From NCBI GenBank assembly GCA_015039465.1, contig MU130240.1, positions 146,647 through 210,646 of the forward strand: 64,000 nucleotides of DNA. The letters run 5' to 3'. A model generated the notes under the pieces. The model searched no databases. It saw only the letters and a program-made list of their open reading frames with translations, and was not told the DNA's origin. The first letter of the stretch is position 1. Each line of letters opens with the position of its first letter. Of this stretch, positions 1 to 64,000 are shown piece by piece. The DNA comes from Phlegmacium glaucopus (Eukaryota > Basidiomycota > Agaricomycetes > Agaricales > Cortinariaceae). The position numbers were made by a program, and so were the translations under genes.

Positions 1-743
1 GAATAGTGTGCTTTGAAATCGTCGCTGCTTTATTGGGGCGTCACCATTGGAAAGAAAGACTTGATATTGTTCAAATAATTTATAATTTTATTCGTCGCAC
101 AATGTTTTTCCTTTGTCGTTCTTTGCTCTCGTGCTTTTTTTGACCGAGGTCTTATCCATCCTAACTTGTTCAACCCCTACAAATTCCTACCACTATATAA
201 TAAATAATGAATTTAAAATATTTGGATATATTCAACTAGTTTTTTACAGTACAAATTTCTCTTATATTTAAAACAATTGTGTTTTGTTAAACGTTTGTGA
301 AGAAAAAGTTAATCAAATTTTTAAAGCAAAGAATGAGCCCACTTCATGTGCTCATGTAACTTTTCGTGTGATTGATCTCTTTCGTGCATGTAGGTGGTCT
401 ATGTTTAGAAGGCAAATGCTTCCAAAGCAGGAAAAGATCACGAGTAAAATTTAAAATAGGGCATTTCATGTGCGTATGCATGGATGCGTGCGTGCGTGCG
501 CTTAGCTATTTACTTTTATTGGATCCCTCCCTCTTATTAATATCATACGAGTTCATTTCCTTAACAATTCCTATTGAAAAATTCTTTTGCTTCTGGGAGG
601 CTACTGCTTTTCTGATGATAAATTTGAAGCTCTGAAAGTTAATTCTGCATTAATTTCTAGTTAACAAAAACATCCCCTGTGTCCCTATGGAAAATAAATA
701 GTCATAGTCAAGTGATAGCAATACAGGTACGCTTATGATTCAC
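1..743. other. Intergenic, no gene seen
   Basis: AT-rich sequence with only short open frames that lack coding character. It ends at the stop codon of the small secreted protein gene on the minus strand and presumably holds its 3' UTR and terminator. No repeat or RNA gene was recognised. Confidence 0.5.
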
Positions 744-1524
744 TTACGAAACAACCCAAGCATTTGCAGTTCCCCCAAATGAACCAATGCATTCAGGTAG
801 TAGATTCGGACTACAGACTAGAGCATTCTCCAAACCAATGGCCGCCTTTTCATCATCAGACATGTAAGTTGTTATTCGAACATAAAAAGGAAGGGGCGTA
901 CGAAATCATCCCAGCAGAATTGTAAAGAATGTCCGATATTTACAACATCAGCTTCGAACTCACATCCCGGTCCAGAGATGAGAACTGGGTTTCCGGGTGC
1001 AACTGTGAACGTCCCAGCTAAAATAAGTTTGAGTCAATGAATAGGAAAAGAATGAATGAGAACTTTGAAACCCTACACATTGTGGCGAGGATACTATTGC
1101 GTAGATTGGTACAGTCCGTAATATCAGGTACAAGAGGGTTGGTGAAACATTCAATGGTACCTTCCAAGGCAAATTCCAACCAAAAAATGAGATTTATTTC
1201 GAAACATTCAATTGACGAAACACCTACATGGTGATCCACAAACGCAATTAGTGGTGGTACACTCACTGGCAGACCTTTCATCTACCACGGAGCGGGTCTC
1301 CAACTGTGTAGCACGTTTTACAGGTGCAGAATGGGAGTTACAAGTCACCCTTGTGATATTGAAATTGTACCCGGTTGGGGATATGATTTGCTCAACTGAG
1401 TTCACTGTGCGGTCAGTGCACACTGCCGCAAAGGTAGGTGCTATACGTTTCTAGTTAGAAAGTATGAATGAAGGATGAGAGGCAATGCACTTATTAACAA
1501 AGCTGCAAAGAGGAGAACGAGCAT
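744..1524 (-). CDS. Small secreted cysteine-rich protein, five exons
   Basis: I do not recognise a family. The model joins exons 1524-1491, 1422-1267, 1223-1077, 1017-944 and 845-744, giving 513 nt (170 aa plus stop). Introns are 68, 43, 59 and 98 nt, with GT-AG ends and several clear branch-point-like CTAAC/CTAAT motifs; the phases agree at every junction. The N-terminus MLVLLFAALLIM is hydrophobic and looks like a signal peptide, although exon 1 is only 34 nt. About eight cysteines are spread through the protein (for example VTC, IECF, IECFT, TDC, PGCEF, LVC, PEC). A TATA box lies 41 nt upstream of the ATG. It is probably an extracellular, effector-like protein of unknown role. The weakest junctions are the exon 1 donor and the 98-nt fourth intron. 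Confidence 0.62.
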
Positions 1525-1564
1525 ATTAGTGCAGTTGAGACGAAGAGTAGAGACCGAATGCAGG

Positions 1565-1572
1565 CTTATATA
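1565..1572 (-). promoter_or_regulatory. TATA box of the small secreted protein gene
   Basis: TATATAAG on the minus strand, 41 nt upstream of the proposed ATG at 1524. Spacing and sequence fit a fungal core promoter with a short 5' UTR. Confidence 0.5.
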
Positions 1573-3687
1573 CCTCCATGAGCAAGTTATCCTCAGGCAA
1601 CTCTAAGTGTGGTAGATCGACACTTACAAATGATCATTCTCACTGCGCAATGCCTGCGCAATGCCGCCATAATGTCTGAATCATCAAACTCAAGAACAGT
1701 TCTCCCGCCTCGAGGTGATTACACTTTGCATACCTATGTCAAAACACTTTCTCACATCGTTCACCACCCAGAGAAAGGAAATCCAGTTCCGAAGAAAGGG
1801 GAGACCGGGATATGAACACGAAGTGATTACACTTTGTACCTGATTCCAATACTTTCACACTGTTCAACCAGCCAGAGAAAGGAGACGATTTACCCGGACG
1901 ACCGTGAAACAATATGGATCAACTCAGCGTTGATGCCCAAGGTTTCAAATAGTTGTACTAATTCCAGCCCTCGGATCTTGGAAATGTCAAGGAAATATTA
2001 GAATTTAGTAGTTTTCCATGCACTCGATGAATCTTGGGACCTGGGTAGTATTCCATCCTACATAGTCATGGACGCGATGATCAGGTAGGGGTCCGTCCAA
2101 ATGTTTCGCAAATAGTTAAACAAGCCTTTTACGCGTGGTCGAACTTCCTGGAATCGGAAATGAACCAGGCGAGACGATCGTTAAAAACGTACACCTCGAT
2201 CATAGCATATGCATAAACTCCTTATCGCAGTCCAACTTCAGCCTTGAAATGTTCGAAAAAGTCCACAAGGGTGACGGTGTAACAATTGGGCGAGGAGTAT
2301 TCAATAACCATAGAATGGGGTACTTGAAAGAAAACCAACTGTTAGTGAAAGCCACAGAACATAGCACAGGGAGGGTTAGGGTTAAAAACGAAGCACGTGC
2401 TATAACTTAGTTACAGTATAACACAGGGTCAACGTTTCAGCATGCAAGGTACGGGTGTACATTCTTCGTTATAAAACATATCTGAGTGAACGGCTGGAGT
2501 AAAATGCATTTAAAAGAACAAGTCTCTTCCTTACGTAAGGTTTGTAACATTTGTAACATAATGGCTCAGGCGCCCCCACCTGTCGCAAATCCTTGGCAAT
2601 TTAATAAATACAAGTGCCAACGAACGTCATCCTATCCAATCCGTTGGAAGCTCGAGGTCAATAATCTCGTCATCCGGCTTACCTATCTGAGAACTTACAA
2701 CTCAGGAGTACATAGGCTTCGTCACTTTAAGATATATATTCCAACACGGATGTCGAGGCATGGATATTCCAACACGGATGTCAAGGCATGGACAGGACTG
2801 GCACATGTACATATGTCGGTCCTGGGTAATTGCGTGTGAATATCGTTTGATGGATTGTTTCGATGGGAACAGATTGTATATACCCCGCCCCCCTTCTCCG
2901 GGAGTTCAAACGTTCATTGCTGAAACTCGTAGGCACCATAACTTGAAGGGTCTTTGCAAAAACAATAACCATACTATACTAGACTATACTCTACTAGACT
3001 AGACTAGACTGTACTTATAGAATGATAGCGCTAATTTAATTGTTCTTCAAATCATGACGCCTGTATCCGTACCTGACCGGATCATAAAGCATAAAAGCTC
3101 TAGTTCTTAGCGAAGGCAACTCGTTACCCCTTCGAGAAAGGAATGACGAAATCAGACCTCAAATGTAAATAGAATTGATAGAAGACAAAATATAGCTTTA
3201 TGGAAGTGATAGGTGTGCCGCACCCACGGGTGAGTGCCTGTGAGAATTGTGAATTTTCGGACAGAGTGTATGATGTCAGATGTATGTATCTTAAACGGGT
3301 GGCATAACGAAATGAAAGAATTTTCGCAATTTTGGGAATGGTCATTGGGATCGTTCTGTAGGTTACATAGGGGACAGGGGTTGTATTCAGCGGTTGCTGA
3401 GTGCGGCGTGGGGCCTGGCTTGGAGCCACCTGAGTACTTTCAGAGAATAAAGTTGTGGAGTGGGAAGAGCATGTCTTGTCTCCTTTGAGCATAGCAACCC
3501 AATATCATCAACAACAATTTATTATGCGGACGAGTCTAACCCTGATTCAATTTTTTCCCCGTCATTACCCACCCCTATGCCAGCACTGGTGGCCACCTGA
3601 ATAATCTACCATCGTCTAGTAGACGCCCACATTCGTTTCTACCCGTTTCTCTCCCGTAATTCTAGACGCGCTATTGCGCTCGACAAT
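1573..3687. other. Intergenic with a 28-bp tandem duplication
   Basis: No convincing gene. A 28-bp unit is repeated directly at 2736-2763 and 2764-2791 with one mismatch. A looser duplication of about 100-bp period occurs near 1717-1895, where two stretches share GTGATTACACTTTG and CAGAGAAAGGA. A short run of ACTAGACT-type repeats lies near 2975-3012. The last 150 bp are pyrimidine-rich and are the likely promoter and 5' UTR of the next gene. Confidence 0.5.
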
Positions 3688-5562
3688 ATGCCCGTACGTC
3701 AAGTACGTCAATCTGGGATCCGACATACTGCGGTTGGTCGGGCTCTTATCCTAGATAAAACAATTCAAGGGCGACAGCTCTTAGGCGGCATTGTCGGTTC
3801 TCTACCCGTGCTTGGTCCTATTCTGACTGGAGGTAGTCAATCGTCTCCCCCTCCCCCAGCGCCTCCAGCGCCTCCTGCGCAGAGTCCATCTCCCCCGAGC
3901 TCGACCAATGGTGGTTCTTCTCCTTCCCCCACGAAAGGTGGTAGTGGAGGCGGTGGTAATGGAGGCGGTAGTAGTGGAGGTGGTAGTAGTGGAGGTGGTA
4001 GTAGTGGCGGCGGCGGTAGTAGCGGGAACCCCTCCCCAGGCAATGGCGGTTCTTCGCCTGGCAATGGAAGTAGCGGGGGCTCGTCGTCAAGTAGTGGTAC
4101 AAGCGTTGCTGGGGGTAGTGGGAATCCTCCCCCCTCGACTACAGTAGGCACTCCTTCCTCTCCAATTACTCAGAGTGGAACGTCTATAGGAATCTCACAA
4201 CCCAGTAATTCTGCCTCCAACACTGCTGGTTCCGTCTCGCTGGTCGGTGGCTCCTCCGGGTCGACAGCCCAAAATGGCAGTAGCCAATCCACTCCCTCTG
4301 CTGATGGCAAGACTCCCACGGTTGCGAACGGCCCTCTTTCAGATACAGTTCAGAGTGGCATATCCACTAGCCCTGGCTCTCCTTCCGGTGTCGCTGGAAA
4401 CCAATCAAGCTCGACAAATGGGCCGCTTATAGGAAACGGCTCGTCTACCCTCTCAAACAACAGAAATGCACACCACATATCCTCTGGCGGAATCGCAGCC
4501 ATCATTGTCGTCCTCATTTTACTTCTGACCCTATTCCTCGTCGTATTCTTTTTGCGTCGACGATCAAAGTTACAAAGGGCCGAACGTAAAAATAATTGGT
4601 GGTTCGCCGCTAATCGAACATCACAGACATACGGAGACATCACGACCGCAGAAATCATGCCTGCAGGAACTCGGACAGCCCGTAGTAGCTTTGTCACTAC
4701 TGTTGACCACTCCGAGTCAGCCCACGCCGACGTTACTTATATTATCCCACCGTTTCCTCCTGCCATGGCAGAAGTGGGACGAGAGAATGCCTCGCGTCCT
4801 ACTCTCATCATTAATACTCACGACGACGACAATCAGCCTTTCAACGATGTCCGGTTCTCCATTGGAAGCGCCGGCTCTGATTACTCGCAATATCTCATCG
4901 TCCATAACCGCAATAGTGTCAACCCTGAGCTGCAAGGGGGAAATACCCCCATGTCTGTTCGTCCCTTCTCGCCTTCTGAATCGTTTGCATTTCCTAAACC
5001 GCCGGAACCTGCTGCTGGCTCGGCTGGGGGATCGAGGCCATCGAGTAGTGCTATGAGTGCAAAGCCTTCCATGACATCGTTGAACGCGGGTATTTCCCCT
5101 CCTGGTCTTCCAGTTATTCCAACCCTCCCTTCGATGAGTCCTTTCGATCCCTCTGCCAAAGGCGACCCTCCTAGCCCTACGGCTACCATCATGGCTCGTC
5201 CTTTGGATCCTTTCGCTGACAACAACCCATTTGAAGACTCCAACCCCAGCCCAACCAGCATCTACCCCACAGTCACATTTTCCGACATCGAAGTAGTTCG
5301 TCGACCGTTCATACCTACTCTACCGGATGAACTCGCTGTTAATCCGGATGATTATGTGAGGGTGTTACATAGTTTCGATGATGGGTGGGCTTTGGTTGAG
5401 AAGGCTCCTCAAGGTTCTGACGGAAATGAGAGTCAGGATGGAGGAGGCAACGGGAAGGGGTTAATCCCAATTGATTGTCTGAGGGAACCTGGACAGGACT
5501 TGCCGGATTTTATTGCTTCAAAGAGGATTAGCAGTTATGGAGAATCTTTCGTTGCGTTTTGA
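3688..5562 (+). CDS. Ser/Gly/Pro-rich single-TM protein with C-terminal SH3-like domain
   Basis: A single-exon 624-aa protein. Residues 50-260 are very rich in Ser, Gly, Pro and Thr, including GGGSSGGGSS-type repeats; such regions are usually O-glycosylated and outside the cell. Residues about 268-292 (GGIAAIIVVLILLLTLFLVV) form one membrane span followed by a basic RRRSK stop-transfer. The roughly 310-residue cytoplasmic part has proline-rich motifs and ends in an SH3-like fold: a VNPDDYVRVLHSFDDGWALVE stretch, then GLIPIDCL. The architecture (mucin-like ectodomain, one TM, SH3) resembles the yeast fusion protein Fus1 and related fungal cell-surface scaffolds. No classical signal peptide follows the chosen ATG, only a weak hydrophobic stretch at 31-48, so the start could be wrong or the TM may act as signal anchor. 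No symbol is assigned. Confidence 0.8.
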   Translation: MPVRQVRQSGIRHTAVGRALILDKTIQGRQLLGGIVGSLPVLGPILTGGSQSSPPPPAPPAPPAQSPSPPSSTNGGSSPSPTKGGSGGGGNGGGSSGGGSSGGGSSGGGGSSGNPSPGNGGSSPGNGSSGGSSSSSGTSVAGGSGNPPPSTTVGTPSSPITQSGTSIGISQPSNSASNTAGSVSLVGGSSGSTAQNGSSQSTPSADGKTPTVANGPLSDTVQSGISTSPGSPSGVAGNQSSSTNGPLIGNGSSTLSNNRNAHHISSGGIAAIIVVLILLLTLFLVVFFLRRRSKLQRAERKNNWWFAANRTSQTYGDITTAEIMPAGTRTARSSFVTTVDHSESAHADVTYIIPPFPPAMAEVGRENASRPTLIINTHDDDNQPFNDVRFSIGSAGSDYSQYLIVHNRNSVNPELQGGNTPMSVRPFSPSESFAFPKPPEPAAGSAGGSRPSSSAMSAKPSMTSLNAGISPPGLPVIPTLPSMSPFDPSAKGDPPSPTATIMARPLDPFADNNPFEDSNPSPTSIYPTVTFSDIEVVRRPFIPTLPDELAVNPDDYVRVLHSFDDGWALVEKAPQGSDGNESQDGGGNGKGLIPIDCLREPGQDLPDFIASKRISSYGESFVAF

Positions 5563-6599
5563 AAAGTGAGTTTTTTTGGCGCTGTGCTTTCGGAATTTTT
5601 TTTGACTCTTTTCGACGAATAGATTTCCAACATAGAATAAATGGGTTCTTTGTAGATGGCTTCACTGATGTTTTAAAATTGTGAAACTCTGACTTTATCG
5701 TATCTATCAGCCTATTTATTCGAAAAAACCGCCACATACCCATTCATCCGCTGGCGGCTTTTGGCCCCATCCATTCCATTGTGGTACCCTGATTTATACA
5801 GCGCTTCCTATCTCCGTATCATTCCTAACACACACATCCACACACCTCACATCCACCCCCTACCTCTATCTCTCTAACGCTCCTACACAATTTGCTGCCG
5901 TTTGGATATCCTATCTACTTGCTTCGATCGTTGTTTTTCTACCAGATTTATTTTTTTGATTCCGGCGCTGCCTGTTCCTTTCTTAAACTTTTTTTCTTTT
6001 CACTACGATATGTATAATTCTTTCTACATTGGGTGATTACATGACCTCTGTTCTTTTTTATTATTTCATTCACGACTTACTTTGCCCCCCTGTGTTTCCT
6101 AGTTCTCTTCTTCTTTCTCGCCTCAAATTCCTATTTAAAGATTTTACTACTTATTTTGATCCTTTTGACCTTTTTTTTATATCTCAGTTATCCTGTTTCA
6201 GTATGCTTAAATACGACATTGTGTATGCCTCATATGTAGAGCTAAAAAATCGTATTTGATATTTCTAGAGTGTAAGAGCTCTATCAGATTCATTACGTGG
6301 TGTGGATTTTATATCTACTATCCCGTGAGGTGAGACGCGAGTATTATGCAAAGGCTGTAAGCTAAGTTGTCAATCAATACAAATGAAAAAAGACTTATTT
6401 ATTAGTCTGACTATGATAGACTAGGCAAAGTGGGTGTGTCGAAAATGGATGATTTGACAATTTACTTGTTCGTTTTTTGGCCTCTTTCGGGTCCATTATG
6501 TACACGTGACAAGTTAGAAAGGTCAACTTTCACGCTTTCTTCCACTTGCACAAGCAAAAAAAGTGAATTGCGAAACTACCGATGGCATGGAACGCATAA
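5563..6599. other. Intergenic, T-rich
   Basis: Holds the 3' UTR of the SH3-like protein gene. A long pyrimidine-rich stretch with CACACA and CTCTATCTCTC runs follows. No coding frame of quality was seen. Confidence 0.45.
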
Positions 6600-6609
6600 A
6601 GTTACATAT

Positions 6610-7672
6610 TGCAGTTTAGCCCTATCTCGGGCGCAGGCGACCGTATGTATCTAGTCACCACTGGAGATGATGCCTTTATTAAAGTATGGAGACGACATCA
6701 GAGGGGATCGGACTCTGAGAGCGGTATGTTCAGTGGTGGCTTCTGAAGTTTTTGCTTTGTCTTACTTTCATCTTTCTTCAGATGTTTTGGTATCTTCTTC
6801 AACCTTCGCCTTGGGCTCAGAGAGGCAGGATCACTTTCATGATCGCCTGATCCCTCCATTTTCGCTGTCGCTGTTGGACGTCACATTGCAGTATATGACC
6901 CCATCTTAAACTGCCTTCGTCAAACGCTGACATCTCCAGGGTGTCAAGCAAGTGAACATGCCTACTTCGTTGGTGCAAGCGGTCGTCATCTTGTGACTGG
7001 TGGAGGCTGGGGGGAAAACCATCGTCCTTTGCGACCTCGTCAAAAGCCAAGGTATGTTTCGTCATCCAAGATTTCCACCATGGCTAACTTTCAAAAGTTC
7101 TATGGCAAACTACTACATCGTTAGTGATCGATAGAATCATCATCGCACATCCGAGAGAAAACTCTTTCGCCGTATTCCATTGCTCCACAGCCAACCAGGA
7201 AAGACGCACTGAAATGTCTATCTTCCGTGTCCCTTCGTGTCCGTCTGTGGCTTCGTTCTTGGTTCCGTTTGGCCTTCAAAATGTAATCTGGAACTCAATT
7301 GGGAAGGGTGTAAGATATAGCGTGGTTGGGATCACCCGGGATAGGAAGGGTAGTGGTGTTTGGCGATACATGGCTTCCCTTTAGAGACGACATTCTTCCT
7401 ACCCAAGGTCTCAATGTCCCTATTCATTCTGAAAAGCGAACGTTGTTCGAGGACATTTTCGGCAGTACCGCTTTCTCTAATGACGACATCGACAAGTCAA
7501 CATATCTAATGCCTGCCATTGACACTCTGTTCCATCCACTCGTAACATGGTTGTTGAGTACTCAGGGTGCTGATGTTGACCCCACAATACCGGAAGTGGA
7601 CGAAGAAGACGAGGGTGTTACAATGATAGATGACGCGGTGGAGCAGCCAGTTTTTGCCACCCGTCCAACGTG
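6610..7672 (+). pseudogene. WD40-protein remnant (WDR75/Utp17-like)
   Basis: A decayed gene whose conserved pieces lie in different frames. Near 6635-6720 a WD-repeat blade reads VTTGDDAFIKVWRRHQ and is followed by a GT donor. Downstream come FAVAVGRHIAVYDP and YFVGASGRHLVTGGG, separated by stops. Then LVPFGLQNVIWNSIGKG and VVGITRDRKVVVFGDTW lead into an acidic C-terminus with YLMPAIDTLFHPLV. The order (blades, 'vPF.lrnViW' segment, acidic tail with 'aYLMPpi.tLF') recalls the nucleolar U3-snoRNP subunit WDR75/Utp17/Nan1 of rRNA processing. Frameshifts and stops near 6860 and 7010 and the missing N-terminal half make this non-functional. Its last third recurs at 27.2-27.7 kb. The family name is recalled, not searched. 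Confidence 0.5.
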
Positions 7673-8168
7673 AATATGAAATAAGGGTGAAATGGAACCA
7701 TTCACGACGACTTCTATATCGAGTACCCATCCTTTTGACTCGATACTTTTAATTGTACTAAATTTTTTTTATCTTAGCAAACCATCTGATTCCTTCGAAG
7801 GTCAATGGGGTTGTGCACGGTCTCAAGCCTAATGGGATTTTATGGCATTCCATTGAGACTACCGTTTCTGCACCTGAATACTGGCAATGTATTATGTGAA
7901 CCTCGCTCGACTCAAAGGATAACCAGTTCGGGAGAGGAGAATTTAAATAACTCATATATGTAGAAGCATGCAAATCAGTGCGTGTAGTGAGTGCCTAAAC
8001 GCTGGCAAAAGCTAGCGATTATGTAGATATAAATCAATTATTACGAACCACCGCTCCAACGGATACTTCTTTCCACTTTTTTCCTTCAAAAATCTGGGGT
8101 AGGTGAAACGGAAGGCTCAAGAGCATGTGGGTTGATGTCTTCGGTTGGTAGCCTTCGTTTAGTGTTTT
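7673..8168. other. Spacer between WD40 remnant and F-box gene
   Basis: Noncoding spacer shared with the second copy of the block (about 27.77-28.31 kb). It presumably contains the F-box gene's 3' UTR. Confidence 0.5.
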
Positions 8169-9536
8169 CTAATGAATATCTTCTCTATGTAAGTCCTCCT
8201 CCTCCACAGGCCTGTTACCGGGGGTCAGAACACAAATTATGCCTACGCCGCCCGAAGCTCCTGCGAACTGCTTGGCTACGTCGGCTGACAGATAGATTTT
8301 TTGGAGGGGAGATCCAAGCTGTCTCCTAATGTGTGTCCACCTGGCAATAACATCTGTCTGAGCCACGTCGACTTCAAGGAAAGCCAGTTTTGGACAGAGG
8401 ATACATCTTGAGGGTTCCTGTGCTGGCTTCTTACCAATATAAAGAAAGAATTCGAGAAATTGAGGTTTGACGTTTCCGATACGGAACAATGTAAGAAGAG
8501 GCATAGACTGTAACCAGCCGATAACGCTAATCGATGATCGAGGACCGGGGACAAAGCCAATGTTGTGTAGCCATAGGATTTTTATTTTGGGCATGTTTGA
8601 CCTCAGGAGGTCATATAACATCGAGTAGTCTTCTCCAAAAAGGTTCCTCAGTCTAAGTTTCAGAACGTTCGGGGCGAATATCTGGGCACAAACATAAGTA
8701 GCGTACTGCTCACTGAAATTTGCTAAGCTGAGTAGTCTGAGTGAGGGAATAAGAACAGGCTTCAGCCCCGGGGTTGTTTTCTCTAACAATTCAGGACTAA
8801 CTCCATCCAACCGTAATTTGTGTAAGGCCGGCGAGCCACCAAGCAACGCACGAAATTGGCTGAGAGTAGGAGACCTATCCAAAGGTAGTCTCCGTATGTC
8901 AAGAACGGTGATGTTGGTAAGGATAGGAGTCGTCCAATCGATGTTTACGCCATTCAAGGTCAAACTTTTGAGGGAGGGCACAGTAGCGCCACCGAAGAGA
9001 GGTATTGGTTTGGGGTATTTGTAGCTGGTACCTATCTGTACAGATGGCGATCCTGAGCTGTGCATCTCGAGTCGTTCCAATATCATAGGGCAGCCTTTCT
9101 TTTGCACGACACGGAAGGCATCAAGGACGACCAGAATAGGATCCAACTCCTGAAAATTTATAGCGATCATACGGATGTTGGAGATTTTATTGAAAAGCCT
9201 TTCGAGCAGGTTTTGCAATGTCGAAACTGATATTGGTCTTTCCTTCGTATCGTTGATTAAAATGTCTAGGGGAGCATTGGAACTTCTTTTAAGCCAGGTG
9301 AGAGACCTTTCAAAGTTGGGAAGGTCGTCAACCCAGATGAAACTCCATAGCAGAGGATCCTTTAAGGCTATTTCTCGCCAATAAACACAAACCCCGGTCA
9401 ACCACAGACGCCATTGGACAGCATGTTTTGTGCTCACTGCTGACCAAATGACATAGCGGAAGATGTTGGTCACAACCTCTGGTGGCAAACGATTGATCCT
9501 GAATATGAAGGGAGTTATTTTGCCTCTAGGAGCCAT
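8169..9536 (-). CDS. F-box-like domain protein with LRR-like C-terminal part
   Basis: 455 aa from the ATG at 9536. The open frame continues 43 codons upstream without an ATG. I chose the internal ATG because MA.R followed by the FRIN motif is conserved in the paralogue at 28.3 kb. The N-terminal F-box-like motif reads INRLPPEVVTNIFRYV, then WRLWLTGVCVYWREIALKDP and LLWSFIW, the typical Agaricomycete F-box arrangement. The rest contains leucine-rich segments such as LPLFGGATVPSLKSLTL. Such proteins are thought to recruit substrates to SCF ubiquitin ligases through Skp1; the target is unknown. The single-exon reading frame is intact. It belongs to a duplicated block, so it is one of two local paralogues. 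Confidence 0.83.
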   Translation of the reverse strand: MAPRGKITPFIFRINRLPPEVVTNIFRYVIWSAVSTKHAVQWRLWLTGVCVYWREIALKDPLLWSFIWVDDLPNFERSLTWLKRSSNAPLDILINDTKERPISVSTLQNLLERLFNKISNIRMIAINFQELDPILVVLDAFRVVQKKGCPMILERLEMHSSGSPSVQIGTSYKYPKPIPLFGGATVPSLKSLTLNGVNIDWTTPILTNITVLDIRRLPLDRSPTLSQFRALLGGSPALHKLRLDGVSPELLEKTTPGLKPVLIPSLRLLSLANFSEQYATYVCAQIFAPNVLKLRLRNLFGEDYSMLYDLLRSNMPKIKILWLHNIGFVPGPRSSISVIGWLQSMPLLTLFRIGNVKPQFLEFFLYIGKKPAQEPSRCILCPKLAFLEVDVAQTDVIARWTHIRRQLGSPLQKIYLSADVAKQFAGASGGVGIICVLTPGNRPVEEEDLHREDIH

Positions 9537-10039
9537 GAGATTGTTCAAGCTGTAGTGACAATTATATACTGATGTGGAACGAGCAAGTGGCTTCTGAGGT
9601 AGGATGGGGATTGACTTGAGTGCGCACAGGGAGCATTCAAATGACCTGAGTAGTGGTCTAACCAAGAAGGAACACGGATGTCTTTAGGGCTCTGTGAAGG
9701 CCCCGGGAAGCGCCTGATGGGTGGTGTCCACGAACTTGGCTATTTGAGGTTAGTTTTGGCGGGTCTCTTGTTCGAAAATTTGTCTATTTGGGGGCAGATT
9801 TTTGCTAAGTAATGATGACAGGGCCTCAGTACTCATTAGGTGATGCATGGTACTCATTAGGTGATGCATGAGGCCACAATATAAGGCGCAACGCTGACAG
9901 CTTGCTGTTGGATCCATCCAAGAGCAACCCAACGGGCCAACGCGCAAACAATTACCTTTTTGGGCACGTGGCCACCTCTGTCCAAATTTGGCTATCCTAA
10001 GCCCAAGGGCGATATTTTGGCGATATTGGACAATTTCCT

Positions 10040-10705
10040 CAGTACATTTGGGAGTTGGAAACTCCGGCGTCAACTCCGGCGATCACAATTTCTGCCGTAG
10101 TCACGTAAAACGTCACAAGCCAGAGTTTACCTCAGATCTGTTTGGAACGCGAAGGCACTTTCTACTTAATCCTAAGCCAGGTATTTGAAATAAATAAAGA
10201 ACTCTCTATTGTCCTTAAAGAAGTTGACTTCCAAGATTGACATTGGGTTGTTCAATGAGAAAGGCATAAGAAACACATCACAGCCACAGTGATTTTAACT
10301 ATTTAAATATTTATTGAGCAGTGGAAAATAATATTTGAACATGTATCGCGGCTGACACACTAACACAGTGACTTAGACTAACACTGCAGGTTGTGATGGA
10401 GATATTTATAGATAATGCAAGTTAATTTATTTATTTTGAGCGTTTGCTTGGATAAAAGGGCCTCAGGACATATAAATTATTGCTTCAATTATGGGCCATG
10501 TGTTTCTTGAAAAAATGCTCATACCAGTGTTGTGAAGGCGGGCAGGTCACAAGACTACGGCGGAAATTGCCGCCATAGTTTTGATGCTGTTGTGGCAGTG
10601 CCATCTGTACTCAGGAGTCAATGGATTATATTGATTAGATACCAAACAAGATAACTAGAGTCCAGTTACACTATCCCACCGTAGTTTCCAACTCACAAAT
10701 GCCCT
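10040..10705. mobile_element. 666-bp non-autonomous hAT-like MITE
   Basis: Flanked by direct repeats CAATTTCCT (10031-10039 and 10706-10714). Ends are inverted repeats: CATTTGGGAGTTGGAAACTC inside the left end against CATTTGTGAGTTGGAAACTA reading inward from the right. The equivalent place in the second copy of the block (about 30735) has no insert and reads GGACGATTTCCCGG, an empty site. An 8-9 bp target duplication suggests a hAT-type transposase acting in trans. There is no internal gene. Confidence 0.78.
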
Positions 10706-11156
10706 CAATTTCCTGGGCACCAATAATCAGGAGCTTCCTGAAGCGTTCAAATTATGGTGATAATCGAGGAATCCATGAAAGTGGTGCCGACTTTTCCTGA
10801 CAATGGCAATTCCGAAAGACACACTTCCCTTTCAACAACAAAGTGGGTGCACTAATAATAATATGGGCACAAAGCAAGGGAAGAGGTATCACTGGCCCAT
10901 TTAGATGACAGTAGACTTTCATGAGTGTTACACAAGGCTATAGTCATCAGTAGTTTAGCAAATAGCTTTTTTCTGCTTGTACAAGGGAAAAAAGTGGCAA
11001 AAAGGGACAAAAGCGGCAGGTTCAAAAAGCCATGTGCCTAATTCAAAAAAGCTGGCTACTTTTTATGTTGCTCAAGGGAAAGGAAAAGCAGAAAAGCTAC
11101 AGAAAGTGACAGAAAGCTAGGAAAAGCGAAGTATGTATCTATATAATTCTGCTGAC

Positions 11157-11735
11157 TGTTAAGTTTAAAGCAAAGAAGTCATGTCGGAGCTACTCCGGAA
11201 TGGACGGAACGGAACCGGAACAGTAAGCGGAAAGGACGTTGGCCTCAGCGTGTGTGCTGTGCCGCCCAGCTCCTAAGGTGTCCTGATTTCGGAACGGAAG
11301 AAGAAGTAATAAGACAGAAGACCTCAGTGACTTAGAGGACGAACAAGAGGAGGAAACAAAGTTGATATTCGAACTGAGGGAAAACATACAAGTTTTGAGT
11401 ACTTAAATAAATAAAGGAATAGCAACCGAAATATAAGAGATAAATATAAGTGCTGCGTTCTGCTCCCGGAAAGGTTCTGCATTCTTGGGTGAATAATCCA
11501 TGGCGGGGATGCTGACTGATGATGGGAAAGATGATGACAAAGAATAGTGGTAGTGGCGAAGAAGTGATAATGGATTTGGAGTATAGACGGAGGAACCGGA
11601 ATGACACAGAGAAGTCTCGGAGTTGAACATAGGAAGAATAGTTCAGGATGTAAGGGAAGGCACTGTACGGAGTACGGACTACCAGAAACAGCTCCGACGG
11701 AGCCGGACCGGAGTAATGTATAACGGAATGTAACA
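11157..11735. mobile_element. Solo LTR 1 inside the Plavaka-like element
   Basis: 579 bp beginning TGTTAAG and ending GTAACA, flanked by the perfect 5-bp direct repeat CTGAC (11152-11156 and 11736-11740). No internal retroelement genes. Consistent with LTR-LTR recombination after retrotransposon insertion. Confidence 0.8.
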
Positions 11736-12114
11736 CTGACAAGTATTATGAGTATTAAATGCAGGATCAAGCACAAGATTTGACTGGGCTACAAAAATTG
11801 AAGACACAAGCACAATCATTGTCCAAGATAGACAAATTGGCGTCAAGTGTATCATCATCGCTGTCCTCGGAATGTCCCAAACAGGCCGCCACCAATTCTT
11901 TCCAGCGAGTTTCTGGGACACCTTTCTTTCCTTTGAAACCGTCGTAGTATGTATCAACCTGTGATCCCCAAAATTCCTTTGAGAATTCCTTCACCTTAGT
12001 GGATGGCTTGGAAAGATGTTTGACAGCACACTCAAGCTGGAATACAAGCCTGTGAGAAACAGCCTATCATTACTTGGGCTGTACTTACTGCTCCCATGAT
12101 CAACGCGACAAGAC

Positions 12115-13526
12115 TGTAAGAATGTAATCGTTCCGGAGTTCGAAACGGATGATTTTGAGAGGGTAAGCCGGAAAGTCGGTTTCCGATGTGCAAGCGCTTA
12201 AGTCACGAGACACGCAATTTCACTAACAATCACGAAGTCGTATAAGTGGTGTGTTTGTTATTTAGACGAGTAAATGCAGTAAAGAGATTATCAAAATCTC
12301 CTTTTGAGAATGAGTTATGAGTCTGAAGCTGGCTAGTAGGTGGGGACTTTTTCCACTGTCTTCTACAGTTATTATGTGCTACCTTTTATATGTGGAAAGA
12401 AAAGAAAATTTAAAATGAAATCTTCTTAGCGTATTGATCTTAAGAAAATTTATGTTGCTTTAATTAATTTTTAGAGCGTCCTAGCTCCCTTTTAGATATC
12501 TTCATTTTCATTTTCTCTTGCGCGAACCCGGTGATGTACCTGCGGTGGGATCAGACCGCAAGTAGTAACGTAGTTCGGAGGGATTAATGTAGGTTTCCTC
12601 GATAGAATTTAAAGGGAAGTTCACGGTATCGAAATACGCTAGACGAGTAGACCGCGAAGATAGCGAAGTCCGCGAATGATAACGCAGTACGCGAAGTAAC
12701 TTAAAGGATGAGACTATTGACTTAGAACGTTGCTGCAAAGTTTATGGGATCAAAACTCTGGCCGTCTCTTGTTCACCTGGCCTCCTACTTGCTACAGGTA
12801 CTTAATACAAGAGTAACAAGCTAGCCAGGTGCGGATATGCGAAACAGTAATGTAAAAATTGAGCTAGTGCGAAGTCACATGGGCCCAGTAGTTTGGTAAC
12901 AAAGAAATAGGAGATAGAATAATAATAGAAGTGATGAGTAAAGAGGTCAGTTGAATGACCTCCTGTTTCGAAGGAGATGATACAATAATAATATATATGG
13001 AAAGTTAAAAGAAAGTAAGTTGAAAAGAACACGGACCATGATCAAACCAGTGAAAGGGATGTGTATGCGAGCCGTGAAAGACCGCGAGATCAAAGGGAAG
13101 CTGTGGAAAGGTGTGGTTGCGAAGGAAAGAAATGGCTAAGTCCAGTATTGATAGAGAGAGTTGAAGGTATGTCTAAGTATGAAGCGCGAAGAGGAATGAG
13201 GGTGTGTTGGATAGTTAGAAAGGTCGTAGGAGTGATGTGCGAAGGTTATGCGAGGCCTATATCATGTTGTGTGATGTGCGAAGGATGTGCGACAACCGCG
13301 AATGAGAGTGCGAGTGAAGTTGGTACCCGCGAGGCATCCGCGTATACTGCAAAGTTGTTAAATCGCAAAAATAACCAGTTTACGAACCTAGAGGCTATAT
13401 GGATCCTATCACCGGTCCTGCCCGTGCTTGTGCGTTACTTTTCCAAAACGGAAAGTCACGCGTGACTTGTTTCTAGAACAGGCAATGCTTGCGAAATACG
13501 CGTTCGAACGATTACCGTTCCTTACA
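12115..13526 (-). repeat. 3' LTR of the Ty3/gypsy element, interrupted
   Basis: The LTR parts 12115-12531 and 13416-13526 total 528 bp, exactly the length of the other LTR. They are separated by an 880-bp insert plus the duplicated CCGG. Confidence 0.9.
12532..13411. mobile_element. Solo LTR 2 nested in the gypsy LTR
   Basis: 880 bp beginning TGATGTACC and ending CCTATCA, with TGAT/ATCA inverted ends. It is flanked by CCGG (12528-12531 and 13412-13415), which occurs once in the intact LTR at 16218-16221. It contains many GCGAA/TGCGA motifs and no coding region of note. It is the youngest insertion in this stack. Confidence 0.75.
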
Positions 13527-14146
13527 CCTCCAGGGGACTACAAATGTTGACTCCCTAGTCAACCAACTCTTCAGGAGCCTTTCTTTCAATTTCGGCCATT
13601 TGATGATTTTCGTTATGCCGCCGTAAATTCCGGGAAGTACTGTACTGTTTCTTAAGACCCTTGGTACGTGCTCGATTGTTGGAATGACTGCCGGTTCGAA
13701 ATATGTATCTGACAATTTTTCCTTTTCAGTCTCGCTCCATGCGAATGTCGTCTCGTGAATTTTGATTAGGTGGTAGGCCAATTTTTCTTCTTCGGACTTT
13801 AAGAACTGATTTTTGTTGACTGGTATCTGTTCTTTTTGTTCTAGGGTGCGTCGAATTCCTGGCAAGATTTCCGGGGGTGATATCGGCAATATAGGCAGCT
13901 CGGATAATGGTTTACTAGGTGTGTTTCGTATGATTCTATCTTTCTCTGGTAGCGTCATTGCTACTGGCTTGACTCTGTCTGCTATCTTTTTGTAGACAAA
14001 TAACTCTCGGCTTTCTTCTTGGCTTGGCTTGGCTGGCTCGTCGGTCTTGTTTCTGTGGTAGGTCGAAATGTTTTTACTTGTTTTATATGTCTGACTCGGT
14101 GTATCAGGGCTATCTCCTCTATTTCCGGATGAATCATCGATGCCTA
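13512..14146 (-). pseudogene. Truncated pol (N-terminal RT region) of the gypsy element
   Basis: The frame is open from the gag stop, in the -1 frame relative to gag. It contains the region that precedes reverse transcriptase in fungal gypsy elements: KPVAMTLPEKDRII..., SETEKEKLSDTYFEP and VIPTIEHVPRVLRN, then VLPGIYGGITKIIK. Immediately after, where the RT palm should begin, the sequence jumps to KWPKLKERLLKSWLTRES and runs into the LTR. RT motifs such as YxDD, RNase H and integrase are therefore absent. A deletion joins the RT N-terminus to the 3' end of the element. Confidence 0.85.
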
Positions 14147-15445
14147 AAAACCCTGCGTTACGTTGGTGCGTTTTCGATTTCGGGGTCGAGTGGGGATGGT
14201 TATTAATTCCTGAGTATTAGGGTCCAATACCGTGAGCCGAGAATCGCCATTCGAGTAATGCTGGTGCGACGCTTGCGTGAGAGTGAAGAATGGTCGGCCT
14301 AGGAGTACTTCGTAGGGCGCGTCTTTGACGACTTGGGCCTGGACATAGAAATCGTACCCGCCAATCGTTAATTTGAGGTTCTTAATTAATCCCATCGTTT
14401 TATCTTTAGTCAAATTAGCTGACTCCATGATGATGGTCTCATCTGCTCGTAACGGAAGGCCGGACCTTTGCCAAATGTCCTCTCGAATACTTAATATCTG
14501 CGAACCATCATCGATCGTCGCTTCCACTTCGCATCCCTCTATTATGACATCAACCGCTCGTAATTCTTCAATTTCTTTTGCTACGATCAGGTTTTCCACT
14601 GCCAGACTAGCTAGCAGCATTTGATGTACATCTTCTCGGTCTGATGTCTCGACGAATGCTGCTGTGCCAACTCGCTTAGCTGTCAACTGCTCCTTGATGT
14701 GACGTCTGACATCGGGCGATACGGATAACAATTCTCGCGTAGTGATAGTGATAGGTACGTCTAGGGCTTGCTTTGCCACCTTTTCGACTAGCGAAGGTTC
14801 CTCGATCGGCATGCTGTAACGAAACTGGGGCTCCGGTGCTGAGCTCGTGTCGTTTGCTTTCTTTGGCGGTCCTTGCTGTGTTTGTGGTTTAGCTGTGCTG
14901 CCGTATTTCTTTTGGCGAGCATTGTCGATTTTCTTTTGTGTGGGGTTTTCGGCTCTCAGCTGGCTTTGTACCTCGGCTCTGAATGAGGGGTCCATCCCCT
15001 GCACAAAATACCCGCTGATCTCTCTGTCCGTCAACCGTGATTTACTTTTAAGGAATGTGGCGATCGTTAGGAACGAGCGTCTATATGCTCCTAGTTCTTC
15101 GGCGTTCCGGATATTTCTTAAAGCTTGATCTTCGACTAGGGCTGTGAGGTTGGCTACCGAGTATTTTCGTTCGCCCGTAGATCCAGGGTACAAATCAAAT
15201 AATTCCATTTTGAAATCAACCCATTTTGACGTTGCTACAGCGTCTTGCATCTGCCATAACTCTCTATCTTCGTTTGGCGCATATCTGATGGTCCATTCGA
15301 TGGTTTGCCTTTCGTCTAGCCCGCATGCAGTGGCCAACTGTTCGACTTCATCTAGAAATATCGATAGCGATGCCGGCCTGCCATCAAATTTTGGCGCCGC
15401 GTGATGATTCCGGCCTGGCATAATTGATGTGGCTATTTCTGGCAT
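14144..15445 (-). CDS. Gag-protease polyprotein of the gypsy element
   Basis: 433 aa from the ATG at 15445 (MPEIATSIMPGRNHHAAPKF). The frame is open for at least 100 codons further upstream without an ATG, so initiation is uncertain. The gag part has the PKFDGRPASLSIFLDEVEQL and retrotransposon-gag features EWTIRYAPNEDRELW and LDYFVQG-like REISGYFVQGMDPSF. The C-terminal third is a retropepsin-like domain with IDDGSQILSIREDIW around the catalytic Asp (D-D-G-S instead of the usual D-S/T-G) and a GLIKNLKLTIGGYDFYVQAQV, then LLGRPFF strand pattern. No CCHC knuckle was seen. The protein would package the element RNA and cleave the polyprotein. The frame is intact. Confidence 0.85.
   Translation of the reverse strand: MPEIATSIMPGRNHHAAPKFDGRPASLSIFLDEVEQLATACGLDERQTIEWTIRYAPNEDRELWQMQDAVATSKWVDFKMELFDLYPGSTGERKYSVANLTALVEDQALRNIRNAEELGAYRRSFLTIATFLKSKSRLTDREISGYFVQGMDPSFRAEVQSQLRAENPTQKKIDNARQKKYGSTAKPQTQQGPPKKANDTSSAPEPQFRYSMPIEEPSLVEKVAKQALDVPITITTRELLSVSPDVRRHIKEQLTAKRVGTAAFVETSDREDVHQMLLASLAVENLIVAKEIEELRAVDVIIEGCEVEATIDDGSQILSIREDIWQRSGLPLRADETIIMESANLTKDKTMGLIKNLKLTIGGYDFYVQAQVVKDAPYEVLLGRPFFTLTQASHQHYSNGDSRLTVLDPNTQELITIPTRPRNRKRTNVTQGF
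14147..14153 (-). promoter_or_regulatory. Putative -1 ribosomal frameshift site GGGTTTT
   Basis: On the coding (minus) strand gag ends CAG GGT TTT TAG. The heptamer G_GGT_TTT fits the X_XXY_YYZ slippery consensus in the gag frame and touches the stop codon at 14144-14146. The pol frame continues exactly -1. No downstream pseudoknot was evaluated. Confidence 0.6.
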
Positions 15446-15784
15446 TGTGTGGTGTATTCGCTCGGCTGGTAAGCTAGTTGTCCTGATGGATTCTGATCGG
15501 CGTGTTTCGGCTGATGTCCAAACAGCAGGGACTAGGCGAAGGCTTGGCAACGGGTTTTTTGTTTGGTTAGGGGTTGTTTCTTCTGATGATGATGATTCTT
15601 CCGTTGCTGTAGGACTATTCGGCGGTTCTGGGTATGCCGAATCTGGGTATGGCAGACTTCCAAAGGGCTGATATTCGTTGTTCGTGTTTGTCTACTTTTG
15701 TATTGTTGGCTTTCCGAAGGTATCCGGCCTTCGAAATTGCCTTTAGAGAATATTGGTTTGATTTATTTTATAAGCTTGCACCTC

Positions 15785-15801
15785 CCTCGCGGTGGGCTCC
15801 A
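15785..15801 (-). other. Primer-binding site of the gypsy element
   Basis: TGGAGCCCACCGCGAGG on the minus strand, 3 nt inside the 5' LTR (15805-16332). The leading TGG would pair with a tRNA 3' CCA end. The tRNA species was not identified. Confidence 0.65.
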
Positions 15802-15804
15802 AGT

Positions 15805-16332
15805 TGTAAGAATGTAATCGTTCCGGAGTTCGAAACGGATGATTTTGAGAGGGTAAGCCGGAAAGTCGGTTTCCGATGTGCAAGCGCTTAAGTCACGAGA
15901 CACGCAATTTCACTAACAATCACGAAGTCGTATAAGTGGTGTGTTTGTTATTTAGACGAGTAAATGCAGTAAAGAGATTATCAAAATCTCCTTTTGAGAA
16001 TGAGTTATGAGTCTGAAGCTGGCTAGTAGGTGGGGACTTTTTCCACTGTCTTCTACAGTTATTATGTGCTACCTTTTATATGTGGAAAGAAAAGAAAATT
16101 TAAAATGAAATCTTCTTAGCGTATTGATCTTAAGAAAATTTATGTTGCTTTAATTAATTTTTAGAGCGTCCTAGCTCCCTTTTAGATATCTTCATTTTCA
16201 TTTTCTCTTGCGCGAACCCGGTCCTGCCCGTGCTTGTGCGTTACTTTTCCAAAACGGAAAGTCACGCGTGACTTGTTTCTAGAACAGGCAATGCTTGCGA
16301 AATACGCGTTCGAACGATTACCGTTCCTTACA
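15805..16332 (-). repeat. 5' LTR of the Ty3/gypsy element
   Basis: Intact 528-bp LTR with TGTAAG...CTTACA ends. Every position I compared with the other LTR was the same, implying recent insertion or conversion. Confidence 0.9.
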
Positions 16333-18569
16333 AGACCTTTTGGATATCCATTGTCCAAGACTGAGCCAGCCCTGAGGCTAAGAAGAGGGGTAGCAAGGTT
16401 GATGATGAAAGGGCTGAGCAAGCGACCTCCAGGAAACTGTATCTATCAGCAGCTATACTTCTTTGGGGCGGAAATATTAGCTTACTTCATATGCCAGATC
16501 TTTCTGGTCAATTGGCGAACCCATTGGCGATGGCTCCTTGAAAAAAAGTGGACCATCTGTGACACGTAGAGCCCACCAAAGCCAGTCCTTGGCTGCTTGC
16601 TCATCTTTGAAAGTGTTGAGCTGCTTTTTCACAAGGTTGATGGCATTGGAACCGATATTGGACCATTTCTCGTTGACACGATTATACGCCTAGACAGAAA
16701 AGAGAATCAAAATTGTGATGATAGAACAGAAAAAATGGCTCACCAATAAATAGATAGCATCTGACGAGGTAATTGTATACTCAACATTGGGGTAAACCTC
16801 TTCGATGATGACCTGCAGCAAGGCAACAAATTGATCACTTCCATGACAGAAGGCATCAAATGGCTTATCAGAGCTGAAGAATTTGTCATAAAGCGTTGGA
16901 AGGAAGCTGCCCCGCCACTCTGCTTCTGCAAATTCTGGGAGATGAGACATTTGGACATTATTCCCATTCAAGCATTGAGGCTTTGACTTCACGGCGACTG
17001 CGGTCTTGACTACAGAGCCTTTCTTGGACATTTGTGCTTTGACTGGCATGGAATCTTCCTTATGCTTCTCTGTCTTGACGCGAACCAAGGGTGGGATCTC
17101 CACTGCAACCATTTTTGCAGCTGCACGAGGAGCATACTCCTCCTCCTCAATAGACACAAGCTTGATTGACTCCATATCAGAAATTTTATAAATTTGTAGA
17201 GAAGGTACTTGCCTCATTTTGGCATGAGAGGTCTCGTTTGGCTTGCTGAGCACCCTTCGTCAGCTCTTCTTTGGTGAGTGTGTGAGGTCCAGGCTTTGAT
17301 GAGGGAGGGAATGGATTGACACCTTCTGCATAAGAATCCTCGAGTCCACCGGCCAAAATCTGGACATGCATTTGCTTTTTGGCAGGTTCCTTGATCAAAT
17401 CGGCCTCCAAGTTCCAATCTGGGAGGAGCCCGGATGTGAAAGTGACCTTTTGGGATGTCCTGTTATCTTATCAATCAGCATCATTTGTAAACACCAGGCT
17501 GTGACTCACTTCTTCCCACCTTTCCCTTTCTTCTTACCACCGTCTACTTGCGCTTTGAGGGCTTTGATTTGCTGTTGAAGCGCTTTGTTGGTCTCCTGTT
17601 AGGCAAGGTGAGTACTTTGGTAGCCTGAATTCAACTTGGAAATCTGACCTTCAGTGTCAGTGCATCTTCAGCCCCACCATCCGATTCAGATTTGGAATCC
17701 TCGATGGCTGCGTACCCTATGAACTCCTCACCACTTTCATCCTCAATCTCGGCAAAGGTCCTGATGGTTCAGATGGCAGTTTCAGCCCTATCAATGTCCT
17801 CGTCGATGTCCATCTTTGCCATTATGCGATGATTCTCTTTGGTAAGTTCTTCTTGTCGTTTCTTTTCCGCTTCTGCCTTAGCCTTATCAGTGGCTATCTC
17901 TTCCCTAGTTCGTCATTTCCGTTTCTGAGGCCCCACAGGCTTTATGATGTGAGCTCGATCTGAGTGTTGTACTTGAGCCTCAGGTTCGGGTTGCTTTGGC
18001 TCCTTCCTTGTCCTTGTCGTCCTGGTGGCAACCACTTGGTCAGGTTCACTGGTTGGTGGGTTGTTGGCTTTGACCTGCTGTTTAGACTTGCTGACAGCTG
18101 TCTTAGCTTTCTTGCCTGGTGGAGGCTGTGCCACCTCTACAACATTGAGGGTATTCACCTCAAGAGACCGCTTGCCCTTTGTGGCACCAGCTTTCTGCAT
18201 TGTGAGGGGAATGTCATGGGTACGAGCCATTTTTGTGGTTCAGGTTTGGATAGGATTGAAAATGGGGTTGACCTCAAAGTAAGCGCGGCTTAACTCTAAG
18301 ATGTGGGTTGAGAAGCTAATTTGGATATTAGTTTTGAGATGAAGTTGGAAGGCTTGTTGTGTTAGGGTGGAGACGTGTCAGTCTCTGTTCATTTGGTTGG
18401 GTAAGATGTGTTAGCTTGGGGCTGACACATTTTATTTGGTCAGGCATGGATCTTGGTCAAAATCCCCAAAGTTGTGTGTTTTCCCCGTTTGTTTGTAACC
18501 TTTAGACATATTGATATTTACCAAGTCAGACTCCCCACAATACATCTCCCTTCTTGACCAATTTCTCCC

Positions 18570-21500
18570 ATGCCAGAAGATTTCCCTTGCACTCATCCTG
18601 GCTGCCATCGCACCTTTAAGCGACCCAGCAACCGAACACAACATTATAACACTCATCATCGCCTGCTGTCCCCCGACTCTGAACCTGATGCAGCTCATGA
18701 ATTCCACATCAAATATCACCCAAAGCTAAATGGTACGTACCCATCCCATTTTGTGGAAGACTCTCTGCTGATTGCACTTTACAGCTTTGCCCTGCGACAA
18801 GGATGGGAATTTTCTACCTGCGCATACTCGACCACCACCTCTTGATGCACCCAATGCAACCAAAGACAATATGTACCACCCTTTTGAAGATCAACTTGCA
18901 TTCAACTGGGCTTGCTACCACTTTGCAGAGCTTCAGTCATCCGAGCGTGAAATCAACAAGGGCTTGAACCTTTGGCTTGCCCCAAGTTTAAAAGCGGGCG
19001 ATGACACGCCACTACCTTGGTCTTCAGCAGAGGAAATGTATCAAACAATTGATGCAATTCAAGAGGGAGATGCACCATTTGACACCATCTGCTTCAAATA
19101 TGCAGGTCCAATTTGTCCCAACCCGCCAGCCTGGATGACAGAAACATATGAACTCTGTACATGAAATGCTCGAACCCTCTTGCACCACCAACTTGCCACA
19201 GCTGACTTCGCAAGTACCTTCACTCCCAGACCTTACCGTCAATTTGATCACACCGGTGATTGTGTGTGGTCTAATCTGATGTCTGGAGATTGGGTATGGA
19301 ATGAAGCAGTGCGTATTCAACAAAACTTCTGTACATTGTACTAACTCCAATCTCAGGATACAATTACTCAAGACAAACGTACACATGGGGCTATGCTTGT
19401 ACCCATTATATCTGGCAGCGACAAAACAATGGTTTCCGTCGCAACTGGGCATCAAGAATATCACCCAGTTTATGAGTCACCTGGGATCATCACAAATACT
19501 GCTCGACGCACTCATGGGAATGCAGTCCTTCCAGTCACATTCCTTCCTATCCCGAAAAGTTTGTCATGATTTTTTTTTTGCTTCAACATATTTCACTAAC
19601 CTATTATATCACTGTAGCAAACAAACGTCAATGAAAACGACCTGAATATCAGTGTTTTGTCCACCAGATGTACCACATGTGCCTTGCCCAAATTTTCACA
19701 CCACTTTGATCAGAAATGACGGTCCCAGAGGTTGTCCGTTGCCCTGACGGTCATTTCAGAAGAGCGATCTACAGTCTTGGGCCATATATTGCCGATTATC
19801 CTGAACAGGTTTGGCTGGCAGGAATTGTTCAGGGTTGGTGTCCGAAGTATGTGTTTCAATCATAGTCTATGTTAACTCAGAGCTAATCGACATCTTAGAT
19901 GCGAGGCAAAGCCAGATAATTTGTATGATAACCTCAATGAGACCCGCCGTCGTAAACATGAAAGGACTGACTTCATCATCAAATGCTTTGATCCCGGCAC
20001 TGTCTGGGAAAATTATGGGATCCGGAGTGATGTCGTTGTAAGTCATTCCGATTTCAAACACTTATCTCGAATTAATCAAACTCTAAGCCATTTACTCATG
20101 GATTTCCACGTGCCGATATCCACACCCTTCTGTCACCCGATCTCCTTCATCAACTCATCAAAGGTACCTTTAAGGACCACCTAGTGACATGGGTGAATGA
20201 CTATCTCCACATCAAGTACGGTGAGGCTCGAGCACTTGAAATAATACATGACATTGATCGACGGTAAGTAATAATGCCTAGTATACAATATATTGAACCT
20301 AAACTGACCCTCAATAGCATCTCTGCAGTTCCATCATATGCAGGGCTTCGCCGATTCAGCAAGGGTTGAGACTTCGCACAATGGACTGGAGATGACTCAA
20401 AGGCATTAATGAAGGTACTATTGAACCCTATCTATGCCCGAATGCAACAATACTCACATTGCAAATAGGTTTATATTGCTGCAATTGCTGGCCATGTACC
20501 ATCAACAATGGTCCAGTGCATATCAACATTTATGGACCTCTGTTACATATTCTGGCAAAATGCAATTACTGCGAGTGCCCTTGCGACTGCCGAAGCACTC
20601 CTCAAGTGATTCCATGAACTCCGCTGCATCTTTATCACAGAAGGTGTTCACAAGTCGATTTCTTTGCCACGCCAGCATGCACTCCCTCATTATCTCACCT
20701 CAATTACCTTGTGTGGGTCCCCCAATGGCCTTTGTTTGTCAATCACAGAATCAAAGCATATCAAAGCCGTGAAAGAGCCTTGGTGCCAGTCAAGTCACTT
20801 CAGGGCGCTCATCCAAATGCTATGGACAATCATTTGGATGGAAAAGCTTGCTGCATTATGATGTAGATTATTAAGAGAAGGATTGCTCCGTGGCAGCACA
20901 GCAGCTCATTTTGCTTCAAATCAAGGTGAAGAAAGTGAGCTCAATGGTGATGAACCAGCTGGCAGCGACAGGGGTGGTGGATCAGATGATGATGAGGATG
21001 CAAACCAAGAGAAGCAAGGTGTTGAGGGGCGTCTGGACGATGCAGGGCCTGAGAATGGACCACCATCTCTTTCATCAATCACGTTGGCGGCTACACCAGG
21101 TATTTCAAAAGTCTATGTTCAATATTGAATATATACTTATCGTGTTTCTCAGTAAGACGGTATCCAAAAGACCTCCACAAGTTGGCACAGTACATCAATG
21201 AACCCAACCTCCCGTCTGCATTCAAGTCATTCCTCTATTCCATCCAACACCCTAACCGCCCAGTCCCAGATGATGTTGAAACCCGGGTCAATTTCAGCGG
21301 CAAGATCTACATTTTTCATTCTGCCATTACCCGCTTCTATGCCCCCAGTGACCTTTGTGGCCCTTGTGGGATGTACCGCCAACGCATTCGATGCAATCCC
21401 TCATGGTATGGCCACCCCCAACATGATACTGCTTTTGTTGTCGAAGACGAGAATCAGCCTGGGATGCAAGGGATGCACATTGCACAAATTCGCCTCCTGT

Positions 21501-22067
21501 TTTTGTTCACAGATTACGAGACCAACGAAGTGTTGGAAGTGTCAAGTTCACTCCGGGTAGATAAGCTGATAAAGAGAACATTATGCCAGAGGTCAAAGAT
21601 AAGAATACTATTTTTGTTATCATTCCTGTACTTGTATAAATACTAGTTACGATTAGAGTAGTTCTTTAGTCGAATAACTAGTGTCTTATCTGGTTAACAC
21701 CAACTTGAACCGTCCTAAGCCTCCATTCTATTGTCGCTCTTGATGTTATTACCCGTTATTTGCCTAAATTCAACACGAAGCAGGAAAACAAATTCAGTGT
21801 GCTCTTGTGAGCTGGTTTGTGCCTGCTTCTGAACAGCGTGACCCCGATACTGGCATGTGGACCGTCAAACCTGAAGGGACACGAAGGCATCAGCCAGTCC
21901 AGGTGATACCGTTGAAGAGCATTGCAAGAGGAGCTCATCTATTGCCTAAATATGGTGTTGGGATGTTGCCTGACTACGTTACGCATGTCAATGCCCTCGA
22001 CACATTCCAAACTTACTTCGTGAACCCATACATAGACCATCATTGCCACGAATTTCTGTCAGATTAG
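18570..22067 (+). pseudogene. Plavaka-type transposase, inactivated
   Basis: Multi-exon transposase of the basidiomycete Plavaka group. An N-terminal C2H2 finger (CTHPGCHRTFKRPS...HYNTHH) is followed, after an intron at about 18734-18783, by PCDKDGNFLPAHT. Typical blocks come next: LVPIISGSDKTMVSVATG, LPVTFLPIPK, PEVVRCPDGHFRRAIYSLGP, IVQGWCPKC, DIHTLLSPDLLHQLIKG, TFKDHLVTWV, QWTGDDSKALMK, LPRQHALPHY, GLCLSITESKHIKAVKEPW and, at the end, CALVSWFVPASEQ, ARGAHLLPKYG and FVNPYIDHHCHEFL. Six in-frame TGA codons (19162, 19632, 19707, 20367, 20607, 20859) each fall where Arg is expected. A 245-bp solo LTR splits the C-terminal domain. Removing it restores ETNE|AGKQIQCALV. Functionally dead. Confidence 0.85.
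21531..21775. mobile_element. Solo LTR 3 in the transposase gene
   Basis: 245 bp beginning TGTTGGAAGTG and ending AATTCAACA, flanked by the perfect direct repeat CGAAG (21526-21530 and 21776-21780). Removing it with one repeat copy rejoins the transposase reading frame. Confidence 0.82.
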
Positions 22068-22205
22068 TAATTTTAAATTTAGTCTAGTTTGTTGACCAGT
22101 AGTTAGCTTCTTCACTTTTTAGCTTTTCACTTTTTGCGAAACCCAGAAAAGGCTGAAAAGGGTTGAAAAGTGAAAAAGTAAAATGCTAACTTGCTGATGA
22201 CTATA

Positions 22206-23119
22206 CACCCTTTACATAATCACATCCGTTGCAGATCTGACTTTAGTCGCCGTGGGATTCGGAAACACCACCGTATCTCACCGGCGGCAACATCCGAAAG
22301 GACACGTGCTGTGTTTTTCTTCCCATCTCTCGAAGCTTGACAGCGTTCTCCATGAGCTTCCCTTCTATGTGATACCTTTTTTAAATTGATCTTCTACACT
22401 CGCTTACTATAATGTATACCGTTTTATCACAATCTTTCAGCATCAAATTGTGCCATTGCTAGCAACTGCAATACCACTTTGTCATGATGTAAATGGGCCT
22501 TGTTCATGCGTAAAATGTGGAGGCCTTTTTGCGGTGTGTCTCTTCACTTCAATAAAAAGATTAAGCCCGTTTCATTCTTTCAAATGTCCTTTTTCCCTGA
22601 CTCGATGCATCTGTTTTCGACCTATTACGACCCACACAGCTCATCTTAGACCTCTTTTTTGCTCCAATAGCTACTAACAAACTACTGAGATTTAGATGAT
22701 CAATCAATCGTGTACGTAGCGTACACGATTGATTGATCATCTAAATCTCCCCGTCAGTCTGACTCTTTACTCTTACATAATATTCAATAACTTTTCGACT
22801 GCATAGGCCCGGATCAAACGTTCTACCTAGGACTTGCAGTAGATCAGGTTACGTTGTGTTTTGATTATCTAACAAAGCAGTGACACCGCAAATGATTTCC
22901 TGTTGCATCATGATAGACTTGTTCATAGTAGGCCATTTGGTGAGTACAAGGTGAGCAGCACGCGATTATATTATTGAAAGAAGGCTGATTTGCAAGAGTT
23001 TACTTATTTACGCCGATCAAGAACAATAGATTCTGAGGCAATCCAGAAACGATGGCCGGGTCTGGAGTATATAGGATGATGTTCATGGGTTTGACTATGC
23101 GAAGCCCCATACTGCTACC
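22206..23119. other. Intergenic with a perfect palindrome
   Basis: The first 70 bp resume the segmental duplication interrupted by the Plavaka-like element. A perfect 63-bp palindrome lies at 22687-22749. The final part holds a TATA motif (GTATATAGG, about 50-60 nt before the ATG) for the 7-TM gene, and this promoter is shared with the inverted paralogue at 56.1 kb. Confidence 0.6.
22687..22749. repeat. Perfect 63-bp palindrome (30-bp arms, 3-nt loop)
   Basis: Arms 22687-22716 and 22720-22749 are exact reverse complements around TAG. The left arm starts GAGATTTAGATGATC. No coding potential. Confidence 0.95.
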
Positions 23120-24251
23120 ATGTCACGTCTCACCGTCCTCGAGGCCACTTTCATTGGAACCGTTCTGGAAGGCCTGACCTACGGTAAAAATCCATGATAT
23201 ACTACGATCTCCCTACACCCGTTCAATCTATTTAATCTGCAGGACTTTACTGCGTCTTATTTGTTCTGTATATCCAGGTTCATACACGGAGGAAGAGAGT
23301 TGACAGAACCCTCCTCATTTATCCCCTATCAACGCTGTTTGTGCTAAGTACTGCTTTTTTCGTTCTTGATTTTATTCAGGAATTTTTGACGATTGTGAGT
23401 GAGGCACCTATGACTGGCGCCTAGATCATGACTTAATTCATATAAACTCATAGATGCGTGGACAAAGCGGACAATTTCTAGTATGGCGTATCAACATAAT
23501 TAACAGCACCTTTTATGTTTTTATCGATTTCATCGCTCAAGGGGTCATGGTACGTTGTAATTTTTTATTTTTTTAAAAAAACCCTGAATTTTATTCATCC
23601 GTCGCACCTTAGATGTACCGTTGCTGGGTAGTGTGGAATCGCCAAGTGCTCGTTATAGTTGTTCCTTTCATTTTATCAATAATATCGCTCGGTATGTCAA
23701 GCTAAAACTCACTACAAACTCTAACGCTTGGCTTAACTCTACGATGCAGCCACTTCATTAACATTAGTCGGCGAGTTGGTCATACTTGGAAAGACACAGC
23801 AATTCAGTCATCCGCCAGTCTGGTTTTTTCCTATCGGAATATTGTCTTTCTCTCTATCTCTAGTCGTGAACGCCATATTCACTGGCTTGCTAGTATTCAA
23901 AATCGTCAAGACATCTCTGGCATTTCGACGATCGTGTGCCCGTAATCCTGGGGGGAAAAACGACCTTCTACCCCTCTTATGCATCTTAATCGAATCAGGC
24001 GTAGTACTGTTCGTGGTTGAATTACTTTGGGTCGTATTATTTAGCCTTAACTCCAACGAGTTCTATGTGTTCAGCGGACCGACCGCCATGACTTATGTGT
24101 GTGCCTATTCTCTCACGCACTCTTCTATCATTTAATATTTCTTTTTTTTCAACAGGGAATTATACCGACAATGATCGTGGTGCGGGTCGGAATGAGAAAT
24201 GCCAACAATCATCAGACTTCATCTTTGAAAAGCAGTATTCAGTTTGCGTGA
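23120..24251 (+). CDS. Seven-transmembrane basidiomycete membrane protein, copy 1
   Basis: Six exons: 23120-23183, 23243-23394, 23454-23549, 23613-23691, 23750-24096 and 24156-24251. They total 834 nt (277 aa) with consistent phases. Hydrophobic segments are LTVLEATFIGTVLEGLTY, GLYCVLFVLYIQ, LLIYPLSTLFVLSTAFFVLD, INSTFYVFIDFIAQG, VLVIVVPFILSIISLATSL, PVWFFPIGILSFSLSLVVNA and LLPLLCILIESGVVLFVVEL, plus GIIPTMIVVRVGMRN. The MYRCWVVWNR motif between segments is typical of a large Agaricomycete family of GPCR-like 7-TM proteins of unknown ligand. The C-terminal tail is short and differs from the inverted paralogue (54891-56087), because the duplication ends near 24226; the last few codons are therefore chance sequence. 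The duplicated promoter has a TATA box. Confidence 0.8.
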
Positions 24252-24540
24252 TGAAAATTCACCTACACCAATCTCCGGGAACACAAATGAATGAGAGTTC
24301 TTCTCGCATAGGTCGGACATTGTATGACCCGAAGGATATCAGCAAACCCTGGGCCGCTCTCACGGATTCTGTAGTAACCCAGTAGTAGCTACAGTTCGAT
24401 AACTTACATAGCCATAGTATCATCATAGTGATCCATAGCTAGTCGTAGTCGCATTTCCCATTAAAATTCCTTTCGCAATTAAATAGACCGACCTTAAATA
24501 AAGCCCGTGCACACCAAGATTACTAAGTATCTAAGTTCGC

Positions 24541-25181
24541 ATGCGATGGCCTGTCCTTGTCTACATGGCTCTAGCTTCAATAGTATCCTCAATATGGCTT
24601 CTCATATGGAGCAGTCCTATAAGGCTTAAATTCTTATATTGTGAGTTTTTATGTCCTGGAGTCGTAATTTACTCACGACTTTCAACACAATTGGTTGGTG
24701 CTTTTTATATTGGACAGACAACCACACACCTTTGCGTAAGCTTATACTGGCAGCCACTCATAACTTTTCCCGATCGTATTTTTAATTCATTTCTAGATGG
24801 GCGAATCAGATGTTTGCCAATGATGATCAAGAACGTGCGGTCGTGCTTGCCTCCATGAAATATGATATATGATCTTTCAATTATCTACAATGATGCGGAG
24901 AATAAGCAAACGATTAATTATAGCATCTGCAACAATATCATCAATGCTTGATGGTCGGTCGTGTTTTATCCGGCGACCGATGCACCCCGGTTCCCCAAGG
25001 GAATGATTGCTATGCTATGTACCATATGCGTAGCTACGCCCGGTATAACTTGGTTGGTCTATTATCTGGAACGCCGGGAATGGCGCTCCAGAGATAACTT
25101 CAACTTGTTGATGGAAGACGTATCTCAAAGTAAAAACTCGGATGATCTTGGCAATTTGGGCCCCTCTAATGCTAGGTGATG
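24541..25181 (+). pseudogene. MFS allantoate/anion-symporter-type transporter, C-terminal remnant
   Basis: Only the C-terminal quarter remains. WRWPVLVYMALASIVSSIW corresponds to a late transmembrane helix. Next come AFYIGQTTT, WANQMFANDDQERAVVLASM and WSVVFYPATDAPRFPKG, then ITWLVYYLERREWRSRD, the strongly conserved end of the Dal5/Seo1/Tna1 (anion:cation symporter) family. A TGA replaces one Trp of the NNIINAWWS segment, and filler sequence breaks the frame after the ASM segment. No 5' part is found upstream, where the duplicated 7-TM gene ends. Confidence 0.75.
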
Positions 25182-25444
25182 GGCAAAGACTTAAAGGAAG
25201 CGTTCATCATACAATACATATACATTTGATATTTGACATTTGACTGATTGTACAAATAACATTGTGAATTTTTACATAAAGCAACAAAAAGCGGGGACAA
25301 GGGGAGCGAGGATGAGGGTATAGCATAACTTGTCGACATCTGGAAGCAATAGGAATCTGTCGGAAATAACATCTGGTAAGTGAGGGTCGAGATCAGGGGG
25401 CCCGAGTTCGATGGATCGGATCAATTGAAAGGTGGGCCTAAATG

Positions 25445-26300
25445 TTAGTGCTGTGTAGGATATGGACGATATGGAGGGGGATCCGTTTCATAACTGCTAG
25501 GTCTTTGTTTCCTCATCGTATCGGTTTCGACCATAGGATCAAACCTCACTGCTGGCACGGCCTCCTCCGATAGTTTCTTCTTGCGTCTTCGCTTGATGAC
25601 ATGGCTTGCGATAACAATGAGAAATATGAGGCTAAGAACACCGATTAAACCAAAAATAGGACCAGGCGGAGCCCTATCCTCCAGAGGGGCTTCTGCGGGG
25701 GCTGTGTTACTCGCAGATGCCTGTCCTCCTGCGGATACTGTCACGGTAACTTGGATAGTGTTCCCGGCGACTGTTGTTACCACAACAGGTGGAGAAGAAT
25801 TTGTGGATGTAGAGGATGAGGAGTAGGAAGTTGTGGAATTCGATGTTCTTTGAGAAAGAAAAACGACACCGAAAAATTAGCCTTTTTTGTATCGTGTTGT
25901 AGAACGGAACCAGTGACTCACGATGAAGAGCTAGTAGTCGAAGGGATGGAGGTTGAAATTTTGAGTTAATCAGTAGGGAGTGGCATATACTCAGAGGAAC
26001 TCATCATACTGGGCAGATATGTTACCGGTTGAGTTGGCCTCTGTTGCTGACGTAGGCGTCATGCCGTTACCACTACCAGAACGACCAATCAATGACAGCT
26101 GGGATCACACACAAGTAGAAAACATACGGGAGATCTGCTAGTAAAAGTACAAAGTTTTGGTAAGATTAATGTGGCACGCGCAGAAAACACCAACTCACCT
26201 GTGGTCCCAGTGAATTGTCTCTCCTGGAGTAACTTCAAATCCTGAGCCTGAACGCTCATCAAATACCAACAAAAGAAACAAGAGGAAAAATCAGGGTGAG
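25445..26300 (-). CDS. Single-TM protein with Ser/Thr-rich ectodomain (partial model)
   Basis: The 3' exon 25847-25445 is clear. It encodes a Ser/Thr-rich stretch, a valine-rich segment (VTTVAGNTIQVTVTVSAGG) and a membrane span (GPIFGLIGVLSLIFLIVIAS). A basic KRRRKKK and a cytoplasmic tail ending PPPYRPYPTQH follow. An upstream exon ends at 25922 with the donor GTGAGT; the splice gives SSSSTSNSTTS in frame. Further exons probably include FEVTPGETIHWDH and a GTGAGT donor near 26200, but I could not fix the start or signal peptide. This layout is common for Agaricomycete cell-surface proteins of unknown function. Confidence 0.5.
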
Positions 26301-27119
26301 TTCAAAGAAGTGAAGGAAAAGGGTTCTGCAACCAGAGGAAACGACTTGGCTTCCAGGCGCCTCGTTCCACCTTAGTCCCAAATAATTGTTCACATGTGAG
26401 GCATACCGTTACCGAGAAGGACATGGTCAACCTTCGACTTCTATTCCTTTTTCATCGGCCTGGGTCCTCGTAGTGAAGGTAGCCCATATAATGATGGAAG
26501 ACAAATCGTGCCATCGAATCCTCGCCAACGGCCATCGGATGTCACAATGTGACATTGTTGACCTTTATCAAATGTTATCTCACCAGTAGGCAAAGCGTCT
26601 GTAGAAGTCCAAGGCCACAAAACACGTATAACGTATAAAGGAAGTGATAGTATTTTTAGGTATGCAGAATCTCTCCACTTATGTCTTTGCAAAGGTGACT
26701 TCTATTCGAAAATCTCGTCTTTCTAGGAATTTGAACGGACATCTGGGCAGAAACGGTGGGTGATGGCTGTATGTAAACAGATGTTCTTTAAAGTTATTCT
26801 AAGTTTGTTGATGTTCCAAAATAACAAGATTCAAACGTTCACCGTTCACCCCCGACGGTGTAATCACCCTCCCAATCACACTCAAGCTGTATGGTTTTCT
26901 TGTCTTCCCAGACCTTGCTCGGACAACAAAGGTGCTCTATGTGTCAAATCAGGGATCCTTATATATCTGATCTTATCGGTAGGAACGCGTTTTGGTGTAC
27001 GAACGGCTCAATGACCCCACTGTACAACGGTTAAAAAGGCGATTGGCGGATATTCCGTGAATCAAATAGGTGGACTTGACGCGCAGTTAGTGTTTTTCTT
27101 TGCTAAAAAAGAGTATAGC
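26301..27119. other. Intergenic, no gene seen
   Basis: Only short random frames. The window may contain the 5' end of the single-TM protein gene near 26300-26500. Confidence 0.4.
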
Positions 27120-27217
27120 TTTATATCCCTCCGGATCGACGACGCTCGCAATTGTGTCTACACTGGTTTGTGCTGCTTGAACGGATCACACCCGCGTGCG
27201 ATGGCCTGTCCCTTTGG

Positions 27218-27746
27218 CCGTATCCCATTGTTCCACAGTCAACCAGGAAAGACGCACTAAAGTGTCTATCTGCCGTGTCCCTTCGTGTCCATCTGTGGCT
27301 TCGTTCTTGGTTCCGTTTGGCCTTCAAATTGTAATTTGGAACTCAATTGGGAAGGGTGTAGGATATAGCCTGGTTGGGATCACCCAGGATTGGAAGGGTA
27401 GTGGTGCTTGGCGATACACGGCTTCCCTTTAGAGACGACATTCTTCCTACCCAAGGTCTCAGTATCGTTGATAATTCTGAAAAGCGAATGTTGTTCGAGG
27501 ACATTTTCGGCAGTTCCGCTTTCTTTAACAACGACTCTGAATCATTAGTCAGCTTCCTCCGTGTCGTCACAAGTTCAAAAAGTAGAAGGCAGCCGACATC
27601 ATGAATTGTTCGACAAACCAATATATCTAATGTCTGCCATTGACACTCTGTTCGATCCACTCGTAACATTGTTGTTGAGTACTCAGGGTTCTGATGTTGA
27701 CTTCAAAATACCGGAAGTAGATGAAGAAGAGAGGATGCTACAATGA
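27218..27746 (+). pseudogene. WD40-protein remnant (WDR75/Utp17-like), copy 2
   Basis: Paralogue of the last third of the remnant at 6.6-7.7 kb. It has VPFGLQIVIWNSIGKGV, VVGITQDWKGSGAW and VVVLGDTRLPFRDDILP. After a frameshift come YLMSAIDTLFDPLVTLLLS and an acidic end. The WD-repeat part seen in copy 1 (6635-7060) is absent. Non-functional. Confidence 0.5.
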
Positions 27747-28312
27747 TAGATGACACAGTGAAACGGCCATGTTTTTGCCACCCGTCCAACACGAACCTCA
27801 ATTCAGGGTGAAATGGAATTATTCACTCAGTGTTCAGGACGACCTCTATATTAAGTACCCATCCTTTTGATTCAATACTTTTAATTGTACTAATTTTTTT
27901 TACCACTTAGCAAACCTTCTGGTTCCTTCGAAGGTCAATGAAAAAACGGATCTTGTGCACCGTCTCAAGCCTAATGGGATTTCATGGCATTCCATTCGGA
28001 CTACCGTTTCTACACTTAATTTCCTTGGAATACCGGCAATTTCTAATGTAAACCTCGCTCGACTTAAAAGATAACCAGTTCGGGAGAGGAGAATAACTTA
28101 AATATGTAAAAACATGCAAATTAGTGGGTGCAGTGAGTGCCTAAACGCTAGCAAAAGCTAGCGATTAAGTGGACAGAAATCAATCATTACGAACTACCGC
28201 TTCAACGGATACTTTTTTCCGCTTTTTTCCTTTATAAATCTGGGTAGGTGAAACAGAAGGCTCAAGAGCATGTGGGTTGATGTTTTCGGTGGTAGCCTTT
28301 GTTTAGTATTTT

Positions 28313-29953
28313 CTAATGAATATCTTCTCTAAGTACGCCCTCCATAGGCCTGTTACCGACGGGCACAACGCAAATTGCGTCCACGCTGCCCAAAGCTGCT
28401 GCGAGTTGTCGTCGTTGATATTGTCCCAACTGTTTGGCTATGTCGGCTGACAGATAGAGGTTTTGGAGGGGATATCCAAGCTGTCTCCTGATGCATGCCC
28501 ACCTGGCGATCACATCTATCCCATTCTGGGCACCGATCTCGACGACATCAAGGAAAGCCAGTTTTGGGCAGGGTATATGCTCTGAGGGTTCCTGTGGTTC
28601 GGCAAGTGAGCTCATGGTTTGACAATTATGAAGAAAGAGTTCGAGGAATTGAGATTTGACGGTTCCGATACGGAGGAATGTAAGAAGGGGCATAGACTGT
28701 AACCAGTTGAAAATGCTCATCGATAATCGAGGACCAGGGACAAAGTCAAAGTTGTGTAGAGCCAGGACCTTGATTTTGGGCATGTTTGACCTCAGGCGGT
28801 CATATAACCTCCAGTAGTCTTCTCCAGCAAGATTCGTAAGCGTAAGGTACACAACGTTCGGGGCGAATATCTGGGCACAAACATCAGTAGCGTGCTGGAC
28901 AGTGAAATTTTTTAAGCTGAGCATTCTGAGTGAGGGAATGTGAACAGGCTCCAACCCCCGAGTTATTATATTTGACCATCCATGACCAGCTCCATCCAAA
29001 AATAATATTTGTAAGGCCGGCGAGCGACCAAGCAACGCAGGGAATTGGACGAGAGTAGACGCTTTTTGCAGAGGTAGTTGACGTAGGTGAAGAGCGGTGA
29101 GGTTGGTAAGGACGGAAGTCGTCCAATCTATGTTTACCCTATTCAAGGTCAAATTTTTGAGGGAGGGCACAGTGGCGCCACCGAAGAGAGGTATTGGTTT
29201 GTAACTGGGTTTGTAGCCGGTACCTAATCCAGAGCGGTGCATCTCGAATTGTTCCAATATCATAGGGCAGCCTCTCTTTTGTACGACACGGAAAGCATCG
29301 AGAACGACCAGAATAGGGTCCCACTCCTGAAAAATTATCACGATCTTACGGATGTTGGATATTTTATCAAAAAGCCTTTTGAGCAAGTTGTGCAATGTCG
29401 GAACCGATATGGGTCCTCCCTTCCTATCATTGATTCGAACGTCTAGGGGAGCGTTGGCACTTCTTTCAAGCCAGGTGAGAGACCTTTCAAAGTTGGGTAG
29501 GTCCTCAAACCAGATGTCATTCCATAGCAGAGGATCGTTCAAGGTTATTTCTCGCCAATGTCCACAAACCCATGTCAACCACAGACGCCATCGAATACCA
29601 AGTTCCGGTCCCACCGCTGACCAAATTACATAGCGGAAGATGTTGGTCAGAACCTCTGGTGGAAAATCATTGATCCTGAAGATGCGACCGAAGCGAATTC
29701 TGTAGTCCATACGCGCCATTGATAAAGATTGTTCAAGTTGTAGTGACCTTTTCGGCATCATTTGGAATTGCGTGGCCTCCAAATCACGGATGTTCCTTAT
29801 CCCAAGGTGGGTATGTTCTCGAAAGTGTTGAATCTCAGTGGGCGATAGGACATGAGGTTTCCAATCTTTTATATAAAACATCAGAAATGTTTCTACCGCA
29901 ATTGTTGGGTGGGCACACAAAGGCTGAGCGGTGGTAGAACTGCGTGAGGCCAT
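28313..29953 (-). CDS. F-box-like domain protein, paralogue 2
   Basis: A 546-aa single exon, paralogue of the gene at 8169-9536 with a longer N-terminus (ATG at 29953). The F-box-like motif INDFPPEVLTNIFRYVIW lies near residues 97-114, followed by WRLWLTWVCGHWREITLNDP and LLWNDIW. The C-terminal region is leucine-rich, as in the paralogue, and ends PVGNRPMEGVLREDIH against PGNRPVEEEDLHREDIH. It likely also acts as an SCF substrate receptor. The region encoding the extra first 85 residues is replaced or missing in copy 1, so the true start may be the later MARMDYRIR methionine. Confidence 0.83.
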   Translation of the reverse strand: MASRSSTTAQPLCAHPTIAVETFLMFYIKDWKPHVLSPTEIQHFREHTHLGIRNIRDLEATQFQMMPKRSLQLEQSLSMARMDYRIRFGRIFRINDFPPEVLTNIFRYVIWSAVGPELGIRWRLWLTWVCGHWREITLNDPLLWNDIWFEDLPNFERSLTWLERSANAPLDVRINDRKGGPISVPTLHNLLKRLFDKISNIRKIVIIFQEWDPILVVLDAFRVVQKRGCPMILEQFEMHRSGLGTGYKPSYKPIPLFGGATVPSLKNLTLNRVNIDWTTSVLTNLTALHLRQLPLQKASTLVQFPALLGRSPALQILFLDGAGHGWSNIITRGLEPVHIPSLRMLSLKNFTVQHATDVCAQIFAPNVVYLTLTNLAGEDYWRLYDRLRSNMPKIKVLALHNFDFVPGPRLSMSIFNWLQSMPLLTFLRIGTVKSQFLELFLHNCQTMSSLAEPQEPSEHIPCPKLAFLDVVEIGAQNGIDVIARWACIRRQLGYPLQNLYLSADIAKQLGQYQRRQLAAALGSVDAICVVPVGNRPMEGVLREDIH

Positions 29954-31919
29954 CTATCCGCCATGAAGACATTAGAAAGTTGTTAGGGGTTTGCATTAGT
30001 TAGTAGTATGTGCTAACCTCGGGCTATTCTGAACGAGGGACAAGCAACTGAGATGGAGGAAAAAAGGTGGAGGAAAGGAAGAATGGGGGGCTGAGTTAGA
30101 AACCGTGTCGCTACTGTCCTGCTTCTGGTGTCAAAGGGTGTCATTTACCATATAAAAATCAGGGCTTGACTCACAAGTGAATATTGTAAGATAATCAGGA
30201 GATTGTAGCTGCAGTAGTCTGGATGATGGATATTGGGATAAATTGAGGTGGAACGAGCAAATAGCTTCTGGGATAGGGGGATGAGGATTGACTTGAGTGC
30301 ATAGGGGAGTATTTAAATGATCTGAGCAGTATTCTAACAAGAAGGAACAAAGATGGGTTGGAACAATAGAAAAAAAATCTCCAGGCCTCTGCAAAGGCCG
30401 TAGGAAGCGCCTGATGGGTGTTGTCGGCGAATTTGGTTGTTGGGGCCACAAATTTGGCTAGTTTTGGCGGGTCTCTGTCCGAAAATTTGGCTATTTGGGG
30501 GCAAATTTTTGCTAAGTTAGAAAATTTAATGATGACAGGGCCTCCATGCTCATTAGGTGATATATGAGGCCATAATAGAGGGCGCAACGCTGACAGCTTG
30601 CTGTTGGATCCATCCAAGAGCAACCCAACGGGCCAATGCGCAAACAATTACCTTTTTGGACACGTGGCCACCTCTCCGAATTTGGCTATTTGAGGCCCAG
30701 AAATTTGGCTATTTGAGGGCGATTTTGGACGATTTCCCGGATACCGATCATCAGGAGCTTCCCGGGGCCTCTCTGCGAGTTCCATGGTGATAATTGAGAA
30801 ATCAAGACTCTGAAAGCAGTTCCGCCTTTTCCTGACAATGGGAAATTCCGAAAGACACGCTTCCCTTTCAACAACAAGGTGAGTGCACTAATATAGGCAC
30901 AAGACAAGAGGTATCACTGGCCCATTTATATGACGGTAGACTTTCATGAGCGTTACACGAGGCGAACATATACTGACTTTGGTTGCCGCAAGGGATCTGG
31001 AAACACCGCCGTACATGACCGGCCTGCCTTGGAAATTACCTTCGGAAGCCTTCGGACCGCCGTCACGACATCATAACATTACCTAATCTCAGTCACGCTT
31101 TATGTTTTTGCAACCTGAACCACCATCAGGCTTCGTATGCCTCATCTAGCTGACCCAGCTCTCCCCCACACTGACTTTCCCGAAAAAGAAATAAAACGCA
31201 CGTGCAGCCTTCCAGAGCCTTTTATTTTATTAAAAATTAAATTTTACATCGGCCATATTGCCTAATGGTTAGTGTTCATACATTGTGTAAGCTATGTCCA
31301 CGTCCTTCTGCAGGTCGAATGTTCGATTCCCGGCTTCTGCATTCTTTTGAATCTTTTCTGTACCTCCAATCTTTGCTCCTCCATACGTTTTTGGCTAATT
31401 TTGCTTCTCATTGGTAGTTAATTTTGTTTATATTCTATTTAATTTAATTTTAAGTCATTTTTATTTTTATTTTGACACCAAAGTTGAACCTCCTGTATGA
31501 GTAAGAATAGTATCAAATGGTCATTAAATTAGATAAAATTCGATAAAAATCCAGTATTTTAGTTTTATCACTGAATTGAAAGTGGTTAATTCACTCCAAT
31601 TTTTTTAAACAGAGGTTGGGGTTACTTTTACTACGTTTAAGTGAAAAATTAGGCCAAAGAACTGCAAAAATCAGTGTTAAATTTGTTTATTCACATTTAA
31701 AAACCGGTATATATTCAGTTTAAGGCAATTTAAACTAATTTAAAATTTTCTAGCCCTAAAAACTTTTATATTTAACTATTACCCTTGGTGCTGTGAGGAA
31801 CCTTCTCGATGAACAGAACATCAGTGTGGCTGTGTTAATTCCTTTAAAAGGGTTTCGGTGATGTCCGAAATGTCAGTGTGGGGGAGAGCAAGGGAACTTC
31901 TTCGTATGCCTCATCTTAC
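29954..31919. other. Duplication tail, then AT-rich sequence
   Basis: Up to about 31030 this is the F-box upstream region shared with copy 1, including the MITE-free site near 30735. From 31200 to 31800 the sequence is very AT-rich with TTTAAAATT motifs, with no genes apart from the tRNA-like segment near 31256-31342. Confidence 0.5.
31256..31342 (+). repeat. tRNA-like segment (pseudogene or SINE head)
   Basis: An A-box-like TTGCCTAATGGTTAGTG and a B-box-like GTTCGATTCC are separated by about 45 nt. The acceptor-stem and T-stem positions do not pair, so it is not an intact tRNA gene. AT-rich sequence follows, as in tRNA-derived SINEs. Confidence 0.3.
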
Positions 31920-31925
31920 TCAGTC

Positions 31926-33105
31926 TTGAGGATGGAAATCAAATTTCCCTCGAAATTCCCATCGATATTACTAGTGCAGTCTGCCTAAACCCTCGAAAGT
32001 ATCTTCGATATCTTGGTTGGTGCATCCTCGGTGTTGAGGGAGTTTTAGCCGACGAACAAGGGAATGAAATTCACTGAATGAGAAGCTGCACACATACATT
32101 GTGCCAGTTAATGATCCTCTCGCCCACGCTGTGGATATTGAGGTCATCAAGCAACGACCCCAAGTTCCGTCTGAAACTACTACGGCAACCTGCGAAGATT
32201 TTCGCGACAAGCTATGGCTGTTGCGTGTAGACAGGTCTAGACGGAGGGATGCATATCATTCCTTACCAGAGGGGTGACGAGGTATGTTCACATTGCTCCT
32301 GTCTTGATCTGCTAATTATATGGATTGCGCCAGTGGTTGCAACTGATTATCGACAACCGCCCACATCTTGAAAATCTTGAATCACTCAGCATCAATGATA
32401 TCCGTAACGGCGTTTATGCTGACGATGACCTTCATAATCATTACTTTGACCCACGAGATGTCGTTGTTCTGAAGGTCATTTCCTCCTTTTCCCGCACCTC
32501 TCACCGGCTAACATCGCGACAGATGCCTAATCCCATTCCCGAGACCACCGACGTCCCAGATCGAGCCCAACGCCTTGATTTAGACCCAAGTTGCAGCTTC
32601 CCGGAAACATCTCGATACACACTTCAATGGATCGTTAGCCCGACACGGCCAGCTATTCGCAACATTTACCAAATAACAACGACGCCGCCTCCTTATACCA
32701 CAATTTACCTGAGCCTGCCGACCTTCTGCTACATTATAACTACGGCGCTGCAGCGGTAAAGCGATGGGGTATAAATATCGGTATTCCGACCAATCGTCCG
32801 GGCATACCCCGACCATCTGTCCACATACAGGGTCCAACAAGGCTCAAACACGATCGTAATGTTGCCGAAGCGGGCTGTAGATAGTACAAGTCAAAAAAGA
32901 CAGCCAGCCGGTAAAGATAGGGGTTCTAGTGACGGTGCGGCAGTTGACTCAGAGATACAGGATAGTTGGCATGAGGATGATGTTATCTTATTTTTCTGGG
33001 GTAACTCAAAGGTGGCTCGGGAAAGGGTTGCTCACGAGGAGCAGGAGCGTAAAGGGTTCACGGAGGAATGGAGGGCTACAGTTACACAAAGTTCGGATCT
33101 ATGCG
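31926..33105 (+). pseudogene. HNH-endonuclease-like protein pseudogene
   Basis: Fragments of an Agaricomycete HNH-domain protein in shifting frames. ISLEIPIDITSAVCLNPRKY and LGWCILGVEGVLADEQG are followed by LAHAVDIEVIKQR. GGMHIIPYQRGDE is then joined, by an intron at about 32281-32331, to WLQLIIDNRPHLENL and INDIRNGVYADDDLH. Later pieces are ESLQWIVS-like, ADLLLHYNYGAAAVKRWG and DVILFFWGNSKVARERVAH, ending EEWRATV. The Cys-containing start of the HNH core (normally between the 'ARD' and 'GG.HIIP' parts) is missing, and stops and frameshifts separate the pieces. Not functional. The family is recalled from memory. Confidence 0.6.
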
Positions 33106-33687
33106 TTGAGTCAATTCTACGCTCTATTTACAATTGCTGATTTTTTTCAAGGCCGTCCACATTTTTCCAATATCCATGTGAGTGGTTCGAGGCCTCCGGA
33201 AACTTCGTCCACGGACTCTGGAGCCCCTGGGCAACTTCCGCCTTCAGTAGCTAATGGAATATGGAAGTCATCGTCAGCGCTCGGTGCCATGGTGGTGGGA
33301 AGCATCTTTGTTGTGGTGACAGTAGCCATTTGCATTGTTATACTCGCTGCATTCGGCGGTGAATGGTTAGAAAGTAGGCGATGCGTCTCTGGCTCAAGGC
33401 CAGGGATTGACAAATGGTCACTTCAAACGCTGCGCTGGGGATTACGTTGTGCAAAACATTTTGCAAGTCATGTAATCCCCTCGAAATGATTGCTACATTG
33501 AACTTGGCCTTGCGAATTTCGGGAACGACTTTGGAATGAGTGGAAAGCCTAAAGCTAGCACTTCGGACACCAGAACCTGAAACACGCAGAGTAGGCGTTT
33601 TCATGATTGGCACTCAGAGGCGTGAAAATCTCTGGATTTTCCGATACAGGCAGCCTTGAGGTAGTCACGCCCTCATGTCCCTTCCTA

Positions 33688-34480
33688 GATTCGCCCAGTC
33701 TAGCATATGTGTTAAGGGAGAAGCGTTCTTTGACATCCAGGGAGGATATCACGTTCATGGCCAGAAGCGTCCTGGTGAGTAAACTTTACCGTATTATCTT
33801 ATTCTGAATCAAAATCCGTGCGTTTGTGTTCAAATGTTCAGGCTTCGATTTTCTCTTCGAGTCCGTACCTCAAGGCGCTTTTCACAACTCTGCCGAACGC
33901 TTCGATCCACCAAAATGTCACCCTAGCACTCGCCTCGTCATCCTGTTCGCTAGTCGTGCGGAACATCACATTCAAGCCTCTTTCCATGACGACCAAGTCC
34001 AAAACAGCTTGCTTAGTATCCCTTTGGACCATAGCTATTGTCTAGACGTCGACATTAGAGAATTTATTTCTATCCGATTCAGGGAAATACGCGATAAACA
34101 TCCATTGAAACTTTATTTCAAGACCGTGGCCTTCGATCAAAGTGACAATCATCAGGTCAATCCATCTATGCGTTTACCGTTATCAAAGATGTAGACTCTC
34201 ATCGACATCGACCTACAGATTGGCTTAACGCGAAACTGGATCTTAAATCGCTGAAGACAGAACTCGATAATCTCTACAAACACATCTTATCTTCTGTCCA
34301 GAATTTCGGCATCACATTCCGAGTGCTGGGCTTACTACTATACCCGGAACTAACTGTCCCAATCGTCGATTTTTTCAAAGTCATTACGAGTCCCCGCTTT
34401 GCTATTCTCGCTACAAAATTCATGAATCCGACTATCCAATTTGACATACTCCCGTCGCCTTTACTCCCTCTTTCCTTCCT
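33688..34480 (+). pseudogene. NLR (NACHT) pseudogene A
   Basis: Carries the typical short first exon (RFAQSSICVKGEAFFDIQGG), but the start ATG seen in the other copies has changed (AGATTC for ATGTTC). After a GTGAGT intron, GFDFLFESVPQGAFHNSAER and FDPPKCHPSTRLVIL run directly into FASRAEHHIQASFHDD. About 470 bp encoding Walker A and Walker B are deleted. The 3' part breaks off at the FKVITSP segment, where sequence shared with pseudogene B and the convergent eight-Cys peptide gene begins. Confidence 0.85.
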
Positions 34481-34510
34481 CTCCGTTCTTCTCTCTTATT
34501 TCATTCTTGT

Positions 34511-34758
34511 TCACTGAGAACAGATTGTTAATAAATTCGCTCATCTAATACCATAAAAACATCACTTACCGGGCAAGACTCAGCTCCGGTCACGCACTTG
34601 GGGGGACGACAGATCCCAGCCAAGCAAAGTGATGGCTCACAAAGTCTTCCTGAGCAGGTCAAACTCGAGCAATCGGTGTCGGTTGTGCATGAAAGTGCAG
34701 CTACTTGATGAGATGCAATTATCATAGTGAATACGCTTATGAAGTAGGAGAGCTTCAT
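34511..34758 (-). CDS. Secreted eight-cysteine peptide, copy 1
   Basis: 63 aa, MKLSYFISVFTMIIASHQVA start. Exon 1 is 34758-34570, a 56-nt intron (34514-34569; GTAAGT...CTCAG) follows, and the stop TGA comes directly after the acceptor. The signal peptide is predicted to end near residue 21. The mature part has eight cysteines with spacing 5-4-4-4-4-4-6, a very regular pattern that would give a small disulfide-rich fold. A TATA-like ACATAAAAGG lies about 75 nt upstream. It converges on NLR pseudogene A, as its paralogue does on pseudogene B. Function unknown; a defence, signalling or antimicrobial peptide are all possible. Confidence 0.75.
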
Positions 34759-35190
34759 GACGATTTGATTTGGCTTTGAGAATATTGGGTTTGGTTTAGA
34801 GAGGAGGTGAGTGTTCTTTCGTGTACCCTCAGCCCTTTTATGTAGTTTTGACACAGTCCCACAAAGCTACTACTGTCAATGTCATATAGATATTTCCATT
34901 ATTGCTCTGCAAGTCCCACTCACGTCTGAATTCATGTGGAACGCGCCGACATGTAAATAGATCCCAGGAAAAATGAAATGGAAGCCGTTAAGACCTTGGC
35001 CTACTGATCGCTTATGGATATAAATAGTGTCTGAATGTCCGGTTAGAAAACTGAAAACAAACCGAGATCGGGCCTAACTGTAACCGTTCAGGCCCACTGA
35101 GTGAAAATTGGTAGCAGAGAAATTGAGACTCATGGTGCACCAGACTTCAATTTATCATCACGTGATGTGGATTCGTCACTGCGCTGCGAA
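34759..35190. other. Spacer upstream of peptide gene 1
   Basis: Promoter of the peptide gene, then unassigned sequence. No gene seen. Confidence 0.4.
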
Positions 35191-35552
35191 TAAGATAGGG
35201 CTCATGCACGTTCAACAAGCCTTCACGTGACAAAAGTGACAAAAGTGACAAAATCAGAAATTTTGAATGATAGGTGTCTGTACAAAAGTAAATAAAAATA
35301 TGGCCCCTAGGAACTGTACATAAATTCATTCCTAACAGTTCACAGGAAGCAAATTTTTTTAAAATGACCTGTAGAAGGATATCATTCAAAAGTTGACTTT
35401 TTATCGATTTTCACGTGACCGGTAATTGGCGTCAACGCGATCACTTGAAGCTGAAATAATGTCCCCGTAAGGTCATTTCTGAGTCACGTGATATTGGTCA
35501 CAGTATGTCACCTCACATGAAGGCTTGTTGAACGTGCATGAGCTCTATCTTA
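35191..35552. mobile_element. 362-bp MITE with about 37-bp terminal inverted repeats
   Basis: The left end TAAGATAGGGCTCATGCACG and the right end (reading inward) TAAGATAGAGCTCATGCACG continue as matching inverted repeats through TTCAACAAGCCTTCA. Inside are CACGTGA motifs and TGACAAAAG tandem triplets. No coding region and no clear target duplication longer than TA. Confidence 0.75.
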
Positions 35553-35802
35553 CATTGAACTTACGCCTTGTGAATTTCGGGAACGACTGTGGAATGAGTG
35601 GACAGCCTAAAAGTAGCGCTTCAGGTATACAAATTACAATCTGAAGTGGACCTTGGATCTTGGGTGTACCAACGAGCTTGCCGAAACACGCGGAGCAGGC
35701 CTTTTCATGATTAGAGGTTCTGGATCTCCCTACCACAGGCAGCCTTGAGGACACTCACGTCTTGTTTGTCAACCACCATTGCAAGTCTTCATATCCCCTC
35801 AT

Positions 35803-37075
35803 ATGTTCACCCGGTCTAGGGTATGTGTTAAGGGAGGAGCGTTCTTTGATGTCCAGGGAGGATATCATGTTCATAGCCAGAAGCGTCCTGGTGAGTAAAC
35901 TTTACCGTATTATCCTATTCTGAATTAAAAACCGCGTTTGTGTTCAAACGTTCAGGCTTCGATTTTCTCTTCGAGTCCGTCGCTCAAGGCGCTTTTCACA
36001 ACTCTGCTGAACGCTTCGATCCACCAAAATGTCATCCTAGCACTCGCATCGTCATCCTCCAAAAGATAATGGCTTGGATCACGAGAAGCGTTCTTTGACA
36101 TCCAGGGAGGATATCATGTTCATGGCCAGAAGCGTCCTGGTGAGTAAACTTTACCGTATTATCTTATTCTGAATCAAATCCGTGCGTTTGTGTTCAAACG
36201 TTCAGGCTTCGATTTTCTCTTCGAGTCCGTCGCTCAAGGCGCATTTTGGATCAATATCTAGATCCATTCTGATCTCATGTGGATTTACGGCCCAGCGAGG
36301 GCAAGAAAGTCAGCAATTGGCAGAGCTATGCTTCGAATTCGGCCTTCTCATTGGCACCCTTTTCTTCTCCAGCTCGATACCTGGAAAGGATGAAGACAAA
36401 CCGCCTCGCTGCGACGATTGCGTGTCAGATTGCCATCTCGTTCCCGGTGAGACCACGGCTAATCATGATTCACGGGCTCGACAAATGCCAAGACGCCAGA
36501 GCACAAACCTCAATCATCCACTTCTTTTCCCAACTCATTTTACACCAAAAACTTCCTTTCGCCGTCCTGTTTGCTAGCTGTGTGGAATACCACCTTCAAT
36601 CCGCCTTGCAGGACGACCAGTTCAAAAATAGCTTGCTTAGTATCCCTTTGGACAACGTCTATTGTCCAGATGCCGACATCAGAGAATTTATTGCTATCTA
36701 ATTCAGGGAAATACGCGATAACCATCCGTTGAAACTTTATATTCCAGATCCGTAGCCTTCGATCGAAGCGATCGAGGAATTGGTCAAAAAATCATCGGGT
36801 CAATACATCTATGCATCTACTGGTATTAAATATGTAGACCCCCATCGCAATCGACCTCCAGATCGGCTTAACATGATACTGGGTCTTAAATGCGTCGAAG
36901 GTGAAGTCCCATTCACAGAGCTCCATAATTTCTACAAGTACATCTTATCTTCGGTCCAGAATTTCGGCGTCACATCCCAGCAAGTGCTGGGCTTACTACT
37001 ATACCCAGAACTGACTGTTCCAATCGTTGATATTTTCAAAGTCTACGAGTCCCCATTTTGTTGTTTTCACTACAG
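35803..37075 (+). pseudogene. NLR (NACHT) pseudogene B
   Basis: The first exon is intact (ATG at 35803). A segment of about 160 bp covering the end of exon 1, the intron and the start of exon 2 is repeated at 36087-36245. The P-loop has decayed (GPARARKS for GPVGAGKS). The Walker B region reads RPRLIMIHGLDKC and lacks the Asp. TAA and TAG codons interrupt the FREIRDNHPL and PDPWPS stretches near 36700 and 36754. It ends at the same FKV breakpoint as pseudogene A, beside the second peptide gene. Confidence 0.85.
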
Positions 37076-37178
37076 AATTGATGAATCCGACTATCCAATT
37101 TGACATCCTCCCGTCGCCTTTACTCCTTCTTTCCTTCCTGTCCGTTCATCTCTCTTGTTTCTGGTATTTCATTCTTGT

Positions 37179-37432
37179 TCACTGAGAGCAGATTGTTAAT
37201 AAATTCGCTCATCTAATACCATAAAAATACCACTTACCGGGCAATCCTGAGTTACGCCAACGCACCTGGGGGGACTACAGGTCCCACTCAAGCAAAATGA
37301 TGCCTCACAAAGTTTTCCTGTGCAGGTCACCCTCGAGCAATCGGTGTCGATTGTGCATGGAACCGAAACCGCGGCTACTTGATGAGATGCAATTATCATA
37401 GTGAATACACATATGAAGTAGGAGAGCTTCAT
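37179..37432 (-). CDS. Secreted eight-cysteine peptide, copy 2
   Basis: 65-aa paralogue of the peptide at 34511-34758. Exon 1 is 37432-37238 and the 56-nt intron 37182-37237 has the stop TGA immediately after the acceptor. An upstream in-frame ATG at 37438 would add two residues. The cysteine spacing 5-4-4-4-4-4-6 is kept although the residues between have changed (for example SSLT to SRVT, RPPK to SPPR). A TATA box (TATAAAAGG) lies about 75 nt upstream. The N-terminal signal region is nearly identical to copy 1. It sits convergent with NLR pseudogene B. Confidence 0.75.
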
Positions 37433-38635
37433 GACCATTTGATTTGGCTTTGAGGATGGTTTGGAGAGGAGAGGAGATGAGTGTTCTTTCGTGTACCGTC
37501 AGCCCTTTTATACAGTTTTGATACGGTCCCAAAAGCTACTACTGTCAATGTCATATAGGTATTTCCATTGCTCTACAAGCCCTACTCACACGTCTGCATC
37601 CATATAGAACGCGTTCGAAGCCGTTAACAGATACAAATGGACTTTGAAAGTCTGGTTAGAAAAAAACCCGAGACCGGACTGACAGTAACCCTCAGGACCG
37701 CAGTTCGGTTACCAATTGTTACGGTCCAGACTGGTTCCACAGTGGTTCTATTAAGGCATGTTTATGATCCGGGTCTGACGTGACTTGACGAGGTCATGAT
37801 TGGTCAAGGGTCTGCCCCTGAGCCGAACTCAAGGTGCCTTATTCACTTCTCCTCTACTATCTTCGGAGACCGATGTTATTATATCAGGCTCTCTCTATTC
37901 TCGTTAACGCGCCGGCTGCAGCTAGCGACGTTCTTATTGCGGTTACCCTTTGTATCATTCTACACCTTCCACCGTCGCTTAATAACGGATCACCTCTCAT
38001 ATTGATCACTCTTCCTTTTATTTAGATCAGATACTATGATTAACAAACTAGTATGTGCTTGACACACACACAACGCCATATTTCTGATATAAACCTTTTC
38101 CTTTTAGATTTCAGTCGCAGTCAATATAAGTTTCTTGGCAAGGTGTTGGGCACCCCTCGAGTCGTTAAATATTCACAAGCTAATCATAACTTAGTCTCCT
38201 TTTTCTGAAATCTCAAAAACAAAAACATCTGTGCGGTGGCTTCTCTTGTTTCTGTTAGTACTTGTATTTTTTCCCTTCCATCGGACGTCGCATGTCGCTC
38301 AAATACGCATCTTAGATCGTCGTCGCTGGGCATACCTTTATTGATATCGGGTTTTCCTTCTGTATTGGGAGATGTGAGCTCTATACTTGGCTTTTCACGT
38401 CATTCGTCCATCCGTCCATCCGTCCATCTTCGCCAATTTCGGGAACAACTTTGAAATGACTGGAAAGGCTAAAAATAGCACTTCAGGTACACAATCTGAA
38501 TGGACCTGGGAGTTCGGACACCAGGATCGTGACTGTACGAACAAACTTGTCGAAACACGCACAGTACGCTTGTCTGCATCTCCCCGTCACGCCTTGTTTG
38601 TCAACCAACCGTTACAAGTCCTCATATCCCCTCCT
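37433..38635. other. Intergenic between NLR units
   Basis: The promoter of peptide gene 2, then sequence without a recognisable gene. From about 38428 it carries the upstream motif AATTTCGGGAACAAC that precedes all three NLR copies (compare 33513 and 35573). Confidence 0.45.
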
Positions 38636-41121
38636 ATGTTCGCCCGGTCTAGCGTATGTGTTAAGGGAGGAACGTTCTTTGACGTTCAGGGAGGATATCA
38701 TGTTCATGGCCAGAAACGTTCTGGTGCGTAAACTTTACCATATTCTCCTATTCTGACTCAAAATCCGCGTTTGTGTTCAAACGTTCAGGCTTCGATTTTC
38801 TCTTCGAGTCCGTCGCTCAAGGCGCTTTTCACAACTCTGCTGAACGCTTCGATCCACCAAAATGTCATCCTAGCACTCGCATCGTCATCCTCCAAAAGAT
38901 AATGGATTGGATCAAAGATCTAGACCCATCATCTCCTGATATAATGTGGCTTTATGGCCCAGTGGGAGCAGGAAAGTCAGCAATTGCCCAATCAATCGCA
39001 GAGCTATGCTTCGAACTCGGCCTTCTCATAGGCACATTTTTCTTCTCCAGATCGATACCTGGCCGGAACGACGACAAACGCCTCGTTGCGACGATTGCAT
39101 ACCATATTGCCATCTCGTTCCCTGAAGCAAAACCTTACATCGAGAAGGCCATAGAAGAGGACCCATCTTTGTTGTCTCGTTCTCTTGAGACGCAACTAAA
39201 GGCTATAATCGTTGAACCGTTCTCAAAGATATCTACAAATCTTTCCTCGAGGCCTGAAACCCGACCACGACTGATCGTGATCGATGGGCTCGACGAGTGC
39301 CAAGAATCCAGAGCACAATCCTCAATCATTCACCTTTTTTCCCAACTGATTTTACACCATAAACTTCCTTTCGCCATCCTGTTCGGTAGTCGTGCGGAAT
39401 ATCACATTCGAGCTGCTTTCCAGGACGACCAATTCAAAGATAGCTTGCTTAGTATCCCTTTGGATGATACCTATTGTCCAGACGCCGACATCAGAGAATT
39501 TCTTTCCATCCGATTCAGGGAAATACGCGATAACCATCCATTGAAACATTGTATTCCAGATCCGTGGCCTTCGATCGAAGCGATCGAAGAATTGGTCCAA
39601 AAATCATCGGGTCAATTCATCTATGCGTCTACCGTTATCAAATATGTAGACTCTCATCGACATCGACCTACAGATCGGCTTAACGTCATACTGGGTCTGA
39701 AATCCGTCGAAGATGAAGCCCCATTCACAGAACTCGATAATCTCTACAAGCACATCTTATCTTCGGTCCAGGATTTCGGCCTCACATCCCGAGTGCTGGG
39801 CTTATTACTATACGTAGAACTACCTTTCCCAATCATCGGTCTGTTCAAAATCATCACGAGTCCCCACTTCATGGAAGAGTTCCTTTCACTCCAGAAGGGG
39901 GACGTCTACCTTGCACTCAGTGATCTACATTCTGTTTTACATGCTCCTTCAGATGATGATTATGATTTTGGGATTCACGCATCGTTTACTGATTTTCTTG
40001 CCGATCGCTACCGCTCAGGAAGATACTTTCTAGATCCGGTCCGTGTTCAGGAAGACCTGGCGATCTGCTGTATTCAGCACTTCAACGCCGGTGAGTTGGT
40101 TGTGTGAAACATTATATTTAGTTTCTAATAAGATTCCTCTTGCGTTGGATATAGCACGCGGTGATGACATTTACAAGTATTCTGCATATGCGCTTGCCAT
40201 GCATTGTTCTAAAACACGACTCTCTCCTATTCTAAGTGGAAAATTGTTCTTGTTTGATCTTACCTCGTGGATGAAGTATATCTTGAAGCCGGATGACGAG
40301 CATTTGCTGTCATACCGTGATTTCTGGGAATTCTTTCCTGTTTATATCTCATGGATAACGAGCCAAGTTCCTTTTTTTCTCTCAGCCATCTTTCATCTAC
40401 CAACGACTTTATCTTCAGATTGAACCTGAAGCCAATGATCTCCTTAATCATTCCATTGCAATATGTGATCGATACTTACTTTCAGAACTCGACAAATATG
40501 CGGCTAAAAAGTGTATAATGAACATATTCTGCTTCATAATACTCGAGGGTACGCTGTCCTTAATGCGGTGTGTCGATATGGTCCACTACAAATATGGAGG
40601 ACTAAAAGATCTGTTGGAAATCGACAATGAATCCCTTCATATTACCAAACTCCATCGAGGTCATCTAAGCTATTTAAATCTCCTTCGCCAATTTTTCTCG
40701 GACGATACAAGAGCGAGAAAATATGCAATTACGGGCGACATTTATGCAATGATCACACATTCAGCACTTGAATATCTTCTGGGAAGAGAGCAGCCGTTCG
40801 TATTCCCTCATAAACCTTCCCTTTGCTATGCTAAAGCTCCGCTCTATCCTTCTACCTAGAAAAAATAATAATTCTTTGGATTATCGTACATGTAAAGTGG
40901 GCATCCCTAGGATACCCATGTTACTATCCCGCTCGGATCCATCCAAGGAACTTTTCTGGTATCTTGATGGCGTCATATCGGACTTCAACAATGACTTCGA
41001 TCCTCTGCCAACACCTCTTCACACTCAAGAAGCCAAAGACGCACTATCTGACTACTTGAAGGTTTTTTTCATTTATTCCTCCTTCATTGACCCTTCGTTC
41101 ATTCTCTTCGAAGCGATCTAG
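38636..41121 (+). CDS. NLR-type NACHT NTPase, copy C (best preserved; probably frameshifted)
   Basis: Exon 1, 38636-38723 (MFARSSVCVKGGTFFDVQGG), splices through a 65-nt intron to exon 2 at 38789. FDPPKCHPSTR precedes Walker A (GPVGAGKS, residues 86-93) and Walker B (RLIVIDGLDEC, 190-200). Sensor-like FAILFGSRAEYHI and a helical ARC-like region follow to residue 464. At 40091 a GTGAGT donor with TTTAG at 40121 would give an in-frame but very short 31-nt intron; without it the frame stops at 40107. Helical repeats continue (IARGDDIYKYSAYALAMHC). One extra T in the T7 run at 40372-40378 breaks the frame before PSFIYQRLYLQIEPE. Fungal NLRs of this type are STAND ATPases proposed to act in non-self recognition. 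It may be a recent pseudogene or contain an assembly error. Confidence 0.8.
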
Positions 41122-41146
41122 AGATGTGCTTTTCGGTTTTCGACCA

Positions 41147-41560
41147 TTATTTCAAGACCTCGGGAGCCTGCCAGGTCTGATAATGCGTCGTTATTTTCAA
41201 TAAGTGAGGGACAGGTGTAGGAGTTCCTACGAGGCTGGGACATTGCATTCCTGTATATGATAAATATTCGACTACATGGAGGAGATATTTTTTAAACATA
41301 AATCTCTTACCATTCGCATTGGTGACGGTCGACGAAGACTTACTGACTGTCATTTGCTAAACGAAACCAAGATCAAAATCATAATTTTAATGACAACCCG
41401 TGAGATCCAAAAAATGAATGACGAAAGGAGAACTTACGAAAGATTCAGGATGCTTGTCGTCCTCCAGGCGACGAATATTCACGAGAAAATGATAGTAGCA
41501 GCTGAGGTATCACGCATTTGACCAGTTAATAAAGAGGAATTTAAAACTGTAGGAAAGGAA
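41147..41560 (-). CDS. Small spliced reading frame of unknown product
   Basis: Three pieces join in phase with good splice signals. RRLEDDKHPESF (ending at about 41438) is followed by GTAAGT. The middle exon QMTVSKSSSTVTNAN and the last exon MQCPSLVGTPTPVPHLLKI... ending PEVLK complete it. The stop is at 41147-41149. The first exon and start codon could not be placed, and no family is recognised. A TATATATAT run near 41708-41716 might be its promoter. It could also be chance. Confidence 0.3.
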
Positions 41561-41599
41561 GTGGACTGGACCTGAGAGAGCAATGATAAGAATCCCATT

Positions 41600-42110
41600 A
41601 ATAGATGCAGGGTGAGGTAGACGAGGAGTAGCAAGGCCAACCTTGAAGGTTTGGTGGTGCGGAAAAGGGCGAAATAGAACCTATATCTCAAGAAATAGAT
41701 GATAGGATATATATATTTCACCCTACAAAAATTAGTCACGAAGCCACGAAACTCGATGAAGGGAAATCAAGACACGGATGAAGAGGCAGCGCGAGCCCTC
41801 GATCTCGCTGTCTACGAAGCTTAACATGGTAGTTGATCTTCCTGGAGGGTGAATATGACTGGGTATTTATACAAAGGCTTACAGTGATGAAGCTTAGAGT
41901 GGAAAAAAAAAGTAGGCTTCCGTCTGTCTCCCCTAAGTCCATGCGTCGCTAACAAATTTAAGCTTTAAAGGTGTAGCTTGGAACATTTAGGTTGTTGTTG
42001 TGGCGTATTCCAAGTTGTAGGAGGTTTGAGAGGAAATGTCGCGTTGAATCTGAGGGACGCGATCAAGACGCGATCATCCTCGAGGCTACCAATCAGTAGT
42101 CCTGTTTTTA
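41600..42110. other. Intergenic, no gene seen
   Basis: Short frames only; one hydrophobic minus-strand frame near 41640 has no supporting structure. Confidence 0.35.
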
Positions 42111-42555
42111 CCGCGCCCCCAAACCCGTGCTAGAAAATCATTATGTAATCTTCGGACTTTGAATTATCGTCGCGTCGAGCTCACGCGACGACAGCGGCCT
42201 TTTTGCTACTTTTTACTGTGAAAGTTGTTATATTTAGCTTAGGCACCATATAAATTAAAATTTGGGGCCCAGAGGATGGGTGTTTATGTGACTTCCTCGT
42301 CGGTAGGAAATGAAGCCAAAAGTGGTGCACGTGATTTGGAGCTCAACTTGACATGCACCTAATTTTCACGAAAGCATCCACATCACATCAGATACTCTTA
42401 AATTAGATATATAATAAATTTAAGGATCCAATATAAATACGTTCTCTCTAAGAACAGCTGAAAAGACCCTTCAATTATTGCGTTCAGAGGAGATGAAGAT
42501 GATTTCGAAGTCCGAAGATTACATAAACATTTTCTAGCATGGGTTTGGGGCGCGG
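42111..42555. mobile_element. 445-bp inverted-repeat element abutting the YR element
   Basis: Terminal inverted repeats of about 48 bp: the left end is CCGCGCCCCCAAACCCGTGC and the right end, reading inward, CCGCGCCCCAAACCCATGCT; both continue with AGAAAAT..TATGTAATCTTCGGACTT. No gene inside. Its right end lies two bases before the ACTTC core of element A. Confidence 0.75.
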
Positions 42556-43048
42556 AGACTTCTGTTGAGATCTTGACGGTTGGCCGAGTCACGTGGGATG
42601 CGGGGGCTGCCGCGTCACCAGCGAGGAACTGGCTCAGGTCTCGGCAGAACCGTAGTTCGGTTCCGGGGACGGGCCTTGGCCCAATTTGGGCGCTTTTGCC
42701 CCTGTTTGCCTTGGACGCCTTCGTCCGCCGTCGGGTCAGTTCGGCTTGCTGATGCCCCCCGTCCCCTTTCAATTAGATCACTGCCAGAGCAGGACGGAAC
42801 ATGGCGCCTCGACGGCGGTGAGTGTGATCGGGATCGAGGCCAAGACTACTACGACCCCGATTCTGGCCAGCACCGACGACAGCAGCAGCTCTGTCGACAT
42901 CGCTCGAGCTCCTGATCCTGATCAGGCTCGTCACCTTCACCTTCACCTGGGCTTTGTCCTTGCCCTCGGTTTTCTCGCGATAACATCAATCTCGATCTCC
43001 TGCTTCTTCTGCCTCGTTCGCAAACAGCCAGGCACAATAAATTCCATA

Positions 43049-44692
43049 ATGGACTCCTGCTGCAACGGTGGCCGTGGTGATGATCCCATGGACGTAGACA
43101 TCAAGGAGGAGCCGATGCCGTTCCCACATGTCGTGGATGGCAAGATGGAGACCTGGCTCCTGGACATGTGAGTCGTCCCTTTTCCTTATCCTGACGTGAC
43201 GATGCCGCCCACTTACTTCAGCTGATTTTGATTTTCTGCCCAGAAACAAGCAGGACAAGACGACCCTCAAAGACTGGTGCCGTGGATTCGGCCTGCACTA
43301 CTCTGGCAACAAGAAAGCCCTCAAGAACGAGCTGCGCACGTTTAGTCGGAATCAGGCTGCATGGGATCGGTGCGTACATGTGTTTCTTTTGACAATCATT
43401 ACATTTGTCGTTTGTTATATTGTCGTTACTTACTATATATATATATATATATAATAGCATCCTTCCCGGAGCTCGTCGCACACACAGAGGTCCCCGAATC
43501 GGCAGCAAGAGGACTTCCAAGAAGCCGTCTGCATCCCTTGCAGAGAGCCATTTCCCCGGTCAACAACAGGCTGTGCCTCGTGCACCAGCAATGCTCCCGA
43601 CGCAGGCCGTACAACTTGCTGCATCGCAAGTTGTCAATGGCAAGGCTGACCTCGATTGGGTAAGTTATGCATGACACATATCTTGCTTTCTCCCATTTAC
43701 TGACCGGTTAATAAACCCAGGCAAACAACATACTGAAAAGGTTCCCTCACATGAACAAGCCAGCCCGTGATGCGTATCGAGCCCAGGCAGCTGGCCGACA
43801 TGTGGTGAGTACCGTGTATTCTTTTTTTTTCTTACCTTATCTTTCTTTTTTTAAAACAGAACACATCTGCGCTCAACGACACCATCAACAGTGGTTTCGA
43901 CGAGATAAAGGCCATCATCAAGGGACCATATCAATGTGTTCTACCAGTGCTTCTTGCAAGTACCCCAACCCCTCGATATTCTTCGGCTGCCAGCACAACA
44001 TTTGTCGAGCCTCAGCCCGAATCGGAATCACCACCTGAGAACATTCAAGAGGAGTCCCAAGCCATGACGATCTCCTCACCTGAAGCACGCACCCTTACAC
44101 TCGGAAATAACACCACTCTCACATTCACTCCGGATGACGTCCCATTTCCACCTGCACCAACATTTGCTGACGATCTGCCTCGACTCAACCGGATGTGGGA
44201 CGACACATCGACAAATTGGGATGGACAGTCAGCCTTGCACATCAAGGATGTTCCCATCGCCATCGTGTATTGGCCATTTGTTTATGCAAGCTCAAAAGTT
44301 GACGGACCTTGGAAGTCAAGGCAGTGGAACGTGTTGAAATCACGTCATTCTGAATGGAAGGTTTGTCTTTATGATTTTTTAACACCCGCCAGTCTACTTT
44401 CCTGATGAGCCTACAAATACAGTACATTGTCCAGCGATGGCGTGAAGGATCTGAGGCCAATTTCTGGAAGGAGTTCAGTGATTCGACAGGAACCAGAATG
44501 AATTACACAGCAATCATCAACCGGCTCAAAGCTCTGCGGGTAGAAGAGAACAGTCGGCTTACCGAGCAGGCAAAGAAAGAGTACGGTGATAGCTTTGCAT
44601 CCACCTTCGTCTACAGGAAGAATGGGCAAGTGCACGTCATGTGTAAGCCAGCCGACATCGCGAGGATGTATCAAAAATTACAGGCTGAGTGA
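43049..44692 (+). CDS. SAP-like companion protein of the YR element, copy A
   Basis: Six exons: 43049-43167, 43244-43369, 43458-43659, 43721-43804, 43860-44360 and 44423-44692, giving 1302 nt (433 aa). An acidic start MDVDIKEEPMPFPHVVDGK precedes a SAP-like helix pair (TLKDWCRGFGLHYSGNKKAL, residues about 46-75), a motif that binds DNA. A basic linker, a conserved middle (ANNILKRFPHMNKPARDAYR) and a C-terminal domain with WKSRQWNVLKSRHSEW, RWREGSEANFWKEF and MCKPADIARMYQKL follow; this part could be DNA-binding (GCR1_C-like domains occur in Crypton proteins, but I cannot confirm it here). The frame stays open upstream to about 42686 and would add a membrane-like segment. It probably helps recombination or target choice. 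Confidence 0.75.
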
Positions 44693-44806
44693 GAGAGCGA
44701 GAGCAGTAGTCATTCATTCATTACGGTAGTCATTTGCTTGCTATTCTAATTACCCACATACATTTTCTAATGGAAAATAATACTAATTCATATAATCTAC
44801 AAGCAA

Positions 44807-46596
44807 CTATGAGCAACAACAAGACCTTCCACAGTGAGGGCACCTAACTGTAGCAATACATTTTGGGTTGAAGAACTCATCCCGGGATTCCGTTGGGTCG
44901 TCACTCCAGGAAATCAGGTACTTTACAATTGTCATGTTAGAGAACTCTGTACTCCAGCCACCCCACTCACAGATCCTCCGAAGAAGCCAGCGTCGAACTG
45001 ATGCTAGGTACTGACATCCTCCTCGTCGAAAGGAATGTGTTCCGTAAGGGGTGAAGTCGACCTCGATCTCAGTGAGGTTGCGACGGAACATCTCTAGAAA
45101 CTGGGCAGATGTCTCCGAAAAAAAAGAAAAGATAAGGACTCATACCAAATTTAAGAGGATGAAAGAAGCAAACCTACCACCGCGCTATCTCTCTCAGCAG
45201 GTCTACCAGCAGCCAGCTGGCGAAACAGAAAGCCAGAGGTGATCTTCGAGGTGTGTATCCAGTCAGCCAAGGCACAAACGGGGCACAGATAAGTTTCTTC
45301 TGGACCGAGAGGGTACAGAACAAATGGCTTGATATCTGTACCGTTACAACAAGATGATAGATAAGTAAGCAACTTATCCATATACATATAATTCACATAA
45401 AAAAATATTTACCTCCAAACTGATGTGTCTTACGGAAGGGCAGTGTCAGAGTGACCTTACCCTCCTCCTCTAATTTAATATGTTCCCTGCGAATTTTCAG
45501 GACCTCATCAATGCGAAGCAAACACAAGTATGAAATCGTATAGACAGCCTGAACCAGCCGACGGTGGAACGGCCCCCCCCATGAACCAGCGTTCCGACTG
45601 TTTGGTGCGCATTTTCCGACCTCCCAAAGCTCAGCTTGATGGTTGAAGTCGTACAGCTTCTCCATCATTCCCTAAACACTGTGTGAAAAGATGAAGGACA
45701 GGCAAGAACCTTGAGCTTACTCACTGGTGTCATCGCACGAGCGCTGGTGGAGGTTTCACCTCCCTGAACCTAAGTACCAGTAAAATGAAGTCAGACAGTC
45801 AAGAAAAGGTCCTGACCTTACGGCGGTGTAAAGCAAGCATGTAGTTGGAAACCTCAGTAGAAATGGATGGATTTCCGACCATCACTCCCTGGGATTCATC
45901 CATTTGCCAGGACCGGTTGCCACAGCCATAAAGCCTACCGAATGCATAGGTCATAGCGGCACGCATTTTCTGGGCATGCGTATAGCCGCTCCGGATTGTA
46001 GACGAACTTTTGTTGCTCCCATCAAGATTGCAACTGTCACATCTTCAAAAGTTGTTAGTCTCGACTCCTCGATGAGGCGGTTACAGGTACAGGTATAGAA
46101 CTCACTCATTCATTATCCAAGCAATAATGAATCGCGCAGAATCCTGAGGTGGACTCTTGCATAAGAATTCTTCCTTTGTCTTGATTAAGTTCTTTGAAAT
46201 CAGGAAGGACATGCATGCATCCACGAGGCTACAGAGTGAGATCGGTATCAATATCAATATCAATATCAAAACGGAAAGGCCGAGAAAGAAGCCAGCAAAG
46301 GTTAGGGCTTACCGCTGATAGCCCTTCTCAGTACGCTCTGATACTGCTTTTGAGGCCCCCGTAATTGTGTCAGACCATTGCGATGGCAAGCCGACAAGTG
46401 TTTCTCCATCATCAACTTCAATTAAATCCTCTTCGGCAAGGTCTGGAACGGTGCCTTGCTCGTCTTCCATGTCCACAGCGATGTCACTGTCCTCGATCTC
46501 GCCTATCCTGTCAATTTTCGTAGAACCGGGAATACCTGCAAACGCAGGCAAGTCCAGCGGCGAGATAGCAGGGAGCTGACGGCATTGGGTAGGCAT
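44807..46596 (-). CDS. Tyrosine recombinase (Crypton-like), copy A
   Basis: At least seven exons from ATG 46596; exon 1 is 46596-46313 and exon 2 46228-46107. The order is an acidic N-terminal region, a core-binding helical domain (GYTHAQKMRAAMTYAFGRLY, SNYMLALHRRK) and the catalytic domain. Catalytic residues are visible: Arg in CLLRIDEVLKIRREHI, Lys in the KVTLTLPFRKTHQF hairpin, THSFRRGG (H-x-x-R), WGGWS (second His/Trp position) and Tyr in NMTIVKYLISW. The C-terminal end has a CPHCGRSC Cys cluster. It should cut and rejoin DNA through a covalent Tyr linkage to excise and insert the element. It converges on the SAP-like gene, 114 bp apart. Further 5' exons beyond 46596 are possible. Confidence 0.82.
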
Positions 46597-48263
46597 GTGA
46601 TGATGTGATGTCGGGCAAAGAGAGAGAGAGAGGTGAATAAAGGAAGCTGAAAGACGATGCGCGTCTTATGTTCATTTTCATACATGTTTCATATGACTAA
46701 AGACAAATGATTCGGCTATTAAATTAATAGGTTTTTGTGCACAAGGACATCTAACTCACGCTTCAGAGAGCTAGGAAGCCTGTTGATGAACTGACTGTTG
46801 CCGATGAGGATCGGGCACGGCCACAGGGGCTTCTGATGGGTTTGTGACTGCCAATGGTGGATTGCTCGTCGACGCAGCAAGCATTTAGGAAACAGCCTCG
46901 GATTTGCAGGGGCTGGCATTGGATGAGGTTCACCTGCGCTGTGACGACTTGGAACTGGCCCGGAGCTGCTGGGCCAGGTGGAACCAGTCAGGCAAGGAAG
47001 GTGGGAGAGTGGTGACAGTGATAAGGTGGGGAAAGACCTGGGGCGCGAGGAAAGACTTGTGGTTGAGGGATCTAGAGCTTCCTTGAGACCAGGAAGCAAG
47101 GAGCTACAAGCACACGTATTAGTAGTGAAGGGTGGAATGATCAAGGGGCTTACCTGACGGAGCTAGCTTGCTGAGCCAGGACAGAGGCGAGAACTACCGT
47201 TCTGCATTTGTGGCAGCCTGAAATTGTAAAGAAACCGTCTCTTCTCCTCAGTCAACCGTCATTCCTCCGCAAGAAAACAGGCATGGTGGGCTAAGAACTG
47301 TCATTTTTAGCCTTCGTGACAGCTTCATATTTTGATGGGCGAACCTTTTGCTAGCAATCCCAGAGCATCGGGCTTGAGCGAGTTGGCGAAATGCCCGTTC
47401 TGGGCAGGGTCAGATGGACGTGACAGAGCTGGGTCAGTTCTTGAATCAGGTTCCACTTGGCGGTACATTCGGCTACATATAATAATGGCAGGAACATACC
47501 TTCATACCTTGGCAGGTGTATGTAACGCACTCAAAATTAAATGACGCCTCACTTTCGAGAGATTGGCAATTCTGCCTCGTGTACTATCAGTGGCAGGCAA
47601 TATATAAGTTTATGCATTGAACTCACTGCTGCTCTCAATTGGCCCCTCCTGTTGATGCCAGTCCTTTACTGATCACCATCCTCTTCACTACTACCTACTA
47701 CCACTAGCCAGAGCCAGCTTGATGACATACGTCAAGACCTTGATCGAGGAAGGAGGACTCTTGGCATCCTCCCACTTAACCGAGGATCGGTTCGCTCCTC
47801 TTGCGTGAGTGCCGTTGCCATTGCGCAGCGACTTTTTTTTGCTTTGTTCTGAGTGCTCTATGTCAATTGTGGATAAGTAGTCGATTCAAATCCAAGTCAT
47901 CCAACTTACGGAGGTGTGACATGGTCTTGTCCCCTGTCCGAATCCACATCTTTCGTCGCATCGCATCTGAGCCCGAGCCCCATTCCTGTTCGGTTCCTTT
48001 TTTTGTTCGGTTCCAGGTTACATCCCTGGATGATCCAGGGATGTACCTGATCCAGCTTGCTTTTGGGCTTTACGTCGCGTCGCGTGTGCACGGACAGTGA
48101 CAGGCTGAGATCAGCAGCAGAGAGTCGAGAGTGTGAGCGCGAGCCGAGCTGGTGCCAGAGTGCGTCCGGATGGGAGTGAGCAGCGTGAGCGGCTTGACCG
48201 TCACAGCTTACCTACGCTGGTGACGCGTGATTGGAAACCGTCGCTTGGGTCGGTCGAAACCAT
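46597..48263. other. 5' region of the recombinase gene and right end of element A
   Basis: Mostly noncoding. A proline- and serine-rich minus-strand frame (46719-47144) may belong to an upstream exon. A 27-bp hairpin (TACATCCCTGGA, TGA loop) lies at 48019-48045, about 220 bp from the element end, and recurs in copy B at about 53696-53718. It might be a recombinase or host-factor binding site. Confidence 0.45.
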
Positions 48264-48747
48264 ACTTCTGTTGAGATCTTGACGGTTGGCCGAGTCACGT
48301 GGGATGCGGGGCTTGCCGCGTCACCAGCGAGGAACTGGCTCAGGCCTCGGCAGAACCGTAGTTCGGTTCCGGGGACGGGCCTTGACCCGATTTGGGCGCT
48401 TTTGCCCCTGTTTGCCTCAGACGCCTTCGTCCGCCGTCGGGTCAGTTCGGCTTGCTGATGCCCCCCGTCCCCTTTCAATTAGATCACTGCCAGAGCAGGA
48501 CGGAACATGGCGCTTCGACGGCGCATCGACGGCGGTGAGTGTGATCGGGATCGAGGCCAAGACTACTACGACCCCCCCGATTCTGGCCAGCACTGACAGC
48601 ACCTCTCTCGACGACGCTCAAGCACCTCAGGCTCGTCACCTTCACCTGGGCTTCATCGTCGCCCTCCTCGGTTTTCTTGCGATAATCTCAATCTCGATCT
48701 CCTGCCTTTTCTGCCTTGTTCGTAATCATAAACGGCCCACAACAGTG

Positions 48748-50386
48748 ATGGACTCGTGCTGCGATCCCATGGATGTAGACATCAAGGAGGAGCCAATGCC
48801 GTTCCCACATGTCGTGGATGGCAAGATGGAGACCTGGCTCCTGGACATGTGAGTCCTCCATTCGTTATCCTGACGAGCCACCCACTAATGCTTCAGCTGA
48901 TGATTTTCATTTCATTTCATTTCTCTGCCCAGAAACAAGCAGGACAAGACAACCCTCAAAGACTGGTGCCGTGGATTCGGCCTGCACTACTCTGGCAACA
49001 AGAAAGCCCTCAAGAACGAGCTGCGCACATTTAGTCGGAATCAGGCTGCATGGGATCGGTGCGTATATACCTGTTGGCAATTGCTTTTTCTCGCTTTTTC
49101 TCACTTTGTTTTTATATGTATATGATAGCATCCTTCCCGGAGCTCGTCGCACCCACAGAGGTCCCCGAATTGGCAGCAAGAAGTCATCCAAGAAGCCGTC
49201 TGCATCCCTTGCAGAGAGCCTCTCTCCCATTCAACAACAGGCTGTGCCTCATGCACCAGCGATGCTCCCGACGCAGGCCGTACAACTTGCTGCATCGCAA
49301 GTTGTCAATGGCAAGGCTGACCTCGATTGGGTAAGTTATGCATGTCATATATCTCACTTTCTCCCGATTACTGACCATTAAGAAACCCAGGCAAACAACA
49401 TATCAAAGAGGTTCCCTCACATGGACAAGCCAGCTCGTGACGCGTATCGAGCCCAAGCAGCAGGCCAACATGTGGTGAGTACCGTATTTATTTATTTTTT
49501 ACCTTCCATTGCTCTCGTCGCAGCTCACAACAACGTTCTCACATTTTTTTTAAACAGAACACATCTGTGCTCAATGACTCTATCAACAGTGGTTTTGATG
49601 AAATAAAGGCCATCATCAATGGACCATATCAATATGTGCTACCCATGCTCCTCGCAAGTACCTCAACCCCTCCTCGATATTCTTCAGCTGCCAGCACAAC
49701 ATTTGTCGAGCCTCAGCCAGAATCAGAATCCCCACCTGAGGACATTCAAGAGGGTTCCCAACTCATGACAATCTCCGAAGCATGCCGCACCCTTACACTC
49801 GGAAACAGCACCACTCTCACATTCACTCCAGACGACGTGCCGTTTCCACCTGCACCAACATTTGCTGATGATTTGCCTCGACTCAACCGCATGTGGGATG
49901 ACACATCGACAAATTGGGATGGACAGTCAGCCTTGCACATCAAGGATGTTCCCATCGCCATTGTCTATTGGCCGTTTGTTTATGCAAGCTCAAAAGTTGA
50001 TGGGCCTTGGAAGTCAAGGCAGTGGAACGTGTTGAAATCACGTCATTCTGAATGGAAGGTTTGTCCTTGTGATTTTTTAACACTGTTCTACTTTGCTGAT
50101 GATGCTACGAATACAGTACATTGTCCAACGATGGCGTGAAGGCTCTGAGGCTGATTTCTGGAAGGACTTCAGTGATTCAACAGGAACCAGAATGAATTAC
50201 ACAGCAATCATCAACCGGCTCAAAGCTCTACGGGTAGAAGAGAACAATCGGATTGCTGAGCAGGCCAAGAAAGAGTATGGGGATTGCTTTGCATCCATGT
50301 TTGTCTACAGGAAGAATGGGAAAGTGCATGTCATGTGTAAGCCAGCTGACATTGCAAGGATGTATCAAAAATTACGGTCCGAGTGA
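48748..50386 (+). CDS. SAP-like companion protein of the YR element, copy B
   Basis: Six exons: 48748-48848, 48933-49058, 49129-49330, 49391-49474, 49558-50058 and 50117-50386, giving 1284 nt (427 aa). Exons 2-6 have exactly the same lengths as in copy A; exon 1 is 18 nt (six codons) shorter. Intact, with the same SAP-like motif and C-terminal domain. Substitutions are mostly conservative (for example HFPGQQQAVP to LSPIQQQAVP). Upstream the frame is open continuously from 48286 in phase with this ATG, including LGFIVALLGFLAIISISISC, so a longer membrane-anchored form is possible. Confidence 0.77.
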
Positions 50387-50518
50387 GAGCAGTAGATCAG
50401 GTAGTCATTAGTATTATTCATCATTTGTTCATTACAGTAGTCATTTGCTTGCTATTCAAGTTTTAATTACACACTAGTCATTTGGTTGCTATTCAAGTTT
50501 GTTCTAATTACACACTAA

Positions 50519-52291
50519 TTACGAGCAACTACAAGACCTTCCACAGTGGGGGCACCTCACTGTAGCAACACGTTTTGGGTTGAAGAATTCATCGCGGGAT
50601 TCTGTTGGGTCGTCACTCCAGGAAATCAGATACTTTACAATTGTCATATTAGAGAACTCCGTACTCCACCCACCCCACTCACAGATCCTTCGAAGCAGCC
50701 AGCGTCGAACTGATGCTAGGTACTGACATCCTCCTCGTCGAAAGGAATGGGTTCCATAAGGGGTGAAGTCGACCTCAATCTCAGCAAGGTTGCGACGAAA
50801 CATCTCTAGAAACTGGGCAGATGTCTCAAAAAATAAAAATAAGGACCCTACTGAATTTAAAAGGACAAAAGAAGCAAACATACCACTGCACTATCTCTCT
50901 CAGCTGGTCTACCAGCAGCCAGCTGGCGAAACAGAAAGCCAGCGGTGATCTTCGAGGCATGTATCCAGTCGGCCAAGGCACGGACAGGGCATAGATAGGT
51001 CTCTTCTGGACCGAGAGGGTACAAAACAAATGGCTTGATGTCTACCGTCACCACAAGACCATAGGTGTTATTCATATAATTCAAGTAAAATACTCAAGTA
51101 AAATACTCACCTCCAAACTGATGTGTTTTACGGAAGGGCAGTGTCAGAATGACCTTACCCTCCTCCTCCAATTTAATATGTTCCCTGCGAATTTTCAGGA
51201 CCTCATCGATGCGAAGCAAACACAAGTACGAAATGGTGTAAACAGCCTGAACCAGCCGACGGTGGAACGGCCCTCCCCATGAACCAGCATTCCGACTGTT
51301 TGGTGCACATTTTCCGACCTCCCAAAGCTCAGCTTGATGGTTGAAGTCATAGAGCTTCTCCATTATTCCCTAAACACTGTGTGAAAAGGTGAAGGACAGG
51401 CAAAAACCTTGTGCTGACTCACTGGTGTCATCGCACGAGCACTGGTGGAGGTTTCACCTCCCTGAACCTAAGTACCAGTAAAATTAAGTCAGACAGTAAA
51501 AAAAAAAACCCAGAAAGTCAACCGCCCAAGGTCCTTACCTTACGCCGGTGTAAAGCAAGCATGTAGTTGGAAACCTCAGTAGAAATGGATGGATTTCCGA
51601 CCATCACTCCCCAGGATTCATCCAGTTGCCAAGACCGGTTGCCACAACCATAAAGTCGACCAAATGCATAGGTCATAGCGGCACGCATTTTCTGGGCATG
51701 TGTATAGCTGCTCCGGATTGTAGACGAACTTTTGTCGCTCCCGTCGAGATTGCAACTGTCACATCTTCAAAGGTTGTTAGTCTCAACTCTTGAGTGGTTA
51801 CAGGTACAGAGACAGAACTCACTCATTCATTATCCAAGCGATAATGAATCACGCAGAATCCTGAGGTGGACTCTTGCATAAAAACTCTTCCTTCGTCTTG
51901 ATCAAATTCTTTGAAATCAGGAAGGACATGCACGCGTCCACGAGGCTACAGAGAGAGAGGTCAGTATCAATAGCAAACTGGAAAGGGTGAGAAAGCAGAC
52001 AAAGGTTGGGCCTTACCGCTGATAGCCTTTCTCAGTATGCTCTGATACTGCTTTTGAGGCACCCGTAATCGTGTCAGACCATTGCGATGGCAGGCCAACA
52101 AGCCTTTCATCAACTTCAGTTAAATCCTCTTCGGCAAGGTCTGGAACAGTGCCCTGCTCGTCCTCCATGTCCACAGCAATGTCGTTGTCCTCAATCTCTC
52201 CTATCCTGTCAATTTTCGTAGAACAGGGAATACCCGCAAATGCAGGCGAGTCCAGCAGCGAGACAGCAGGGAGCTGACATTGGGTAGGCAT
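50519..52291 (-). CDS. Tyrosine recombinase (Crypton-like), copy B
   Basis: Same exon structure as copy A, ATG at 52291 (MPTQCQLPAVSLLDSPAFAG). All catalytic motifs are kept: CLLRIDEVLKIRREHI, THSFRRGG, WGGWS and IVKYLISW; the C-terminal CPHCGRSC cluster is also kept. Exon 1 carries an in-frame loss relative to copy A (VDDGETLVG to VDERLVG). No premature stop was seen in the exons I could align, so it may still be active. It converges on the companion gene ending at 50386. Confidence 0.82.
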
Positions 52292-53941
52292 GTTATGTGA
52301 TGTTGGTCAGAGAGGGAGGCGAACAAAGAAAGATGAAAGACGAGACGATGCACGTCTTATGTCCGTTTTCATACATGTTTCATATGACTAAAGACGAATG
52401 ATTCAGCTATTAAATTAATAGAATTTCGTGCATAAGGACACTGAACTCACGCTTCAGAGAGCTAGGAAGCCCGTTGATGAACCGACTGTTGCTGAGGCAG
52501 TCCTGGATGCCGCCAATGAATGAGGATCGGGCACAGGGACTTCTGATGGGTTTGTGACCACCAATGGTGGACAACTTGTCGACTCGGACGTGACAAGTAT
52601 TTAGGAAACAGCCTTGGATTTGCAGGGGCTGGAATTGGATGAGGTTCAAGACGACTTGGAACTGGCTCAGAGCTGGGCCAGGTGGAACCAGTCAGCTGAG
52701 GAAGGTAGGAATTTGAGGGTGGGAGAGCGATGACAGTGATAGACCTGGGGCTGAGGAAAGACTTGTGGTTGGGGATCTAGAGCTTCCTTGAGAGGAGGAA
52801 GCAACGAGCTACAAGCATATATTAGCGGTAAAGGGCAGAATGATGAAGGGGCTTACCTGACTGAGCTAGCTTGATGAACCGGAACGGAGGCCAGAACTAC
52901 AGTTCTGCCTTCGTGGCAGCCTGAAATTGTCAAGAAACTGTGTCTTCTCCTCAATAAACCGTCATTCCTCTGCAAGAAAACAGGCATGGTGCGCTAAGAA
53001 CTGTCATTTTTAGCCTTTGCAATGGCTTCATATTTTGATGGGCGAACCTTTGCTAGCAACGCCAGAGTGTTGGGCTTGAGCGAGTTGGCAAAATGCCCGT
53101 TCTGGGCAGGGTCCGATGGACGTGACAGAGCTGGGTCAATCCTTGGATCAGGTTCAACTTGGTGGTATTCGGCTATGTATAATAGCAGGAACATACCTTG
53201 GCAGATGTATGTAACGCACTCAAAATTAAACAAGGCCTCATTTTCGAAACATTGGCAATTCTGCCTCGTGTACTATCAGTGGCGGGCGGGCAATATATAA
53301 GTTTATGCATTGAACTCACCGTTACCGTTTGCTCTCAGTTGGCCCCTCCCATTGATGCCAGTCCTTTATCGACCGCCATCCTCTTCACTACTACTACTAG
53401 CCAGCTTGATGACACACATCAGGACCTTGATCGGCAAGGAAGAAGGACTCTTGGCGTCCTCCCACTTAACCGAGGATCGGTTTGCTCTTCTTGCGTGAGT
53501 GCCGCTCCGCTGTGATTGCGTAGTGAATTATTTTTTTTGAGTGCTCTATGTCAAACGTGGATAAGTGGTGAATTCAAATCCAAGTCATCCAGCTTACAGA
53601 GGTGCAAGGTCTTCTCCAAATCCACATGTTTTCGTTGTGTCGTGTCTGAGCCCCATTCCTGTTCGGTTCCTTGTTTGTCGTTCGGTTCCAGGTTACATCC
53701 CTGGATGATCCAGGGATGATCCTGATCCAGCTTGCTTTCGGGCTTTACGTCGCGTCGCGTGTGCACGGACAGTGACAGGGCTGAGATCAGCAGCAGAGAG
53801 TCGAGAGTGTGAGCGCGAGCCGAGCTGGTGCCAGAGTGCGTCCGGATGGGAGTGAGCAGCGTGAGCGGCTTGGGACCGTCACAGCTTACCTACGCTGGTG
53901 ACGCGTGATTGGAAACCGTCGCTTGGGTCGGTCGAAACGAT
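52292..53941. other. 5' region of the recombinase gene and right end of element B
   Basis: Counterpart of 46597-48263. Contains the same hairpin near 53696-53718 and GC-rich terminal sequence ending GTCGAAACGAT before the core ACTTC. Confidence 0.45.
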
Positions 53942-54504
53942 ACTTCAAAGAAGCATGCTCATCATTTATCCTGTCAAATCCCAGCTCGACTTCTAGTGGC
54001 CCGCTGGATGTGATGCTTATATCGGAGTAGGAACAAAATTTCCACCGCTGTGGTCAGAAAACAAGCTCAAATAGTAAGCGCTCCTTGTTGAAATTGGAAT
54101 TTGGCTCTACACTTTGCAGTGAGGAACGCCCAATTTTTGCCACTAAAAATTTAGGATACTCAGCACTCTACTAATTACTTACGTTGACTTCAAGTTGACT
54201 CTCATCTCATGCGCCACTCGCCAGTGCACGATATCTGGATGACAGTCTGACTCACTGGTATTACTCAGGTATAATCGCTTATTCACGCCCTGCCTGGTAC
54301 AATGATTATATAAAACCCTAGGTAAGTACCCACGGATGATCAAGAGCTAACCTCAAAAGATGTTAGCAGATACCCCACTGACAGCTCGTCTCTCAATTGG
54401 CGGGTCTCTTACGGGTCCTTCAAGTTATTGAAACGCTGAACCTCATTCCTGTACTGCCGTAGAGTTGATATGAATTAAATATTCGAACTGGGTTACATAA
54501 AACA
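53942..54504. repeat. Dispersed repeat, copy 1 (right flank of the YR array)
   Basis: Matches 62969-63583 in the same orientation, beginning with ACTTC, then AAAGAAGCATGCT, and ending near GGGTTACATAAAACA. The second copy has small insertions (for example 10 nt after ACTTC). No gene was identified in it. Confidence 0.8.
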
Positions 54505-54890
54505 TGTTGATAAACTGTGGAGGCCACCGTGAACAGAGTGAATATGGCCGACGTGCCACAAAGTGGCCCCCCATTGTGCTATCCCGTATAAATATCTTAC
54601 TGCTACACAGACATACCTCAATTGTTATATCAGTGACTGAGGTATCAATACATGTCAAGGTTACTTGAGCCTTTCTGCTAGATACCCATTCAACATTGCT
54701 TTTTCACCCTTTTTCCTGCCTGATTGTCACTTTATCCCTTCTACCTTGTTTTCTTAGACTTCTATCATGTTACACATTTGAAATTTCTAGTCTGTCATCA
54801 TTATTCATATTTTTGCAAGTTTCCACAAGTTTCCAGTAGTTTCCGGGGACGCCCCTCCAAGCAGGTTTCCAGAAAAAATGACAGACGTTT
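54505..54890. other. Intergenic, no gene seen
   Basis: Spacer between the dispersed repeat and the 3' end of the inverted 7-TM gene. It contains tandem TTTCCA/GTTTCC motifs near 54820-54870. Confidence 0.4.
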
Positions 54891-56087
54891 CTAGGTATCA
54901 TAGTTTGCAAGGCTTTCAGAGGCGTTCAGAGGTTTCCGGGGTTGAGAAACCAAAATGCTTTCTTCCTGATGTTCCAAAGATGAAGTCTGATGATTGTTGG
55001 CATTTCCCATTCTGACTCGTACCACGATCATTGTCGGTATAATTCCCTGTTGAAAAAAAAAACATTAAATGATAGAAGAGTGCGTGAGAGAATAGGCACA
55101 CACATAAATCATGGCGGTCGGTCCGCTGAACACATAGAACTCGTTGGAGTTAAGGCTAAATAAAACGACCCAAAGTAATTCAACCACGAACAGTACTACG
55201 CCTGATTCGATTAAGATGGATAAGAGGGGTAGAAGGTCGTTTTTCCCCCCAGGATTACGGGCACACGAGCGTCGAAATGCCAGAGATGTCTTGACGATTT
55301 TGAATACTAGCAAGCCAGTGAATATGGCGTTCACGACTAGAGATAGAGAGAAAGACAATATTCCGATAGGAAAAAACCAGACTGGCGGATGACTGAATTG
55401 CTGTGTCTTTCCAAGTATGACCAACTCGCCGACTAATGTTAATGAAGTGGCTGCATCGTAGAGTTAAGCCAAGCGTTAGAGTTTGTAGTGAGTTTTAGCT
55501 TGACATACCGAGCGATATTATTGATAAAATGAAAGGAACAAGTATAACGAGCACTTGGCGATTCCACACTACCCAGCAACGGTACATCTAAGGTGCGACG
55601 GATGAATAAATTCAGGGTTTTTTTAAAAAAAAAAAGAAATTACAACGTACCAGGACCCCTTGAGCGATGAAATCGATAAAACCATAAAGGGTGCTGTTAA
55701 TTATGTTGATACGCCATACTAGAAATTGTCCGCTTTGTCCACGCATCTATGAGTTTATACGAGTTAACTCATGATCTAAGGCCATTCATAATAGATGCCT
55801 CACTCACAATCGTCAAAAATTCCTGAACAAAATCAAGAGCGAAAAAAGCAGTACATAGCACAAACAGCGTTGATAAGGGATAGATGAGAAGGTCTCTGTC
55901 AACTCTCTTCTTCCGTGTGTGACCTTGAATGTACAGGACAAATATTACACAGTATAATCCTGCGGATTTCGGATTAGATAGATCGAATTGGTGTAGGGGA
56001 GATCGTATATGATAGATTTTTACCATAGGTTAGGCCTTCGAGAACGGTTCCAATGAATGTGGCCTCGAGGACGGTGAGACTTGACAT
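54891..56087 (-). CDS. Seven-transmembrane basidiomycete membrane protein, copy 2 (inverted)
   Basis: Near-identical inverted paralogue of 23120-24251 with the same six-exon structure (ATG 56087, MSSLTVLEATF). Conserved parts are GLYCVIFVLYIQ, MYRCWVVWNR, the long exon 5 (almost identical) and GIIPTMIVVRVRMGNANN. Its C-terminal tail is EHQEESILVSQPRKPLNASE, ending NYDT; it lacks the copy 1 ending and is more likely the ancestral tail. Likely a GPCR-like protein of unknown ligand. A TATA motif and upstream sequence are shared with copy 1 for about 80 bp. Confidence 0.82.
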
Positions 56088-56783
56088 AGTGGCAGTATTA
56101 TGGAACTGCATATAGTCCGATGAAACTCATCCTATATACCCAAGACCCGGCCAGTATTTCTAGATTGACTCAGATCAATTGTTTATTGGCAGGTTACAGC
56201 CAGCGCAAATACTAGCCTCTTTTCAATCCAGTGTTATTGATTGATTATTACCTAACCAGATCTGGCTGATAACATGGGTAGGTAAGTCGACTTCAGGTAT
56301 GAAACAAGGAAGGGAGAGTCGACTCCATCAAATGAGAGCAGATTCCATCAAATGAGAGCAGATTCCATCAAATGAGAGCAGATTCCACTCTCGCGAGCTC
56401 GAGACCTTAGGTTTGTTTATTTGTTCAGCCATCAAAAGCTCCCTCATAGTAAGAATAGCTTGCGAGACGAGCGGCTGCTTTTAGGAGCCTGTCGTCTCCG
56501 ATTCTTCTTTGCTGACGTATTTCCTTCATTTGATGGGATCAAGATCAAGATCATCAGATGGAAGTAGTGGTACCGAGGCATCGGGAATCATGGGATTGAG
56601 GAATTTCGGGCAGGATTTCGGGTTGAGGGAGGGGGTGTAGTGGCAACTGCAGGAGGAAATCTGCCTGGTTTCTTATTCTAGTCGCTGTGGCCAGGATCAT
56701 AGGTCAATTTATTTTCGTTGTTTGTCTCTGGTTTGTTATCGTAGACTCAGAGTCTCGGACAATTCATTGATATGAATTGTATC
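56088..56783. other. Intergenic with a 20-bp tandem repeat
   Basis: Promoter of the inverted 7-TM gene, then noncoding sequence. Three perfect copies of a 20-bp unit lie at 56325-56384. Confidence 0.5.
56325..56384. repeat. 20-bp tandem repeat, three copies
   Basis: CCATCAAATGAGAGCAGATT repeated perfectly at 56325, 56345 and 56365. Confidence 0.95.
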
Positions 56784-57236
56784 TGCTCGAAGTTTGCACC
56801 CGCCGGTTGATCGCTCATAGTTGCTACGTTATTTTTGAATTTCAATATGTATACTAATTTGTGATATCAGATGTTTCCACTCCTTTCTGACGGCAGAACT
56901 ACTCATTGCTTTAGTCTCTCGTAGACAGCTTCGATATATGTGATGTGACATGAGTCATGGATCACGATATATCATTGCTTCTAGAAAGCAGATACACATT
57001 CATGAGAGGTCAGATGTGTTCAATTCAAAACAGGACAGTGGTCACGGACTGTCCCGCACTAACCTACGACTTTTCTGCTCTCAGAAAGGTCTTTGGCAGA
57101 GTGGAAACGACGACATCGATGGAAAATATCTGATATCGTAAATTACATACTGAGTGAATATTGAATATACATATTGAAATTCAAAAATAACGTAGCGCGA
57201 TCATCGATCAACCCGCAGGTGCAAACTTTGAGCGCT
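56784..57236. mobile_element. About 450-bp inverted-repeat (MITE-like) element
   Basis: Sequence at 56784-56880 and the reverse complement of 57128-57236 share AAGTTTGCACC, GTTGATCG, CTACGTTATTTTTGAATTTC, AATATGTATA and GATATCAGAT in order. No gene inside and no target duplication determined. Confidence 0.6.
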
Positions 57237-57987
57237 TGATCAGCTTTCCATATTCGGAACTGTCATTTCTTGACATTCTTCTTTAATTTGATGCTCCGCC
57301 GGGGTGTATTTGTTTGATGGCATTGGTAAAGTGGGACTGGGGGGGAATTACTGCGACTCTGAGACTAGTAGTAGTAACATCGTCTTTTGGTTCCGTGGTC
57401 AACGCCCCCCGAAAATCGCCATATAATTTAATGTAGTGTTATCACAGTTTGGTTGAGGTTGAAACAAGTTGGAGGATGGTGTCCGAGTCACCCCCGTAGC
57501 CCCCAACGACGAAGAGGACAAACCTTCTGAATCCCATCCTACGCCCCAGTCGGGGAATACAATATCCATAATCAAGGGAATACTAGGATTATTCCTCATC
57601 CTAAACATGATGTAAATGGATATTACTCGGCGTGTATGACGAAACTCCTACAAGAATACAAAGAGAAACCGCTTTCGTCACTACTGCACACCGATCCTTT
57701 CAATGGACAGTACCGGAATCCAGCAGTGGCACGTAATTAGGAACTCGTCCAGTACTATATTGTGGTAGTCTGATTTGATTTTTCTGAACACAGACTATTG
57801 AAACAATGAATATAATCTAGTGCTATTGGGTATATGATAGCTCATAAATTGAACAGAATAGGTAAGCCAGCGTACGTCATCTGTTGAATCACCGACTTCT
57901 CATTTCCCACAGCTAATGCACGACGTTAATATCCCTATTCTACTGCATCTTGAAGCGGTCTCATCTAATGATGTGTATCGTTTCTAG
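57237..57987. other. Intergenic, no gene seen
   Basis: Short minus-strand frame near 57399-57608 without support. The end of the stretch resembles the intron of the small secreted peptide gene at 58.7 kb (ATTCTACTGCA...TCATCTAAT). Confidence 0.4.
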
Positions 57988-58079
57988 CCCTTCCGAGCCT
58001 ACCATTCTTCCGCGGTGCTGACGCAGAGGGACCCGTGAGGAACCTGTTGGACAAGTTGGAAACTGGTCACCACAAGTAG
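57988..58079 (+). pseudogene. Second exon of a small secreted peptide paralogue
   Basis: After a TTTCTAG acceptor, the frame LPSLPFFRGADAEGPVRNLL ends in GHHK and TAG. Downstream sequence (AGTAGGAGCAA..., GTAGAGATAAT...) matches that after the gene at 58627-58841. No matching signal-peptide exon was found upstream, so it is probably a partial or decayed copy. Confidence 0.4.
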
Positions 58080-58626
58080 GAGCAAAGATTCTGCCGGTTA
58101 GAGATAATCCCCTTTTCTTTGAAATGTACCTTATTGATCCGGAACTTCCACGCAGTCTCCCTGAGTCATTAGACATATATAATTATATGGATGAGTGTGA
58201 GTAAATTCTGGCAAGGACTACTACTAGTTTACTATTTGTTTTCGCTCTCTTTTAGTTGAATTGGACCTTGGTAATTCGTATTGCTCTGTAAAATTCATAC
58301 CCTTACTTTCACTGCGAGTGAGATCCGAGTCAACGAGATTACGATTGAAATTTTTATATTTACATACCAATTCCAACTCTGACCCTGACCTGAATAAGCC
58401 ATCAGCATCAGCCAAGATGGCAGTACCAAGACAAATGATTCCGCGTTTCAATGATTCGAACGCTATGTAGCAAATATTTGACTCGGGCTAGTGGACTCGG
58501 AGACCCGCAGTTCAAGGATAACATAATAGGGAAGGAAGCAGTGTCGGGCCTAGTATATATAAGCAACAAGGACAAACTCGAACTACAAAGCCGAAAGCTT
58601 GAAACTCACATTATCACATTATCACG

Positions 58627-58841
58627 ATGTTCTTTCCCAAGTTCTACTGCATGGTCCTCTGCATCATAGCTTTAGTATCCTACGGACGAGGTTTGAATGT
58701 TATTCTACTGCAGGTTTTCATCTAATATATAATATCATTCTAGTGAGTGCGGAGAATCCGACGAGGGGTGCCGCGTTCCTCGGAGGCGTTGTTGGAAAGG
58801 AACCCACCAGGGAACACCTGAAGAATGATCACGACAAGTAG
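58627..58841 (+). CDS. Small secreted peptide, two exons
   Basis: 53 aa: exon 1 58627-58690 (MFFPKFYCMVLCIIALVSYG, a signal peptide) and exon 2 58744-58841. The 53-nt intron is in phase. The mature part is about 30 residues and charged (GAAFLGGVVGKEPTREHLKN) with no cysteine. A strong TATA box (TATATATAAG, about 58553-58562) lies about 65 nt upstream. A partial paralogue lies 660 bp upstream, so a local duplication occurred. It is not recognised as a known family. It could be an effector, a precursor peptide or a non-functional remnant. Confidence 0.55.
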
Positions 58842-61157
58842 GAGCAAGGTTTCTTGTTGGTAGAGATAATTCCATTATTTTTTAAAATATACCTATTGAT
58901 CTGGAGTACCAGTGTCACCTTCCATGCAGTTGTTCTCTCTCTCTCTCTCTCTGAATCGAATCGGACAGTTCAAGTTAGATGTACGTAATATATGGCAACT
59001 GCTAGTAAATTCAAGGGCTGGGTGCTCTTTAAGATTTCGACGTGTAGATACCATATAATATAATACCCTTACTTTCACGCCGAGTATCCGATTCAACGTG
59101 ATTATGATGGAAAGTTTTGCGGCCGAAAGTGATTTTTCTGATGGACATTTTTCAATATACTTGAGGCCATGGTTGTAGTTGTAGTTTATGTTAGTATGGT
59201 TTTTGCAGGAAAAAACTATTGCGAAACCCCCTTTCTCCGAGAAAAAGGGGTTTCTAGAGGGTTTCTAGAGAAATCCCCCAAATTGCTAAATTACAACATC
59301 CATCAACACTTGTTACTAAGGAATTGTTTAGTGGGTTCAAGAGCACCACAATTACTTGGCCCAATGTCAACATTCCACCTGCCTCTGCCATAGTAATGCA
59401 ATATATATTGTTAGTTGCAGAGACATCATAGTATATCCCTTCATGCATTACCCACCATTATGCATCACCTAACCAGTGAGATCGTGGTGATGCGCCATCA
59501 CTTCGGTGGCTTAAGATAAATTATGTTAAACCTCGTCTCCTCACAGGCAGCTCCTCTAACTCCTGTTATTGCTTAACTTGTTCGTTCCATATTTCGATCC
59601 TAGCTTGTCAGTCGACATTATGGGCCGTTTCGAGCTGTTCTATGGCTTGTTGAGGAGTGACTTGCTGTGCCTGCACTATAAGGTTTATAATTGGTAGGTA
59701 AGCTGGCTGTTAAAGTTTGGAAGTGGCTCGAGATTGGGGTCATGAGCGATAGGTGGCATAATTGTGGTTATAAAGGATTGTCAAAAATATTGAGAATTAG
59801 CTTATGCTTTATTACGGATATGTAGAATTTAGATAGAGAGTATGAAAAGGAAGGGAGTAACGCAGTAGGAGCTCGACCTAGAATTATTGTCGAGTGGAGA
59901 ATGTGCACGTGATGCACTTCTCGTCCTCTCAATTGTCTCAAAAACTATATTATATCTCTTCGCTTGTACCTCGCTTCGCTGTAGAAACGAACATAAATGC
60001 AGATAAATGCGGCAACTAGGAAAAAATTCCATGGCAGACGCGGACATGCGTCACAGGACGACACAACCTCAGGTGCGCAATTTGTGCAAGTGTGTAGCGT
60101 TACACGCACGCTTACACAGCTTTGTAAGCAGGAATTTGATGGAAAAACTATTGAATTCGACGGAAGCGTTTTTTTGGTGGTTTTGGATCAGTCATTTTGG
60201 TGAGTATTCGGGGGTCCTGTGAAGACTGATATCCATCACGGCCTGAGAGCAACAGATAAGATCCTCAAGGCTCATATTCATCGTCAAACGAGGCTCCGGC
60301 CACCCAGGGAAGGGTGCGGATATGACTGTCAGTGTAACACTGTCATGTACTAGTAAGATCGACACCGGTGAGAATAGCCAGCGCTTCGGAATCATTACTG
60401 ACAAGAATGGTTAGTCTGCATGTAGTCGCGCCCACTGAAACCAGATTGATCATGTGTTTCTTCCCACGTCCAACGCGTCTTCTAATTAATGCTTCTTTTC
60501 TCTTATCATAGACGCGTTGTCCATCGTTGTGTAGTAAAGAATTGGTACAGAATCTGGCCGTAAGTCCATTCCTACTCATCGTACTAAAACGAAGAAACGG
60601 ATTAATCTACGATTTTCGGCATCAGTTAAAGCTACGGGATTGCTGCCTAGAGGTGATTGGCAGGATTTATATGAAGTTCAGATGCCGTTATCGTCAATAA
60701 TAGCCGCGGTGAACTACCAATGGAGGAGCCAGCAATTTTCTGAGGTCTTTTAGGGACTGGAGTATCTGGGTTTTCGTCGTTTGGCCGTTTTGTGGTCCGT
60801 TTTCTTTTGGTGGGGAGTATGGGGTTGCATTTGGAGCTTGCTGGAGTGTGGTGAAGATGGATGGGGTGTGAGCAGCTGCTGTGCCATAGGGTTGGGGTAT
60901 ATGTTTGTTGCCAGGTAGTAGAGAATATTGATGCTGTACCCCGAAGAGGAGTTTCTAGTATTAAAGGTGTTTAGATGCATATTGAGGTGTTTCATTGTGC
61001 GATGGAGACCAAAACACCATTGAATTCTCAATAATCAAATACGCGTTTACCGTGGTCACGTGATATTCGTGTGGGAATAAATGCGCATGAAATTTTAGTA
61101 CAATTTGAATTTGATGGACGCGACTAAAAGCAGACTATGAAGGAGATTGACTGATTA
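58842..61157. other. Intergenic, no gene supported
   Basis: Contains a (CT)n run at 58935-58950, a hairpin-prone AACCCCCTTTCTCC...GGGGTTT segment near 59224-59252 with repeated TTTCTAGAG, and short frames. Nothing recognisable as a gene. Confidence 0.4.
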
Positions 61158-62922
61158 TCGGTAGTTTACGAAGTCTGCCTTATGGGACGACGGCCCCAAC
61201 GATTGACTAGATACCACCTGAAAACAATTTAAGACGGGATCTCAGGAGGTGAACAAAGACATTCTTACGGTGGGAGAACATAGATCAACGAGTTAATGCC
61301 TGTCACAAGAATTGCTTGACGGCCTATCCACCCGGCCTCGACAGTATTCAGTCGGTCAGAGAAAGATTAGATGAGATTAGGTAATTACAGGCCTGCCTTC
61401 AAACACGCGGGCTGCATGTACACCGGTTGGGTATCAACTTGATTTTGGATGAGAAGTTTACTCACGAGCATAATAAGAGATTACTATTGCAATGAATTGT
61501 GAGCTTAGAGGCGGTGAGATAGGTAATAACAAAAAATTTATCACTATTCATACCGTTCGATCTTGAGGGGTCAGCATAGAATCCAAATTGCTTCAAGGAC
61601 GATGTTACTTACAAGTTGAGCAAATGCCTGCGAGGACATAGCAAAACGCGTCTTTTATACTTGGGCCGCATTGTTTTGTAGGATATACCCTCCCCAGATT
61701 CACGCTGAGAGATTTATGAATCAGACTGTCGAAGGCACTAGCGTCTTTGTCCCTGATTTCTTCGAATTCTGCTTGCGCAACTGAATTGTTTAGGTCGCCT
61801 CCATGAAGGTCTGCAAGAACTTGTAAGCCTTCTTGGTCTTTATCGTTGTCTATAAGCCAACTAGTCGCAAGTGTAAAGATGCATGGACAGATGGGCTAAA
61901 ATATCTGGACGTACCACGGGCTTTCGGGAATGAGGAAAGTTCCTCCGGCGAGTATAGCAACGATGATACATCGGATGAAAAGGGGTAGACGCCATGATAG
62001 ATTCGAGTCGATGAAAGAGCAGAAATGATCTATCCACTACGTGATGTTTAGGTGATGGTACTCTCGTTGACGAAAAAAGATACTGGACTTACGACTGAGA
62101 AGGAGTAACCAACAATGTTACCAGTGAATTCCGCGCAAGTCAGGGCACCTCTCTAAAGACTATGAGTATGGGGGTGCAAGGGGAGGGAATGAGGTGTCGT
62201 ACATGGTTTGGAGGAGATATCTCACTCTGATATATGGGAACGATAGTTCTTGGCGACATATCTCAGTTGACGGCAACAAGCTATCAAATGATACTCACGA
62301 AAGTAGCCCAACACCAAAACCGCTTATGAGTCGCCCCAGAATCATTGTCCAGATGCCGACTGTAAATGTTTGAACGAGTCCCCCAACAGTGAATATAACT
62401 GCGCCTCCAAGTAAGGTCCATTTCCGACCCACGAGATCGCCAATCCTTCCCGCCGCTATGGAAGTAACTTTGAAGTGGATGTGTGAAAATTAGTAATCAG
62501 GAGTAAATCTAAAGACTTACTAAAGGCGCCAATCTCTAAAACGGCCACAATACTCCCAACTTCGATAGCAGTTGGAGTTTTGAAAAAACTGATGAAATGA
62601 GGACCAGTAATGATTCTAGACATCACACTACGTGTTCAGTTTGGGTTAGTAGCTGGCATATCAGGGGTCAAAAAGATACATGCCAATCATATCCGAACTG
62701 TAAAACCGTCAGAAAATATGTAAAAACGTGTTTTGTGGAAAGACCCACGAGAAATACGCCCAAACTTGCAAACACGGAGATGGCATAGAGTAGTTGGTGT
62801 CCAACCAGTTTTCGGCGAGATTTCACAGGCATCAGGAATGGCGCTGGTGTCTGACTCGCTGGTTTTACATGCAGTGCAACGGTTGGTTGGGACAATGAAC
62901 CGTGGGAAAATGCATACATCAT
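61158..62922 (-). pseudogene. MFS sugar-transporter pseudogene, C-terminally truncated
   Basis: Starts MMYAFSHGSL at 62922. Exons give QLLYAISVFASLGVFL, FGYD, VMSRIITGPHFISFF and AGRIGDLVGRKWTLLGGAV. They continue with ILGRLISGFGVGLLS, RTIVPIYQSEISPPNH, RGALTCAEFTGNIVGYSFSV, LIPESPR and WLIDNDKDQEGLQVLADLHG. Then come AMSSQAFAQL, ISYYA, EAGWIGRQAILVTGINSLIY and WYLVNRWGRRPI. This is the sugar porter family (GRxxGDxxGRK and PESPR signatures). Frameshifts occur before AMSSQAF and around NGMN, and the C-terminal half, after the helix 7-8 region, is missing. The split of FGYD from VMSR needs a non-canonical donor. Non-functional. Confidence 0.8.
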
Positions 62923-62968
62923 AGGTAAACCTTACATAATGCTGCACCGCCCAACATATACGTACTAC

Positions 62969-63583
62969 ACTTCAGATTTGCCAAAGAAGCATGCTAATTA
63001 TTTGTATTATCATCCTGGCAAATCCCAGCTTGACTTCTCCGAGTGGCCCGCTGGATGTAGGGCTTATATCGAAATGGGAACAAAATTTCAACCGCTGTGG
63101 TCAGAAAACAAGTTCAAATAGTAAGCGCTCCTTGTTGAAATTGGCTCTACACTTTGCGGTGGGAACGCCCAATTTTTGCCACTAAATATTTAGGATACTC
63201 AGCAAGGTAAATGATAATGACCGATTAGTAGTCACTCTACTAATTACTTACGTTGACTTCAAGTTGACTCTCATACCATCGTTGTCGTGCGCCACTCGCC
63301 AGTGCACGATATCTGGATGACAGTCTGACTCACTGGTATTACCCAGGTATAATCGCTTATTCGCGCTCTGCCTGATACAATGACTATCTTAAACCCTAGG
63401 CAAGTACCCACGGGGGATCAACTTGAAGTGCTAACTTCAAAAGATGTTAGCAGATACCCCCAGCTCGTCTCTCAATTGGCGGGTCTCTTACGGGTCCTTC
63501 AAGTTATTGAAACGCTGAACCTCATTTCTGTACTGCCGTAGAGTTGACATGACTTAAAGATTCGAACTGGGTTACATAAAACA
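62969..63583. repeat. Dispersed repeat, copy 2
   Basis: Direct repeat of 53942-54504, starting at ACTTC (62969-62973). Here ACTTC is followed by 10 extra bases before AAAGAAGCATGC. There is no YR element on its left, so it may show the unoccupied target. Confidence 0.75.
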
Positions 63584-64000
63584 ATGTATATGGACACCTA
63601 TTCGCAGATAGTGCCTATGGAATGCCTGTACCAAATATTACTCAGAATTGATCGTCGTCATATATAATGGAAAATGAAAGGTACCTCTTCAATCAATTAT
63701 CTTTTCTTCAACTCTCTTCTATTTGGTCCCTCTGTGGTTCTCTATCACCGCCAAGGAAAGAGCCCGCTGCTCTTCTACGACGAACTTGAAAAAAATAGGT
63801 TTTTGTGGAATCAGGATAGTTAATGAAGAGAAATTCCAACGAGCTCACCTGTCGCGCCGGATACCTCCGTGCTTGATATTAATGGCGCGCAAAATACAAA
63901 AGCCACCATGGTGAGGATTAAATAGAGAGTTGGAAGATTATGGCTGTCCGATTGGGGAAGTATTAAATACACATAAATAATGGTTTGCAGAAATATATCT
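63584..64000. other. Window end, no gene seen
   Basis: Short frames only. Confidence 0.4.

What the first reader, a model, noticed from the sequence alone, without database searches (positions are those of the whole stretch)
42558..53946. Tandem two-gene tyrosine-recombinase element sharing a 5-bp core ACTTC
Seen: two head-to-tail 5.7-kb units with the same gene order. ACTTC lies at the left end (42558), at the junction (48264) and at the right end (53942); the junction keeps the right end of A (GGTCGAAACCAT) directly joined to the left start of B (TGTTGAGATC). The YR has all catalytic motifs. Known: Cryptons move as circles by YR recombination at short identical cores. Inference: the second copy integrated at the core of the first, making a cassette-like array. 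The pairing of a YR with a separate convergent SAP-like gene does not match the single-gene Cryptons I know.
Basis: partly seen in the sequence, partly recalled or inferred. Interest (0 to 1): 0.88.

Follow-up and report, generated by a model that had tools for sequence, protein, structure and literature searches.

The report
Two-gene recombinase transposon in tandem
A mushroom genome carries two different copies of a mobile DNA element joined head to tail at the same five letters, ACTTC; each copy pairs a recombinase gene of predicted Cre-like fold (interrupted by a stop in one of the two) with a second gene for a likely DNA-binding protein, and the pair likely formed when one copy, probably as a DNA circle, was inserted exactly into the end of the other.

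Summary
Units A (42558-48263) and B (48264-53941) share one ACTTC and carry one at each outer end. They are no local duplication: they differ by 15%, while A has a 99.4% sister about 50 kb away (inverted) and B a 99.1% sister on another contig. In this genome (Phlegmacium glaucopus) 15 of 16 ends of A-like copies are ACTTC (one GCTTC), and diverged relatives keep the core. Empty relatives of four insertion sites were found; three hold a single ACTTC. Both genes are under purifying selection (dN/dS 0.07-0.10 and 0.14-0.20 between subfamilies). All 15 SAP-gene clusters found lie tail to tail with a recombinase cluster; 3 of 18 recombinase clusters lack one. In Psilocybe cubensis the two relatives have consecutive locus tags. 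The recombinase has a predicted Cre-like fold and no DUF3435 (Starship) or GCR1_C (CryptonF) match. Best reading: a Crypton-like tyrosine-recombinase transposon lineage with a conserved SAP-domain partner gene, which integrates at ACTTC and can join its own ends. Circles are inferred, the assembly could not be checked with reads, and all four occupied sites lack 3-22 bp at the core compared with the empty site, which is unexplained. New variant of a known kind.

The parts
42558..48263 (+). Unit A, complete element (left core included)
   Evidence: Ends shared with other copies; 99.4% identical to L009, C83:133936-139617 minus
48264..53941 (+). Unit B, second element of another subfamily
   Evidence: 84.7% to A, 99.1% to L010, C168
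42558..42562 (+). Left core ACTTC
48264..48268 (+). Core ACTTC shared by A and B
53942..53946 (+). Right core ACTTC
43049..44692 (+). SAP-like gene of A, six exons (43049-43167, 43244-43369, 43458-43659, 43721-43804, 43860-44360, 44423-44692), 433 aa, no internal stop
44807..46596 (-). Tyrosine recombinase gene of A, seven exons (46596-46313, 46228-46106, 46033-45817, 45769-45725, 45671-45413, 45335-45178, 45112-44807), 463 aa, no internal stop
   Evidence: Cre-like profile and fold of its relatives
48748..50386 (+). SAP-like gene of B, no internal stop; equals deposited protein P0121
50519..52291 (-). Recombinase gene of B with one in-frame stop, shared with L010
48058..48263 (+). Right terminal region of A, likely cis-acting: last 200 bp 97-99% identical to B, L010 and L013 against 79-86% overall; decayed L012 and L011 do not show this (84%)
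61181..63583 (+). Empty relative of the array's insertion site: matches left flank of L009 joined to right flank of B; one ACTTC at 62969

Best explanation
This is a tandem of two diverged copies of a two-gene DNA element, a tyrosine recombinase gene of predicted Cre-like fold tail to tail with a SAP-like gene, whose copies begin and end at the same 5-bp core ACTTC, and the tandem likely arose when one copy, probably as an excised circle, was recombined into the ACTTC at the end of the other. Shown: exact shared ends, a fixed core at unrelated sites, a single ACTTC in three of four empty relatives, purifying selection on both genes, conserved pairing, and two subfamilies meeting at one core. 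Inferred: the recombinase exchanges strands within the core; the SAP protein binds DNA and helps recombination or targeting; B-type copies, whose recombinase carries a stop shared by two copies at unrelated sites, were moved in trans; the circle.
Against: All four occupied/empty comparisons show bases missing at or near the core in the occupied site (8, 13 and 9, 3, 9 bp); plain conservative integration predicts none. The fourth empty site (L012) has GCTTG, not ACTTC. No inverted arms flank the core above shuffles in 7 of 7 copies. Three of 18 recombinase clusters have no SAP cluster. L012 and L011 do not show better conserved ends. A and L009 have exchanged flanks, which may be an inversion or a misassembly. 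No circle, no reads. Several diverged ends were located by scanning for ACTTC and so do not test the core.
Confidence: 0.8

Rival explanations
1. Movement is by cut-and-paste with a 5-bp target duplication and a strong preference for ACTTC, and the tandem is an ordinary nested insertion at the end of an older copy.
For: A single ACTTC in the empty site and one at each end of the insertion is what a 5-bp duplication would also give.
Against: No DDE transposase: the two genes are a tyrosine recombinase and a SAP gene and ten other ORFs have no Pfam match. The sequence is the same at unrelated sites. Uniform choice among ACTTC sites would give 0.003-0.009 hits on an element end for 14-40 insertions.
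Confidence: 0.12
2. The tandem is an assembly artefact: a misjoin at a repeat.
For: A and L009 are 99.4% identical over 5.7 kb and have exchanged flanks. The genome paper used Illumina, PacBio or both (passages of PMC7550596); which applies to this species was not seen.
Against: A and B differ by 15% and their outer flanks are explained by two separate empty sites; undoing an A/L009 exchange still leaves an A-type right end joined to B. No N run lies in the window.
Confidence: 0.08
3. The SAP gene is a passenger and has no part in movement.
For: Three recombinase clusters lack it; its dN/dS is higher than that of the recombinase.
Against: dN/dS 0.14-0.20 in a multi-copy element, pairing in 15 of 15 SAP clusters and in Psilocybe cubensis, parallel divergence of the two genes over 10 lineages (Spearman 0.93; lineages are related, so the p-value is not formal).
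Confidence: 0.2

Closest known systems
Cryptons (CryptonF of fungi, CryptonS of oomycetes and a diatom)
   Same: Tyrosine recombinase, 4-6 bp terminal direct repeats, no terminal inverted repeats, introns in some, proposed circle (passages of PMC3212892; introns recalled). Some oomycete elements carry a second gene.
   Different: No GCR1_C match in 36 of 36 recombinases; the second gene is SAP-domain, not C48 peptidase; Table 1 of that paper names Cryptococcus neoformans as the one basidiomycete.
Starships
   Same: Fungal tyrosine-recombinase transposons with short direct repeats, circle not yet shown (passages of PMC12506042).
   Different: No DUF3435 match in 36 of 36; 5.7 kb and two genes instead of large cargo.
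Cre, Xer, Tn1549 and lambda integrases
   Different: Eukaryotic, intron-bearing, partner protein of another family.

Membership tests
Crypton | Tyrosine recombinase as the mobility enzyme | tested here: met
   Phage_integrase in 17 of 36 relatives at E up to 0.1, none in A's own model; Cre profile and fold. Catalysis not tested.
Crypton | 4-6 bp terminal direct repeats | tested here: met
   ACTTC, 15 of 16 ends, one GCTTC
Crypton | No terminal inverted or long direct repeats | tested here: met
   No inverted pair of 25 nt or more inside A or B; no arms around the core above shuffles
Crypton | No reverse transcriptase or DDE transposase in the element | tested here: met
   Two gene products and ten further ORFs without such a Pfam match; only those were scanned
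Crypton | Circular intermediate | not testable with these tools
   Proposed, not seen here
Crypton | Recombinase within the Crypton clade | not tested
   No reference Crypton sequences at hand
CryptonF | C-terminal GCR1_C DNA-binding domain | tested here: not met
   Not among the nine families matched by 36 members at E up to 0.1; two members touch NDC10_II (E 0.0066)
Starship | DUF3435 recombinase as first gene, large cargo | tested here: not met
   No DUF3435 match in 36 of 36; 5.7 kb, two genes

The most novel reading that the evidence does not exclude
A separate lineage of two-component tyrosine-recombinase transposons of mushrooms, in which a dedicated SAP-domain protein works with a Cre-like recombinase as its targeting or directionality factor, the ends of resident copies are preferred landing sites so that cassette-like arrays grow, and copies with a dead recombinase are carried in trans.
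Probability: 0.35. Interest if true: 0.82.

Novelty: new variant of a known kind. Interest (0 to 1): 0.6.

Why it matters
Movement of eukaryotic tyrosine-recombinase transposons through circles is proposed, and for Starships not yet shown (passages of PMC12506042). A compact 5.7-kb element with exact ends, a fixed core, near-identical copies (7 substitutions between A and L009), two genes and a natural head-to-tail junction would be a convenient system to test circle formation, core specificity and the role of a partner protein. The tandem junction is also the sequence that a circle would have.

Tried and rejected
A third gene in the right 1.65 kb: no ORF of A of 35 aa or more there matches two diverged elements. 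Inverted arms around the core: 918-1985 of 2000 shuffles reach the observed value in 7 copies. A second tandem at C55: rejected, one of the two units is a 2.4-kb fragment that does not abut the other. C76:123178 as an element end: no other similarity. C75:67582 shares 31 bp with the left end and C147:317011 only the right-end motif; both left undecided. IMG/VR scan: 101 stretches matched a pattern, none a relative. SAP protein model: too poor to use (mean pLDDT 43.1, 3 sequences). First SAP protein search found only three proteins, all of this species; the profile search scored only the 7993 candidates sharing most words and gave 21. Literature: ten searches; the four that pair Crypton or tyrosine recombinase with SAP domain, agaricomycetes or agaric terms gave no paper or one unrelated paper (42). 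Papers were seen as listings, and as passages for PMC3212892, PMC7175516, PMC4905642, PMC7550596 and PMC12506042; none was read whole.

Full report
What is there. The window is C83:146647-210646 of a 60.5-Mb genome. Deposited proteins on a contig of the same length name it Phlegmacium glaucopus, a mushroom of the Agaricales. Units A and B lie head to tail with ACTTC at 42558, 48264 and 53942. A DNA search found six further copies or large pieces, later read as L009-L014, besides small fragments. A is 99.4% identical to L009 (same contig, inverted, about 50 kb to the left), B is 99.1% identical to L010 (C168), and A and B are 84.7% identical. The array joins two subfamilies and is no local duplication.

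Ends. Ends of A-like copies were read in A, B, L009, L010, L011, L012 and L013 (both ends), L014 (right) and L015 (left): 15 of 16 are ACTTC and one (L012 left) is GCTTC; the core shared by A and B is counted for both. The flanks differ between sites. The diverged element C207 (L018) and its 99.9% copy C147 (L019) were delimited by their own alignment, and both left ends start with ACTTC; the right side of L019 runs into Ns. C55 copy 2 starts with ACTTC and copy 1 with TCTTC. The right ends of C207, C144, C11 and C55 copy 2 and the left end of C34 were found by scanning for ACTTC or for a pattern that holds it; there only the neighbouring arm is independent evidence.

Empty sites. (1) L011: C171 has one ACTTC at the junction, 91% over 339 columns. 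(2) The left flank of A joined to the right flank of L009 matches C105, 89% over 338 columns, with one ACTTC. (3) The left flank of L009 joined to the right flank of B matches window 61181-63583 with one ACTTC at 62969. Points 2 and 3 say that A and L009 exchanged flanks: an inversion of about 50 kb between inverted copies, or a misjoin. (4) L012 lies in a repeat with 39 listed places spanning the junction (a lower bound); the 8 read have GCTTGAAATCATGCTTATC where L012 has GCTTC ... ACTTC-TTATC, and the form 9 bp shorter was not found at up to 3 mismatches. No empty relative was found for L010 or L013.

An unexplained detail. In all four comparisons the occupied site lacks bases at or near the core: 8 (with further small differences), 13 and 9, 3, and 9 bp. 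The alignments hold 5 gap runs in 339 columns, 10 in 1473, 2 in 304 and 2 in 290, so one at the core in every case is more than expected (roughly 5 in 10,000 by a hand estimate made after the fact). The direction is known only for L012. There the loss would itself create the core GCTTC, and the left core would then keep the target's G and the right core the element's A, as expected if strands are exchanged after the first base of the core; a later G-to-A change is an alternative, since this copy is rich in C-to-T and G-to-A differences from A.

Genes. The models use GT-AG introns. The SAP coding sequence has no internal stop in A, B, L009 and L013; the recombinase has none in A, L009 and L013. 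B and L010 share one stop in the recombinase; L010 has a further stop in the SAP gene; L012 has a stop in each gene and a SAP frameshift; L011 has many stops. dN/dS between subfamilies (A or L009, B or L010, L013): recombinase 0.07-0.10, SAP gene 0.14-0.20; with L012 the recombinase gives 0.14-0.18; between B and L010, with few changes, 0.52 and 0.24. Since B and L010 share a stop yet sit at unrelated sites, B-type copies likely moved after losing their own recombinase, that is in trans; two separate changes are a less simple alternative. The last 200 bp of B, L010 and L013 are 97-99% identical to A while the whole is 79-86%; for the first 250 bp the figures are 97, 96 and 88%; L012 (84% at the right end, 91% overall) does not show this.

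SAP gene. A's own match to SAP is weak (E 0.27). Relatives in Galerina marginata (P0126), Psilocybe cubensis (P0130) and a metagenome (P0124) pass Pfam's cut-off, 3 of 10 proteins scanned; the other 7 fall below it. The C-terminal half is conserved and matches no Pfam family at E up to 0.5 apart from one sub-threshold hit in P0124. In the genome 15 of 15 SAP clusters lie tail to tail with a recombinase cluster; three of 18 recombinase clusters, all partial or weak (C15, C78, C144:203 kb), have none. Psilocybe cubensis JR316_0008006 (recombinase, P0036) and JR316_0008007 (SAP, P0130) have consecutive tags on a contig of the same length.

How it likely works. The recombinase, probably with the SAP protein bound near the ends, would recombine the two ACTTC cores, release a circle with one core, and insert it at another ACTTC. 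The end of a resident copy offers the same core plus one conserved arm. By uniform choice among about 127,000 ACTTC sites (density taken from the window, 28 element ends assumed) a hit on an element end would be expected 0.003-0.009 times in 14-40 insertions, so the one array hints at a preference for element ends.

What is known. Cryptons have a tyrosine recombinase, 4-6 bp direct repeats and no inverted repeats; the listing in Table 1 of Kojima and Jurka names Cryptococcus neoformans for the Basidiomycota, and some oomycete Cryptons have a second, peptidase gene (PMC3212892, passages). This element works like a Crypton and meets the general features that could be tested, does not meet the CryptonF domain test, and could not be placed by descent. 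Searches pairing Crypton or tyrosine recombinase with SAP domain, agaricomycetes and agaric terms found no description of such an element; only open-licence papers were searched.

Noticed in passing
42953-43009 (A); same place in B, L009, L010, L012, L013, C207, C55 copy 2: A strongly hydrophobic stretch, like a membrane segment, lies upstream of and in frame with the SAP gene's start; also in the deposited proteins P0125 and P0130. Its dN/dS is about 0.35-0.67, so constraint is weak. Whether the SAP protein has a longer, membrane-anchored form is open.
   Followed up: partly
C83:133936-139617 and window 42558-48263: The two inverted A-type copies have exchanged flanks: an inversion of about 50 kb or a misassembly.
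   Followed up: partly
42117-42550: Short non-autonomous-looking transposon with 47-nt inverted ends (91%) just left of A; also present in the empty relative C105.
   Followed up: no
window 56911-56972 (minus), C105, right flank of L009: A repeat of about 60 bp starting ATATAT recurs at three places; at two of them it directly follows ACTTC.
   Followed up: no
L012 (C145), L011 (C124): These copies show an excess of C-to-T and G-to-A differences from A (for L012 220 of 361), like repeat-directed or methylation-linked decay.
   Followed up: no
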